Position numbers and translations under genes: made by a program. A stretch of DNA of 64,000 nt from Meghimatium bilineatum (taxonomy: Eukaryota > Mollusca > Gastropoda > Stylommatophora > Philomycidae): positions 54,073,685 to 54,137,684 of the forward strand of contig CM067322.1 of NCBI GenBank assembly GCA_034231615.1, in the 5' to 3' direction. Within the stretch, counting starts at the first letter, position 1. Each line of letters begins with the position of its first letter. Shown piece by piece: positions 1-64,000 of the stretch. The notes beneath the pieces are model-generated. The model ran no database searches. It was not told the DNA's origin and saw only the letters and a program-made list of their open reading frames with translations.

Positions 1-1086
1 AAGGAAGCAGTTAATTGCTGAATCTAGTTAGAAGTTCTTTGTTACTTCTATATGAACGGTTTTATCTTCATCAAACACGTTCGAACAAGATGTTGCAGAC
101 GTCACAGTTCAAAATGCTCTGTTGTTATTGTGATAACTATATTATTTCATATAAAAAAAAATGTTATTATGCGTAGCTATCTTAGTATTTTAGCGGGAGA
201 TAATTGACTACGCTGTTTTAATTTCATGAACTTGTTATGCGGCCTTTGTGAATTTCACTGCGCGTGAAGGCAAGTGTTATCTGTAGTGACATATGCGGGC
301 AAATTGTAAACACTTTACAGAGATCACTAGAAGGTGTGCCTCCAAATGTTTGCTGTTGTTTGCATGAAATCACCGGGGTTCGAACACTAAATATTAGGAA
401 CAGGATATAGACCAACGGAAACGTTATTGTTCAATTTATACCGGTCCTTGCATCCGATGTTCCTTTTATATAAAATAACCTGAAGGTTATATCTTATAGA
501 AAGTCATCTTTTTAATCTTTATGGGTTTTTTTTGGTCCATAGGTTTTGTAGGTAAAATCAACCGTGAGGTGAGTAACACACACCTGCCGCCTAAGCTATG
601 AGCAATGTTGATCAGATTGGCGATAGGTAGAACAAAGAGCTACTTGTCAAAAAGGATCTCAGAACATTACAGGTATCCGACTATCTTCCTGTTGTACTTA
701 GCATCTGTTGCCATGGATTAATGTGTCTGTTTGTACCATATTTATTGATGGGCGATTGACTTTGTAGTATTATTGCGGACGATTGTGTCCTTATGTCCAT
801 AATAGATGTGGTTATTGTGGTACAAATTTGTAACAAATATACGTTTAACCAACATCTGTACTTGAAAACTTGTCACAGTTCTTTTGTGCTACTGTCGCGT
901 GCGTGTGTGTGCGCGCGTGCATACAACATGTTATAGTCATTCACCTAATAGGAAAGGTTGTGGGTTTACATGCTGTTCAGTGTGTATAATGAGTCTTTAA
1001 TTTAATGAAATATTAGTAAGGAAAAATGGGAAGGGTTGCTGAAAAATCTGCAAGTCTGATAAGCGTTAAATATAAATAAGTCACAA
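1..1086. other. AT-rich stretch without recognised gene
   Basis: I see no gene or convincing repeat here. The only simple sequence is a short GT/GC alternation near 895-920. The small reading frames are shorter than expected for real exons and have no recognisable domain. The next element begins with LINE-like coding sequence at about 1087. Confidence 0.5.
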
Positions 1087-1356
1087 TGTTCACACAATAT
1101 AAGAGATAGAATAGAACGGATTGTTACAACAGGCAAGTTAAAGAGCACAAAAGGTTAGGGGAAAACCATGAGAGAAGATGCTGGAAAGTTTGGCATTGCG
1201 GCATGGGAGAACATCGGTATCGGAAACCTTTAGTATTCGCTCTGGGATAAGAAATATGAAAGTTCGTGTAATTTTCTGCCGAGGCGCGGTGATTGAAAGC
1301 AGACACAACAGAATGATGTGGGTACATATGTTAGTCAAGGACACAGCGGCATGGAG
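1087..1356 (+). mobile_element. RTE-like LINE 3' fragment, decayed
   Basis: In mixed frames this reads as the C-terminal tail of an endonuclease/reverse-transcriptase type LINE. Visible pieces are VTTGKLKSTKG, then KMLESLALRHGR, then a run ending near GGCATGGAG. The order matches the better-preserved copies at 20341-20695 (minus) and 60500-60943 (plus), where the same place reads TGKIKGRRDRGRQREKLLD and ends AIRHGT-stop. A stop in the KG-stop-GK region and at least one frameshift show it is dead. Its last coding bases are interrupted by the TA of the pogo-like element that follows. Only the 3' end of the LINE is present, the usual product of 5' truncation. Confidence 0.6.
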
Positions 1357-1358
1357 TA

Positions 1359-2124
1359 CAGTCATCCCTCAGTAATCGCGATTAATAGGGACCAGAACCG
1401 GCCGCGATAAGTGAAAAACCGCGAAGTAATGTCATCATCTCATTTTTAAGACACGTACATTTTTTGAGTATGTATAATTTCAATAAGTGTATATGAAACC
1501 ATATAAGTGCATATGTTATCATTAGAAAATTAAATAATTTTTTCAAACATGTAAATAAAATATTAATAGTATAAATAACATACATTTAAAAAACTTATAA
1601 ATAATATAAATATGATACGTGTGTGTGTAACATACGTAGATGTAACTAAAGTGTGTCATGTGACGTATTCCTTCCAGAATGTTGTCTTCCCAATGAACTC
1701 TCTGAACCTCTCTCTGTCTTGGGCGATGTGGCTTGCATTTTCTAGCGATGTATTCATGTTATCTTTAATGTCGTCAGTCCATCGTCTTCTTGGTCTGGCC
1801 CTTCTCATCTACCCAGGTACTCTTCCCTCCATTATTTGTCTCTCTAAACAGTTTTGTCTCTTTATATGACCAAACAGGCGTAGTTTCGATTAATCCATTG
1901 GAAATTTCTAGGCACAGTATTCCCGTAGGTTGCCATTACTTTCGGGAAGGAACAACCGTTAATCGAGCACCGTAACGAGAACACATTCGTTCTAGTCGGC
2001 CATTTTGTCGGAAGCTGGGTGGGGGGGGGGTGTACTAAAGTGTACATACTTTAAATATTTTTCTAGAAATCTGCGATGTACTGAGGCCGCTATAAATGAA
2101 CCGCGAAGTAGCGAGGGATAACTG
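1359..2124. mobile_element. pogo/Tigger-like non-autonomous DNA transposon
   Basis: The left end reads CAGTCATCCCTCAGTAATCG and the right end, reverse-complemented, reads CAGTTATCCCTCGCTACTTC. These are imperfect terminal inverted repeats. Both ends are flanked by TA (1357-1358 and 2125-2126), the target duplication of Tc1/mariner/pogo elements. Subterminal CCGCGATAAGTGAAAAACCG and CCGCGAAGTAG blocks resemble those of Tigger/pogo families known from many animals. I find no transposase frame. The interior carries an inverse-oriented LINE 3' end (1656-1850), so the element is non-autonomous and chimeric. A G10 run lies at 2021-2030. Confidence 0.6.
1656..1850 (-). mobile_element. LINE 3' end nested in the pogo-like element
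   Basis: On the minus strand this reads as the C-terminal tail of an RTE-like LINE: RRARPRRRWTDDIKDN, then SHIAQDRERFREFIGKTT, then WKEYVT-stop (stop at 1656-1658). The pattern of basic GRPR/RRW followed by A-x-DR-x-x-(W/F)R is typical of this tail. A second copy of the same sequence lies on the plus strand at 6524-6648. It is enclosed by the terminal inverted repeats of the pogo-like element, so either the LINE inserted into that transposon or the transposon captured it. Confidence 0.65.
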
Positions 2125-2126
2125 TA

Positions 2127-2463
2127 TAACAAATGGTAAAATATGTGATAAAGAACATTTTTCTATAACACTCTAGTCTATCTGTGCCAGACCTGGAAAA
2201 TGTTAATTATCACCAGAACAAGCTGGTTAAATAAAAATCTTGAGAAAACCCTTCCAGTTTTTAGAGGGATGAACACAGTAAAGATATCATTATTGTATGA
2301 ATAAAGTTATGTAACGAATAAAATTATGTAACGAACTGATTGAGAGATACTATTTTAATGTTAAAGTATCGAGGACTATAGAACGACAATAGAAGGTAGT
2401 CGGGAAATTTGAACCAGATCTGTTCAGTTGATACCGATATTTCTCGCAATTTAAACACGTTAC
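2127..2463. other. spacer, nothing recognised
   Basis: AT-rich sequence between the pogo-like element and a GAA-B retroposon copy. A short near-duplication, GTAACGAATAAAATTATGTAACGAA, is split around 2311-2336 as two tandem GTAACGAA words. No gene is visible. Confidence 0.4.
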
Positions 2464-2623
2464 AGCCGAAGACGGATGTGTCGGGCCACGGGCGCAAATA
2501 AAACGGCGACACAACGCATTTCCATTCTCTGGACTACATCCTTCTGGAAATCTAGTAAGACCAATGGTCCTGCTGTAAGGCAGATCCAGCGGGAGTTTGA
2601 GAATGAACGACGAAGAAGAAGAA
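2464..2623 (+). mobile_element. GAA-B retroposon copy, partial
   Basis: This begins near GCCGAAGACGGATGTGTCGG and ends in a GAAGAAGAAGAA tail. It shares with GAA-A the blocks GGATGTGTCGGGCC, ACAACGCATTTCC, CTGGACTACATCC and GAGTTTGAGAA. Between the last two it carries about 35 extra bases (ATCTAGTAAGACCAATGG...GATCCAGCG) that GAA-A lacks. The same extra block appears at 26652-26797 (minus), 30672-30815 and 57283-57425, so I treat B as a separate subfamily. No coding function is evident. Confidence 0.7.
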
Positions 2624-3129
2624 ACACGTTAGAAAATTCTTCTAGGAACATAAAAGGCAACAGGAAATTACTGAATTGGAAAACATATGGAAATCAATAA
2701 AAATGAAATACAAAATGAATATATTTTCAATCGAACTATGTAAACATCAACATGAAACTGTTGACCACAACTCAATCATGTACAGTATATAAATGTTGGG
2801 TTTAAGGGGGTTCAAATAACTACTTAATGAAAGTGTAAAAATGATATTTAGTACTAAGAAACTAGTCAATTAGAGGGACAAACAAACCTCATAGTTCCCC
2901 CCACCCATAATAGAAACGATCATTAAAATCACATAAAAATGAAAGTGTTAGGGGAAATACACTTCTGTTACTATAATCACTTAACTTATGGTCCTGCAAT
3001 GTCTTCTTCTAATGTAAAGTCCTGAATGGTATCAGTAAAATACTTTTACTTCCAAGACAAGACAAATGAAACACACATAGAAAAAGGTAATAACTGAGAA
3101 ACATGTATCAGATGGTACACAGTATTAAT
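2624..3129. other. spacer leading into a minisatellite
   Basis: AT-rich, no gene recognised. Degenerate relatives of the following 30-bp unit (ACACACATAG, GAGAAACATGTATCAG) appear from about 3062. Confidence 0.4.
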
Positions 3130-3498
3130 TGAAAAACACATATGGAACAAAGCAATAACTGACAAACACATATGGAACAAAGCAATAATAGGAATATATA
3201 TATAGAACAAATAAATAACTTACAAACACATATTAAACAAAACAATAACTGACAAACACATATGAAACAAAACAATGACTGACAAACACATATAAAACTG
3301 AACAATAACTGACAAACACATATGGAACAAAGCAATAACTGACAAACACATATGGAACAAAACAATAACTGACAAACACATATGGAACAAAGCAATAACT
3401 GACAAACACATATGGAACAAAACAATAACTGACAAACACATATGGAACAAAACAATAACTGACAAACACATATGGAACAACGCAATAACTGACAAACA
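3130..3498. repeat. 30-bp minisatellite, about 12 units
   Basis: The unit is about AACAATAACTGACAAACACA plus TATGGAACAA. Central copies (3300-3480) are nearly identical, and the left copies are diverged (AATAGGAATATATATATAG). Because 30 is divisible by three, all minus-strand frames stay open and read as 10-residue repeats such as MCLSVIALFH. These are by-products of the array, not a gene. Confidence 0.9.
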
Positions 3499-4015
3499 AA
3501 TGGAAATATGGTATTGACCTAAAATTTCATACCAAATCACATTTCAGCACTTTTTCATTAACTTCATACGTCATTTTGATTTGCCTGTATATGCGGAACT
3601 CTATTTTTCTCGCATTTCATAACGGTCATACTTTTCATTACATTTAGATACGATAAAGGTCGGTATGTTGTATTTTCTATACTCACATGATCACATTTCA
3701 CGACGGTTCTTAACACCATAAGAAACAAAAAGAATACGCCAATCAAGGATTTTCTCTGGCATTCTCTCCTTCATCTTCCCTCAACTGATCTTTGCAAAAG
3801 AAATTTTGACAGCTAGTTGTGGCTCGTTACATGCCAAGTCAAACCAGTTTACAACTTTTCACCATTGCCACAAGTGGTTCTAGATAACTTAATTACTGCT
3901 GGACAAATATATTTGCCATGTGTTCTATATAACTAATTCTTAACAAACATCAGTAGCACTTGTTTTCAAAATTCGGAATCGTTTTTGTGTATGCATTGAA
4001 TATCCAACTTTCCCA
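3499..4015. other. spacer, nothing recognised
   Basis: AT-rich sequence without a recognisable gene, RNA or repeat family member. Confidence 0.4.
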
Positions 4016-4133
4016 TCCGTATAAATGTATACTTAGCATTAGTTATCTGAATACATTGATCTTTATTGTAATACTCCGTATAAATGTATACTTAGCATTA
4101 GTTATCTGAATACATTGATCTTTACTGTAATAC
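4016..4133. repeat. 59-bp tandem duplication
   Basis: Two nearly identical copies start at 4016 and 4075 (TCCGTATAAATGTATACTTA...). They differ by TTATTG versus TTACTG. This is a simple two-copy duplication. Confidence 0.85.
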
Positions 4134-5741
4134 TTATCATACTTTTCCATATTACATTCAACCTTACCGTGGCAGCAATAGTCATCTCTAGTCTTAGCAT
4201 AATTTCATTTAATGTGTTGCCATAATCACATATTTATGACCGGAGATATTTGAATGTATTAACTTCTTCACGTTCTTTGTCGTTTAACTGGATATGTGTG
4301 GGATGTTGCTTAATTTCACTAGGCACTCATATCTTGTTTTTAATCAATGCTAATTTTCATGCCATATTTCATATTACCGTCTTCCAACGTTGTGGTGAGT
4401 TGGAAGACATAAATAGGAAATCTAGTAAAAAATATATCGTTGCCATATACGGTATAATGCTTTTTGTGTGGTCAATGTAATTTGCAGGTACTTAGCACCT
4501 ACAGAAGTAATACAGGTATCTATTGTTCAGATGTCGGTGTTATGACAGAGGAAACAAACGCAATTATCTGTCTAGGCTACTAGGAACGATCTACTTGTAG
4601 TCTGTGACGGTAGCTGACAGCATTGGCGTAAATATTTCTCTAGATCGCCACATAGCGCAGAGCGACTTGTTCTTTTGACAGTAACATATTAACTCACACT
4701 TACTTAAGTGACTATTACATCGAGGTGTTGATCCATTACGGTACATTAGCAATGACCACTGGCAATTATTACTATTTATATATTACGTTATGTCGCTATC
4801 ACAAATGTAAATGCCATTTTTGTTGCATATCCTTTAGTTTTATTGCTTTAAAGTCAATATGTGATGGAAGTGATTATCTAACCGTGTACTTGGTGAGTTG
4901 GAGAAGATAATTATCGACGTATGTAAACGTTTTGAAGAGAAAATATTGTGGAACTATTGTGGGAAGAATTATGTCAGGAATGTAATCTTATCACGCGTTT
5001 TAGAGTATAAATGCTGAAACAATTTCGGATAGTTAATCCAGTAGTCGAGGCAGTCAAGATTCGGGAGTGGCCTGTCGTGTAAGTTGACAAAAGAGCGGCC
5101 GAATCGACAAAGTGAAATAGATAGGCTTGAAACATCGAGAAAACGTCTCAAATTCCAGGAGTGTAAATTAGTTTTCAAGCTTCGAAATACGTCTATGATT
5201 CTAAGTGTAAGGATTAGATAACAGCATTTTCCGACAGTGAATACAAGTGTAAGAGATACGACGAAACGAAAGTCGAATAGCATACAAGTGAGAAGGAAAC
5301 TCAATTTCTGCCGAAAACGAAATCTGTGGGCTGCCAGCCTGGAGATTACTAAACTCCATCACAAGCAGCGAAAATAGCTATCGGAAGATTCTCTAAAATA
5401 CTATACGATATATCAATAGTTCGCAGTAGCGAAACATCAAAGACGAGTTGTAAAAACGACGGCCGAAGGAAGTAGATTAGTTCGAGAAGGCGAACAGTTG
5501 AATGCAGGCATTAACTCTTAGCAGTAGATCTATTGATATAACTATTTGATGTCTTATTGATGTACATAAGTGATGACTTGATGTTGTGAACTAGTGAACT
5601 TTTGTGAACTATATCACAAAATAAACAGAAATCTACGAATAAGAAAACGTTGAATGAGATACGTTGTTTGTATCGTGTTCCTGTTTAAAAGTACATCAGT
5701 TGTCAGTGATTTTATGCCAGTGATTACTTTAAACCACTACA
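4134..5741. other. 1.6-kb gene-poor stretch, possible LTR-like part
   Basis: No protein domain is recognised in any frame. The part from about 4950 to 5735 is less AT-rich and has a TATA-like GAGTATAAATGC (about 5003-5014), a downstream AAAATAAACAG poly(A)-signal-like site (about 5617) and an end at CCACTACA (about 5733-5740). This arrangement recalls a solitary LTR, but I find no matching TGTAGTGG start and no flanking duplication, so I do not call one. Confidence 0.3.
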
Positions 5742-5991
5742 TTCTTCTTCTTCTTTCTGTCCTCATGTACCTTTCGGTGTTGAGGGGAGAGTGAGTGTAC
5801 GGTCTTTTGCCTTTCTATTTGCCTCCTCTGCTGTTATATTTCCGAGTGTCTCTAATACACTAGCTATCCACCTTTTACGATGGCATCCAATAGGTCTCCT
5901 GTTTTCGTATCGTTTGTTAAGTGTTTTTTGGATAATACTTTGCTCTTTCTGTCTGACCACTACATTCACTCCTGTTAACACCCCCCTGTTA
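5742..5991 (-). mobile_element. LINE 3' end with (GAA)n tail
   Basis: Minus-strand reading gives NRRPIGCHRKRWIASVLE, then TAEEANRKAKDR, then the stop at 5763-5765, followed by GGACAGAAAGAAGAAGAAG. The (G/N)RRPIGRPRKRW-like and A-x-R-x-A-x-DR motifs are the usual end of RTE-like LINE polyproteins. It is strongly 5'-truncated. Its GAA tail is the same microsatellite that ends the GAA-A and GAA-B retroposons. Confidence 0.65.
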
Positions 5992-6523
5992 CAGAAGTAC
6001 TATGATACGGATGAATAATACGCTAAAGAAGTGATACGAAGCTGATTTATGAATGCTTGTTTTGATCCACGGATAATTAAGATAATTACGATGAAGATAA
6101 TCTAGATTCTTGAACAATTTCGGAGTTTTTTGTTTCTTTTTTATGTGGGGGGGGGGGGGCAGGGGGTGGGTGGTTTCCACAGCGAAAACTTCTCCAGAAT
6201 GTTTTATTTCAAACACAGAAGATTCCAACTCCCAGCAGTAACGCTCTGTGAAGCTTCCTACTCAGAAGGTGTACTAATGTGATTGTGGAGATGAAGAACT
6301 GTGCGGCTATAGCACGAGAAAATTTTCACTGTAAAGACGTGGTATCTACTAGAGGTTTGCTATATCCTTTACGCACGAACAACATTCTTTATATAATTTA
6401 AGTTTACCGTAGCAAGCCCAGTTAAAGAGCTTATTGACAGTTTTAATATTTATTGTATTAGGTTATACGTTGTTTTCAACAAGTAAACGTTACCTACGGG
6501 AATATTGTGTCTAGAAATTTCAT
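5992..6523. other. spacer with G13 tract
   Basis: No gene recognised. A run of 13 G lies at 6147-6159, followed by CAGGGGGTGGGTGG. Confidence 0.4.
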
Positions 6524-6648
6524 ACTGACGACATTAAAGATAACATGAATACATCGCTAGAAAATGCAAGCCGATGCAAGCCCAAGACAGAGAGGGGTTC
6601 AGAGAGTTCATTGGGAAGACAACGTTCTTGAAGGAATATGTCACATGA
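6524..6648 (+). mobile_element. LINE 3' end, sister of 1656-1850
   Basis: This begins TGACGACATTAAAGATAACA and runs through CAAGACAGAGAGGGG and GGGAAGACAACG to the stop at 6646-6648. It matches the minus-strand copy at 1656-1850 closely, but a short inserted duplication (GCAAGCCGATGCAAGCCC) shifts its frame. It is a decayed 3' remnant. Confidence 0.65.
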
Positions 6649-7786
6649 CACAAACGTTATTGTTCCGGGTTGAAATCATCTTGTACGTTCTTATATTATT
6701 GTTAGTGTTTAAAATCTTTATGTTTGTAGAATTGATACTGTGCATTTATTTATTCTTACTGAATCTAGTTGAATGTTTATTGTTGCTTCTCAGCTATTTG
6801 AGAATAAGGTTGTCTTGATATTTTTGCGAAGTCTATTAATCGAACTATTAACCGTTGTTTCATGATAAAGTACTTGCTGGAAGCTCCATTGTTGATTTGT
6901 TATTGCGCTGCATTTATCGCGAGTATAACTGGCATAACTCCGGGAATTTAGTCAACCCACAAGTCGGAAGAGATTAAATGGTTCGTCTCGCAGACCACAC
7001 GTTCTGGTACCGCGTCTCCCTCGCTTGTCTTTACTTAATTGTCAAAGACAAGAGCCCAGGGCTGATGATGAAGCTAAGATCAATAGGAATCTAGCAGGTG
7101 TCTTGCAGAGAGGGAATAAAAAACGGCAAGGACTTGGATTAATTCTATGATGGATCGACTGAGTGTCTTGTTCGCTGCTACAGGTCCCTACGGAGTTGCA
7201 GCCCATTGTTGCCGCGAGCGGTGATTGAAAAAGAAAATTGTGACAGCAGTGATGCATAGATGACTAGAAGCGGCGATCAATGACAAACACTTGCAGACAC
7301 AAATAGATATTTCAGGCTGTCTATTACAGACAGATTAAACAAGAAGAAAGGTATCACATTGATGGGGCTTACCTGTCAGACTCGACGCCTCGCCCGCGGC
7401 GAGTTCTAGCTCTATGATTGATGTATTGTCTCAGCAAATTTATTTTTACGTCTGTGAATTAAATCAGATTTTTGTGTGTGCTCAATGTCGTGCATTTTGT
7501 GGCCCATTAGAGTTATCTTCTCCTTTGTGTAGAAACGAACTTCCCCATGTCCGGTGTTTCTCTCAAATGTAGTTTTCTATTGGTAGGCATGGCAATGTTG
7601 TAATGAGGCATCTTGTGTGCAGATGTTGTAGGCTACATTAGAGATGTGGAAGTAAAAGCGTGTGAGTAAAGGAGATCATAATGCATAACCATCGATGCTA
7701 CCATCGATTTATCGCCATCAAGCTAAGTCTTATCACTAAAGATTGGCTTCAACGAAACTCTCTTTCTCTTACCTTGATATATTTTA
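6649..7786. other. spacer, nothing recognised
   Basis: About 1.1 kb without an identifiable gene. The 71-codon minus frame at 7042-7257 has no recognisable domain and is probably chance. A less AT-rich patch lies at 6950-7260. Confidence 0.4.
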
Positions 7787-7930
7787 TGGATCGCGACGGC
7801 GTGGTGGTTAATCCGTTTTTGCGTTATTGTGCTCGCTTTGTGCTCACAAGATGACGTGAGTTCGAATCAGACTTGAGATGACGTGTTTACAAAGTGATTT
7901 TTTTCGGAGATCCCTACGGAATAGCTATAT
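7787..7930 (+). mobile_element. SINE1, tRNA-derived, decayed copy
   Basis: An A-box-like GCGTGGTGGTTAATCCG and a B-box-like GAGTTCGAATCAG lie about 60 bases apart, followed by TTTTTTTCGGAGATCCCTACG. The same order (TAGTGGTTAAG, GGGTTYGAATCC, GGAGATCCCTGTG) occurs at 31032-31250 (plus), 13880-14092 (minus) and 44460-44644 (minus), so this is a family member. The TTCGTT region is longer here (GTTATTGTGCTCGCTTTGTG), a partial duplication of the box-spacing region. Confidence 0.7.
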
Positions 7931-8493
7931 CTGTCTCGATTACAGGATACAAAACACAACAATAATTGTGTGCATGAGGTGATCAATTGAGTCGCTCCTT
8001 TTTCTGCGTGTAGTCAGTGTCAAATCAAATGTCTATCAGTCCGCACTATGTCTGAATATGTTTAATCAACTGTATTGGATTGTTGCGAATTCAATGTAAG
8101 ATTTTACATTAATCATTTCTAATTACTATCGCATGTGCTTATGTACATCTACATCTCAATTCCAAATTTTGTTCTAACTTGGAAATTTCAATTTTTAATG
8201 TGTCTAAGTTGTAGTGTGCGCCTAACTGTAATACAAAATATTATACAACAAAATATGTAACTACTCGTCGCTGCGACAAACTGGGCCAGGACTTATAGTT
8301 CATAGAGCAAGGAATAAGGAAAGTTGGGATATGCTGAAAACTTTTCACTTTTAAACAGTCATCGTTAGAGCTTGTCTCAATTTCTTACGGTGACTTTTAT
8401 CAAATCATTCCCGTGGATGGCTAAGAGATGCAGGAGAGAAGACATTTCATCTTTGTTCTTTTGTGCCATACTTCTAGGTTACGAGAAATTTCA
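7931..8493. other. spacer, nothing recognised
   Basis: AT-rich with no recognisable gene or repeat family. Confidence 0.4.
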
Positions 8494-8657
8494 ATGAGGT
8501 GTTGCTAGAAGTGGACAAATTGGAAAGCGCAGAAGTATGATGGTCAAATAGCAGAGGATCGGTACTGTCAGCAGAAGTGTAATAGCGGATACAATCAGGG
8601 AGAGATCGGAGTAACTATGGACTTGTTTGCAGTGATGATGATACGACGACTAACTTA
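8494..8657 (+). mobile_element. RNase H LINE, (TAAC)-tail family, 3' end
   Basis: This matches the end of the LINE at 20705-22284: GTTGCTAGAAGTGGACA, GATCGGTACTGTCAGCAG, GGGAGAGATCGGAG, TGCAGTGATGATGAT and finally GACGACTAACTTA. In-frame stops (for example GTCAAATAG and GGAGTAACT) show decay. Only the last ~160 bases of the family are present. Confidence 0.75.
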
Positions 8658-8669
8658 CTTGGAGTGCGT

Positions 8670-8945
8670 ACATGTGTATCCAGTCATATGGAGTGCGTTG
8701 TGAACATTGATATACAGTCATATGGAGTATGTTGTCAACATGGATTCAATCATATGGAGTCTGTTGTTAACGTTGATTTCCAGTCATATGGATTGCGTTG
8801 TCAACATTTATATCATATTGGGTGCGGTGTGAACATTTATTTTCAATCATGAGGGATGTGTGGTAAACGTTAATATTCAGTCATGTGGGATGTGTGATAA
8901 ACATTGATATTCAGTCATGTGGGATGTGTGGTCAGCATTGATATC
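8670..8945. repeat. 33/34-bp minisatellite, about 8 units
   Basis: The unit is about CAGTCATATGGAGTGCGTTG plus TGAACATTGATAT. Later units diverge to CAGTCATGTGGGATGTGTG. It starts right after the LINE 3' end, and the phase drifts between 33 and 34 bases. Confidence 0.85.
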
Positions 8946-9854
8946 ATTTAAAGGTTTTATGTTGTCGTGGGAGTCTATATCTGCATACAAAATAGTTGAG
9001 CATAACTTCAAACAAGAGATTGTAGATATGTCTCTGATAAGAAGGAAGGTTTTACATGAAAGAATAAGAAAAATGTCTGTTTTTTATCTGGTTGTTATTA
9101 ACCTTTCATTGTGAAAACCAGTAACGGAGAAGGAAGATTACCTACTGTGCGTTTTGTTTTCTAGTGTTAAATTTCTTGTTCTGACTACCTGGTGGAAAAA
9201 AAATGGGGGGGGGGTGGGAGGTTAATCACCTAAAACTCTTATTTACAGGCTTTTTCTGGTATACATATACACACATAATCCTCTCTGTGTAAACAGTCAC
9301 ATACACATATAAACCTCACTAGCTTCTCAAAATACTACATCTAGAGCTGGAATCCTTCTGATATGAAAGGAAGCTCTGAAACCCCCCCCCCCCCCCTTCT
9401 TACCGCCATAAAATAGTGGATGCAAGAGTTTTACCGCTCGTAATTCTCAAATATCAACAGCAACAAAAGTGTTTCTCTGTTTATATATTTCAATGTGCTG
9501 GGCTGTCTTTAATGTAATTTCCCTTTCACTTGTCTTCAAACGTCAGTGTTAGAGATGCAAGTATGCTCTTAATTTTCCATTTTTCACATCAATAGCCTCA
9601 CGTATGCATGAGTTATCAGTGAAATATGTATCTGCAATAAAATATGTCCAGATCATTTAATATGATTTCACACTTACTGTTTTCTGCAGCATTTACAAGG
9701 TGAGGTTTTGCTAGTCTTCCAAACAGGTATTTCTATTTCACTTCTATGTTTGTATTTAAAAAAAAGTCATATAAGATATTTCCCGTGTTGGGCAACAAAC
9801 CGAAACTGGAAATGGGTGGCTGGGGTAACACAGTGAAAATGTTAAAATGAGCAG
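8946..9854. other. spacer with two poly-G/C tracts
   Basis: No gene recognised. A G10 run lies at 9205-9214 and a C15 run at 9382-9396. The rest is AT-rich. Confidence 0.4.
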
Positions 9855-10045
9855 AAATAGGTATATGTTTTACCAAATAGGTCAATAAAACAACATAGAA
9901 ACAGACACTGTGACAAACGACGTTTCAACTAAAAAGCCTTCATCATGATAAACAAAAGAACACAAACATAAAATGCTACATAGAGACACACATATGGTAT
10001 GATGGTGTTAGGAAGAAAAGAAGGAGGTAAACGAGGAGAAGACGG
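9855..10045 (-). mobile_element. HC element with hammerhead-core-like motif
   Basis: On minus the core reads ATGATGAAGGC, then TTTTTAGTT, then GAAACGTCG, ending near 9912. It is flanked by TTTGTGTTCTTTTG on one side and AACATATACCTATTTC on the other. The same ordered blocks recur at 43065-43210 (plus), 47700-47830 (plus) and 63500-63690 (minus), so this is a dispersed element. The CTGATGA...GAAAC pattern resembles the conserved core found in termini of some Penelope-like elements, but I see no flanking reverse transcriptase. Function unproven. Confidence 0.5.
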
Positions 10046-11345
10046 AAGGAGCACAAACAGGTTAGCATGAGAGCGAGAAGGGTATTGGAAGAAGACAGAA
10101 GTAGTGAGATAAAGAGGGTAAAACAAAGTGAAAAAGTAAAGGTACGGATGGAGGGAAAATGATAGAATGATTCAAATGGAGTAAAAATCAAATCAAGTCA
10201 AATAAAACAAATAAAATACAAATTTACTTAGCTGGGGTAACTGAGGCTGAGCTTTGTCTTGTCCAAAATGAGGGAATGGAAAGGAACGGGCAGAGAACAG
10301 ACGCATTAACTAAAGCAAGACCGTAGACAAAAAATGTAAGTCAAGGTACCAAACAGAGAGTTGTATCAAGCGTTCCAGGCCGTGAACATTGCGCACAACC
10401 CAGAAGCGTAGTAGGCCAATTCAAGGGTGGTGAAAGTGACCGAGTGGAGGGGGGGGGGCTAGGATAGCGACGGACAGAGACAGATAGAACCGCAAAGTGC
10501 AAGTATCGCGATAACATGGCAGCTATGACTCGAACATAAGACATGCAATTATTAATAGAAGAGAGGAAAGAGAAGGATGCACGGGGAGGGGGGGGGGACA
10601 AGAAATAAAAAAGAGAAAAGGAAAGATGAAAGGTACAGTCAGAATCTGAAGTAGTAAAGCGGTATGGGCCCCGAATTATAACAAAGATACGTCGCAAGAG
10701 GTGGACATGCGGAGGTGAGGTAGAGGGTGCAGGGAAGACACTACTGAAGCGATGGGAGACGTCGCAGAAAAGAGCGTAGTGGGAAGTTATCACTGTGTAC
10801 TTACCTGAGACTGATACAGAACGATAAATAATAAGTTAACGATAGAGTGTGTAAATACGGTGCCGAAAAAGGGAACGCCAGCGTAGATGGAGAATCAGGA
10901 AGCAATTATCTGGGCCCATGGCGGAGGGAGACAACCCCGAAACTACAACCCAGGCATGTGAAATGTATTGTATGACGCAAGGGTATGTCGAGTCGTCGTA
11001 AGTAGCGAGTCGGTGTCATGGGACCTACATGGTCGGTGTAGGTCGGGGTGGCAGAAGTCCCAATGAGACATAACGGAAGATGAATCAAGGATGCAACCAC
11101 AACGCAAGTTATCTTTTTAGGCTATATGTTTGGAAATGTGACCGATCGCAAAAATCGAAGATGATATAACATGGATGAACCAGACGTACGTCGAAAACCT
11201 CGTGTGAGAATTGCTCGCACTGTAGACTGGCCCATCTAAAAGCAACAACGAACAGAGGACAGAGCCTTGAACCACCAACACACAATCCCTTAGTACGTAC
11301 CATGTACTGTGGGGAGGAGGGGGGACTGTCAGAGGAATCTATGTG
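10046..11345. other. purine-rich strand-biased region
   Basis: The plus strand is strikingly rich in A and G for more than 1 kb (GGAAAGAGAAGGATGC and similar), with G10 runs at 10449-10458 and 10588-10597. The minus strand therefore stays open as pyrimidine-rich, Ser/Pro/Phe-rich frames, such as 150 codons at 10341-10793. These have no recognisable domain and I do not call them genes. The region adjoins the HC element at 9855 and may be its body. Confidence 0.4.
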
Positions 11346-11400
11346 TGGCATCTCTATCTGAGACCGGTTGGTATATATCCGCGTTTTTCGTGAAATAGAT

Positions 11401-11595
11401 GTTAAAATCTTATAATTCTCATTTTTAGTTTTTTTTTTTTAAGTACTTTTAGCCGCTCCTATTATCCTTTTAGTTTAATTTTTTTTAGAGTCTATGAAAG
11501 TACTTTTTGCCGCTCCTATTATCCTTTTAGTTTAATTTTTTTTAGAGTCTATGAAAGTACTTTTAGCCGCTCCTATTATCCTTTAAAATTCTTTT
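11401..11595. repeat. 57-bp minisatellite, 3 units, T-rich
   Basis: TACTTTTAGCCGCTCC begins at 11444, again (as TACTTTTTGCC) at 11501, and at 11558, giving exact 57-base spacing. The leader TTATAATTCTCATTTTTAG also occurs at 39651-39668, before a related ATACTTTTAGCCATTC. The unit is therefore part of a dispersed repeat that became tandem here. Confidence 0.85.
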
Positions 11596-11929
11596 TCACA
11601 TCTTTACAAAATTACAAAAATGTAAGGACTATTACAATTGACTGATACGATGTGAATGTTGCTCTAGCTTATAGGAACGATTAACTGTTTTCTATGGTGA
11701 CAGCTGAAACAAATCAAATGTCAATGAATACCTTCATGTTTTCCTAGAATTGTGAGATTTATGTTACGGTTGGGAAATCGATAGAAATCAACAGCAAAAA
11801 TCAAATAAAAATTGCCTTAATAATGGATGGAACGTACATTTTGTGAATTAGAAAGTGTGAGGAGTAGAAGTGGTATTAGAGCTTCAGGCATGCCTTTCTC
11901 TAGATACAGGTCCTGTCAACTAGTTACAC

Positions 11930-12045
11930 AAAGCGCTACTCATCTTAACTAATATAATTTTTTCATTGGCTGACAACAAAATGTATACTCAAAGTGGCCA
12001 ATGAAAAGCTTGTATTAGTCGCATCAGGAGAAAAGAGTTATCTTG
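11930..12045. mobile_element. palindromic MITE-like element, copy 1
   Basis: TTTTTCATTGGCTGACAAC faces GTGGCCAATGAAAAGC across about 25 bases. The same palindrome with a similar centre (ACAAA-TATACAC type) occurs at 28790-28925 and 37185-37330. No coding frame. The termini are not certain. Confidence 0.5.
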
Positions 12046-12221
12046 TGTGTGACAAGCACACAGGACATATTTCAGGAGTTGGGACTATTTTCAGGGGACC
12101 GTAAATGTGTGTAATTGAAGAAGAGAGACTGTGTGAAGTTTTGGGTATTTTGTCTTAATTGCGTTGGATGACAAACTCCTGCAAATAGCAGGCTCTTTTC
12201 AACAAAAGGTACTGAATTGTA

Positions 12222-12292
12222 TCATGATATACAGCATTGCAGCGATATCTGCACATTGACCGGACACATCCGATTTCAGCTTGTCTTCTACG
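12222..12292 (-). mobile_element. GAA-A retroposon fragment
   Basis: ATACAGCATTGCAGCGATAT, CTGCACATTGACCGGACACA and CCGATTTCAGC match, in reverse, the GAA-A block around GAAGTCGGATGTGTCAGG and CAGATATCGCAGCAATGC. Only about 70 bases survive. It is abutted by the 28-bp minisatellite. Confidence 0.65.
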
Positions 12293-12912
12293 CTAAATGT
12301 GTGATATGTATGGTAGCAAGCTAAATATGTGATATGTATGGTAACAAGCTAAATTATGTGATATGTATGGTAGCATGATAAATATGTGATATGTATGGTA
12401 TCATGATAAATGTGTGATATGTATGGTAGCATGATAAATGTGTGATATGTATGGTAGCATGATAAATGTGTGATATGTATGGTAGCATGATAAATGTGTG
12501 ATATGTATGGTAGCATGATAAATGTGTGATATGTATGGTAAACAAATTAAATATATATGGTAGTATGATAAATGTGTGATATGTATGGTAGCATGATAAA
12601 TGTGTGATATGTATGGTAGCATGATAAATGTGTGATATGTATGGTAGCATGATAAATGTGTGATATGTATGGTAAACAAATTAAATATGTATTGCAGCAT
12701 GATAAATGTGTGAAATGTATAGTAACAAGCTAAGCGTGTGATGTGTATTGAAACATGCTAAATTTGTGAAATGTTTGGTAACAAGCTAAATGTGTGATAT
12801 GTATTGCAGCATGATAAATGTGTGAAATTTATGGTAACAAATTAAATGTGTGATATGTATTGTAGCACACTAAATGTTTTGTTGTGTATGGTAGCATGAT
12901 AAATATGTGAAA
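12292..12912. repeat. 28-bp minisatellite, about 22 units
   Basis: The unit is about TGTGTGATATGTATGGTAGC plus ATGATAAA. The centre (12360-12670) is homogeneous and both edges are diverged. A GTAAACAAATTAAATATATA variant occurs twice (about 12538 and 12672), implying a multi-unit duplication. The two ~100-codon minus frames (IYHATIHITHLSCYHTYHTF) come from the array, since three 28-bp units make 84 bases. Confidence 0.9.
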
Positions 12913-13879
12913 TGAATTTTGCAATGCCTCTTTTTCTTCCTGTCCAAGTAATGTAGGTCAGCTGTAGTAATTTGCACGCACCGCGGGCTTTGCTTACTGC
13001 CTAATAAATGAGTCCCAGGAGATGCCTTAACAGACAAGATAAAGACGATGGCTTAATGGGTTTTCTCATGCGTATCCGATTCGCTGCAGTGTGATATGCG
13101 CACCCATCCCAGCTCTTTCACCACATTCTCAGATTAATGCTACTTTCCCTCTCATTCTGGCTTTTCAGAGTTCTGCATGTCCGGGCATTTTCTACATAAA
13201 TCGCAATCATCCAAATGGTTTGTGGTTGTTTGCAGCCATTACTGTAATGAAGACATGTATTTACCTGGTATCCTAGCAACGGAAAATAATGGGTAGGATT
13301 CGTTGTTCTCTAATTGTTGTTTTCTTTCCCGAAATATCCATATTGCGAGTGTTTGAAATATTTACTTGTACAGAGTGACAGATTGAAATTTGGTTTGACG
13401 TGATCGACTCTTTAAGTCCACTGGACCCTAAGCAAGATGAATTTAAGTGCTTTTTGGCCTCAAAAAATCTCTTTGAAATGCCGGAGAGTTGAATGTTTTC
13501 TGAAAACAATTGAATAAGTGTAAATAAACCAGTCTCGCAAATAGCTTGACTCGAAATCAGCGCTGTGAGAATAGTTGTGTTTTAAGGACATTGTTAGTCT
13601 AAGTTTTCACGTGCTTTCATCATAGATTACTGATATAATAGAGGCCATGAGCACTATCTGGTATCCATTGATAAAGAGAAAAACAAAGGGAAATCCTTAG
13701 TAGAAACTTGTTTAACTACTTTCTAATTCTATTTGATTACTACAGATGGAATAGAAAAAGTTATACCTATTCCAGGTGACAAAAGTCAGGATTAAATTTT
13801 TGTAAATGATTCTTATAAACCAAATTGGTTAGAGGAAAATTTAAAAAATGGTTCAAAGTGAGTATATGATTGACTTAAC
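12913..13879. other. spacer, nothing recognised
   Basis: Nearly 1 kb without a recognisable gene, RNA or family repeat. GC is slightly raised at 12960-13210. Confidence 0.4.
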
Positions 13880-14092
13880 AGTACTTGGATTTTCCAGATG
13901 TACGCCGTGCTTGCCAGCAAGCGGCAAGCCGCATGCATCGGATACAACTAGCAACTTAAAGCTTAAAGCTATACCTCCTAGAGTTCTCCAAAAAATATGT
14001 AAATAAAATATACGCCACGACTCGTATTCGAACCCACAACCTTTCGAGCGCAAGGAAAACACTTTAACCACAAGGATACATAAGGAGGATAC
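13880..14092 (-). mobile_element. SINE1, tRNA-derived
   Basis: On minus, from 14092 downward, the element reads CCTTGTGGTTAAAGTG (A-box-like), then GCGCTCGAAAGGTTGTGGG, then GGGTTCGAATACG (B-box), then TTTTGGAGAACTC and a 3' part with GCGGCTTGCCGCTTGC. The same 3' block (GGCGGCTTGCCGCTTCG) follows the SINE1 body at 31190-31220. This makes it one of the fuller copies, showing a body of about 210 bases. Confidence 0.75.
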
Positions 14093-14319
14093 ACAATTAC
14101 AGAATAATAATATTAATGGATAGACATATATACGAAATAAGCAACATTTTTGAATGTATTAAGTGCTTGCAAGAATAATGCGGCTGTTTTCGTTGCTGAC
14201 AAGTCGTAAGAGACGCCAGAGGTCATTCTAGTTACAGAAACACCGACAATAGAAATATATCTTCTTCTGTATTGGCTCGTCCTCCTAAAAATCAACAAGT
14301 TGTAATGATGAGAACCGAA

Positions 14320-14440
14320 CGCATTCTGTCATGGCTTAAGGCTTAGCGGCGATATCTGTCTTTTTCTGTCTGACACGTCCAACGTCAGCATAGAATCTTG
14401 GTCACGTCTAACCTATGGGAGGATGTTAATTACGCTAATA
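14320..14440 (-). mobile_element. GAA-A retroposon fragment, decayed
   Basis: ACGCATTCTGTCATGGCTTA, GCGGCGATATCTGTC and CTGACACGTCCAACGTCAGC correspond in order to the reverse complement of the GAA-A 3' half. The tail is missing. Confidence 0.6.
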
Positions 14441-15245
14441 ATGAAATAAGTCATTTAGCTGAGAGCAGGTATTTAGTGAGAGCCCATAGTCCCTTGTCCA
14501 AAAGCAGAGGTTTCCCTCTGTTGTGTAGCTATGACGACACTTGGATTTCTATAAGTTTGTTCCACAAGCATGGTTGTGTTATGAAGATATTTGCATGCGC
14601 GTTTAACCCCCGAATGAACGCAATCCCATACTGCAGTATCAGAGGACCATCACGTCCTGTCAGACGCGCAGTACACATTTGCGAGCCAACTGTTTTATCA
14701 TTCTTCTGTTAGATTTGTTGACATATGCGCAGTTGACCTATGCGCTGTTGTCCTATGCGCAGTGGACCTATGCGCAATATATCTAACATTTACTGCAACT
14801 TATGAGTCTGTACTTAGAGGACACAGATGAAATGTCTTCTGTCTTACATCTTTTCGGCATCATTGTGATCATGTGATAGAAGATAAAAGTAAGAAATTGA
14901 TATAAGACATACAATAGCCACGATATTTCGTTTTCACGTGACATGCTGTCAGCCTATCCTCCAAGGTTTTTTTTCGCTCCTACGACATTTCTGGAACGAA
15001 GACGATGGTCCTGTTCTTTGCACAATGAACTAGAAGTCCACGCCTCTGTTTCTACACAGGCGGAACCTATGACACGTCGATTTATGTGTGTTATTGTGTG
15101 TTTTCGGTGATTAACAAAACTGTATTATGCTGTACAAATCTTTTTGTATTGGATTTAAGTTTTGTTGTAGTGAGTAAACATTAAACAATAGTTAAATCAA
15201 CAAAAGAAATAGCAAGGAAAAAGAAAAGAATACATAGAAAACAGG
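14441..15245. repeat. spacer containing a 15-bp tandem repeat
   Basis: Four units of about TATGCGCAGTTGACC lie at 14723-14779. The remaining sequence shows no gene. A 104-codon plus frame at 14398-14712 has no recognisable domain and overlaps retroposon debris. Confidence 0.6.
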
Positions 15246-15260
15246 TGGGGGGGGGGGGGG
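15246..15260. repeat. G14 homopolymer
   Basis: Fourteen consecutive G at 15247-15260, one of many long poly-G/C runs in this AT-rich window. Confidence 0.95.
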
Positions 15261-15315
15261 TACGGCGAGAGAGTTCACAGAGGTGGGACTCACATGAAAT
15301 GAAGATGACAACATA

Positions 15316-15445
15316 TCACATGTTTGTAACATACAATTGTAACAAAATTTATAGCATGTATGTTTGTAACATGTAACATATAGTAAAACAAAATTTATAA
15401 CATGTATGTTTGTAACATACATTTGTAACAAAATGTGTTTGTGAT
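15316..15445. repeat. TGTTTGTAACATAC minisatellite, about 3 units
   Basis: The words ATGTTTGTAACATAC, TTGTAACAAAATTTATA and GCATGTATGTTTGTAAC recur with a period of about 45-55 bases and small internal indels. Confidence 0.7.
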
Positions 15446-15499
15446 AAAATATGACAGAATAGAGGCAAAAAAAACATCCTAATACATATACCAAAAGCC

Positions 15500-15885
15500 A
15501 CAGATAAGAGACTTGACTCCTTTGAAAACAAATGCCTACGTACCATTCTGAATGTTAAGTGGAGTGACTTTAAATCTAACACTACTGTAAGAGAGGAAAG
15601 CAAACAAACCTATATATCTTCGTTCATTAGACAAAGGCGTTAAACTTACATCGGCCATGTTTTCAGAATGAACAGCCTAAGAATTCCCCAGCAGTCACTA
15701 TATTGGGTGCCACCTGGAGTAAGAAGAAGAGGGAGACCTAGAGAAACTCTACGAAGAACCATTAATAGATAAGGCATGTCAATGAACCTAAACAACACGC
15801 AACAATTGAAAGACCTGGCAACACAGACAGAAATGGAAAGCTATGGTTTCTGTCCTATGCGGCGCCTATGGTCCTGGAGGAACAT
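15500..15885 (+). mobile_element. RTE-like LINE C-terminal fragment
   Basis: Interrupted frames give FENKCLRTILNVKWSDFKSN, then RRLTYIGHVFRMNSLRIPQQ, then VPPGVRRRGRPRETLRRTI, then DLATQTEMESYGFCPMRR. This is the domain that follows RT in RTE-like LINEs, with its conserved R-x-L-x-(W/Y)(I/F)GH-x-x-R-M and GRPR-x-T motifs. There is a stop after RRTINR and at least one frameshift. A second member of this family is at 53535-53960. Confidence 0.75.
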
Positions 15886-16104
15886 AACAACATAACAATA
15901 CATATACCATGCATCCGAGGATGTGTAAACACATTAGAAGAACAAAGGAGTTGTTGATTCATTGTTTAATTGATTGATTGATGTTATATATTGCTAAAAC
16001 ATGGGAAAGTGCAGTGTGTCGCTGCTTTCGAATGTGTAATTACAATTTATGTTTGTAGCACAGTATATTTTAATATTTCTTTTGTTCCTGGCTGCCCAGA
16101 CCAA

Positions 16105-16185
16105 AGAGGGTCAACATTATGAGAAGCAATGCTCAAATCGGGTGTGTCAGGCTTAAAGGCGCAGCTATTCAGTGTCTGTGTCTAT
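16105..16185 (+). mobile_element. GAA-A retroposon fragment
   Basis: CAATGCTCAAATCGGGTGTG and TCAGGCTTAAAGGCGCAGC match the GAA-A stretch ATGCTGAAGTCGGATGTGTC / AGGCCGAAAGGCGCAG. About 80 bases survive. It supplies the start of the 114-codon frame at 16119-16463, which is therefore not a gene. Confidence 0.6.
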
Positions 16186-16349
16186 TTCTTTACAAAGCAG
16201 GAGCTTGTCACATGGACGTCATTTGTAACACACAAATAGGCTATAGACACAAATATGCAATGTTCAGTAATGTTGGTTCATCCAACTGTAACACATATTC
16301 TATGATTCTACTAGAAATATGTTGCATGTATTTTCATACTAGATCTGTG

Positions 16350-16745
16350 TTACCAATGTCAAACATGGCGCTTGACAAAAACAGTAGCAAAAAAGATAAT
16401 AGTTTTCGAAATGCAATGTTTGAGGAAAGCTATAAATGTCACGAGAAGAAACCGCCAGAGTAATGAAGATATCAGGAAAGAAGTAAAGACTATCTCAAGT
16501 CAAGACTACATCGAGAGGCAGAAAAACCAGATGGTTTGATTACGTCATAAGAATGGAACATGAGCAACCAGCCCTTCGAGCATACATCAGCAGAAGACCG
16601 GGCTACAAGGCACAAGAAAGACAGAAAGCTAGATGCGCAGAGACAATTAAAAAAACATTAAATAGACACATGATTACCATGGCCAATGCAACTAAAAACG
16701 GTCAAAGACAAAATACTCCCCCCCCCCCCGTCCACAAAACGCGTA
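16350..16745 (+). mobile_element. LINE 3' end, (CAGA)-tail family
   Basis: This reads in broken frames as NMALDKNSSKK, a CLR-like core, YIERQK, RMEHEQPALRAYISRRPGYK and NRHMITMANATKNGQR. The same order occurs on minus at 24384-25090: MALDNDTRKKITVCEIRLFR, YIERQ, RIEQTQPVLRVYNSRRSDYR, NGLTMANAAQMTKD. Both copies run directly into GACA/CAGA microsatellite. A C12 run lies at 16718-16729, just before the tail. Confidence 0.75.
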
Positions 16746-16760
16746 CAGGAAAAAGTGGAA

Positions 16761-16765
16761 ATGGC

Positions 16766-16802
<37 letters not shown>

Positions 16803-16825
16803 GCAGGCAGGCAGGCAGGCAGACC

Positions 16826-16864
<39 letters not shown>
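16761..16864 (+). repeat. GATA/GACA/GGCA microsatellite
   Basis: Tetranucleotide run: GATA units, then GACA, then GGCA, then GACA again. It sits at the 3' end of the (CAGA)-tail LINE fragment and is best read as its expanded tail. The Cys/Leu/Ser-rich minus frame here comes from the repeat. Confidence 0.9.
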
Positions 16865-16949
16865 TAAAATACCTACGCCCTACGCCCTTCGTCATAACAC
16901 ATACAACTCCAACATGGTTTTCTGGGTCTCTATCATTGATGACAGATAA

Positions 16950-17066
16950 TTCCACTCCTTAGTCTACTATCACAACATGTACAGACAATTCCACTCCTAA
17001 ATCTACTACGGCAAAACGTACATACAATTCCATTTCTACGTCTACTATTACAACATGTGACAAGCA
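16950..17066. repeat. 39-bp minisatellite, 3 units
   Basis: The unit is about TCCACTCCTTAGTCTACTAT plus CACAACATGTACAGACAAT. Two more units (GTCTACTACTGCAACATG, GTCTACTTACACAACATG) lie at 17398-17466. The 330 bases between the two clusters look like an insertion into one original array. Confidence 0.8.
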
Positions 17067-17397
17067 ATCTCATTACTAAATCTGGTTCATTACGGAGAGA
17101 TGTGTCCACACATTTCAACTTTTTAATATTAGGCTTGATTTCATACAGCTTCTGTGACACGAAGATTAAAAAAAACACACATCGTCTGCTACCGATAATT
17201 TTATCTGCACGCAACGCACTGAGAGTTGTCCCCCCCCCCCCAAGAAAAGGTCTTTCATGTAGGGAAAATGGGCCTCTCATTGTGTTGCCCGTAATTCGAT
17301 GACTGCTGCGTTGAATTCGTCTTTAGCGAAAATTTGTTTTGTTAAATAATGTATGGTTTGTTTCTCTAAAAATGTACTCATCTTCCCGTAATGTACC
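17067..17397. other. segment splitting the 39-bp array
   Basis: Unrelated sequence with a C12 run at 17230-17241. No gene or terminal repeats recognised. It separates two clusters of the same minisatellite. Confidence 0.4.
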
Positions 17398-17466
17398 CTA
17401 GTCTACTACTGCAACATGTACAAACAATACCACTCCTAAGTCTACTTACACAACATGTACAGACAA
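17398..17466. repeat. 39-bp minisatellite, right-hand cluster
   Basis: About two units of the array seen at 16950-17066, including ACAACATGTACAGACAATG. Confidence 0.7.
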
Positions 17467-19095
17467 TGATAGTCTTCTTTGCTCCCCTTTCGGGTTTCAA
17501 CAATAGACGGGAACTCACAACCCTTTACCAATCTGCCAGAGGTTTTATTAATTGTATATTAATGTTATTTAAGAGATAACACTACCTTACCTACACAGTG
17601 ATATCTCATGTATCAAGCTCTGAAAATAACTCAAAAAAACTACGGATAAATTTGTGAGCTCACTATCAGACTTGAAATTAATTAAATCAGTTTTAAAAAA
17701 AAAATTTGTTGTGAAATGGTTAAATATTCCTTGAAATAATAAATCAAGGAGTCAAAGCTATATCATTTTTCGGTATCTTTAAAATCTCTTTCAAACGTAT
17801 TGCCCCACCCCTATATTACTCTTTACTCTCATATCACCACGGGACGCCTTTATCCGCTCACCACTCCGTTGGGGCGGTACCACCTACGCTGAGAATGACT
17901 GATCTAAGCGTTTGACAACATCTGTGTTACGCGCACTTGGTAATGCGGGTTGGATAATTTCCGAAGGATGTTTCACCCTACTCGGAGGTTGCAGGAAGGT
18001 AACTTTGAAATAAGGAAATCCCGTTAACAGCAAAGCCCGCATCAGTAAGCAAGACGTTACCCGATGACGTGATAAATCGGCCTTGTATTTCCTATCCTCA
18101 ATCTAACTCATCTCTTTGTTTCTCCTACTTCAGCAACCTTCCACCTCCATACAGCTATGAGCTGGCGTGTGGTAACCTACTATATTGTGTAGTAATCAGA
18201 TTAAGTTTCGTGAGTTATTTTACAAAATATGTATCTATACATTTCTTAGTAACTACTATCATACTCAATGAAGACAAGTGTCCGTGACTTTGTGATGATA
18301 AATTATGCATAGATATCTTAGTACCCGGGTGATTTCGCCAGGCGTAAGATTGCATAGTTCTCACGTCGCTCTACATGTCAAAGAACAATGGTAATCTCCG
18401 CGTCTGTGAACGGAATGAAGGTGTGCACGCCATGCGTTATCTGACAATTCAAGCGGAAACGATTTCTATATTCACCACACAATTTCTGAGTGAATGACCG
18501 CCCCTATAAGTGCTCACGACAATATATTTCTCATCAGACATGCATAGCTCACGCACATTAAGCATACACATCTTGCCAGTAATAGTTCTCGCCGACGTCT
18601 ATAATCCTTCACCATAGAACAAGTGCAGTCTTTACTTTAAAATGTGTGCATTCATTACTGTAATTAAATTTATTTTTGTTATTATTTTAGAATTTTGATT
18701 ACTTTGTACCATTTCATCCATTAATCTATATGTCACACGTAAGACAGGATTTGGCTTCATACAGACTTAAAGTGCCACATTTTCTGACATTTAATTTGAG
18801 CAGGAATCCATATAAAGTGTATAAAACGTAAGCTGCTTGTCGAACAACTGTTGCAAGGTTTAGCTTTAATTGTCGTTTTCAGTTATCAGTTGAACAAGAA
18901 TTATGATGAAATTCCACACGACTAAATAAGTTTTATGCAATATTGCCTTTACAAAATGTGATGTATTTTCTTCTACGCTCGCTGTCATATTTCTTCAAAA
19001 TTGAAGACATGCGTTGTGTCTAAGTTTGTAGTCTAACAAATACATTTGCGTCTTTTAGCCGGACACATCTAACGTAGAGTTTTATTAACTTTGTT
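17467..19095. other. 1.6-kb stretch without recognised features
   Basis: No gene, RNA or family repeat identified. GC is higher at about 17800-18070 and 18330-18600, without an extended reading frame. The CGGACACATCTAACGTAGAG word just before 19081 resembles a minus GAA fragment. The region may hold regulatory or single-copy sequence, but nothing shows that directly. Confidence 0.35.
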
Positions 19096-19378
19096 CGCCC
19101 ATCTGTTGCCGGGGCCCGAAAGAGAAGCAAAGAATAGCAACACTGTTTACCTTCCACGCATGTCGTAAAAGGCGACTATGGAGGTTATGGGATGGAGTTG
19201 GCTGTCCCATCCCATATAGGGTCAGTGACCCAAGGCCATACTGAAGTCGGATGTGTCAGGACGAAAGGCGCAGATATCGCAGCAATGCTGTAAACCATGA
19301 CACACCGCAATTCCGTTCTCCGGACTACATCCTGCTAATCTGCAGGAGTTTGAGAACGAACGCAGAAGAAGGAGAAGA
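19096..19378 (+). mobile_element. GAA-A retroposon, full-length
   Basis: This starts CGCCCATCTGTTGCCGGGG and ends CGCAGAAGAAGGAGAAG. Landmark blocks in order are CCCGAAAGAGAAGCAAAG, ACTGTTTACCTTCCACGC, GTCGTAAAAGGCGACTA, GGGATGGAGTTGGCTG, CCCATATAGGGTCAGTGACC, AGTCGGATGTGTCAGG, GCAGATATCGCAGCAATG, CTCCGGACTACATCCTGC and TAATCTGCAGGAGTTTG. The flanks TTAACTTTGTT (19085-19095) and TGAACTTAGTT (19379-19389) form an imperfect target-site duplication. No ORF or clear Pol III boxes are seen. CCCATCCCATATAGGG-type palindromes near the middle could fold. Confidence 0.85.
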
Positions 19379-19436
19379 TGAACTTAGTTCTGTTGTGAGA
19401 TTGTGTATCAGAGCCCTTTAAAGCGGACTTATTTAG

Positions 19437-19612
19437 TAGACAACCCCTGGTGAGTTGCAAACATAGAATTCTGACACAAGTAGACAACCCCTGGTGAGTT
19501 GCAAACATAGAATTCTGACACAAGTAGACAACCCCTGGTGAGTTGCAAACATAGAATTCTGACACAAGTAGACAACCCCTGGTGAGTTGCAAACATAGAA
19601 TTCTGACAAAAG
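19437..19612. repeat. 44-bp minisatellite, 4 units
   Basis: Near-identical units start at 19437, 19481, 19525 and 19569 (TAGACAACCCCTGGTGAGTT...GAATTCTGACACAAG). The low divergence indicates recent amplification. It begins 58 bases after the end of a GAA-A copy. Confidence 0.9.
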
Positions 19613-19727
19613 TCTTTGTTGAACAGTTGATGAAAAACAAAACGCATTTTATGAAAAAAAAAAGACTTACAGATATATGCATCAACAATACCAGATTGCC
19701 GTCTAACGTGATCCCAGTCTTTCTCAT

Positions 19728-20205
19728 GCTGACTCAAAATTCTGAGTGAACTCACACACATGGTCTCATATTGACATACAATCCTGAGATAACTCACCCA
19801 CATTCTCATGCTGACTCACAATCCTGAGATAACTCACACACATTTTCTCATACTGACCTACAATCCTGAGATAATTCACATACACTTTCTCATGCTGACT
19901 CACTCATGAGATAACTCTCACACACTTTCTTCTCATGCTGACTCCCTCCTGAGATAACTCTCACACACTTTCTCATGCTGACTCACAATCCTGAGATAAC
20001 TCAAACACATTTTCTCCTGTTCACAATCCTAAGAGAACTCACACATACTTTCTCATACTGACGAATTCTGAGAGAACTCACACATACGTTCTCATCCTGA
20101 CTCCCAATCCTGAGATAATTCACACACACTTTTTCATGCTGACTCACAATCCTGAGATAACTCACACACACTTTCTCACGCTGGCCCACAATCCTGATAA
20201 AACTC
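19728..20205. repeat. 42-bp minisatellite, about 11 units, diverged
   Basis: The unit is about TGCTGACTCACAATCCTGAG plus ATAACTCACACACACTTTCTCA. Several units are shortened. It follows the 44-bp array, and both contain GAATTCTGA/CTGAG-like words. Confidence 0.85.
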
Positions 20206-20301
20206 ACTACGGACGTGACTAAAACTGCATTGTTATTTTCTGTATGTAAACATATGTCGATGTTTTCCATTTCTTATTTTGTACCGTAGAGTTTAACATT
20301 C

Positions 20302-20302
<1 letters not shown>

Positions 20303-20342
<40 letters not shown>
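20303..20342 (-). repeat. (TTGA)n tail microsatellite
   Basis: About ten ATCA units on plus, that is TTGA/TGAT on minus, directly after the stop of the minus-strand LINE at 20341-20695. This is best read as that LINE's 3' tail. Confidence 0.9.
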
Positions 20343-20695
20343 GTGCCATGCCGAATGGCGTAGGCGATCATGTTTCTCTGCGACTCTCTGTCTCTTGTGT
20401 TGTCAATAAGCTCGGTTGGTGAGCTTTTACCGTGCCACAATACAAGTCCATCTAGTAACTTTTCTCTTTGTCGTCCCCTATCTCTTCTCCCCTTGATCTT
20501 TCCAGTGGTTATTAAGTGTTCAAGTTGTGTTCTTCTCAGCACATGCCCTAGAAAATTTGATTGTCTGCCACTAATGTTTGATATTGTTGATCTTTTTACG
20601 CCAGCATTAATGAGAACCTCTTCATTGTTTTCTTAGCTGCTCATGGTATTTTCATCATTCTTCTCAGAAACCACATTTCTGTGTATACACAGTAC
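20341..20695 (-). mobile_element. RTE-like LINE 3' portion with (TTGA)n tail
   Basis: Minus-strand frame: EMWFLRRMMKIP, a short break, then NEEVLINAGVKRSTISN, FLGHVLRRTQLEHLITTGK, GRRDRGRQREKLLDGLVLW and finally NMIAYAIRHGT-stop at the tail. EMW-x-x-RRM, NEEVL, FLGHVLRR and the RGRQR-x-K-x-LD block are characteristic of the region after RT in RTE-like LINEs. One in-frame stop follows KIP and one base is lost there; the rest is open. It stops abruptly at about 20695, where a plus-strand LINE starts head-to-head. Relatives: 60500-60943 and 1087-1356. Confidence 0.85.
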
Positions 20696-20791
20696 TTATC
20701 GCTGGCAATCAAATCACAGGTGTTGGCAGAACGATGTCATATGCCGATGATATCCTGGTGATAACAGGGCAGAAATCGAGAAGAGTGTGTC

Positions 20792-21265
20792 GTGGAACTA
20801 CAGAAGGAGCCGGACAGACTGACAAATTGGTGTCGAGATACGGGAGCAGTGGTTAATCCGTCTAAGGCATTCGTGACGTGGTTTTCCTTGAACAATCACA
20901 TGATAAAGACACCCATGCCACAACTTTCGTTGTCCGGGAAAAGTTTAGAAAGAACTAGCACAATGAGATATCTGGGTGTGTTTTTTGACAGAAGCCTGAG
21001 TTTCAGGGAACATGTTGACCACATTATCATAAGGGCAGGCAAAGGCTTAGCAGCAATGAAGGTTATGGCTGCTGCGCAGTGTGAGCAAAGATTGTTATTT
21101 CCTTTGGACCAGGGTTTGGTTGTGGCTGTGGTGGAATATGCACTGGCAATTCTGACTCTTAGCCAAACTCAGATCGAAAGACTGGATAGAGTCCAGAATG
21201 CAGCAATGCGTATCATTCTGGGATGCACAAGAGACATCGACAAGAGCTATGCGATACCTACTTGA
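20792..21265 (+). pseudogene. LINE reverse transcriptase, thumb region
   Basis: The 157-codon frame covers the part of RT after the YADD box. LQKEPDRLTNWCRDTG and VNPSKAFVTWFS match the L-x-x-W-x-x-x-x-G-x-x-x-NP-x-K motif. TMRYLGVFFDRSLSFREHVD is the conserved YLGV-x-(F/L)D block, and ERLDRVQNAAMRIILGCTRD is the typical L-x-x-VQN-x-A-x-R-x-ILG block. The YADD itself lies upstream at about 20741-20752, in a frame broken before this start codon, so the ATG is not a true start. The frame ends KSYAIPT, where the other frame continues AMRYLLDCPT, which places a small insertion at about 21245-21255. Confidence 0.85.
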
Positions 21266-22274
21266 CTGCCCAACAGCTGAGCATAGATTACAGTATTGCC
21301 GTGCACGGGCGTACCTTCAAATACATGAAGATAAGGAACACCCGTTGCATTCCGAAATACACAAAGTTAAAGGCAGCAGACTCAAGAGAGGAAGGTCGTG
21401 GATGGGACGTGCTGAGGATGTAATACAAAGCGTGTGCAGATTACAGGATGTGGCAGCTGGTGCGGAATGGATAGGTCTACCCACAGATTTCGAAACTTGT
21501 TTGAGAGTAGTAATATCACTTAGCAGGGAATGCAGAGAATGGTGTCCCACTGCTGTGGAGAAAGAAGTGCAGGCTTTAATCAGTGAGAATACCAAAGAGG
21601 GGGATGTGATTATATACACTGATGGATCTGTAATTAGGCATGTTCGCAGTGCTTGGGCCTTTACAGCTCAGTGCGCAGGTACAGCGATCAAGGAGGAAAG
21701 TGGTGCCTTTGCGGTCACTACGAGTAGTATGACCATGGAGACTATGGCGGTGACCAAGGCATTTGAGTGGCTACGCACACAGAAAGTAACGCAGGTCTGC
21801 ATCTTGAGTGACTCTATGAGTATGATTAAGAAGGTACAAGTGGGTCTCATTCGCGAACAGTGGATTGAGGCCTTGAGAAATGCGAGCTTGAAAGCGGTTA
21901 CATTTATTTTCGTGCCGGGACATGTGGGCGTTCGAGGCAATGAAAGAGCGGATCAACTGGCATCGTGTGCGATTGTGGCAAAGGGCGATGGGGCAATGGA
22001 TCGCGCTGACGTTTTGAACTCCTTAAGAGATATAACACGCGAGAGTGAGACTAATGTGGATGATGATTCCTTTTCAATGGCTAGGATTAAAGATCAGGGA
22101 TTGAGATGCGGTGTTGCTAGAGGTGAACATTTTGGAGGGCGCAGAAGAATGATTGTCAACCAGCATAGGACCGGTACTGTCAGCAAAAGTGTGATGGCGG
22201 ATACACTCAAGGAGAGATCGGAGCAACTATGGATGTGTCCAGTTTGCAGTGATGATGATCCGACGACTAACTAA
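21198..22274 (+). pseudogene. LINE RNase H domain with complete catalytic set
   Basis: This 358-codon frame is meaningful from about residue 17 (AMRYLLDCPTAEHRL). Residues 138-260 form an RNase HI domain. All catalytic positions are present: D142 in YTDGS, E181 in METMAV, D205 in LSDSMS, H242 in GHVG and D252 in NERAD. After it comes a 100-residue tail ending WMCPVCSDDDPTTN, with only two cysteines left of a possible zinc-binding motif. In the family, this enzyme degrades the RNA of the RNA-DNA hybrid during reverse transcription. It is the best-preserved coding sequence in the window, although its upstream RT is frameshifted away from it. Confidence 0.9.
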
Positions 22275-22319
22275 CTAACTAACATTTCTGTAAGCATATA
22301 ATTCGCTTTGGATTTTTTT

Positions 22320-22425
22320 GTTTTTAGCCCATGCTTCACATCCATAAAAAGAATTGGTTCAATATAACTTCTGAGCATTCGAATTTGAATTTGCATCGAT
22401 AGTCTTCCGTTGTACAAAATGGTTC
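22320..22425 (-). mobile_element. LINE RT C-terminal scrap
   Basis: Minus-strand reading RMLRSYIEPILFMDVKHGLK corresponds to the common LINE stretch (Y-x-x-P-(I/V)-L-L-Y-G-x-E-x-W). Only about 100 bases are recognisable. Confidence 0.45.
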
Positions 22426-22613
22426 TCATTTTTAGTTAACATTCATAGGCGTATCCGAATATCAGTAAGTACATCTTAATATGTCGTAATTTGCACTTTA
22501 TTCAAGGATATGCTCTGCAGTGTGGTTGGTTTGAGTTACCAAGTTTGAATTATGTGTGCATATGGCGGCTTAACCTATCGTGTCACATTCTGATTAACAT
22601 GCTGTATCTAAGA

Positions 22614-23210
22614 TCTTTTTCTTCTTCTCGTTCACAGTTTGACATGTCTACACAGCAAGTCCTGTTTTCTTAATAAATGCTGCTGTATTTGAAAGCTCCT
22701 TAGTGCTCCCATACATATTTCTGTGGATATCCATCTCTGTGGGCCAGTGTTCTTCCCTTAACTGGTTTAGTGTATTGCAGTCTTGCAGGATATGCTCAGC
22801 TGTCTGTGCTGCCTGCCCACAAAGGCACAAAGGTGATGGAACCAGTCTTAGTCTATTTGAGTGGCTGTTTAATCTGTTGTGTCCTGTTTTGAGGCGGAAG
22901 ATAATAAACTGCTCTGCTCTGTTGAGATAGTGGTAATTGTCTTTTGGGTGGTTGACTTTCATGATATCTTTGATGAGGGTCTTCTTTTCTTGGTAGGTAA
23001 TTTTTTGGTCTTTTTGTTCCTGTGTTGCTCCATTCTTCGCCAGTCTGTCTGTCTCTTCATTTCCAGACATGCCACAGTGGGATGGTATCCACTGTAGTAC
23101 TACCCTTCTTTGGATGCTCACTTCTCGCATGGCTTCCTTCAAGACTGGCAGTTTATCGCTCTTTAGGGCTTGTAGGACAGACATACCATCAGTAAGAAAT
23201 ACGACCTGCT
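22614..23210 (-). mobile_element. RNase H LINE, AAG-tail family
   Basis: Minus-strand 5'-truncated LINE. The open part starts in VVFLTDGMSVLQALKSDK (RNase H third acidic site), continues to VVLQWIPSHCGMSGNEETD and DRLAK (His and last Asp present), and has a C-terminal CLCGQAAQTAEHILQDC zinc-binding-like motif. The stop is followed by ACATGTCAAACTGTG and GAACGAGAAGAAGAAAAAG. The conserved LTDS is TDG here. The sequence differs from the TAAC-tail family and belongs to another RNase H LINE lineage. Same family: 45745-45930 (plus) and 60335-60470 (plus). Confidence 0.85.
22648..23184 (-). CDS. RNase H/zinc-motif C-terminal LINE ORF
   Basis: The 178-codon open frame is the intact part of the element at 22614-23210. 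Residues 1-60 hold the end of RNase H (SHCGMSGNEETDRLAK); residues 95-150 hold NRLNSHSNRLRLV and the Cys/His motif C-x-C-x(9)-H-x(4)-C. The ATG is internal to the original protein, so this is not an independent gene. It has no stop or frameshift over 530 bases, which suggests a fairly young insertion. Confidence 0.8.
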   Translation of the reverse strand: MSVLQALKSDKLPVLKEAMREVSIQRRVVLQWIPSHCGMSGNEETDRLAKNGATQEQKDQKITYQEKKTLIKDIMKVNHPKDNYHYLNRAEQFIIFRLKTGHNRLNSHSNRLRLVPSPLCLCGQAAQTAEHILQDCNTLNQLREEHWPTEMDIHRNMYGSTKELSNTAAFIKKTGLAV

Positions 23211-23540
23211 GTCATTGACTTGTTGTGTTTTTAACTATTTTTTAATTTTTTATTTGTATCTAAGATGACAGTTGTTGCAGAAGCTATTGTGACCGTGATC
23301 TCTAACGAAGTTGCCGCTGTTTGTGTTCAATGCGCTTTATGTGCACCCAACCTCTCTGTGTATACTTTGAGAGCTCTTATTCTTTAGCAATTCTAAATGT
23401 CATGCCTTTGCTTCTCCACGAATTAACTCCTTAGCAGGTCTTACAAGTGCATGAGCAAAGCACATGAATGCAAACCTGCAAACAACTTTACATCAGATGT
23501 GATATGTTTGTTCAATGTGTACATGAATTTTTTTTTTAAA
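23211..23540. other. spacer, nothing recognised
   Basis: AT-rich sequence beyond the 5' truncation point of the minus-strand LINE. No gene recognised. Confidence 0.4.
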
Positions 23541-23661
23541 GTAAAGTAACCCATAGCATTTATTAATGCCGTAGGGGTGTGAGATGTTAGCGATCTCATA
23601 TTTCAGTGGCTTTCAACTGGGGAATGAACCCAGCACCACTCATATGCGAAGCCAGTGCGTA
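23541..23661 (-). mobile_element. SINE2 copy with internal deletion
   Basis: The sequence has GTAACCCATAGCATTTATTA, GCCGTAGGGGTGTGAGATG and TTAGCGATCTCATATTTCAG, then jumps to CAACTGGGGAATGAACCCAG and CCACTCATATGCGAAGCCAG. Compared with 37433-37667 and 41357-41612, it lacks about 120 bases in the middle. On minus the 5' part is tRNA-like, with a CTGGGTTCATTCCCC B-box. Confidence 0.75.
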
Positions 23662-24156
23662 ATTACTAGTAAATAGTGGTTTAGTCATGTGTCTTAACTA
23701 AAGCCTATACAGAAGTTAATAAGTTAATATCCAGCAAAAGCCGAGGTTTATCGTTTCTGCTCTACTTGCATACTTCACATGAACTACGTGTTCTAAAAAG
23801 ATCCTGTCTTTAAGACTCCACGTTCCCATACGAACTCTTGTGAGAACATGTCATAAAAAAGTTTTGTGGATTAGGAAATGTCCTACTTGTTTCTCCTTCT
23901 GTGTCGGGTCTAGAAAGTTCTTGTATTGTAAAGTTGTATTTGATCGCTGACCAGCATACTCAGGTTTCGCATACACTTTTTTATTCTGGGTTCGAAATAA
24001 AAATTACGTATTTCCTCCAACCACCAAAAATTATGATACGAGGATTCATGCTCTGGGAAGGTCGAGAAATGGCAACTTCACCACTTAGCACTTCCAACAT
24101 GCGATGCTGATCAGACAGTTTGTCATCAAAAGTTATAGTGATAAACAGTTTCTTTC
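23662..24156. other. spacer, nothing recognised
   Basis: No gene or repeat family member identified before the tetranucleotide repeat. Confidence 0.4.
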
Positions 24157-24261
24157 TATCTATCTATTCATCTGTCCATCGTTCCATTAATCTATCCATC
24201 TATCCATATATCTATCCATACATCTATATATCTATCTGTCTGTTTGTCTGTCTGTCAGTAG

Positions 24262-24356
<95 letters not shown>

Positions 24357-24379
24357 TGTCTGTCTGTCTGTCTGTCCAC
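24157..24379 (-). repeat. TCTA/TCTG microsatellite
   Basis: Long tetranucleotide tract: TATC/CATC units, then TCTG, an AGTC block at about 24318-24355, and TCTG again. On minus it is CAGA/GACA and directly follows the 3' end of the LINE at 24384-25090, paralleling 16745-16864 on plus. Confidence 0.9.
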
Positions 24380-24383
24380 TTGT

Positions 24384-25090
24384 GCTGTTAAACGTTGTGA
24401 AGAAGGGAGAGTTGTTATGTCTTTGGTCATTTGGGCGGCATTGGCCATGGTTAACCCGTTTGTTTTGAATATTTCTTTGGCTGTCTCCGCCCATCTAGTT
24501 CTTGTTCCTCCTGGTGACCTATAGTCCGATCTTCTGCTATTGTATACACGAAGGACTGGTTGGGTTTGTTCTATTCTCTTGATGTGGTCAAAAAATATCT
24601 TTTGCTATCTCTCGATGTAACATTGAAATGAGATGGTCTTTATATTTTTCCTCATACCATCATTTCTCTGTCTGTCTCTTCTGGTGACATTTATAACTGT
24701 CCTGAACAATCTTATTTCACACACTGTGATCTTTTTTTCTAGTGTCGTTGTCAAGGGCCATGTTTAACATGGTAACACGGTTGGTATAAAAATAATGTGT
24801 ATCAATTGTTGTTTTGTAGCCATGCAGATTGATTTGTGTTTGAGTATTGGCAACAGCTGGCAAGTCACAGCTTTGACTTTCTGACATCGTGTTTCGATCT
24901 CTCTATCGAATGTAGGTAGCATCATACGTAAACACGATTCCTAAATGAGTGTACTATGAGACTTCCTTTAGTTTCGTATCATTGACAGATTACATTTAAC
25001 TTTTTTTGATGTTCTGCTTAACTTTATGGTCTCTGTTTTAGTTGTGTTTAGTATCATGTTGTATTGTTCACATGTTGTATGGAGTAGGTG
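24384..25090 (-). mobile_element. RTE-like LINE with (CAGA)n tail
   Basis: Minus-strand relic read through stops and frameshifts. In order: NMILNTTKTETIKLSRT (the KTE motif after RT box C), EIETRCQKVKAVTCQLLPIL, IHIIFIPTVL, LTTTLEKKITVCEIRLFRTV, INVTRRDRQRNDGMRKNIK, RIEQTQPVLRVYNSRRSDYR, TRTRWAETAKEIFKTNG and LTMANAAQMTKD. It then enters the CAGA repeat. This is the RT palm-to-tail portion of an RTE-like element, and it covers more of the family than the sister copy at 16350-16745. Confidence 0.8.
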
Positions 25091-25749
25091 TGTTACTGTA
25101 ATTATTTTATGAACAATGTTGATAGATTTACTTTCTCATTTCAAGGCTCTTTTATTTTACTTGGTGTGATTGGAATGATGATTACTGTATCTACCAGCCT
25201 TATAAGAAATATAAGTATATGTTGTATTTGTTCTAGCACCAATTTGTTTATTACGTGTGTTCATGAAACACATTTCAGCTCCACTGGAAGTCCTACTATA
25301 AACCAAGTCTCGGCTACAAAAACAGGCAAAGCTGAATGGTCACATCAGTTGGCTGATGTTTCATTGATCCTGATTTTTTTTAAAATTGACAGATGACTCA
25401 AAGTATATGCAAAATTATCATTTATAATCCTTAACAAACGCATCAAACAAGATGAGTAATGTATTCCACTAGGCGCATCTGGAGTAGGATTTGTATGAAC
25501 TATAGTGCGAGAAAAATAGTGCATAAGCAACTGTGCTAACTAGTTTCTAATTTTTGAAAATTTTGAAAAGTTCTCCAAGCCTTGACGAACAGTAAGTAGT
25601 ACTCTCGATATCCACGCTAGAACTATGATATAATTTTACTTACATGTTGTCTTTTAGTTTTTGATGAAAACATTAGTTTATGTAAATGGGAAAGAAGGCG
25701 GGAGGGGGAAGGGTGGTGCTTATTTTCTTATCCGTATTAATCACAACAA
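25091..25749. other. spacer, possible upstream LINE debris
   Basis: The 102-codon plus frame at 25088-25396 has no domain I recognise. The minus strand may continue the LINE upstream of 25090, but the reading is too decayed to support. Confidence 0.35.
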
Positions 25750-26215
25750 ATAGGTTTAAATGTACACAGATAAATAACAAAAAGGTTTGAAAGTAAACAG
25801 AAAAATAGCAATTAGGTTTGAAAGTACACAGATAAATAACACACAGGTTTTAAAGTACACAGATACATAACAAATAGGTGTGAGTGTATACAGATAAATA
25901 ACAAATAGGTTGGAAAGTACACAGATAAATAACAAATAGGTGTGAATGTATACAGATAAATAACAAATAGGTTGGAAAGTACACAGATAAATAACAAATA
26001 GGTTTGAAAGTACACAGATAAATAACACATATGTTTGAAATTACACAGATAAATAACAAATAGGTTTGAAAGTACACAGATAAATAACAAATTGGTTTAA
26101 AGGTGCGCAGATAAGTAACAAATAAGTTTGAAGGTACACAAATAAATAACACATAGGTTTGAAAGTGCACAGATAAATAACGAATAGGCTTGAAAATATA
26201 CAATTAAATAACAGA
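25750..26215. repeat. 31-bp minisatellite, about 15 units
   Basis: The unit is about ACAGATAAATAACAAATAGG plus TTTGAAAGTAC. Because the period is 31, the minus frames rotate every unit and produce the long Cys/Leu/Tyr-rich ORFs (LFICVLSNLFVIYLCTF). They have no gene character. Alternating GTTGGAAAGTACAC and GTGTGAATGTATAC variants at 25870-25990 show a two-unit higher-order repeat. Confidence 0.9.
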
Positions 26216-26651
26216 TATTATAAGAATAAATGTAGAGCATGCTAATCGTATTATACTAAGTGAAACTCTTTCAACGAAGAATATGTCCTGCCTTGGGTTA
26301 TCTGAAGTAATTCCTGCTGGAAGTCTTGTAAGCTCATTATCCTGCAACAAGAGAATTCCAGAAGAAATAGAAGAGCAGGCACGTAAGAAAACAACTCGAT
26401 AAAATATAAAGGTAGATAGTTATGAGTTTCTTTTTTGGAGAGGCGCGACACTTTCAACCCGAGGACAACAAAATTCAATTAGGTTATATCTGGACGCACT
26501 ACAATAAAATATTAGAGGTAACAAAGGCCTTGTATATTGGAACACCAATTATAAAGGATTAAGAATCCTACACATATCTTAGCAGCAACATATACAGAGA
26601 GAGAAAGAGAGAGAGAGAAAGAGAGAACAGACATGGATGTTATTTGCTAGC
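26216..26651. repeat. spacer with (GA)n microsatellite
   Basis: A GA/GAAA-rich tract lies at about 26595-26627. The rest contains no gene I can support. Confidence 0.5.
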
Positions 26652-26797
26652 GTTCGTTCTCAAAATGTCGTTGGATCTCCCTTGTAGCAGGCCAATAGTC
26701 CTACTATATTGTGCAGCAACGTGTTGTTCAGAGAATAGAGATTCTCTGTATCACCGTTTCATTTGCACCAATTGTCCGACATATCCGATGTCGGTGG
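26652..26797 (-). mobile_element. GAA-B retroposon fragment
   Basis: In reverse order it carries CGTTCTCAAAATG, GGATCTCCCTTGTAGCAGG, CCAATAGTCCTACTA, TTCATTTGCACCAATTG and CATATCCGATGTCGG. The TAGCAGGCCAATAGTCCTAC block is the insertion typical of B. It lacks the GAA tail and contains a small extra segment near 26725. Confidence 0.65.
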
Positions 26798-27674
26798 TAC
26801 ATGATCGATAGATACAAAACGAAAAACGAGATTATATTATGAAAAATAGAAATCAAAAGAAATTAAATCTAATATAAAACTATGAATATTTAACTAAAAC
26901 ATGATGTTGTATGGTTAAGAAAAACGTACAGCATAATAAGAAAACAAGAAAACTACAAACTTTCACCAATAGATGCATGCATAGAATAGAATGTTAGAAA
27001 TGTTAAGATAAAATCTCTAATGAGGAACTCATGTAAAGAACTGAACAGACACCACTAGAGCTAGAACAAAGAACATACACAACCAATGGCATACATTAAT
27101 AATAGTAATAAGACCCATAATCCGTCATAGTCGTAGAGATGTCACACTGGAGACATCAGTGCAGACAATATACACAAAGACCAACAAAAAACAATGTAGG
27201 ATGGGTATTGTCCTGGAACAAACGGGTAAAGCTTACCACAACTTACGCAGAGGACAGAGTTAGATCTATCCAGCCTCCTTCCATAAGCCAATAAACCATC
27301 GTGGTCGTAGGGATACCACACTGGATGCACTAATACAGAGTACTCCAGCGTTTTAGAACTTCAGGAATACGGATAAGTGGACAAATCTTGACCTGAAACG
27401 GTTAGATACGGATATATAGAAGGTAAAATATGGAGATAACATTTCAGTTTCGGGAAAGTACCCTTATACTGGAAATGAGATGGATGTGGACACAATATCA
27501 AATATAAACTGCTGAAAGTGATAACCTAGGCTTTGCAGGTAGTGAAAGGTAAATATATAAGGGGGAGTTGACAATGATTTCCAAAGAAAGTAACGCTTTT
27601 CAGTCAGTTTTATTAGAATATTTTTGGAGGGAAAATTCATTCATTTTCAATAGTTTTACTGTAACGAATGAGAA
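26798..27674. repeat. spacer with a diverged direct repeat
   Basis: GTCGTAGAGATGTCACACTGG (27130-27150, written here with one base beyond the shared word) and GTCGTAGGGATACCACACTG (27304-27323) are two copies of a similar sequence about 174 bases apart. The intervening 62-codon minus frame is not recognisable. The rest is AT-rich and unannotated. Confidence 0.4.
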
Positions 27675-27973
27675 GTTGTCAGGCAAGAAGCAAAAGAAGA
27701 ATATGTATCCACCAATATTAGAAGGCGTCGCTGGAATTACATCGGACACGCGCTGGGAAGGAATACTGAAAGACTCCCCTGTCAAGCTTTGATGTGGTCA
27801 CCAAGGGGAAAGAGAAAACGAGGAAGACCAAGAAAAACCATATGTATAACTATTACAAGAGAACGTTTCACCATCGGTATCAGAAACAATGAAGACCTAC
27901 AACAAATTAAAATGAACTGCGAGACATGGAAATCTATGACATCCGCCCTATGTTCCCGGCACTAGAGGAATAA
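27675..27973 (+). mobile_element. RTE-like LINE C-terminal end
   Basis: Broken plus-strand frames give NIRRRRWNYIGHALGRNTE, then SLPCQALMWSPRGKRKRGRP and RKTI, then LRDMEIYDIRPMFPALEE-stop (27971-27973). RRRW-x-(W/Y)IGH-x-L-R and W-x-P-x-GKRKRGRP-x-T are hallmark motifs of the terminal domain of RTE-like LINEs. Two frameshifts and a stop make it a remnant. Confidence 0.8.
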
Positions 27974-28789
27974 CTAAGTAAAGGATGAGAGGGGCGAATT
28001 AAACCATCCTTTTTACCCTATTGCTCGTTATATAGTGATAAATATAATTTCTACTGTCCAGAAGGGATGAAAGTTCAACACCTCAAACCTCATGTACCTA
28101 AGAGCTAGGTAGGACCTAAGTGATTACACAATCCAAGTTTGTGTCACGTAGACACAGAAGACATGTCAGAGAAATGTGTTAGTTTCGACTTTGTTTTCTG
28201 CATAAAAGCTGGCAGATGATGAGGCCTTACGAATAGTGCCATTTCCAAATGGTAATCTTCCAAGTACTTTCTTTATAAGTCCCATATTTATCTCTGTAGT
28301 TATGTCAATCCTGCTTACGTGATGCCATTGTTGGGTTTCCACGTAACTGACCCAGCCAAGGATCTCGTGATTTTTGACCACGCGTGCCGCTTGACTTTCT
28401 GTGTATCTTTTTCAACCGCTCGTACAAGTACATTGATTGCTGGTCGACCTAATGTTGAGATCTCGGACAAAGACTAATTTTTAAATTCATGTGCTCATTG
28501 ACCGTGGCCGAAATAATTGCACGCCTCCTGCTGGCCAATCGCGAACTGACCGCTGTCAACCGTCTCTCCACCTGCTGTCAGAGAACTGCCAGTCTGTACA
28601 CGACTATCCAAGATGTTACGAACTGTTCTGTCATGCTAACCTTTTACTCCCCAGTACCACAATCGTTTATCTATTCCATAATCACACACGACCATTCAAA
28701 ATAATTGTCCAGATTTTTAAATACACGTATGACTACAAGCAACTCCCTTTTAGTTTCACAGTCATGTGAACTCATCGGTTCATCCTTCA
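27974..28789. other. spacer, nothing recognised
   Basis: Two overlapping plus frames at 28489-28769 (71 and 92 codons) have no recognisable domain. I treat them as chance. Confidence 0.4.
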
Positions 28790-28925
28790 GAAGTGACTAA
28801 CTTTTCCTGTGGTTTTCATTGGCTGTGGACACAAATATACACTTGTGCAAGTGACCAATGAAAACACGGAAATGTCAAACAGCGTCACTTTGAAAGATGA
28901 AACGATGAGTCCACATGGTTGTATG
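28790..28925. mobile_element. palindromic MITE-like element, copy 2
   Basis: CCTGTGGTTTTCATTGGCTG faces GTGACCAATGAAAACACGG across a centre containing GGACACAAATATACAC. Outer AAGTGACTAAC (28792-28802) and CAGCGTCACTTTG (28878-28890) extend the inverted symmetry. It resembles a small hairpin transposon without coding capacity. Copies: 11930-12045 and 37185-37330. Confidence 0.6.
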
Positions 28926-29837
28926 CATGACGAGGTAGTGGCACTAGTTAACTTTTAGATCCTAGGTAGCCACGCTCTGGATACGATAGTATCGGAAACG
29001 GTTAACGTTTTAATTGTGCGACGCGTGTACGAAGGAAGCACCTGCCACACATACCACACAGCTGGACATTTGAGATGGTTTACATCATCAAATCGTCGGC
29101 GTCATGTAGAGCAGATGGTTTATCTGTCATCTATGCCTAAAGGTACTTGTGCCAAAGGTCACGAACCTAAAACGTTGTGTCTTTTTTTTTACGCAGAATG
29201 TACAATGAACCCAGTCACTAGTCTAGATTCTAGAGGTATTCTTGTTCTATTCTCAAAATCTCATTGGCTTTAATTGTTAAGCCATTCAGGGTGTGCTCAA
29301 GTGATCAAATCCCTCCAGCGTTATCATGTTTATAAAGTTGATTTTTTTCCCCGCAGATCTGTGATGATTACTATACGGAACTACGTGCTCCTGTGTGATA
29401 CTAGAGACATGCTGCTTCGGTGAGAGGCACAGATTACATGTAGGGTAGCCCGAGTACAATAAGGCCAATCATCTCTGTCTTTTCAACCTTCGAGTCCTGG
29501 AAATGGAGTGCATTGTATCAGGTTTACAGCTACCTGCGGTATCAGCTACATTTTGGCATGAATTTCAGTCACTTTGACATGTGGGATTGGACAGTGAATT
29601 TCAAAAGCAATATGCCATTGCCACTCTGATGGTTATTATCTGAATCTTATTTCTGTCATGCAGTCTCCTGCACCGTTGATGTTTGCTCCTAAGTATTCAA
29701 ATTTATCCACACATTCTATCTCGGTATTGTCTATTCTGATTTTTGGTTGTTTTGTTGTTATATCAACACAACAACCAAATTAAAAAGGTATATAAAAAGG
29801 TACGGAGTGGAAATCAGCACAATTAACGTCAATAGGA
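28926..29837. other. spacer, nothing recognised
   Basis: No gene, RNA or repeat family member identified. The 85-codon plus frame at 29016-29273 lacks recognisable motifs. Confidence 0.4.
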
Positions 29838-30089
29838 GCTGGGGTCTGAAAAGGGAGCAAAAAATAGCAACATAGTTTACCTTCCATGCGTGTCATGATA
29901 TAAATTTGGCTGTTCTATCCCCTATAGGGTCAAAGTGACTTATGATCCATTTTTAAGTCGGATGCTGAAAAGATGCAGATATCGCATCCCATCTGTAAAC
30001 CATGTCATAACTCGTTCCATTCTTCGGAATACATATCTTGCTACGCTGCAGAAGTTTGAAAGGGAACGCACAAGGAGAAGAAGAAGGGA
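29838..30089 (+). mobile_element. GAA-A retroposon, diverged full-length copy
   Basis: It shows AAAAATAGCAACATAGTTTA, CCTTCCATGCGTGTCATG, TATCCCCTATAGGGTCAAAG, AAGTCGGATGCTGAAAAG, CAGATATCGCATCCCATC, CATTCTTCGGAATACATATC and a GGAGAAGAAGAAG tail. It is considerably older than the 30278 copy that lies 190 bases downstream in the same orientation. Confidence 0.75.
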
Positions 30090-30277
30090 TACAGACAAAA
30101 ATATATCAATACTGAAAATTGTGTAATCATTATAAAGTGTGAGTTATCTGAAATCACACGTGATATAAGAGCAATCTGTAGGCGATTCACTGTGTCTATG
30201 TCAATAGCGACGCCAAGAGCGCAATCAAGTTCATGCAAGTGTGATTTTTATTATCTTAAAAGGTTAGTGATAGCTTG

Positions 30278-30559
30278 CGCCCGTGTGCTGCGGGGGCCCG
30301 AAAGGGGAGCAAAGAATAGCAGCACTGTTTACCTTCCACGCATGTCGCAAGAGGCGAATAAGGAGGTTATGGAATGGAGTTGGCTGTCCCATCCCATATA
30401 GAATCAGTGACCCAAAGCCATGCTGAATTCGGATGTGTCCGGCCGAAACGCGCAGATATCGCAGCAAAGCTGTAAACCATGTCACAACGCATTCCGTTCT
30501 TCGAACGACATACTGCTAGTCTACAGAAGTTTAAGAACGAACGCAGAAGAAGAAGAAGA
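30278..30559 (+). mobile_element. GAA-A retroposon, full-length with TSD
   Basis: It starts CGCCCGTGTGCTGCGGGGG and ends CGCAGAAGAAGAAGAAG. The flanks GTGATAGCTTG (30267-30277) and GTGACAGCTTG (30561-30571) match at 10 of 11 bases, giving a target-site duplication. All family blocks are present in order. Confidence 0.9.
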
Positions 30560-30671
30560 TGTGACAGCTTGTTAGCTTGTTGTATGAGATATTTATACTT
30601 GTGACCTGCTGTAGATATCGTTACAAACATCCACCATTCAGCGGCAGTGGTAAAAACACTGTACTTATTAG

Positions 30672-30815
30672 TTACCACCGCCGCAGTCGGATGTTCCGGT
30701 CATTGGCGCAAATAAAACAACGGTAGAACGTATGTACGTTCACTGTACTACATCTGCCGGAGATCTAGGAGGACCATTTTCCAGCTTCAAGGGAGATCCG
30801 GTGAGAGTTTTAAAA
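30672..30815 (+). mobile_element. GAA-B retroposon copy, partial
   Basis: GCAGTCGGATGTTCCGGTC, ATTGGCGCAAATAAAACAAC, GATCTAGGAGGACCATTTTC and AAGGGAGATCCGGTGAGAG are the B-subfamily order. The terminal GAA tail is degenerate (GACTGCAAAATAAA). Confidence 0.65.
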
Positions 30816-31031
30816 CGACTGCAAAATAAATACATTCTAAAAATTAACCTCTGCTGCCTGAAGATTTCCTGTAATCGGTTCAACTATATATCTCTGTAAG
30901 AGTTTCCATGTCCTGCCATCGTACATAGTATATGTAGAAGTCACTACAAAAGGTATGCTTTATACACTTAACGACATGATTTGTGGATTTAAGTCATAAT
31001 TTCAGTTGCTTTCTGGATCCAAACAGTGGAG

Positions 31032-31250
31032 GTGGGGATCTCCCTGGCGTAGTGGTTAAGCTGTTCGCACTGTGTTCAAGAGGTCACGGGTTTGAATCCG
31101 GCCCGTGTCGTCTTGTTTATAAGGTGGATTTTTTTTTTCGGAGATCCCTGTGAATTATCACTTGAAGCTACGGAGTTTCGTGCTATGAGTGGTACTCTCG
31201 GCAGGCGGCTTGCCGCTTCGTGTAGAGTGACGGAGTACAGTGAAGTCAAT
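31032..31250 (+). mobile_element. SINE1, tRNA-derived, best copy
   Basis: It begins GGGGATCTCCCTGGCGTAGT. The A-box region is GGCGTAGTGGTTAAGC, and the B-box GGGTTTGAATCC lies about 45 bases downstream, the spacing of tRNA genes. The non-tRNA body follows: TTTTTTTTTCGGAGATCCC, ACGGAGTTTCGTGCTATG and GGCGGCTTGCCGCTTCG. The internal boxes would direct RNA polymerase III transcription in a live SINE. The first-half resemblance to a tRNA is clear, but an amino-acid identity cannot be assigned. Confidence 0.85.
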
Positions 31251-32095
31251 CTTCTACGGCTTTTAAACCCTTTTTTAAACAGTTACGGTGAAGGAGCAGC
31301 TTTAGGGTGTATCTTCTATTTTGTGCAGTGTACGTTACCAACGTTGTTGAAAGATGAATTATTTGTTCTGTGCCATTGAATCGTGTTTAGACTAATCATT
31401 CAATGTTTCATTCGGTCGCTTGTCTGTCTCCTCACGCGCCAGTTGCCCTCAAAGGATATCCTTGGGGAAGTGACAGTGTACTGGGCGACTTACATAACTC
31501 AGCCACCACGGGCGTCGCTGTCTAAACCTTCTGAGCATGCTTGAAATATTAGATGACAATAGCACTGCGGCATTTGAAACTCTATCTTTTCATGTAATGC
31601 CAATGATGAAGCGTAGGCGTTGCTGATGGAAAATATTGAGACCTTTCTATTGTATAGCATGCGGTTAAATGCCTCGCACCGTCATAGAGTAGCGTGGCTA
31701 CCTATTCAGTTTTGCAATACGTAGCTTTGGTCTTTGCGGTAAAATTAATATTTTCCTAGTCGCCTGCTTTCAGTCTGTCGAGAATCATTAATATCCAAAT
31801 ACGAAATATATGACGGTCTGCCCAAACTGGACTTCAGTTTTCCTGCTTTTTCTTCTCATGGTTTGACCTTTAAATATATGACGATCTTCCAGATTGATAA
31901 TCTCACAATCTAATTTTTGTGGTCAGAAGATTGCTCTGTGTATCCAGTTTTGTTTGAGAAAGAATGTATGTGTATCCAGGTGAATAAGATCAGTTATCAT
32001 GTTAAGGTTAAGACGTGAGTTTACATGATATTCCTTTAGTTCAGTGCGGCACGGAATAGAAAATCTGTTTAACCAACGAGTCAGGGGCAATTATC
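31251..32095. other. spacer, nothing recognised
   Basis: About 840 bases without an identifiable gene or repeat family, leading into the large minisatellite. Confidence 0.4.
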
Positions 32096-32640
32096 AGTAT
32101 ATATACACTTCCATATATACTAGGAGAAACTCAGTATACACTTCCACATATACTAGGAGAAACTCAGTATACACTTCCACATACACTAAGAGAAACTCAG
32201 GATACACTTCCACATACACTAAGAGAAACTCAGGATACACTTCCACATACACTAAGAGAAACTCAGGATACACTTCCACATACACTAGGAGAGACGCAGT
32301 ATACACTTCCACATACACTAAGAGAAACTCAGGATACACTTCCACATACACTAGGAGAGACGCAGTATACACTTCCACATACACTAGGAGAGACGCAGTA
32401 TACACTTCCACATATACTAGGAGAGACTTAGCAACCATCAGTATATATACACTTCAACATATACTGTGAGAGACTTATTATATACTTCCACATATACTGG
32501 GACTCAGTTTATACTTCCACATACACTGGAAGAAACTCAGTATATACTTCCACATATTTTGGGAGAGACAAATTAACCATTAGTATATATGCACTTCAAC
32601 ATATACTGTGAGAAACTTATTATATAATTCCACATGTCAT
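32096..32640. repeat. 33-bp minisatellite, left flank of big array
   Basis: The unit is about AGTATACACTTCCACATACA plus CTAGGAGAGACGC. About ten regular units run to 32425, followed by irregular transitional units that gain TTAGCAACCATC (about 32430 and 32575). The plus frame of 141 codons (TSTYTRRNSVY) and the minus frame are array by-products of an 11-residue period. Confidence 0.9.
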
Positions 32641-35600
32641 AGGAGAGATTCTGCAACCATCAGTATACACTTTCACATATACCGGGAGAGACATAGCAAC
32701 AATCAGTATACACTTTCACAAATACCGGGAGAGACATAGCAACAATCAGTATACACTTTCACATATACCGGGAGAGACATAGCAACAATCAGTAAGTATA
32801 CACTTTCACATATACCGGGAGAGACATAGCAACAATCAGTATACACTTTCACATATATCGGGAGAGACATAGCAACAATCAGTAAGTATATACTTTCACA
32901 TATACCGGGAGAGACATAGCAACAAACAGTATACACTTTCACATATACCGAGAGAGACATAGCAACAATCAGTATACACTTTCACATATAACGGGAGAGA
33001 CATAGCAACAATTAGTAAGTATACACTTTCACATATACCGGGAGAGACATAGCAACAATCAGTATACACTTTCACATATACCGTGAGAGACAAAGCAACA
33101 ATCAGTAAGTATACACTTTCACATATACCGGGAGAGACATAGCAACAATCAGTAAGTATACACTTTCACATATACCGGGAGAGACAAAGCAACAATCAGT
33201 AAGTATACACTTTCACATATACCGGGAGAGACATAGCAACAATCAGTAAGTATACACTTTCACATTTACCGGGAGAGACATAGCAACAATCAGTATACAC
33301 TTTCACATATACCGGGAGAGACATAGCAACAATCAGTATACACTTTCACATATACCGGGAGAGACATAGCAACAATCAGTAAGTATACACTTTCACATAT
33401 ACCGGGAGAGACATAGCAACAATCAGTATACACTTTCACATATACCGGGAGAGACATAGCAACAATCAGTATACACTTTCACATATACCGGGAGAGACAT
33501 AACAACAATTAGTAAGTATACACTTTCACATATACCGGGAGAGACATAGCAACAATCAGTATACACTTTCACATATACCGGGAGAGACATAGCAACAATC
33601 AGTAAGTATACACTTTCACATATACCGGGAGAGACATAGCAACAATCAGTATACACTTTCACATATACCGGGAGAGACATAGCAACAATCAGTAAGTATA
33701 CACTTTCACATATACCGGGAGAGACATAGCAACAAACAGTATACACTTTCACATATACCGAGAGAGACATGGCAACAATCAGTATACACTTTCACATATA
33801 CCGGGAGAGACATAACAACAATTAGTAAGTATACACTTTCACATATACCGGGAGAGACATAGCAACAATCAGTAAGTATACACTTTCACATATACCGGGA
33901 GAGACATAGCAACAATCAGTAAGTATACACTTTCACATATACCGGGAGAGACATAGCAACAATCAGTAAGTATACACTTTCACATATACCGGGAGAGACA
34001 TAGCAACAAACAGTATACACTTTCACATATACCGAGAGAGACATAGCAACAATCAGTATACACTTTCACATATACCGGGAGAGACATAGCAACAATTAGT
34101 AAGTATACACTTTCACATATACCGGGAGAGACATCGCAACAATCAGTAAGTATACACTTTCACATATACCGGGAGAGACATAGCAACAAACAGTATACAC
34201 TTTCACATATACCGAGAGAGACATAGCAACAATCAGTATACACTTTCACATATACCGGGAGAGACATAGCAACAATTAGTAAGTATACACTTTCACATAT
34301 ACCGGGAGAGACATAGCAACAATCAGTAAGTATACACTTTCACATATACCGGGAGAGACATAGCAACAATCAGTAAGTATACACTTTCACATATACCGGG
34401 AGAGACATAGCAACAATCAGTATACACTTTCACATATACCGGGAGAGAATAACAATAATCAGTAAGTATACACTTTCACATATACCGGGAGAGACATAGC
34501 AACAATCAGTAAGTATACACTTTCACATATACCGGGAGAGACATAGCAACAATCAGTAAGTATACACTTTCACATTTACCGGGAGAGACATAGCAACAAT
34601 CAGTATACACTTTCACATATACCGGGAGAGACATAGCAACAATCATTAAGTATACACTTTCACATATACCGGGAGAGACATAGCAACAATCAGTAAGTAT
34701 ACACTTTCACATATACCGGGAGAGACATAGCAACAATCAGTAAGTAAACACTTTCACATATAACGGGAGAGATAGCAACAATCAGTAAGTATACACTTTC
34801 ACTATATACCGGGAAAGACATAGCAACAATCAGTATACACTTTCACATATACCGGGAGAGACATAGCAACAATCAGTAAGTATACACTTTCTCATATACC
34901 GGGAGAGACATAGCAACAATCAGAAAGTATACACTTTCACATATACCGGGAGAGACATAGCAACAATCAGTAAGTATACACTTTCACATATACCGGGAGA
35001 GACATAGCAACAATCAGTAAGTATACACTTTCACATATACCGGGAGAGACATAGCAACAATCAGTAAGTATACACTTTCACATTTACCGGGAGAGACATA
35101 GCAACAATCAGTATACACTTTCACATATACCGGGAGAGACATAGCAATAATCAGTAAGTATACACTTTCACATACACCGGGAGAGACATAGCAACAATCA
35201 GTATACACTTTCACATATACCGGGAGAGACATAGCAACAATCAGTATACACTTTCACATATACCGGGAGAGACATAGCAACAATCAGTAAGTATACACTT
35301 TCACATATACCGGGAGAGACATAGCAACAATCAGTATACACTTTCACATATACCGGGAGAGACATAGCAACAATCAGTATACACTTTCACATATACCGGG
35401 AGAGACATAACAACAATTAGTAAGTATACACTTTCACATATACCGGGAGAGACATAGCAACAATCAGTATACACTTTCACATATACCGGGAGAGACATAG
35501 CAACAATCAGTAAGTATACACTTTCACATATACCGGGAGAGACATAGCAACAATCAGTATACACTTTCACATATACCGGGAGAGACATAGCAACAATCAG

Positions 35601-36850
35601 TAAGTATACACTTTCACATATACCGGGAGAGACATAGCAACAAACAGTATACACTTTCACATATACCGAGAGAGACATAGCAACAATCAGTATACACTTT
35701 CACATATACCGGGAGAGACATAGCAACAATTAGTAAGTATACACTTTCACATATACCGGGAGAGACATAGCAACAATCAGTAAGTATACACTTTCACATA
35801 TACCGGGAGAGACATAGCAACAATCAGTAAGTATACACTTTCACATATACCGGGAGAGACATAGCAACAATCAGTAAGTATACACTTTCACATATACCGG
35901 GAGAGACATAGCAACAAACAGTATACACTTTCACATATACCGAGAGAGACATAGCAACAATCAGTATACACTTTCACATATACCGGGAGAGACATAGCAA
36001 CAATTAGTAAGTATACACTTTCACATATACCGGGAGAGACATAGCAACAATCAGTAAGTATACACTTTCACATATACCGGGAGAGACATAGCAACAAACA
36101 GTATACACTTTCGCATATACCGGGAGAGACATAGCAACAATCAGTATACACTTTCACATATACCGGGAGAGACATAGCAACAATCAGTAAGTATACACTT
36201 TCACATATACCGGGAGAGACATAGCAACAATCAGTAAGTATACACTTTCACATATACTGGGAGAGACATAGCAACAATCAGTAAGTAAACACTTTCACAT
36301 ATAACGGGAGAGACATAGCAACAATCAGTAAGTATATACTTTCACTATATACCGGGAGAGACATAGCAACAATCAGTATACACTTTCACATATACCGGGA
36401 GAGACATAGCAACAATCAGTAAGTATACACTTTCACATATACCGGGAGAGACATAGCAACAATCAGTAAGTATACACTTTCACTATATACCGGGAGAGAC
36501 ATAGCAACAATCAGTAAGTATACACTTTCACTATATACCGGGAGAGACATAGCAACAATCAGTAAGTATACACTTTCACTATATACCGGGAGAGACATAG
36601 CAACAATCAGTAAGTATACACTTTCACTATATACCGGGAGAGACATCGCAACAATCAGTAAGTATACACTTTCACTATATACCGGGAGAGACATAGCAAC
36701 AATCAGTAAGTATACACTTTCACTATATACCGGGAGAGACATAGCAACAATCAGTATACACTTTCACATATACCGGGAGAGACATAGCAACAATCAGTAT
36801 ACACTTTCACATATACCGGGAGAGACATAGCAACAATCAGTAAGTATACA
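32641..36850. repeat. 43/47/48-bp minisatellite, roughly 90 units
   Basis: The core unit is AGTATACACTTTCACATATA, CCGGGAGAGACATAGCAACA and ATC (43 bases). A 47-base version repeats AGTA (CAGTAAGTATACAC), and a 48-base version adds T (TTTCACTATATACCGG), homogeneous at about 36470-36745. Variants such as ACAAACAGTATACAC plus ACCGAGAGAGAC mark higher-order blocks. The segment at about 33300-34320 recurs at about 35208-36228 (offset 1908). Minus ORFs (SLPVYVKVYTDCCYVSPGIC) are by-products. There are too many near-identical units for me to count exactly. Confidence 0.95.
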
Positions 36851-36975
36851 CTTACCCAGAGAAACACTGGGAGAAAATAAATATAAACTTCCACATATGC
36901 TGAGAGAGACTCACAAGTCGCTTCCACATATACTGAGAGAGACTCACAAGTCGCTTCGACATAACATATACTGGG
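36851..36975. repeat. 33-bp units, right flank of big array
   Basis: Diverged units CTTCCACATATACTGAGAGA plus GACTCACAAGTCG occur at about 36886-36960. The short 33-bp form therefore flanks the longer units on both sides. Confidence 0.8.
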
Positions 36976-37184
36976 GAGACTCAGCAGCTCTGGGTTTGCC
37001 TGAGGTGCAATGCCATAGGCTTATAATTCGGAAACAATATATTAAAGCTAGATAACTCATGCATTTAGGTGTAACTAATAAATTTAGCTTTCAGCTAAAA
37101 CAATTACAACATAAGTCAGGCGCTTGCAACCGAGTCCTTCGTCTACTATTCAGAATTGTGGAGTTATTGGTACCATTATCTAAA

Positions 37185-37330
37185 AGTAACACTATCGAAT
37201 TTTTCCCCGTGATTTTCATTGGTCACTGTGTGTATATTTTGTGTCGAAATGTCAATGAAAATCACGGCTTAAGTCATATTGTGTCACTTTTTATGAATAG
37301 AACCGCTGAGTCAACAGGATGTACGATATT
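37185..37330. mobile_element. palindromic MITE-like element, copy 3
   Basis: CCGTGATTTTCATTGGTCA faces TGTCAATGAAAATCACGG, nearly perfect, with a GTGTGTATATTTTGTGTCG centre. It explains most of the 114-codon frame at 37059-37403, which I therefore do not call a gene. Confidence 0.6.
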
Positions 37331-37432
37331 CCAGGGACTTGGGTTTAACCACAAGCTAGACCATCGTTTTTTAAACTCTGAAAGGAAGCTTGGGGTTCAG
37401 TGAGAAAGTGTGATGGCCAATATTGAATGTGT

Positions 37433-37667
37433 AGTAAGTAAAGTAACCCATATCATTTATTAATGCCGTAGGGGTGTGAGATGTTAGCGATCTCACATTT
37501 CACAGGCTCTGCAAATGAGGGCGGTAGCCATCTCTTCTCCCTCGCAGTCTTTATTTCCGGATTAATCCGGTACCCATTTAAGGCTGGGTCGACCTGGGAG
37601 CCGTTGCGATCTGAAAACATTTCCGCCTCAATTGGGAAATGAACCCAGGACCACTAATATGCGAAGC
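37433..37667 (-). mobile_element. SINE2 copy with 14-bp target duplication
   Basis: ATATTGAATGTGTA occurs immediately on both sides (37419-37432 and 37668-37681), a perfect duplication. On minus the element starts at GCTTCGCATATTAGTGG, with CCTGGGTTCATTTCCC as B-box, and runs through CAAATGGGTACCGGATTAAT to GGTTACTTTACTTAC. Relative to 41357-41612 it lacks the A-box end, so it is 5'-truncated by a few tens of bases. Confidence 0.9.
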
Positions 37668-37707
37668 ATATTGAATGTGTACACGGGCTCGAATGTATCT
37701 GCTTACT

Positions 37708-37800
37708 CATTTTTCTTCTTATTCTCCTGTTCATTCTCAAACATCTTATACAGGAAATAGTCCAGAAAACGAAACGTATTGTGTCACGGTTTATAGATTA
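37708..37800 (-). mobile_element. GAA-A retroposon 3' fragment
   Basis: TTCTTCTTATTCTCCTGTTC, ATTCTCAAACATCTTATAC, AGTCCAGAAAACG and TGTGTCACGGTTTATAG follow the reverse complement of the GAA-A 3' end including its tail. The rest is missing. Confidence 0.6.
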
Positions 37801-38314
37801 GCTGAATATTTGCTTTTTTCGTTCTGACTGATCTATGTGATGGAACATCAATACCCCCTCTCAATATCTACTTACTGGCCTCTTAGACGTTCATGCTCTT
37901 TCACGTTCACACAAATCTCTACCTCCTATGTCGCGCCCTAGAAACACAGTCGCGGCTATCGTTTCTAAGACGTGTTCAACTTTCACGTCACACATTAAAT
38001 CACCTTCAAAAGATTTCCTGACCCATGGGCTGATGTGACTACAACACATTGGCAGTTAAACAACCTCCTATACACTTTTAGCACTTGGAGCTACAAGCCC
38101 AACTCTGAAATTTCCTCAAACCCTCGGCCACTAATTAAAAGCTTCTTCCGTGCGATGTCCGTAGATTGAATCATGATACACACAAAAACACCGATTGGAA
38201 GTTGGTTGAATGTCAGGTAATACTAGTTTCCTATAGATCTACACGGCGATGCCGTCTGTCGTTGGTTAGATGTGTCAAATCACTCAAATTTTGTTCTGTC
38301 TGTATAAATTATGC
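37801..38314. other. spacer, nothing recognised
   Basis: No gene identified; composition is slightly richer in C and T. Confidence 0.4.
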
Positions 38315-38780
38315 GTGAACACATGTTATCTCTTAGTCGATATATAGGAATAGAGAAAACATGTTATATCTTAGTGGATATGTATAAACAGAGAACACAT
38401 GTTATCTCTTAGTGGATATGTAGAAACAGAGAACACATGTTATCTCTCAGTGGATATGTAGAAACAGAGAACACATGTTATCTCTTAGTGGATATGTAGA
38501 AACAGAGAACACATGTTATCTCTTAGTGGATATGTAGAAACAGAGAACACATGTTATCTCTCAGTGGATATGTAGAAACAGAGAACACATGTTATCTCTT
38601 AGTGGATATGTAGAAACAGAGAACACATGTTATCTCTCAGTGGATATGTAGAAACAGAGAACACATGTTATCTCTTAGTGGATATGTAGAAACAGAGAAC
38701 ACATGTTATCTTTTAGTCGATACGTTGGAACAGAGAAAACATGTTATCTCTTAGTGGATACGTTGGAACCGAGAACACTA
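38315..38780. repeat. 38-bp minisatellite, about 12 units
   Basis: The unit is about GAGAACACATGTTATCTCTT plus AGTGGATATGTAGAAACA. Central units are near-identical, and TCTCTCAG/TCTCTTAG variants alternate, implying a dimeric amplification. ACATGT is a palindrome in every unit. Confidence 0.9.
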
Positions 38781-38904
38781 GGAATTATATTTTTAAGGTC
38801 ACAAAAAAATGCGGAAAAACAAAGTTCACAAAACATTAAATCTTCATTTCGACAGAAATGCATGTGTTAGGAGGAAATGCATTTAAAAGGAGGACAAATA
38901 TTAA

Positions 38905-39135
38905 CAAAAATATAACAAATTTACTAGACTCGCATCATCATCTAGTGCCGTCTCTACAACGAAGGTTGGCTGTAACAGACCTCCAACATCCCTGTTTCTT
39001 GGTTTGGTGGTGCACTCTGCTAGACTGTAACCTGTCCATCTTGTGATGTTACTCTGCCACTTGTATTTCTGCATACCGCTTCTTCGCCTTTCTTCGACTT
39101 TACCTTCAAGTGAGGTCTTCGACATGGTGAATGCC
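38905..39135 (-). mobile_element. LINE 3' end, decayed
   Basis: Minus frame: SKTSLEGKVEERRRSGMQKY, KWQSNITRWTGYSLAECT and TKPRNRDVGGL, then VVETALDDDASL-stop. This is the G-x-V-x-G-x-R-x-R-G-x-Q ... W-x-x-N-I-x-x-WTG ... A-x-R-DR end of RTE-like polyproteins. A second, shorter decayed copy is on plus at 39970-40165. Confidence 0.7.
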
Positions 39136-39336
39136 TTTTAATGTGTCCAAAATATGTTATTCAGTTGAGCATTATTTTCTTTAATAATTCTTTCTTCATA
39201 TTAAGTGTTATTATAATCTTTTTTTTTCTTTCCGTGTTCTTCTCCCTATAATTCTATATATCTACATCTCCATGACATTAATTCTGTCCTCTAATTGCTT
39301 GTCTATTGTCTAAGTTTCTGAGTCATATATTAATAT

Positions 39337-39618
39337 CACCCGAGTGTTCAAGGGTCCCGAAAGGGGAGCAAAGAATAGCAACAGTGTTTACCTTCCACGC
39401 ATGTCGTAAAAGGCGACTAAGGAGGTTATGGGATGGAGTTGGCTGCCCCATCCCATATAGGGTCAGTGACCCAAAGCCATGCTGAAGTCGGATGTGTCAG
39501 GCGGATAGGCGCAGATATCGCATCAATGATGTAAACCAGGACACAACGCATTCCGTTCTCCGGACTACATCCTGCTAATCTGCAGGAGTTTGAGAACGAA
39601 CGCAGAATAAGAAGAAGA
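39337..39618 (+). mobile_element. GAA-A retroposon, full-length with TSD
   Basis: It runs from CACCCGAGTGTTCAAGGG to CGCAGAATAAGAAGAAG. ATATATTAATAT flanks it at 39325-39336 and again at 39621-39632, a perfect 12-base duplication. The body is close to the consensus; one tail GAA is mutated to TAA. Confidence 0.9.
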
Positions 39619-39647
39619 ATATATATTAATATAGAATAGATATAACA

Positions 39648-39765
39648 TTTTATAATTCTCATTTTTAGCTTATTTGTAATTTGTTTTAAAAGTTAACATT
39701 TTCCTAATGTCATTGAAAATACTTTTAGCCATTCATATTTCCTTTATAGACTAGACTCTAGACAT
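39648..39765. repeat. dispersed repeat related to 11401-11595
   Basis: TATAATTCTCATTTTTAG and AAAATACTTTTAGCCATTC match the leader and unit of the 57-bp array at 11401, here in single-copy form. Confidence 0.6.
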
Positions 39766-39969
39766 TTAATAACATCACATAAGTAATTTAATAAGTCGAC
39801 GGAGAATGGTAGTTTAGAGAGCTTGTTTAAAAAAATCAAATATGTAGAAGTTCTTGTTCATGGAAGGAATTTAAGGGAAAAAGAGTTTTAACAACACTGC
39901 TTGTGGAAAAAAAGAACTATTAAATGAAATATATATTAAACAAATGAAATATTTCGAATGCTCATGTTG

Positions 39970-40165
39970 AAGACTTACCTGAAAGTGGAGTCAAGGGGCG
40001 AAGAGCTAGAGGTAGACAGAGATACAAATGAAAGAGAAGTGCCGTTAAATGGACATGATACAGTCTAGCAGAGTGCACTACTAAATAATAGATAGAATAT
40101 GTTGCACTACTTTTCAGCCAACCTTCGAAACGGAGATGGTACTTGATGTTAATGAGAGGTTCTAG
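39970..40165 (+). mobile_element. LINE 3' remnant, sister of 38905-39135
   Basis: In mixed frames it gives ESRGEELEV/GRGRQRYK-like sequence, then VKWT, YSLAECTTK, and FSQPSKRRW, which parallels TRWTGYSLAECTTK and LLQPTFV in the minus copy at 38905. Several stops are present. Confidence 0.6.
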
Positions 40166-40534
40166 TTTCAGTAGATGCACAAAGATATCAATTTATATCT
40201 AACTACCTACACTAGAGAGATATAAAGTAGTTGTCGACCATCTATTGTGTATGTACTAGAAATCTGTCACAATGAGTGCAAATATATGAACATGAATTAT
40301 TCACTCACTGGCGATTCATTGACTAAAGGCCATATGTTTAGTGCTCTTGAAATATCGGCCATGTGGGTACGCAGCTTCTGCTATGATTTTTAAGACAGAT
40401 CCAGTCAGTGAGAGACACCATCCGTTTGTTTATTTGTCTGTGTGTGTTTGATCCCGCAAGAGTTAGGAGTGCTGGAATTCTTGGATCCAATTTTATTATT
40501 TTGAGAAGAGTTCTTCAGATATTTCTTCTGTTCC
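40166..40534. other. spacer, nothing recognised
   Basis: No gene or repeat recognised. Confidence 0.4.
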
Positions 40535-40825
40535 CATAATATTTCAATTTCTTTTGTTCCCATTCAACTTTCTTTCGTTCCCATAAAACTTCAACTTTCT
40601 TTCGCTCCCATAAAACTTCAACTTTCTTTGGTTCCCATAAAACTTCAACTTTCATTCGCTCCCATAAAACTTAAACTTTCTTTGGTTCCCATAAAACTTC
40701 AAATTTCTTTGGTTCCCATGAAACTTCAACTTTCTTTGGTTCCCATAAAACTTCAAATTTCTATGGTTCCCATAAAACTTTAACTTTCTTTGGTTCCCAT
40801 AAAACTTCAACTTTCTGCAGTCTAC
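40535..40825. repeat. 27-bp minisatellite, about 10 units
   Basis: The unit is about TTCCCATAAAACTTCAACTT plus TCTTTGG. CGCTCCC and GGTTCCC variants alternate in the left half. Confidence 0.9.
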
Positions 40826-40875
40826 AATATTTTAGTAAGTAGTCTGTACTCGTACAATATGTATACACTTATAGG

Positions 40876-40930
40876 CCGATGTGTATGCAGATGTACATGC
40901 CACTGAAAGAAATCTGCTACTCAGACAATA
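40876..40930. repeat. 51-bp family unit, outlying copy
   Basis: GATGTGTATGCAGATGTACA, TGCCACTGAAAG and AAATCTGCTACTCAGA match the unit that is tandem at 41618-41728. A third dispersed copy is at 41292-41345. Confidence 0.6.
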
Positions 40931-40937
40931 GTCTATT

Positions 40938-41010
40938 TGCTAAACCCTTTGGTGCCTTTCAGCGTCAGGGGTAGAAGAGTTTTCTGGAGATGTCTCTTGT
41001 GTGTGTTTCG
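40938..41010 (-). mobile_element. LINE 3' terminus fragment
   Basis: CTAAACCCTTTGGTGCCTTT, CAGCGTCAGGGGTAGAAGAG and TTTTCTGGAGATG match the 3' end of the minus LINE at 50283-50785 almost base for base. Only the terminal ~70 bases are present. Confidence 0.7.
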
Positions 41011-41291
41011 TTGTTTAATATTACTAGTAGTGGTCTTCAGAAAACTCTCCATTTCACTAAGAGCCATTGTGTTCTCATTGATGTTTTGCTAGTCCTGTCT
41101 CAGTGTTGTATCAGGAAATTCACATTCACATAACTACACCACCATCTCTAACACATACAGAAAGAAACCACATATTCCATGCCAATAGTCCTGAAACATC
41201 GAACTGGACTTCCATTTGTGCTCACAAGAATACCACAGCTGTCACTTCGCGCCATTTTACCGGAAGTATTACCGGAAGACAATAGTTATAC

Positions 41292-41345
41292 ACTTACATG
41301 TGTATGTAAATGTAATTATACACTGTAAGACGTCTACTGCTCGAT
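41292..41345. repeat. 51-bp family unit, second outlying copy
   Basis: TACATGTGTATGTAAATGTA and ACACTGTAAGACGTCTACTG show the same unit as 41618-41728, diverged. Confidence 0.55.
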
Positions 41346-41356
41346 TTTCAAAACCT

Positions 41357-41612
41357 AAATTTAACCCATAGCATTTGTTAATAACGTAGGGGTAGAAGAT
41401 GTTAGCGATTTCATATTTCAGCTTTTCTGCTATATGAGGGCCGTCGTCATCTCCTCTCCCTCGCTGTCTTTACTTCCCGGATTAATCCGGTGTCTAATTA
41501 AAGCTGGGTCTATCTTGGAGCCAGTTTGATCCGGTAAACATTTCCGCCTCAACTGGGGAATGAACACAGGGCCACTAATCTGCGAGGCCAGTGCGCTAAG
41601 CAGTGAAACTAG
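41357..41612 (-). mobile_element. SINE2, tRNA-derived, longest copy
   Basis: On minus it starts near CACTGCTTAGCGCACTGGCC (A-box at 41587-41600), followed by CGCAGATTAGTGGCCC and CCTGTGTTCATTCCCC (B-box at 41556-41572), like a tRNA first half. The body contains GGCGGAAATGTTTACCGG, CACCGGATTAATCCGGG and GCTAACATCTTCTACCCC, and ends at CTATGGGTTAAATTT. The GGATTAATCC palindrome is shared with 37433-37667. Confidence 0.85.
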
Positions 41613-41617
41613 TTTAT

Positions 41618-41728
41618 GTTCCACTCTAAGAAACCTGCTAGTCAGATTATATGTGTATGTAAATGTATGTTCCACTGTAAGAAACCTGCTAGTCAGATTA
41701 TATGTGTATGTATATGTATATTCCACTG
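41618..41728. repeat. 51-bp tandem repeat, about 2 units
   Basis: Units start at 41618, 41669 and (partial) 41720: GTTCCACTCTAAGAAACCTG, CTAGTCAGATTATATGTGTA and TGTAAATGTAT. Confidence 0.85.
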
Positions 41729-41814
41729 CTTTGCAAGCAAACATGCAATACACATGAATGCCTGCAACCACTTATTGGCACTTACTTCTTCATTCAGCGT
41801 TCCATCTCAAACTC

Positions 41815-41930
41815 ATACCTGTTAGTGGTGTATGCTGAACAATATATGGTGTATCATGGTTTACAGTGTGGTTGCGATATCTGTACCTTTCGGTCTAACA
41901 GATCCTACTACTGCATTGTTTGTGGGCCAT
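41815..41930 (-). mobile_element. GAA-A retroposon fragment
   Basis: TGGTGTATCATGGTTTACAG, GTGGTTGCGATATCTGTACC and TTTCGGTCTAACAGATCC follow the reverse GAA-A order, diverged. Confidence 0.6.
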
Positions 41931-42499
41931 TTTGATCCAGACTTTACGACATACAAGACAGATAATAGTGTCGCTACTGTTTGGTCCATTTTTTTGCCTC
42001 TGTAACCACGTCCGGACATTAAAAAAAAATCCGGGTTTATGATTTCTCACTTGACACGACCACTCCTCCAGTCGACTCAGCTGTAAATGAGTATCTGACG
42101 CATGAGTAAGGTAAAAAAAAAACAGCAAGGAAGGGAACTGGCCACCCCACCTAATAGTTGCTGCGGCTTAGTACATGAAGAGTTATCTTCATCCCCGACG
42201 GCAGATGCTATGGGGCCTACCTAAAAAAAACCTCAGGGTGAACTGTGGTATCAATGTTCCACTTCTGAAAGACTGTTTGTATACTATATTTAAGAGACAT
42301 TGTATAGCATTTAATAAAGATGAACTTGGTTTCCTGGGTTTCCACTACACACTGACCTCTGTTTCGCTTTTCAGTGGCCAGCTGACATCACCTCTCATAG
42401 CGACTGTGATACATAGCACAAATACAACGTTTCGAGTCTAATGCCGCCGAAACAGACGTCTATATCAGGGCACAACTCTAGCCCTCGCGACAGGTTTCT

Positions 42500-42640
42500 T
42501 ATTATTTAGACGACGTGCCATGAAGCTTCTATAAGAAGATAACCTCAATATAAAGGCATGTCATCTACTAAGGTTTTCTGTTAAATGGGTGGTTTGTCCA
42601 GTGAGCCATTGGTAAGACCAACAGACGCAACCGCATGCGC
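42500..42640 (+). mobile_element. HC element, upstream block, interrupted copy
   Basis: ACGTGCCATGAAGCTTCTAT, AAGGCATGTCATCTACTAAG, GTGGTTTGTCCAGTGAGCC and CAACAGACGCAACCG recur at 47568-47708. There the next sequence is CTTTCTTATGTAAAGC and the hammerhead-core-like motif. Here those follow only at 43065, so about 424 bases separate the two blocks. Confidence 0.75.
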
Positions 42641-42658
42641 AATATATAAATATGTACA

Positions 42659-42698
<40 letters not shown>

Positions 42699-43064
42699 TA
42701 GTGTGCCTTCTCAGACTCCAGCTTAATGTTGTAGGACAATATTCCTACAAGATGTCCAGAAATTTTTATTCCAGAGAACCAAGAAGATGCGTCGTTTTAT
42801 TCGCCATTTTTTTCTGTGTTACTGTCGTAAAGAAATAAAACACCGGTGACGGGAGACAATCTGATACTGGAAGTGCGAGGGTTTCTCATCCCGTACTAAA
42901 CCATTCTTATCATCATCATTCTCTTGTCCGGTCTGTCCGTTCTTCATGCTATATGTCTCCTCTTATCTTCTAGGACATTCAAGATTTGATCTTTTTCTTT
43001 CCCAGTTTCCATATGTTTCATACCACGCTTTAATCTCCTCTACATATTAATGTCACGTCATATA
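42641..43064. other. segment splitting the HC element
   Basis: This stretch separates the two halves of an element that is continuous at 47568-47830. It starts with an (ATT)n microsatellite (42657-42699). No terminal inverted repeats or gene are seen. Confidence 0.55.
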
Positions 43065-43210
43065 CACTTTCTTATGTAAAGTAAAGTGTTTGTTGTATTT
43101 CGTCCTGGTGAAGGTTTTTAGTCTAAACGTCGTCTGTCGCCGTGTCTCGCTGCAAGTATGTATTATTTATAAATATTGGCAACTCATATACCTATTTCCG
43201 TTTATCTTGA
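43065..43210 (+). mobile_element. HC element, hammerhead-core-like block
   Basis: CACTTTCTTATGTAAAG is followed by CCTGGTGAAGG, TTTTTAGTC, TAAACGTCGTCTGTCGCC and CATATACCTATTTCCG. The core has G for A in CTGATGA and TAAAC for GAAAC, so a ribozyme would be inactive in this copy. Confidence 0.6.
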
Positions 43211-43296
43211 CGATTGATCTTAGTCGGAATCCGATTATGTCATGATCCATATCTCGTACTGGAAACTTTTAGTCAAAATAATTAACACCCAAATCT

Positions 43297-43581
43297 TCTT
43301 CTTTTTCTTCTTCTGCGTTTGTTCTCAAACTCCTGCAGATTAGCAGGATGTAGTCCAGAAAACGGAATGCGCTGTGTCATGGTTTACAGCAGTGCTGCGA
43401 TATCTGCGCCTATCGGCCTGACACATCCGACTTCAGCATGGCTTTGGGTCACTGACCCTATATGGGATGGGACAGCCAACTCCATCCCATAACCTCTTTA
43501 GTCGCCTTTTACGACATGCGTGGAAGGTAAACAGTGTTGCTATTCTTTGCTTCCCTTTCGGGCCCCGGCAACACACGGGCG
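43297..43581 (-). mobile_element. GAA-A retroposon, full-length with TSD
   Basis: A minus-orientation copy whose tail is TCTTCTTTTTCTTCTTC at the left and whose 5' end is GGCAACACACGGGCG at the right. ACCCAAATCT (43287-43296 and 43582-43591) is a perfect 10-base duplication; the tail/TSD boundary may shift by a base or two. The plus frame at 43520-43714 falls partly inside and is not a gene. Confidence 0.9.
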
Positions 43582-43591
43582 ACCCAAATCT

Positions 43592-44139
43592 AATATTAGA
43601 CAGGTGAGTATTGGCAACGTGGAACCGGACCAGTTGATTAGGCCATCTCTACTAAATCAAGTTCACTCAGCTCAACAAGGGCGGCAATCTGGTATGTGCT
43701 CGAGGCAAATATGAAAACGCCTGTCGTCTGTTACTGCAAATAAAAACTTGGTATTATGTGTGAGAGCAGGGACAGGTAGGTGACAGATGGTTCAACGATT
43801 GAGGTGCATACTCTAGTTCCAGATGATGCGTTCACCCTCAGTTCTTCACGGTGCTAGATTTCATGCACATCATGCGCAACAAAAGTTGTTGAATTGTTTC
43901 CAGCTTCGACTTTGTTTCCTTTTCTGAACTAAATGGTATTTTCGAAATCAAGAATACAATTAAAATAGCGAGGGACAAAGAAGTCTGCCGAGAGTTATTA
44001 TCATATCTGTTGACTAGAAGTTACAATTTGAAAATTGCCTTTTTTTCCATCAGGATTGTTGATTCAGGTAGCAGAGTATTGCATAAAGTGTTTTTGAACT
44101 CCAAGGAAACGGTCAGAAAATATTTTAACTAGTTCCCCT
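43592..44139. other. spacer, nothing recognised
   Basis: About 550 bases with no recognisable gene or family repeat. Confidence 0.4.
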
Positions 44140-44376
44140 TCTTCTGATTTTGTCCTTATACTCCTACAGATTAGCAGGATGTAGACCGGAGAACAGAAAG
44201 CGCCGTGTCACGGTTTACAGCTTCCCTGCAACATCTGCACCTTTCAGCCGACAAATCTTACTTTAGCATGGTTTCTGTGTAACTTTGACGCTATATGGGA
44301 TGGAACAAGAAACTCAAACCCACACCCTACTTAGTCGCCTTTTACGACATGCATGGAAGTATTGAGTGTTGTTTAG
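44140..44376 (-). mobile_element. GAA-A retroposon, decayed copy
   Basis: TACAGATTAGCAGGATGTAG, ACCGGAGAACAGAAAGCGCC, GCAACATCTGCACCTTTCAG, CGCTATATGGGATGGAAC and TAGTCGCCTTTTACGACATG follow GAA-A in reverse. The 5' end is lost beyond GCATGGAAG. Confidence 0.75.
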
Positions 44377-44459
44377 TAACTCTCAATATATGTATACATG
44401 TATATATTCAATAATGACTCAAAAAACACAGAGCTGCTGGTTTGAGTGTACTTAGGTTG

Positions 44460-44644
44460 GTTACTACATATATACTCCGTCTCTCTACCAATATAGTATC
44501 ATTCATAGCACGTAACTCCGTCACTTTATACGGTACTGTACACATGGATCTCCAAAACACATTCACTTTATACACAAGAATTCGTTAGCGGGATTCTAAC
44601 CCTTCACCTCTTGAGTAGAAAACGAACGGCTTAACCACTACAGT
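44460..44644 (-). mobile_element. SINE1 body, interrupted by GAA-A
   Basis: Minus reading: AGTGGTTAAGCCGTTCG (A-box), CTCAAGAGGTGAAGGG, GGGTTAGAATCCCGC (B-box), TTTTGGAGATCCATGTG, ACGGAGTTACGTGCTATG. The 5' few bases of the SINE continue at 44938 after the inserted GAA-A copy. Confidence 0.8.
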
Positions 44645-44926
44645 CGCCCGTATTTTGCCGGGGCCCGAAAGGGGAGCAAAGAACAGCAACACTGTTTACC
44701 TTCCACCGCATGTCGTAAAAGGCGACTAAGGAGGTTATGGGATGGAGTTGGCTGTCCCATCCCATATAGGGCCTGTGACCCAAAGTCATGCTGAACTTGG
44801 ATGTGTCAGGCCGAAATGCGCAGATATCGCAGCAATGCTGTAAACCATGACACAACGCATTCCGTTCTCCGGACTACATCCTGCTAATCTGCAGGAGTTT
44901 GAGAAGGAACGCAGAAGAAGAAGAAG
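44645..44926 (+). mobile_element. GAA-A inserted in the A-box of SINE1
   Basis: A 282-base copy from CGCCCGTATTTTGCCGGGG to CGCAGAAGAAGAAGAAG. ACCACTACAGT is repeated exactly at 44634-44644 and 44927-44937, and this word is the SINE1 A-box region in reverse (ACTGTAGTGGT). The insertion therefore postdates SINE1 and defines both ends of GAA-A. Confidence 0.95.
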
Positions 44927-44937
44927 ACCACTACAGT

Positions 44938-45104
44938 TTGTTTCAATTCCCAGGACTTATGAGTAATAGAGCTCGTGTATCCTTTGAGTACATTATTCGT
45001 GGGAAGACGAGGACGGGGAGGGGATAATTTCCCACAGCATCGTGTATAAGATGCATACCAAAAAGATTCAAATGTGTGCGCGCGCATGCGTGTTTGTTTG
45101 TGTA
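44938..45104. other. SINE1 5' flank and spacer
   Basis: TTGTTTCAATTCCCAGG continues after the duplicated target. A CGCGCGCATGCG segment lies at about 45080. No gene. Confidence 0.4.
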
Positions 45105-45240
45105 GTGTGTGATAACAGGGACCTAACGGGTAGAACAACTTGGTCACCACTTTCTTTCCAGTGATGTCGTTGGAGGCGATTAAGGAAAGTGGAGGAATGG
45201 AGTGATGTCCTATTACCTGTGACATATCGTCGTCACATTT
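45105..45240 (+). mobile_element. GAA-A-like fragment, strongly diverged
   Basis: GATGTCGTTGGAGGCGATTA and AGGAATGGAGTGATGTCC resemble ATGTCGTAAAAGGCGACTA and GGGATGGAGTTGGCTGTCC of GAA-A. The rest is unrecognisable. Confidence 0.4.
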
Positions 45241-45744
45241 TGCCACTTATGTATGCCAATAGGTAGAAATTCGTCATTGCATAACGAAGAGATGCGGACT
45301 GCCACATCGCACCTTGTCCTTTTGTGGCAGCCTCCTAGGTGATGAGGAATGTCAGATGTGTCATAACTACGGATTGGTCAACAAATCTGACACTTGAATG
45401 ATGAGGCAAGTGTGTGCTATGCTCTGATAGGACGTTGTAATCATTGTGCACTGGCATCCCTCCTTTCGCAGACTAATCATTTATCTATATCCTGCCACTA
45501 CACTTATTCAATACCTTGGAGACAATCTTATAAGTCAAGGTGTTTCCCATCGAGGCCAATTCCTTGACGTGGAGATGGGGCTTAGTCTAGCCAACAGAGG
45601 CTGGAAACTAAGATTGGTCGGGCGAACCCAATATCGAGTAGGGTCAAAATCCTGCCCAAGCAATCACAGGTGCTGATGTCAGAGATTCCAGGCCGAGAGG
45701 TGCACCAGCAACCATGGTATCATGCAACCGGAATAGTTGACACT
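45241..45744. other. spacer, nothing recognised
   Basis: A 76-codon plus frame (45446-45676) has no domain I know. It directly precedes a LINE fragment but I could not match it to that LINE. Confidence 0.35.
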
Positions 45745-45930
45745 GCCATACACTAAGCCAGTTAAGGGAATAACACTTGCCCCACATAGATGGATATCCA
45801 CAGAAAGATGTTTGGGAGTATGAAGAGCTTTCAAATACAGCAGCATTTATTAAGAAAACAGGATTTGCTGTGTAGACATATCAAACTGTGAACGAGAAGA
45901 AGAAAAAGAAGAAGACGGTGTTGCCTTAGT
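45745..45930 (+). mobile_element. RNase H LINE, AAG-tail family, 3' end
   Basis: ACTAAGCCAGTTAAGGGAAT, GATGGATATCCACAGAAAG, TTCAAATACAGCAGCATTT, GAAAACAGGATTTGCTGTG, the stop, ATCAAACTGTGAACGAG and an AAGAAGAAAAAGAAGAAG tail match the minus LINE at 22614-23210 nearly base for base. It is truncated at about 45745. Confidence 0.85.
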
Positions 45931-46007
45931 TACACAACAGAGAAGAACCCCGTGCTTTTGTTAGAAAGGTTATGTGCTGCAACGAGTTACCTGCTCATAA
46001 TAAAAGG

Positions 46008-46207
46008 TTAGTTAGTTAGTTAGTTAGTTAGTCGTCCGATCATCATCACTGCAAACTGGACACATCCATAGTTGCTCCGATCTCTCCTTGAGTGTATCCG
46101 CCATCACACTTCTGCTGACAGTACCGGTCCTATGCTGGTTGACCATCATTCTTCTGCGCCCTCCAAAATGTTCACCTCTAGCAACACCGCATCTCAATCC
46201 CTGATCT
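46008..46207 (-). mobile_element. RNase H LINE, TAAC tail, 200-bp copy with TSD
   Basis: TTAGTTAGTTAGTTAG is followed by TCGTCCGATCATCATCACTG, CAAACTGGACACATCC, CCATCACACTTCTGCTGAC and CTCTAGCAACACCGC, the reverse complement of 22086-22284. ATAATAAAAGG flanks it exactly (45997-46007 and 46208-46218), so it is a clean 5'-truncated insertion. Confidence 0.95.
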
Positions 46208-46218
46208 ATAATAAAAGG

Positions 46219-46490
46219 TGTAATTATATATCGTAATTATTTATTATTTATCGCAATATATCGTAAAATATAGTGAGCAAGTCAAATAGTCCCTGCTCAC
46301 GAGAGCGTGGTTATAGTGTCTTACTGCAATCTAGATCGCGCTACTTCATGTTGCTCAATCATGGCTATCGGATGTATCTGTAAATTGTTGCTTTTTTTGT
46401 GGAATATTACATAATGGTAATGTAGTGGTGTTTGCAAATCATTCAATATGTTGTCTTCTGATGTAGTCCAGAACTGGTGTTGTGCTAGGT
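46219..46490. other. spacer, possible GAA scrap
   Basis: Mostly unrecognised. GATGTAGTCCAGAACTGG near 46460 resembles a minus GAA-A 3' block but is too short to call. Confidence 0.35.
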
Positions 46491-46501
46491 ATCCTCGAGA
46501 T

Positions 46502-46710
46502 CAGTTTTTCCCAAACTTTTTTTCAACCACGCCCCACCAAAGTCTTTCTAAAATTCCTACCCCCCCCCCTTTATGTAACATATACATATTTTTTTATATT
46601 CAAAAATTGAATTATTTCAAAATATTTAGGGAATAATTCCCCCTCCCTTTTCACCCGAACAATCAAATTGTCCCCCCTGTTGGGCGTGGGTTCCACTTTG
46701 GGAAACACTG
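46502..46710. mobile_element. hAT-type MITE with 8-bp TSD
   Basis: Ends CAGTTTTTCCCAAAC and, reversed, CAGTGTTTCCCAAAG are terminal inverted repeats of hAT type. CTCGAGAT (46494-46501) and CTCTAGAT (46711-46718) match at 7 of 8 bases, the hAT target length. The interior is AT-rich with a C10 run (46560-46569) and CACGCCCC/GGGCGTGG subterminal inverted words. No transposase. Relatives: 49278-49478 and 63928-64000. Confidence 0.85.
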
Positions 46711-46737
46711 CTCTAGATGTTTCAAATTTCTGATTTT

Positions 46738-46915
46738 GTTTTTATCGTACTCCAACAACTAAAACATAATATTTATATCGTACTCCAACAACCAAAACAT
46801 AATATTTATATCGTACTCCAACAACTAAAATATAACATTTATATCGTACTTCAACAAATAAAATATAATATTTATATCGTACTCCAACAAACAAAATATA
46901 ACATTTATATCGTAG
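46738..46915. repeat. 33-bp minisatellite, 5 units
   Basis: ATCGTACTCCAACAACTAAA plus ACATAATATTTAT repeats at 46743, 46776, 46809, 46842 and 46875. The plus frame VLQQLKHNIYI is an 11-residue by-product. Confidence 0.9.
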
Positions 46916-47567
46916 CAAGCTTTCTTTTATATTTTGCTGTTAATGTCCAGGGTTGATATTCGTAACATAGTGATGAAATTATATTGTTCTTTATAATGAT
47001 AATTTGTGTTTATGTTCCCATTTGTACTTTGGATTAAAGAGACCACGTGCCTTAGAACCTTGTATGCTATGATGCATCTATATTGGATTTATTTGGTACT
47101 TACCATATGTGGTTTTCTTATGGTTGGTTGGTTGGTTGCTGATCCAGCGGTCCATGTGCTCATTTCCTGTGACCAAATGCCATTAAAATGACATTATATT
47201 GCTGGGAAGTCTGTGGGTTTTCAGCCCACCCCAGGCCAGAGTCAGAGAATAACTATCACACCACCAGAAACGTAGATTTAAAACTGCAGCCACGATAGGG
47301 TTCACTGTGCCCATTCCCCGCCGCCAATTGACTACTGGTTATGCTGAACATCTACATTGATCCAGGCATACAACCAAATGTTCATCACGTCCTGAGTCAC
47401 TGTGTCTCTATGATGGGCCTCAGCCATAGGATAAAATACAGTGCTGTCAGTTTCCTCCTCCCCAGTGTTGCGCAGTACATTTCTGGCTCCCTCCCAACCA
47501 CAGAGATATACAAAAATAGCACAACATAAAATACATTGCAATAACAAAGTAAAAGCATGAGAAGCAT
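46916..47567. other. spacer, nothing recognised
   Basis: Contains a (GGTT)n word at about 47125-47145. No gene identified. The 94-codon minus frame at 47332-47616 overlaps the HC block and is not convincing. Confidence 0.4.
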
Positions 47568-47830
47568 AATTAAATAGATGACGTGCCATGAAGCTTCTAT
47601 AAGAAGAAAACCTCAATATAACGGCATGTCATCTACTAAGGTTTGCTGTTACATGGGTGGTTTGTCTAGTGGGCCATTGGTGAGACCCACAGACGCAACC
47701 GAATGCGTGTGCTTTCTTATGTAAAGCATATTGTTTCTTTGACTGTTTTCTTTCGTCTTAATGAAGATATTTGAGTTGAAACATTGTGTGGCTCTGTGTC
47801 TTGTTGCTAATATGTTTTGATTTATAAATA
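47568..47830 (+). mobile_element. HC element, uninterrupted copy
   Basis: This joins the block ACGTGCCATGAAGCTTCTAT...CAGACGCAACCG directly to CTTTCTTATGTAAAGC, then CTTAATGAAGATATTTGAG, then TTGAAACATTGTGTGG. It shows the normal order of the two parts that are separated at 42500-43210. The core is decayed (TTAATGA for CTGATGA). Confidence 0.65.
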
Positions 47831-48241
47831 ATGGTAGTACAAGCAACCATACCTCTCATTATTAATTTTTTCATGTTGTTATGTCTCTTTATATGGTCAA
47901 ATAAAACCTCAGTTTTCATATTATAACGTTGTATAGATGTCAATCCTCTTCAATGTCTAATATTCTAACCACTTCTTGATTCGTCTTTTTCACTGTCCAT
48001 GGTATTCGCAGTCCTTTTCTAGGATCTCATTTTGAATCTAGCAATTCTTTTTGCCACTGAATTATTAAGTATCCGTGTTTCACAGTCGTACATTGCTACT
48101 GAAAGTATGCTTGATTTGATTTAATATGATTTAACTTGGCTTTTCTAAATTGTGTCTTGCTGAAGATGTTTCAAATATAAATAACCAAAAGGTCTGAGGG
48201 TGTCTGACAAAGTGTTGGGTGCCGCAGTAACCGAACGAACA

Positions 48242-48558
48242 AATAGTAAAGCAAAATGAATTAAACAGGTTACTAAAAACACTTACCTTGCCTATGAATA
48301 AAATTATATAAAAAAGTATATATAAAAAAACATACAATAAAACTAAACATGACAATTATCCACGTATCGGCTCAAATGGAACCTTTTTCAAGAGACAAAC
48401 AACAGTAAACACCACAATAATAAACAAAATAGATCACTTAGATTTCATCAAGCCACGTCTCCATGACGCAGGATGGTTTCGCGTTTATATCTATATTTTT
48501 ATTCATAGGCAAGGTAAGTGTTTTTAGTAACCTGTTTAATTCATTTTGCTTTACTATT
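48242..48558. repeat. perfect 62-bp inverted repeat, 193-bp loop
   Basis: The arms 48242-48303 and 48497-48558 are exact reverse complements (AATAGTAAAGCAAAATGAAT... against ...ATTCATTTTGCTTTACTATT). Each arm, read inward to outward, contains GGCAAGGTAAGTG, which looks like a splice donor. Two frames on opposite strands share the peptide GKVSVFSNLFNSFCFTI because of the symmetry. The interior (48304-48496) is not recognised. Confidence 0.9.
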
Positions 48559-48923
48559 GAAGATGTTTCACTTGCGCTTATTTTTAATTCACTTTTGCAA
48601 TTCTCCTCTGTATTTCTGCCGCACAATCCCGTGAGCTGTTTATTAGTGCACCAAAATAAACCAAATTAATGACACCTTCCAGTTAATGGTTACCAGTTAT
48701 GACTTTTAGTCGGGTATTTACTCATTACAAATTTGTGGGCCTATTACTCGTGTAGTTTTCCATTGCTGTCTGGAAGAATTGCGTCAATTAATCAGCAGTA
48801 AGAGAAAATTAATTTTCACCCGCCATTTTGAACAACTTTTAGGACGTTACCCCAGCTAGTTGGAAATGAAGTATTAACATAGTGGAGCAGAAGAAAAGAA
48901 GCTTAGAGATTTAGTTAGGGAAA

Positions 48924-49201
48924 CGCCCGTGTAGTGTCAGGCCCGAAAGGGGAGCAAATAATAGTAACACTGTTTAACTTCCACGCATGCTGTACAAGGC
49001 GATTAAGGAGGTTATGGGATGAAGTTGGCTGTCTCATTCCATATAGGGTCAGTGACCCAAAGCCATGCTGAAGTCGGATGTGTCAGACTGAAAGGCGCAG
49101 ATATCGCAGCAATACTGTAAACCATGACACAACGCATTCCGTTCTCCGGACTACATCCTGCTGATCTGTAGGAGTTTTAGAACGAACGCAGAAGAAGAAG
49201 A
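48924..49201 (+). mobile_element. GAA-A retroposon, full-length with TSD
   Basis: From CGCCCGTGTAGTGTCAGG to GAAGAAGAAGAAG. AGTTAGGGAAA occurs at 48913-48923 and 49202-49212, a perfect 11-base duplication. Confidence 0.92.
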
Positions 49202-49277
49202 AGTTAGGGAAATATAATAAGTTAATGGGTTTACGTATTTCAATAATTTGTTTCTTACCCAAGTTAAGTGGTTAGAG

Positions 49278-49478
49278 CAGTGTATTCCAACCTTTTTTTA
49301 TTACGATGCCCAACCTAAGCCTTACTAAACGTCTGATGCCTCCCCTTTGTAATATATGCATATATTTTTTCAATTAAAAAAATTGAATTACTCCCTACAA
49401 TGCTTTCGAATCCCCCCCCCCCCCCGGACAATCAAATCACCCCCATGTGAGGAGAGCTCCCCACTTTGGAAAACATTG
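49278..49478. mobile_element. hAT-type MITE, second copy
   Basis: CAGTGTATTCCAACC and, reversed, CAATGTTTTCCAAAG are the ends. Flanks GGTTAGAG and GGTAAGAA match at 6 of 8. It carries the same TTCAATTAAAAAAATTGAAT interior as 46502-46710 and a C14 run (49412-49425). Confidence 0.8.
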
Positions 49479-49638
49479 GGTAAGAACGTTAGCTTGGTCG
49501 AGCTGTTGAACGACTAGCTCAGCCATTACAATTGAATCTACGTTGCAGAGGAGAAACAGTTTACTGTAGCTATCTGTAAGCCTCTTGGACAAAGTATTTT
49601 TGGTCATCGCGTATGATTAATATTTTTTCTGGTACAGG

Positions 49639-49652
49639 AGGGGGGGGGGGGG
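49639..49652. repeat. G13 homopolymer
   Basis: A run of 13 G between the hAT MITE and a further hAT-like end. Confidence 0.9.
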
Positions 49653-49764
49653 TTGCAACATTTAAAAAATATAATATTTGTTCGTACTTTGTATCTCCAC
49701 TTATTTTTTTCTGAATTACCTATGCTTACAGCACATTTAGATCGACCTGGTTAGTCAGAACTAA

Positions 49765-49821
49765 ATATCTTGGCGAACCGGATTTGGCCCGCAGGCCGTA
49801 TTTCGCTAACCTCTGCTCTAA
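49765..49821. mobile_element. hAT-like element end
   Basis: GGCGAACCGGATTTGGCCCG, CAGGCCGTATTTCGC and TAACCTCTG resemble the GGCCCGCGGGCC-containing termini of another widespread hAT MITE group. I could not find the opposite end with confidence. Confidence 0.45.
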
Positions 49822-50282
49822 TGCAATTTAGTGCTCATATCTAGTACACGTAACAAATGCAGTCCTTTTACATCCATTTGTCTAGTATTTTACACATCTA
49901 ACCTGAGTTTTAGTTTATGTATTACGTATGTAGGAACTTAGAAGCCACCATCTGTTTCCCAGCTTAACTTGCAAGAACAACCCCCGATTACCTGGAGACA
50001 TCAACGATCGTGGTTATTTAAAATATTAGCCAGTTTAAGCCGTAACAAGAATAACAATGCCGGCTATAATCTGCACACCTTTTTAATGTGACATTTTTCA
50101 AATGATATCGACAGCTGCTTATCTGGTCATACAATTATGAAAAGGCGACGACAAGCACATTCATGTGGTGTCGTTAAGTATTCTTGTTTCATCCTCTTTG
50201 CCAGATCTTGTCTTGAAAGAACAACTTAACACTGATATTGTCGACATGCAAATTGTATTATTAATCTATCTGTCCATTCGCT
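49822..50282. other. spacer, nothing recognised
   Basis: No gene or repeat family member identified. Confidence 0.4.
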
Positions 50283-50785
50283 AAACCCTTTATTGCCTTT
50301 GAGCGTCAGGGGTAGAAGAGTTCTCTGGAGATGTGTGCTGAGTATATTGTGGGATTTGTCGTCTCTTCTATTTCGGTGGTCCATCGTTTTCGTGGTCGGC
50401 CTCTAGGTCTGCCTTCAATGTATCTCTGTAGCATATCTTGCTGTGGTATGCTGTCTTGTGGTAGTCTGCTAATGTGTGCAAACCATTTGATCTTTTGACT
50501 CTTAAATATTGCAAAATTTGGGCGGTGCTGGTTCTTTGTCCAATGTCTTCATTTCTCACTCCGTCTCTTAGCGATAGTCCTAGGATTATGCGTAAGCATG
50601 CCAAATCAGCTGTCACAAGTTTACATTTCTCTTGAGCTGTCGTTTTCCATGTTTGGCATTGGTATCACAGCGTTGGCATAATAATCGTTTTAAACAATTG
50701 TTCACTATTAATAACATTTGTAATGCTTGTGAATTGACTTTTATGCTTTAGTAAGTGTCTTCTTTCAATGTAACCTCTCTTTCTC
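50283..50785 (-). mobile_element. RTE-like LINE C-terminal region
   Basis: Minus reading: KTIIMPTL, YQCQTWKTTAQEKCKLVTAD, LACLRIILGLSLRDGVRNED, IGQRTSTAQILQYLRVKRSN, GLHTLADYHKTAYHSK, KADLEADHENDGPPK-stop, then the 3' UTR with CAGCGTCAGGG-type sequence in reverse. The 82-codon part at 50368-50616 is open. It ends at about 50785, immediately beside the plus-strand LINE starting at about 50790. A 3' terminus copy lies at 40938-41010. Confidence 0.8.
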
Positions 50786-50789
50786 CTTC

Positions 50790-52205
50790 TTGTCCGACAA
50801 AGCAACAATAACAGCCAAGAGGAATTTAGTTATCCTGAGAAAACTAACTGCAACCACATGGGGAGCTATTGGGAATATACGCCGTAGAGTGTACCAGCAA
50901 GGCATAAGACCAAACCTGGACTATGGTTCAGCTGCTTGGTGTCCTGCATCAAACACCACATTACAAGAACTAGATAAAGTACAAAACCAGGCGCTAAAGA
51001 TAATGCTGGGAGCAATGAAAGCAACGCCCATAGTAGAGATGCAGAAAATTTGAAAAATACAATCACCAAAGCAGAGACACAAAGGTGTTAATACAAGCTG
51101 AAAACTTTAAGTGTATGTCAAGTCATCCAATGAAGGAAAGATTCCAAAATCTAGCAATGGGCCGACTGAAAAGAAGCAGCTATATCCACCAAGCTAAGCG
51201 ACTCCATAGACAACTTACAGACCTACCTGAAGTTGACAGCCCCTCAAAGTCTGTACCCGAACAAACCCCGTGGAGTGAAAGGCATAGACTATCAATATAC
51301 ATTCAGACCCACGTGAAATGAATACTAAGCGAGGACGAACAGAACCGTGTGCAGCGAAGGACAGTTACCCTCAGTTTGCTGGACGAGGAATATCCACAAG
51401 ACATATGGGTCTTATGTCACCCTATGTGCATTGATCCTGGGGAGGTATGGGTACCAACTCCTGTAGTCCCACTCGAAGGCAATTCCAGGAACAAAAATCC
51501 GGTGGCGGTGGATGCAGGAATCAGGGCACTCATTGACGTTAACACTGCAGAAATTGATCGAACAATTTACGTTGATGAGTGAATCGTTCGTCATCAACTC
51601 TGTGCTTGGGAATTCTGCATTGTCCGGTGAAAAAACTGTCCAACGATCTAGCGGTGCCTTCACTACAACCACGAGTATTATTATGGTGGAGATAAAGGCT
51701 GTGTGTGACAGGGCACTGTTATGGCCGATGTCACAGGAATATTCTCATGCATGTATACTTAGGGATTCAATGAATATATTCCGCAAAGTTGAACCAGGAC
51801 TCGTAGGTCGCAAATACCTAATGTGTAATAACAAGAATTATTGCCTTTATATTCGTGCCAGAACATACGGGGGTTGAGGGCCGTGAGCGAGCCGATACAC
51901 CGTCGAGTATGGCAACTGTTCAACATTTAAATCAATGGATCGATTTGACATAGTTATTGAGTTAAGGGACCTTAAACGCTCGAAAGATTTCCAAAAGTGT
52001 GAATCATGATCGTTCTTCAGTGTGAGATCGGTGTAGTGACCGAAACAGCATTGAAAATGAATCATAATAGATGTACGAAAAGATGAATAAAACCAGCATT
52101 AAAACTGGAACCGTCGGCTTCTATACTCTGATGGATTTACTGAGAAGAAAACCGGAGCACCTATGGACTTGTATGGTGTGATATGATGACAACCCGCAGT
52201 CTTAA
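50790..52205 (+). mobile_element. RNase H-type LINE, decayed
   Basis: The first part (to about 51320) is an RT thumb: TATWGAIGNIRRRVYQQGIR, PNLDYGSAAWCPAS, LQELDKVQNQALKIMLGAMK. It has one stop/frameshift at 51053 and continues as HQAKRLHRQLTDLPEVDS. From about 51500 a ruined RNase H follows: PVAVDAGIRALIDVN, IYVDE in place of YTDGS, then pieces matching TTSSMTMETMAV, CILSDSMSM (here CILRDSMNIF) and FVPEH. It resembles the family at 20705-22284. The last part ends like that family (ATGATGACAACC) at about 52205. All catalytic motifs are damaged. Confidence 0.75.
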
Positions 52206-52251
52206 CTCATAATCATTCAAGATTCATAGTCAAATATCATTAAGTAACACT

Positions 52252-52536
52252 CGCCCGTGTGTTGCCGGCGCACGAAAGGGGAGCAAAGAATAGCAACACT
52301 GTTTACCTTCCATGCATGTCGTAAACTGCGACTAAGTAGGTTATGGGATGGAGTTGTCTAGCCCATCCCATATAGGGTCAGTGACCCAAAGCCATGCTGA
52401 AGTCGGATGTGTCGGGCTGAAAGGAACAGATATCGCAGCAATGCATGCTATAAACCATGAGACACCGCATTTCGTTCTCCGGACTACTTCCTGCTAATCT
52501 GCAGGAGTTTGAGAACGCAGAAGAAGAAGAAGAAGA
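52252..52536 (+). mobile_element. GAA-A retroposon, full-length with TSD
   Basis: From CGCCCGTGTGTTGCCGGCG to a (GAA)6-like tail. ATTAAGTAACACT (52239-52251) and ATTTAGTAACACT (52537-52549) match at 12 of 13 bases. Confidence 0.92.
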
Positions 52537-52706
52537 ATTTAGTAACACTAATTATGAAGAAATCATAATTAAATAGCCATTATTTACCATCTAAATATAT
52601 AAAAGACTGAAAAGAATCGTTAAAGAAGGCAGTGGTTACTATTTTCACTGAATGCCTAAACTAGTTAAAGAGTTCTCTTACCTAGGAAGCATAATATCAG
52701 AATAAA

Positions 52707-52716
52707 GGGGGGGGGG
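52707..52716. repeat. G10 homopolymer
   Basis: Ten G, shortly before the 37-bp array. Confidence 0.9.
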
Positions 52717-52745
52717 ACCAATGGAGTCGAACATAGATGCATCAT

Positions 52746-52977
52746 AACATACCAGGTTCTAGCACACGTATCCCCTGTATTTAACATACCAGGTTCTAGC
52801 ACACGTGTCCCCTGTATTTAACTATTTAACATACCAGGTTCTAGCACACGTGTCCCCTGTATTTAACATACCAGGTTCTAGCACACGTGTCCCCTGTATT
52901 TAACATACCAGGTTCTAGCACAAGTGTCCCCTGTATTTAACATACCAGGTTCTAGCACAAGTGTCCCCTGTATTTCA
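52746..52977. repeat. 37-bp minisatellite, 6 units
   Basis: AACATACCAGGTTCTAGCAC plus ACGTGTCCCCTGTATTT repeats at 52746, 52783, 52828, 52865, 52902 and 52939. The second-to-third interval has eight extra bases (AACTATTT). Units differ at CACACG/CACAAG. Confidence 0.92.
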
Positions 52978-53534
52978 CAGCAAAATGGGAACACGAGCTA
53001 CGAAATAGCATTATACAAAAATGCTAAATTTAAGTACGGGACATCGAGTTCTCATGACATTAATGTGGTGGCCATTAAATCATTTCCATGATATTCATTC
53101 GACGACCATTAAGTCACGATTTTCTGATAACAGAACCCAAAACGCGCTTGAGAACAATCATATATATATATATAAGTTTCGGACTATTCAGAATTTTGGG
53201 AGCAATGCCCGTCAGTCCTACGGATGACATGTTGTGTTATCATTCTGTTTGTTTTGCTCTATCCGTAGTTGGTCGCGGTTTGTCTATTTTCACCTATGGA
53301 TTAGACCGATACGGAGAGAAATAGTTACCATTCCACAGTTAGCAATCATGATTTGGAAAACCACCATCTAACAAATAATAATTAACAATATGAACTAATA
53401 ATCATGATTTAACAATTACATTTTAAACAGTGTTAATTTAAAAATCATCAAATAAAATATTAAGAATTTAACAGTTATTTAACATTGATCATTTATTGTT
53501 GGTCACTTAATTATCACGCTTATTTAATTCCTGC
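52978..53534. other. spacer, nothing recognised
   Basis: Overlapping plus frames at 53021-53324 show no known domain. A TA-rich word (TATATATATATA) lies at about 53160. The 53330-53530 part is very AT-rich. Confidence 0.4.
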
Positions 53535-53960
53535 GTTATTCCGATGCTATCATATGGATGTGAGAGCTGGAAAAGTTCTTTATCTTCAGAAAAGAAATGA
53601 CTGAGTTTCGAGAACAAATGTCTTCGTAGGATAACTAACACCCATTGGAATGAATTCAAATCGAATGATAAAATCAGAGAAAAAACATATCAAAATTTCA
53701 TCACAGATGTTATCAGAAAATGCTGTTGGTCCTACACGCAGACACCAACAGAATACACCACCAATCTCTTGAATGGATACCTACAGGCAAAAGAGTCAGG
53801 GATGGACCAAAATAAACACTCAGAAGAACAATACTTGAGAAAGTAAAACAATCAATATCTATACTATTCAAGAACTGCAGAGAATAGCTTTGAACAGACA
53901 GAATTGGAGAGATCTGACCTCTGCCCTATGCGCTAACTTCAGCGCAAAAGGAAAATGAAT
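53535..53960 (+). mobile_element. RTE-like LINE C-terminal fragment
   Basis: IPMLSYGCESWKSSLSSEKK, a stop, then LSFENKCLRRITNTHWNEFK, SNDKIREKTYQNFITDVIRK and later ELERSDLCPMR. YGCESW and E-x-KCLRRI are signature words of RTE-like LINEs. It belongs with the fragment at 15500-15885 (FENKCLRTILNVKWSDFKSN). Confidence 0.8.
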
Positions 53961-54057
53961 GTATGAATTTAACTATCACTATTTTGATGTCATCATGTTG
54001 CTTCTAACAGTTATTTTTCGCAGCACATTGCAGTTATATCGTATAACTTCACATGTA

Positions 54058-54310
54058 TTCAGGTTTCGAAAGGGGAGTAAAGAATAGCCACTGTGTTACA
54101 TGCAAAGCATATCGTAAGAGACGACGAATGAGGTTTTGGGGGTTGAATTAATTGTCCCATTCCACACGGATCAAAGTAAAATCGGATTTATTAGACCGAA
54201 AGGTGCAAATATCGCAGTTAAATTGGAAACAGTGACACAAAGTATTCCGTTTTACAAGCTAAATTCTGAAATCTACAAGAGTTTCAGAATAAACGCAGAA
54301 GAAAAAGATA
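54058..54310 (+). mobile_element. GAA-A retroposon, old diverged copy
   Basis: GGTTTCGAAAGGGGAGTAAA, GAATAGCCACTGTGTTACAT, TATCGTAAGAGACGACG, AAATCGGATTTATTAGACC, GAAAGGTGCAAATATCGCAG and CGCAGAAGAAAAAG follow the family order. It explains most of the 83-codon frame at 54136-54387. Confidence 0.75.
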
Positions 54311-54989
54311 CATTTTCTTATATGTCGATCTATCTTTTCACCAAGAAAGCTGTATTCTCATCTAGAAGAATGTTTATGGCTAGTTAATTCCCTTTTATTT
54401 CCTATCCGATATATGTCTTTTAAATGCACATAATCCTTGTGTGGGCAGATTATGGCAAGCGGCTTGTAATTTTCATCCGTTAAATGTAAAATATGCTACA
54501 AAGAGTGATATTAACATATATTTTGCATTTCTGTAATCTCTGACACGAAAAGAAGCTGAATATGTTTCAGAAGTGGCGTCTCTGTAACATTTTGAACATC
54601 AGAACTAAAATATGGCCACAAGAGACAGATCTGAAGGTAAAGTTGTGGGGCAACTGTGAGGACCTCCTGCTGAGGACTGAATTCGTGGAGGCGGCCCAGC
54701 TTCCTGTATAGACTTATGAGCATAGGAAACACGCTGAAGAAGAAGAAGAACATCAGATCGCAGGACAAATTTTTAGCACATAAGTCTTGCAGCCCGTAAA
54801 GATACTAACCCTCTATTCTACTCTAAGACATAACCGTTTGAGATAACTTGGCCATTGTGAAAATAATGTCAAAGGATCGCATTCCTAATGAAATTATCTT
54901 AGGCAAGCTATCGTGTAGTAGACGGCACAGAAGCAGACAATGAACATATATAAGTGTGTCTGCGAAAAAGGTTTTAAACGATTTTATCT
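54311..54989. other. spacer, possible GAA-tailed element end
   Basis: CACGCTGAAGAAGAAGAAGA at about 54730-54749 looks like another GAA tail. The 150 bases upstream (GGAGGCGGCCCAGCTTCC) match no family seen here. No gene recognised. Confidence 0.35.
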
Positions 54990-55510
54990 CTATTGTATAT
55001 CGTCTATCCCCAGGTGGATGCTGGTCATATTATCCACAATTGCCGCTAAGCGTAGGGGTGGTGACTGGGATCTTTAATTGTCTATCCAACGCCAGATGTG
55101 CCGCATGGCTGCGTTTAATCTGTATTTTCTCAGTGTTGTCTTGATGTTATCTATCCATCTTGTTCTAGGTCTTCCTCTGGCCATTTATCCGGATCTTCTT
55201 ATGTTATATGTTCTCATTGATTGTTGGTTATGGCTCATTCTCATAAGGTGTCTAACCCATGTTATTTGTTGTTTCTCAATATATGCTGTACATGGTCTTA
55301 TACCGATTCTTCTCCTGATGTCATCATTTCTCATTGTGTCTAGTTTAGTCACTCTTGCAGCTTTTCTCAGACATTTCATCTCACATGTCGTAAGTTTCCT
55401 CTGCTGGGCTGTTGTCGGCGTCCATATCTGACATTGATAACAGAGTGTTAACATAAAAATGCTGTTTATCATCTGTCTTTTGACTACCATCTTCAACTTT
55501 GGATTGAATA
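54990..55510 (-). mobile_element. RTE-like LINE C-terminal region
   Basis: Minus frame 55185-55496: KMVVKRQMINSIFMLTLCYQ, CQIWTPTTAQQRKLTTCEMK, CLRKAARVTKLDTMRNDDIR, RRIGIRPCTAYIEKQQITW, VRHLMRMSHNQQSMRTYN. It continues downstream as RPRGRPRTRWIDNIK, and the 3' UTR has CACCCCTACGCTTAGCGG. The plus copy at 62250-62715 is the same family (EMKCLRKSAGVTRLDRLRNE; CACCCCTACGCTTAACGG). Confidence 0.85.
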
Positions 55511-56561
55511 ATAATAATGATAGTTGATTTTGTGGTCAATCCACATTTCTTAGACCATTTGACTGATGACAGTACAACATGGAGTACATCATTTCGTCGA
55601 AGCTTCCAGTCATTTTGGTGGGGGGAGGGGTGTCCTGAGGGAGTAGTATGAAGACATGTGACGTAGACGAATGTGTGTGTGTGTGTGCGTGTGTGTGTGT
55701 AACTGATCACACGCAGCATTATTCATTTTGACTGAGGTAACTAATTTGTGCTTTTCATTTGACACTTCCTGCATAATTTGGGCATACTTTGTGCATGATT
55801 TGTATCGGCAGCCAATGTAAAGTCGGATCAGTCAGAATGGGTGATATTGTGTGTAGTCAGTTAGCAGGCCCTACCTGGATACGGATTTACTTATAAGCCA
55901 CCTGGAGTTTGACTTATTTATCTTCATTAGTTAGCACTTGTCATGATAACACGACAAGCGCGCCCCTATGATAACAGAAGTCCGTATAGAATGGCAGCAG
56001 GTCTGATAACCAAATTTTCACTTTCGTTTCCACAATAATCGTGAAAGGTTAAAGTGAATGACCGTCTGCTGGCGTGGAAACAATAATGGTTGACGGCTTA
56101 TGCGCTGAAAGAGGTCCTACAAGTAGACTAATTATGTGGGTCACGAAAACTTTGGCACTAAAATTACTCAGGTGGACACAAAGATTATTACAGGAGCAGG
56201 AATCATGCCTGGACAGTGGATACGGCTTCGGTAAAGAAGGGGCTGTAAAAATTCTGCTTTCTTAGTTTCTTGTGTGATTTTTAATGACCTTTGTTCCCAC
56301 TGCCAAGACGAGACCAGGGTACAATCTTCCGACATAGATCTGGTCATTGCAAACTGAACTATTATATTTACACTATACTGAAATTTGATCACATGTTTGT
56401 CTGTGTACATATAGAGAAGAGAATCAGACAGTATAACATTTGCTTCAAAACTACCATATTCATGAAAGAAGTAAGCAGAAATGTGGTTCTTCCCAATTCA
56501 CCTGATGGAAAAAACTGCGATGATACAAGCTTGAGAGATACTTCTTGAGACAGCATGGTTT
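55511..56561. repeat. spacer with GT microsatellite
   Basis: GTGTGTGTGTGTGTGCGTGTG lies at about 55672-55700 (quoted loosely). The remaining kilobase has no gene I recognise. Confidence 0.4.
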
Positions 56562-56785
56562 CCTCGTCCGCGCTCAAACCCCTCTGGACAGCAGAATGTA
56601 GTCCAGAAAAAGGAATGCGCTGTGTCAGAGTTTACTGCTTGGCTGGGAATCTTTTCGCGTGTAGCAATCTTCCTCAGAAAAACTTTGGGTCACTGTAATA
56701 AACAAATGAGACAACGTATTTCACTCGCAATGCCGTTTATTCGCCATCTGTGACATGCATGGCAGTTCATAGTTTTGCTCCTTTA
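56562..56785 (-). mobile_element. GAA-A retroposon, decayed copy
   Basis: CAGAATGTAGTCCAGAAAAA, GGAATGCGCTGTGTCAGAG, CTTTGGGTCACTG and GCCATCTGTGACATGCATGG follow GAA-A in reverse, with substitutions throughout. Confidence 0.65.
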
Positions 56786-57282
56786 TGTTCACATGTTGGG
56801 CCTTGTCAACGAGCGATGTCTATATATAGTAGTATTATAAAATTAGTCTATTACATTTGTTGGCAATTTTCAGACAATATTATTTATCTAACTGCTAAAG
56901 GTTTCTAGCGTCGCAACACTGGACCTCCGAGTTTATCCTTCTGTTCTCATAGGATGAGGTACTTCAACATAATCAAATTATTTTCTAAACAATCAAGAAC
57001 TCAACAAATTTAAACATTACGCTCTTTGAGATCTGTGCGTGAAGTGAAAAGACTTGAGACTCAAAGCTGGTAAATTAAACAATCAATCTGTGATTATGTA
57101 TGTGTCTGTCTGTCTTTCAGCATGTCCGTTTACCTCTTCGTCTATCTGTTTATCCGTCAGTCTTTCTAGCCATCTACTTATCTATCGAAAGTACATAGTA
57201 TGATACACGAACACGGGTGTTTATAAAACAGCCAACTTCCTAAATGAAAATTGATATATTTGAGGAATTCTTGTTAGCGCTA
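56786..57282. other. spacer, nothing recognised
   Basis: A short TCTG-rich patch lies at about 57100-57180. No gene. Confidence 0.4.
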
Positions 57283-57425
57283 AAGTAGAATGTGTCGGGC
57301 CAGTGGCGTAATTAAAGCGGCGAAACACAGTATTTACATTCTCTGGACTACAGCCTTTTGTAAATTGAGTAGTACTATGGCCCTGCTACAAGAGAGATCA
57401 GGAGGAAGTTTGAGAATAAACCCCC
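57283..57425 (+). mobile_element. GAA-B retroposon copy ending in poly-C
   Basis: AGAATGTGTCGGGCCAGTGG, GCGTAATTAAAGCGGCG, TTCTCTGGACTACAGCC and GGAGGAAGTTTGAGAATAAA are in B order. Where other copies have a GAA tail, this one enters a C16 run. Confidence 0.7.
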
Positions 57426-57436
57426 CCCCCCCCCCC
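57421..57436. repeat. C16 homopolymer
   Basis: Sixteen C, the longest homopolymeric G/C run I see here, followed by CCCCCCTCCCCC. Confidence 0.95.
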
Positions 57437-58028
57437 AAATCCCCCCTCCCCCAAATAATTAAAAATTACTATTAATCATGTCTGTATTTATGTATTAAAT
57501 GCCATCTCCTCATATTGAACAAGCTGACCTATAACCTCATGCTCACTCCTCTAATACACTGTAAAAACTCAAAAGTTCGTCTTGTCTTATTTAATCTATT
57601 TCTCAGCTTCTAATCAAATATTTTATTGACGTAACGTTTCCTATGTTTCATTACAAAAACCATAAATCACCCGTGACATAACATTCTTGCTCTGTTGTCA
57701 CTAGTAATTTATTTATCAATAATTTAACCATTTATTTTCCATTTTTAATCGTAAATTTAGAGAATTGATCCCGTTCAGAGCAAACACATCCCAATGGAAT
57801 CATAATTTGGAAGTAAGCAAATCTAGCGTCATCCAACCTGGATGTCACTTTATGCATTATTTCTGAGCAGGCAATCGTGAGCACACTTAGAACAGAGGAA
57901 TACCTGCATGTGCTGTGAAACCGACTTAGGTAATCATGACGGGACCAAATGACATTGAAGTCACGCTAGTAAATGAAGCTTTCATTTAATCAGAACATCA
58001 AACGGGCTGTGTTAATGGCATTAAAGAA
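57437..58028. other. spacer, nothing recognised
   Basis: AT-rich, no gene or repeat identified. Confidence 0.4.
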
Positions 58029-58160
58029 ATAGGAGAGGGTTACATGGACATAGTGATGGGCAGAACGTGTGAGGATAATGACATCACAATAGGAGAGGGC
58101 TACATGGATACATCACTGTGATGAGCAAAACGTGTGAGGATAATGGCATCACAATAAGTG
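58029..58160. repeat. about 60-bp tandem duplication
   Basis: AGGAGAGGGTTACATGGACA and AGGAGAGGGCTACATGGATA begin two copies with GCAGAACGTGTGAGGATAAT / GCAAAACGTGTGAGGATAAT. A partial third (AAGTGAGTGGGCGGAACG) follows. Confidence 0.8.
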
Positions 58161-58227
58161 AGTGGGCGGAACGGGTACATTAGATGAGAGATATTATCTA
58201 AGATTTGTGCTAAATTATAACACAGCT

Positions 58228-58990
58228 GGGGATCGCGGTAGCTCAGTGCATGGTGTAATACATCTGGGGATCGCGGCAGCTCAGTGCATGGTGTAATGCA
58301 TCTGGGGATCGCGGCAACTCAGTGCACGGTGTAATGCATCTGGGGATCAAGGTAGCTCAGTGCATGGTGTAATGCATTTGAGGATCAAGGTAGCTCAGTG
58401 CATGATGTAATGCATCTGGAGATCAAGGTAGCTCAGTGCATGGTGTAATGCATTTGAGGATCAAGGTAGCTCAGTGCATGATGTAATGCATCTGGGGATC
58501 AAGGTAGCTCAGTGCACGGTGTAATGCATTTGGGGATCAAGGTAGCTCAGTGCATGGAGTAATGCATCTGGGGATCGCGGCAACTCAGTGCATGGTGTAA
58601 TGCATTTGGGGATCAAGGTAGCTCAGTGCATGATGTAATGCATCTGGGGATCAAGGTAGCTCAGTGCATGGTGTAATGCATCTGGGGATCAAGGTAGCTC
58701 AGTGCATGGTGTAATGCATCTGGGGATCGCGGCAACTCAGTGCATGGTGTAATGCATTTGGGGATCAAGGTAGCTCAGTGCATGGTGTAATGCATCTGGG
58801 GATCAAGGTAGCTCAGTGCATGGTGTAATGCATCTGGGGATCATGGTAGCTATATGTATGGTGTACTATAGCTGGGGATCGCGGCAATTCAGTGGATGGT
58901 GTTCTACAACTGGCGATGGTGGTAGCTCGTTGGTTTGTGTACGACAGTAGGGGATGGCGGCAGATCAGTGAATGATGTACTGGGTTCCCA
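58228..58990 (+). repeat. 38-bp array of tRNA-like A-box heads, ~20 units
   Basis: The unit is GGGGATCAAGGTAGCTCAGT plus GCATGGTGTAATGCATCT, with exact 38-base spacing from 58228. GGTAGCTCAGTGCATGG is very close to a Pol III A-box / tRNA D-arm (TRGCNNAGYNGG). The last units diverge (GGGGATGGCGGCAGATCAGT) and lead into ACTGGGTTCCCAGACCGATG, which resembles an anticodon arm, so the array looks like amplification of the 5' head of a tRNA-derived SINE. No B-box is present in the units. Confidence 0.9.
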
Positions 58991-59315
58991 GACCGATGAT
59001 AGGGGGCTGCAAAATGGGCTCCAAGTTTCATGGGAATGTAAAGACTGCGAACATTATGCTAACCGCTTCATTCTTTGGTACGTAATTGGTTGATGAAAAT
59101 ATATGGGCTTAACACCATATTTTCCAAACGGCTCACAGGCGTAAAAACCAGAATTTAAAAAAAAATATTACAGCACTACAGTTTATTTGGAGAAAAAGGC
59201 GATACTTGGAAAATTGAATACATTTGACTAACTCCATTTAATATAACAATTTAATAACACCTAAAAGAAAGGATGGTGTCAATGAATGGATAAAAACATT
59301 TCCCTTCATAATGCC
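58991..59315. other. spacer between two arrays
   Basis: Contains the trailing sequence GGGGGCTGCAAAATGGGC of the presumed SINE. Otherwise AT-rich and unrecognised. Confidence 0.4.
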
Positions 59316-59900
59316 TTGTCGGCTACGATTATTTGTGTAGCTCTCTCGTCAGCTACATTTATTAGTGTGACACTCTTGTCAGCTACAGTTATTAGTGTGA
59401 CACTCTTGTCAGCTACAGTTATTAATGTGACACTCTTGTCAGCTACAGCTATTAGTGTGACACTCTTATCAGCTACAGTTATTAGTGTGACACTCTTGTC
59501 AGCTACATTTATTAGTGTGACACTCTTGTCAGCTACAGTTATTAGTGTGACACTCTTGTCAGCTACAGTTATTAGTGTGACACTCTTGTCAGCTACAGTT
59601 ATTATTGTGACACTCTTGTCAGCTACAGTTATTAGTGTGACACTCTTGTTAGCTACAGTTATTAGTGTGACACTTGTCAGCTACAGTTATTAGTGTGACA
59701 CTCTTGTCAGCTACAGTTATTAGTGTGACACTGTTGTCAGCTACAGTTATTAGTGTGACACTCTTGTCAGCTACAGTTATTAGTGTGACACTCTTGTCAG
59801 CTACATTTATTAGTGTGAGACTCTTTTCAGCTACATTAATTAGTGTGATACTTGTGTCAGCTACAATATTAGTGTGGCAGTTGTCAGCTAAATTTATTTG
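59316..59900. repeat. 30-bp minisatellite, about 19 units
   Basis: TTGTCAGCTACAGTTATTAG plus TGTGACACTC repeats with a 30-base period and a slip of three bases near 59670. Degenerate units with ATTTATTTGTGTAGCC continue to about 60055. The plus 135-codon frame (SVTLLSATVI) and the minus frame are by-products. Confidence 0.92.
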
Positions 59901-60334
59901 CATGATTCCTCTTGCTAGATAAATATATTTGTGCGGCCCACTTCTCAGTTAAATATATTGATGTGACCTATTATCAGATATATTTATTTGTGTAGCCTAT
60001 TATCAGATATATTTATTTGTGTAGCCTATTATCAGTATTATTTATTTGTGTTTAGTTGCAATGTGGCAGGAACATTTCATCATTCTGAACTCTAGCTCGC
60101 ATCATGCAGCAAGCTTGCATCATGCAGCTGGTGCACCATTGTGATGCATTTACGTGGGCAACCATATTTGCCATAATCTTCCACAGACCCTCGCTACTTT
60201 CTTTGTCTAATGTTTTTTATTACGTTTTATTCTTGACATTTATCTTGAAGCTGTCTTTCAGCAAAGACTATATCAATTGTTTCACGTTATTTTGTGAAAC
60301 CACATCCTTCATCCTGAATATGATTAGCAATCAT

Positions 60335-60470
60335 TATTTTTTTAAAGTAAAAGTACAGTGGATTCCAGCCCTGGAAAATGTGGCCGAAATGAGGAGGCTG
60401 ATAAATTGGCCAAACAGGTAGGAAGCACAGGACAGATTTAGGACAGTACCTCACTCACGTGATGAAATAA
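60335..60470 (+). mobile_element. RNase H LINE fragment, AAG-tail family
   Basis: VQWIPALENVAEM, then after a frameshift NEEADKLAKQVGSTGQ, corresponds to VLQWIPSHCGMSGNEETDRLAK at 22614-23210. Only the last catalytic region survives, without the His. Confidence 0.65.
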
Positions 60471-60499
60471 AGATGCTAAAAAGTTGATAGGTGAGAAAG

Positions 60500-60943
60500 A
60501 GAGTTATGTAGTGCTATATGACCCCTATACCAACATGTGGGTGCGAGTCTTGGACAATAAACAAATTGGAAAGTGGGAAATTAGAGGCAACAGAAATGTG
60601 GTTCTACGGAAGAATGCTGAGAATACCATGGACTCCCAGAAAAACTAATGTAGAGGTATTGAAAGAGTCAAATGCGAAACGGACCTTAATCAACAATATA
60701 AGAAAAAAGCAATTTTTTTTCTTTTGGCCACTTCATGAGATAGGCAGGTTTAGAGAACATAGTCACAACAGGCAAGTTGAAGGTAACAGCGGCAGAGGGC
60801 GACAACGTGAGAAAATATTAGACAGTTTGACAACCTGGCACGGCAAGGAAACAACAACGACTTTGATACATAATACTGTGAACAGAGAGCTGTGGAGAGC
60901 CATGACCGCCTACGCCAGCCGGCATGGCACATTAAAAAGTTGC
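60500..60943 (+). mobile_element. RTE-like LINE C-terminal end
   Basis: The 142-codon frame (60518-60946) contains CGCESWTINKLESGKLEATE, MWFYGRMLRIPWTPRKTNVE, GRGRQREKILDSLTTWHGK and NRELWRAMTAYASRHGT, near its end. It matches 20341-20695 (EMWFLRRMMKIP, GRQREKLLDGLVLWHGK, AIRHGT). A T8 run at about 60714 sits at a probable frameshift (FFFFWPLHEIGRF). The reading ends KSC-stop instead of entering a (TTGA)n tail, so the 3' end is altered. Confidence 0.85.
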
Positions 60944-61084
60944 TAAAAACCAAGCCATAGTGAAAAATGGATAAGAGAACATCCAGAAAATTACACGAGA
61001 GAGACGTACTTCTTACTGCCTCAAAAAGATCAAGTTAAATCTACCGACTTAGAACTAGCCATTACAGACTGAACTACCAAATGC

Positions 61085-62245
61085 AAAATATCAGGTAACA
61101 CAAGTTAAGTCGTACCTTAAAGTGACAGAATACAACCACCACCCATTACACCACCGTAAAGATGAGTCAAAGGGAAAACGAATAAAGCGTGGCAGATCAT
61201 GGATGGCAGAGGCTGAAGACACACTGCGAATAGTATGTGAATTGGAAGAAATAGGAAAGGGCAGTGAATGGGTGGAGGTAGACACTGAGAAGAAATCACT
61301 GACCAAAGTAATAATACAACTAGATAAAGCGTGTCGTTAATGGACGGCAGTCAGGGCTCAGGATACAGTGCAAGAACTCGCCCAACTACACTCGAAACCA
61401 CAAGACATAAATATATATACAGATGGCCCTGTTAGCAGAAACACAAATAAAAGCGGTCGGGGTTTTGTTGCCTACAGAAATGGCGTGAAGTTGGTTGAGA
61501 AATCTTCAGCATATTCTACTGTCACATCGAGCATGAGGATGGAGATAGAGGGAGTTACAGCAGCTCTTAATTGGTAGATAACTGATACATCAACACACAC
61601 GGTAATACTCACAGACTCTCAAAGCATGTTGCGCAAGATAGAAAAGTTCATGCTAAGAAAAGAATGGTGGGAATTATTTAACAACTCAGTTGTCCAGAGC
61701 ATTACATGGATATATTGCCCTGGTCATGCTTGGGTCAGAGGAAACGAGAGAGCCGACTTACTGGTAGGCAATGCACGATAGACGGCACATTGCTAAGAAG
61801 AGATAAAGCAGATTTAATAAACGCAGTAATAAATTCATTTCAAGATGCAGATGATGTCAATGAGGTTGAGAACGTACACATACAGAGAATGTTAGAAATG
61901 GGAGTATTCAGAGGTGAGGGGAGGAAAAGCAAATTTTTTTGGGAAGTCCCGAAGATCACACAATCAACACCTGACCGGAACTATGAGTCTACATACACTG
62001 GGATGGTGGCTGGAGCGGAGGGCCGAGCACTTATGATAATGTCCCGCGTGATGTGAAGCCAGTTTCTAATCACGAATCAAAAATCAAGAATGCAAAATAT
62101 GCTGAAACTTGTTCGGATAAACATGTGTCCATATCGAGAAGACATGCAGAAAGTTGAACATATGCTCTAGTATTGCCGTTTTCATGCAGAAGTACAGCAG
62201 ATATGGACAACCAACTTAAAGGAAAAATTGTATGGCAACGAGGCA
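61085..62245 (+). mobile_element. RNase H-type LINE, second subfamily
   Basis: Broken frames read GKRIKRGRSWMAEAEDTLRI, then NIYTDGPVSRNTNKSGRGFV, TSSMRMEIEGVTAALNW, a stop, LTDSQSMLRKIEKFML, then WIYCPGHAWVRGNERADLL. The RNase H Asp (61422-61424), Glu (61542-61544), Asp (61614-61616), His and last Asp are all still present despite two stops and a frameshift. The alignment with 20705-22284 is clear (RGRSWMGRAEDVIQSVCRL; PGHVGVRGNERADQL), but the subfamily is distinct. It ends near 62245 against the next LINE. Confidence 0.85.
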
Positions 62246-62249
62246 AGAT

Positions 62250-62715
62250 TTCATGTATATGAGATGAAATGCTTGAGGAAATCTGCCGGGGTCACCAGGC
62301 TTGATAGATTGCGAAATGAATATATCAGGGAAAGAATATCTTGTACAGATTACATAGAGAGAGAACAGATCAAGTGGTTTGGCCACATTATGAGAATGCA
62401 TCAAGAAAAGTTGTCCATACAAGCATATAACAAAATGAGGTCAGGGTACAAAGCCAGAGGAAGACAACGGAAAAGATGGATAGAAAACGTCAGGGGCATC
62501 CTGTACAGACACGGCCATAGCACAGCCGAGGCCACACATCTGGCGATAGAACGCAAGCTCGAGCTCCAATCACCCCTACGCTTAACGGCAAGAGTGGATC
62601 ACAAACCACCTGGGGAAAGACAATAGACAAAAATAGACGAGGAAAGTCTTACAGACACCACCTTCATAAGGAAGATCAATGTGGTCGTATAAGCAAACGA
62701 CGATGAAGAAGAAGA
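62250..62715 (+). mobile_element. RTE-like LINE 3' end with (GAA)n tail
   Basis: Frame 62228-62626: YEMKCLRKSAGVTRLDRLRN, YIREREISC-like region, YIEREQIKWFGHIMRMHQEK, SGYKARGRQRKRWIENVRG, then 3' UTR and GATGAAGAAGAAGAATA. This is the terminal domain of an RTE-like element, open for 130 codons. It pairs with 54990-55510 (minus). The tail passes straight into a 33-bp array. Confidence 0.85.
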
Positions 62716-62851
62716 ATATTCGATTTCTCTCCAGATCTCATAAATTCAATATTCGATTTCTCTCTAGATCTCATAAATTCAATATTCGATTTATCAGGAG
62801 ATCTCATAAATTCAATATTCGATTTGTCTGGAGATCTTATATATTCAATAT
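62716..62851. repeat. 33-bp minisatellite, 4 units
   Basis: AATATTCGATTTCTCTCCAG plus ATCTCATAAATTC repeats four times, starting right at the GAA tail of the preceding LINE. Confidence 0.9.
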
Positions 62852-63499
62852 TCGATTTGTTATAATGTCTGTCCTACGTGAATGTTATGTAGTGTGCACA
62901 AAATAAATTGTTTTCACAATTATAGTGAAGATTTAACAATTATTTGACAAAGAATCGTTAACTGCTATTCTTTGAAATTTGAATTGGTATGAAGACTACT
63001 ATTCCATTAACCAGATTAAACGTTTGCCTGTTCGCGTGATGTTAAGAACTCAGCCGTTAATTATTGATAGATTAGATCAAGAAATACCTTTTTTTGTGTG
63101 GATTGTTATGCCAGTTGTGTCCCATCTTGTGCTACTCACACTCAACCTACAATTCATAAAGAAAAAAAACATTGTTCCAATCTATAAACTTTTATTATTA
63201 CTAAAACTCACTAAATTATCCCCCTAAAAAATAATAATTTCTGTGCGCCATTCGCCATGTTCGCCTACCTATCGTCGTAGTCTATTACCAATATCACATC
63301 CAAGCGTTAACAGTGTACATCACAGTCGCAAAAGAGATTCGCCGAGTGGGGGGGGAGATGAGAAGGGCTGGATCACCTAAATCAATTTCTAAACCAATTC
63401 TTGTAATCAATAAAAGGTAATTCTGCTAGTAAAACTGTATGAAAAAAAGTACTTACGTAAGAAACAGGTAATTAATTCTTACTGAACAACGACTAATAC
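62852..63499. other. spacer, nothing recognised
   Basis: An 82-codon plus frame (62979-63227) has no domain I recognise. A G8 run lies at about 63348. Confidence 0.4.
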
Positions 63500-63690
63500 G
63501 AATGTCAAGATATACAAAAATAGGTAGGTGTGTTACCAAAATAAAACATAAAACAACCTAACAACGAGATACAGGGACAGACGTTGTTTCGACTATAAAG
63601 TCTTAATCGGGACAAACAAACGACCACAATAAAACAAATCTTACATGGAGACAAATAGGGTTATAACAAGGAGGAGATACGAACTAGTGT
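63500..63690 (-). mobile_element. HC element, minus copy
   Basis: On minus: CATGTAAGATTTGTTTTATT, GTTTGTTTGTCCCGATTAAG, ACTTTATAGTCGAAACAACG and TCTGTCCCTGTATCTCG. This matches 9855-10045 block by block. The core is CCGATTA for CTGATGA, with GAAAC kept. Confidence 0.6.
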
Positions 63691-63813
63691 GTTAGTCACC
63701 GTACAGTAAGATTTCCTTACCAGTTTCCTACGTAAGTATTACCTTGTAATGTAGCCTTAAATGAGTTATTGGTGGATACATGTTACGGAGATGGGTATAT
63801 TACTGTTAATTTA

Positions 63814-63872
63814 ACCTGTTTCCCATTACGTGAAGCTAACCTGTTTCCTATTACTTGAAGCTATGTTCTCTT
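63814..63872. repeat. about 27-bp duplication
   Basis: CCTGTTTCCCATTACGTGAA and CCTGTTTCCTATTACTTGAA are two adjacent copies ending GCTA. Confidence 0.7.
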
Positions 63873-63927
63873 TTCCTTAAGGTAAGAGGAGCTAAATTAT
63901 ATACATACACTTTCCTGTTATTTAAAG

Positions 63928-64000
63928 CAGTGTTCCCAATCTATTTTATTTTACCATGCCACAGCAAAGTCTTTCTAAAATTCTAGGGTTCATATCACTA
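63928..64000. mobile_element. hAT-type MITE, cut by window end
   Basis: CAGTGTTCCCAATC begins the same terminal repeat as the MITEs at 46502 and 49278. CAAAGTCTTTCTAAAATTC matches 46540-46558 exactly. The right end lies beyond the window. Confidence 0.75.

Follow-up and report, generated by a model that had tools for sequence, protein, structure and literature searches.

A 38-bp minisatellite in Meghimatium bilineatum with a probable origin in the 5' head of a dispersed SINE

An array of 38-bp units in the window, by which we mean the whole 64,000-nt stretch of DNA analysed here (54.07-54.14 Mb of contig C25, in a genome of 1.61 Gb and 32 contigs), is homologous in its unit and in its right flank to a SINE family found across the genome, and head arrays with other periods occur at further copies of the same family. 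Very probably the array is a SINE-derived minisatellite that would have formed through insertion of a SINE, tandem duplication of its 5' end, expansion, and loss of the region that holds the B box. The initial annotation of this DNA had proposed that a SINE head was amplified as a minisatellite, and the genome does contain further sites that carry the unit, 16 against none for a reversed control, of which 8 extend into a single-copy element.

The array occupies 58226-58985, at 54.13 Mb of the 105-Mb contig. Cut every 38 bases from 58226, it gives 20 in-register units free of indels; Tandem Repeats Finder reports 58226-58902 with a period of 38 bp, 17.8 copies, 89% matches and 0% indels. The first 16 units (58226-58833, plus strand) are homogeneous, each lying 0-5 bases from the core consensus CTGGGGATCAAGGTAGCTCAGTGCATGGTGTAATGCAT, and by head homology to the genome-wide SINE they consist of SINE nt 1 to ~32 and ~6 nt of filler. 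Units 17-20 (58834-58985, plus strand) have decayed and differ from the core consensus at 9-13 positions. About 20 units of exactly 38 bases had been annotated, which is correct, each with the same 17-mer, which is not: GGTAGCTCAGTGCATGG is present exactly in 8 of the 20, and the remaining units carry variants of it. The A-box-like word of the first unit, TAGCTCAGTGCATGG, stands at 58239-58253 on the plus strand (unit columns 14-28), and its variants follow every 38 bp. The tails of the decayed units read CTATAG, CTACAA and CGACAG, then CT or TA, and ACACAGCT at 58220-58227 on the plus strand, the last bases ahead of the SINE-like GGGG, is similar to them. ACACAG, which precedes the first GGGG, has the same letter as the tail consensus CTACAG in a mere 4 of 6 columns, weakly suggesting that the first unit may have taken in ~6 nt of host 5' flank.

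The parent element was sought genome-wide with the unit-head pattern GGGGATSGCGGYAGCTCAGTG, allowing up to 2 mismatches, which gave 31 matches, 15 in this array and 16 elsewhere; the reversed control gave 0. Eight of the 16 dispersed sites extend as one element (L032, L035, L036, L037, L038, L042, L044, L045), one is itself an array, with units of 34 bp (L033/L087), one matches the SINE over 16 nt only (L040), and six have no SINE match beyond the word (L034, L039, L041, L043, L046, L047). A first consensus was made from 28 copies, namely these eight sites and 20 copies picked by exact head, the latter taken from the 49 distinct loci to which the first 100 matches out of 269 correspond; it has the head TGGTAGCTCAGTTGTTAGTGAACTGGCTTCCT and a B-box-like AAGGTTCAATTTCC. 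In two of the 28 copies, L056 and L064, the match is confined to the first 36 nt. With the 28-mer GGTACCAGATCTTCTGGGAAAGTAAAGG from the SINE body, again at up to 2 mismatches, 639 matches were found in the genome against 0 in the control, and a second consensus, for which 38 body-anchored copies were combined with 14 earlier ones (52 in all), reaches ~280 nt. We take this element, ~280 nt long and spread over many contigs, to be a dispersed SINE. It contains an A-like word, TAGCTCAGTTGTTAG, and a B-like word, GGTTCAATTTCC (GGTTCAATTCC in L044), so that both internal boxes are represented, as judged by eye against standard box motifs. The label 'tRNA-related' that we apply to the putative parent refers to these A- and B-box words; the Rfam tRNA model RF00005, applied to 20 copies out of the 28 behind the first consensus, matched none of them at E<=5.

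At the array locus itself, the last unit runs past the repeat into the same element. Positions 58950-59000 on the plus strand, which include ACTGGGTTCCCAGACCGATGAT at 58979-59000, align with SINE nt 1-51 in local and global alignments, and the local alignment score of 31 was reached by 0 of 2000 shuffles, the best of which scored 26. The final diverged unit had been described as leading into an anticodon-arm-like ACTGGGTTCCCAGACCG, and this sequence aligns to the SINE right after the head, with the 3' half further right: 59012 to ~59153 on the plus strand matches the SINE from ~nt 125 of the first consensus and then passes into an A-rich stretch. The right flank scores 52 against the first consensus (best of 1000 shuffles 35.5) and 118.5 against the longer one (best of 1000 shuffles 82.9). 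Since it had been left out of consensus building, this match is a prediction borne out. SINE nt ~52-124, the B-box word included, are absent at the locus in the alignment. When the last unit and its right flank served as query in a DNA search that skips common words, the self-match alone was returned. Judged from the alignments, the array reads as a single copy of the SINE that underwent tandem multiplication of its head at this site. The window holds two further copies, both on the minus strand: one at 37540-37654 (score 100.4), which is headless, its alignment beginning at ~SINE nt 46, and one at 41443-41606 (score 75.6), which has a 51-bp minisatellite of 2.2 copies at its 5' end (41615-41728), the likeness of whose unit to the SINE was reached by 160 of 300 shuffles.

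The conversion of a SINE head into an array is not confined to this locus. The head word GGTAGCTCAGT occurs twice within 15-45 bases at 255 places in the genome, compared to 7 for the control; as a single word it has 1129 matches compared to 647, so that many single words are chance. Among the matches listed, all 17 loci with tandem GGTAGCTCAGT on C1-C20 were examined, two of them from both ends and the one on C20 from one end only. Nine of the 17 go on 3' into more SINE past the repeated head, with periods of 43 (L068), 44 (L069), 43 (L070), 33 (L071/L072), 34 (L074), 43-46 (L076/L077), 46 (L079) and 38 (L084, where the SINE match extends to nt 65 only), and with two units in L078. Two more, L080 (period 30) and L086 (period 25), have SINE-head units and no more SINE in the flank examined, which is short for L080. 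The other six (L073, L075, L081, L082, L083, L085) have 11-16 nt in common with the SINE and are probably chance arrays. Periods range from 25 to 46 bp across loci and the non-SINE filler varies from locus to locus, which argues for separate origins and not for the spread of one duplicated element. At L072 (C1:110767250-110767750) a single SINE copy bears two arrays, one of 33-bp head units and one of a 37-bp body unit with 6.8 copies and 100% matches in Tandem Repeats Finder.

The history of the array would begin with the insertion of a ~280-nt tRNA-related SINE at the locus. A first tandem duplication at its 5' end would have comprised SINE nt 1 to ~32 together with ~6 nt of the adjoining flank, and replication slippage or unequal exchange may then have expanded it to ~20 units. 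Exchange between units would have kept the middle ones alike while the right-hand units, still joined to the SINE, decayed; the homogeneous core and the decayed right edge of the array fit unequal exchange within it. SINE nt ~52-124, with the B-box word, would also have been lost.

A further-reaching reading holds that tandem duplication starts preferentially in the SINE head, for instance through replication forks stalled by Pol III complexes on the A and B boxes. We regard this as unlikely, and as rather doubtful its wider form, according to which the SINE 5' head is a favoured birthplace of minisatellites and the Pol III promoter half repeatedly triggers duplications that take in flank. If the latter were true, the many SINE copies would be natural replicates of minisatellite birth. 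The genome is rich in minisatellites, with 106 arrays of period 20-60 bp covering 13.9% of bases in a background sample of 264 kb (the window and 20 stretches of 10 kb), and any claim about a single array therefore needs judging against this background. Arrays make up 4 of the 49 exact-head loci in the first 100 of 269 matches, compared to a background seed fraction of ~1% of positions. However, picking by exact head is biased towards arrays, since each offers many units, and copies were hence also picked by body. In the first 40 of the 639 body matches (36 exact, 4 with one mismatch), head arrays were found in two copies, L097 (35 bp, 7.8 copies) and L123 (36 bp, 2.1 copies), the units of which each match the SINE above all 2000 shuffles, and arrays inside the body in none. 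The rate of 2/40 has a 95% interval of 0.6-17%, and background density alone predicts ~1.2 head arrays in 40 copies (60-nt target, overlap of at least 15 nt), with P(>=2) = 0.33. Moreover, body and 3' parts of the SINE have been tandemised too, in L036, L035 and weakly L060 among the 28 copies, and in L072; arrays next to the body-anchored copies L105, L112, L119 and L120 had no SINE match. The comparison of tandem rates between head and body (ACCAGATCTTCT being the SINE body word) comes from small samples only. No preference for the head was found in these data, which are compatible with a mild one.

The unit was also scored, out of 9, on a loose A-box pattern, TRGCNNARYN(1-4)GG. It reaches 9/9, which no other of the 21 consensus units scored for arrays of the window does; the remaining 63240 bases of the window have 7 matches at 6 places. 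The near-perfect A-box head described in the initial annotation is thus present, but its score is equalled by 34 of 2000 sequences made by dinucleotide shuffling of the unit, so that the match on its own is just modestly above chance and proves little. The strong evidence for the putative SINE origin is the genome-wide SINE rather than this word. That the array might be an ordinary minisatellite, with a chance likeness to an A box and a coincidental SINE on its right, nonetheless draws on several observations: the shuffles just mentioned, the abundance of 20-60 bp arrays, the moderate match of the core unit alone to the full SINE consensus, equalled by 68 of 3000 shuffled units, and the six tandem GGTAGCTCAGT loci that resemble chance arrays. 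Against it, the last unit passes unbroken into SINE nt 33-51, followed by a gap and then the SINE 3' half, and the layout of a head array with further SINE is repeated at more than half of the listed tandem loci. The contiguous SINE homology counts against a chance minisatellite, which is disfavoured and in our estimate highly improbable.

No tRNA gene was found at the locus, and Rfam families had no match at 57900-59300 even at E<=10, the tRNA model RF00005 included; a tRNA gene or a known RNA family was accordingly rejected as its identity. As had been annotated, the unit is without a B box, the best match being 5/9. TFIIIC binds mainly via the B box. The A-box columns of the array have a mean entropy of 0.425, compared to 0.386 outside them, and come 31st among the 38 circular windows, where a low rank means conserved; a functional A-box array was rejected because these columns show no extra conservation. 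As an RNA, two units fold with a z of -2.62 relative to shuffles and a single unit with a z of just -0.94. That the array gathers TFIIIC half-sites, serves as a boundary or gives rise to small RNAs, as its ~16 intact or near-intact A-box-like words within 0.6 kb and the two-unit fold somewhat above shuffles might suggest, is scarcely credible given A-box columns conserved no more than others, a B box missing from the unit and its region gone also from the parent SINE copy, and so weak a single-unit fold. In a functional Pol III or TFIIIC element one would expect an intact A and B box, or else constraint on the former, and the array has neither; head arrays moreover arise at about the background rate. 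Of the roles offered in the initial annotation, those of half-sites and boundary, and the functional options in general, are unsupported, and the array is most likely inert, with neither Pol III output nor a TFIIIC or boundary role.

Other repeats lie close by. In all, 17 array units were screened for SINE likeness. Two arrays were considered as further SINE pieces, and for both this is unproven. For the 30-bp array at 59315-59898, which we do not claim, the unit score was reached by 105 of 3000 shuffles, the score of the plus-strand 3' flank by 7 of 200 (borderline) and those of other flanks by 16 to 151 of 200; its unit contains AGCTACAGTTATTAGTG, near the SINE's AGCTCAGTTGTTAGTG. For the array at 19719-20207 the unit score was reached by 32 of 3000 shuffles and the flank scores by 108 to 194 of 200, and its 42-bp unit contains ATGCTGACCACA, likewise found in the SINE 3' part. 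The largest array of the window, at 32102-36973, spans 4.2 kb with a 47-bp unit in ~92 copies, beside related 33-bp arrays. An abundant ~285-nt repeat with a GAA-rich end (19095-19385, 30278-30560, 39334-39619) recurs in many of the twenty sampled 10-kb stretches, and another tRNA-headed repeat, at ~31037-31200 (plus strand), 44495-44641 (minus strand) and 6074-6235 of L019, has good A- and B-box words, TGGCGTAGTGGTTAAGC...GGGTTTGAATCC. The GAA-tailed repeat and the tRNA-headed repeat at 31044 were rejected as parents of the array, as their sequences differ from it and the best unit match had an E of 0.42 in 200 kb of samples. L039 (C9:20.43 Mb) and L041 (C15:49.27 Mb) are alike and have in common a third tRNA-like head, GGGGATCGCGGTAGCCYAGTKGATAGTGAG..., accompanied in L041 by GGTTCGAAACC; they are not copies of the SINE described here.

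For arrays of this kind the initial annotation knew of no standard name, yet SINE-derived satellites (sSats) have already been published. In squamate reptiles, sSats repeat a portion of a SINE in tandem, and their terminal unit is longer and reaches the SINE end; they are present at many loci with different units (PMC10702118). The array here is alike in all of this: its unit is homologous to part of a single-copy SINE, its terminal unit is longer and extends into the SINE end (58950-59000 and 59012-59153, with an internal gap), and several loci are affected (9 of the 17 listed on C1-C20, and 2 of the 40 body-anchored copies). In geckos, a minor variant corresponds to the tRNA portion of the SINE (PMC10702118), which resembles the derivation from a tRNA-like head here. 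In contrast, gecko sSat units average 143 and 151 nt, compared to 25-46 nt here, and squamate loci reach up to 1000 units with a subtelomeric preference, whereas the present array has 20 units (PMC10702118). Among molluscs, PcH-sat of the limpet Patella caerulea resembles the array in containing part of a SINE, Nin-SINE, but it is described as a pericentromeric satellite of ~10% of the limpet genome, with a 179-bp unit that includes the SINE 3' part and lacks A and B boxes (PMC11121367). Hy/Pol III of Hydromantes and Satellite 1/OAX of Xenopus are tandem repeats tied to the tRNA-related region of a SINE-like element (PMC9659126, PMC10702118). The Hy/Pol III unit, at ~200 nt, is unlike the one here, and the SINE origin of both repeats is unproven according to PMC10702118. 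For the present array, in contrast, the parent SINE was identified both at the locus itself and across the genome. The (GGCAGA)n repeat of B1, reported in 1998, arose inside SINE copies, as here, but its unit comes from the B1 interior and not from the 5' head (PMC9659126). Our literature search, which covered open-licence papers, found no publication on this SINE or on head minisatellites of 25-46 bp.

Taken together, the conversion of part of a SINE to a tandem array is a known kind of event, and the individual locus is an ordinary one. What the present data add is a minisatellite tied to its parent SINE at one locus, together with the same conversion, at other periods, at other copies of that SINE. 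Since the parent sequence of each array is known, such loci may be used for studying the breakpoints of first duplications as well as the growth and decay of arrays.
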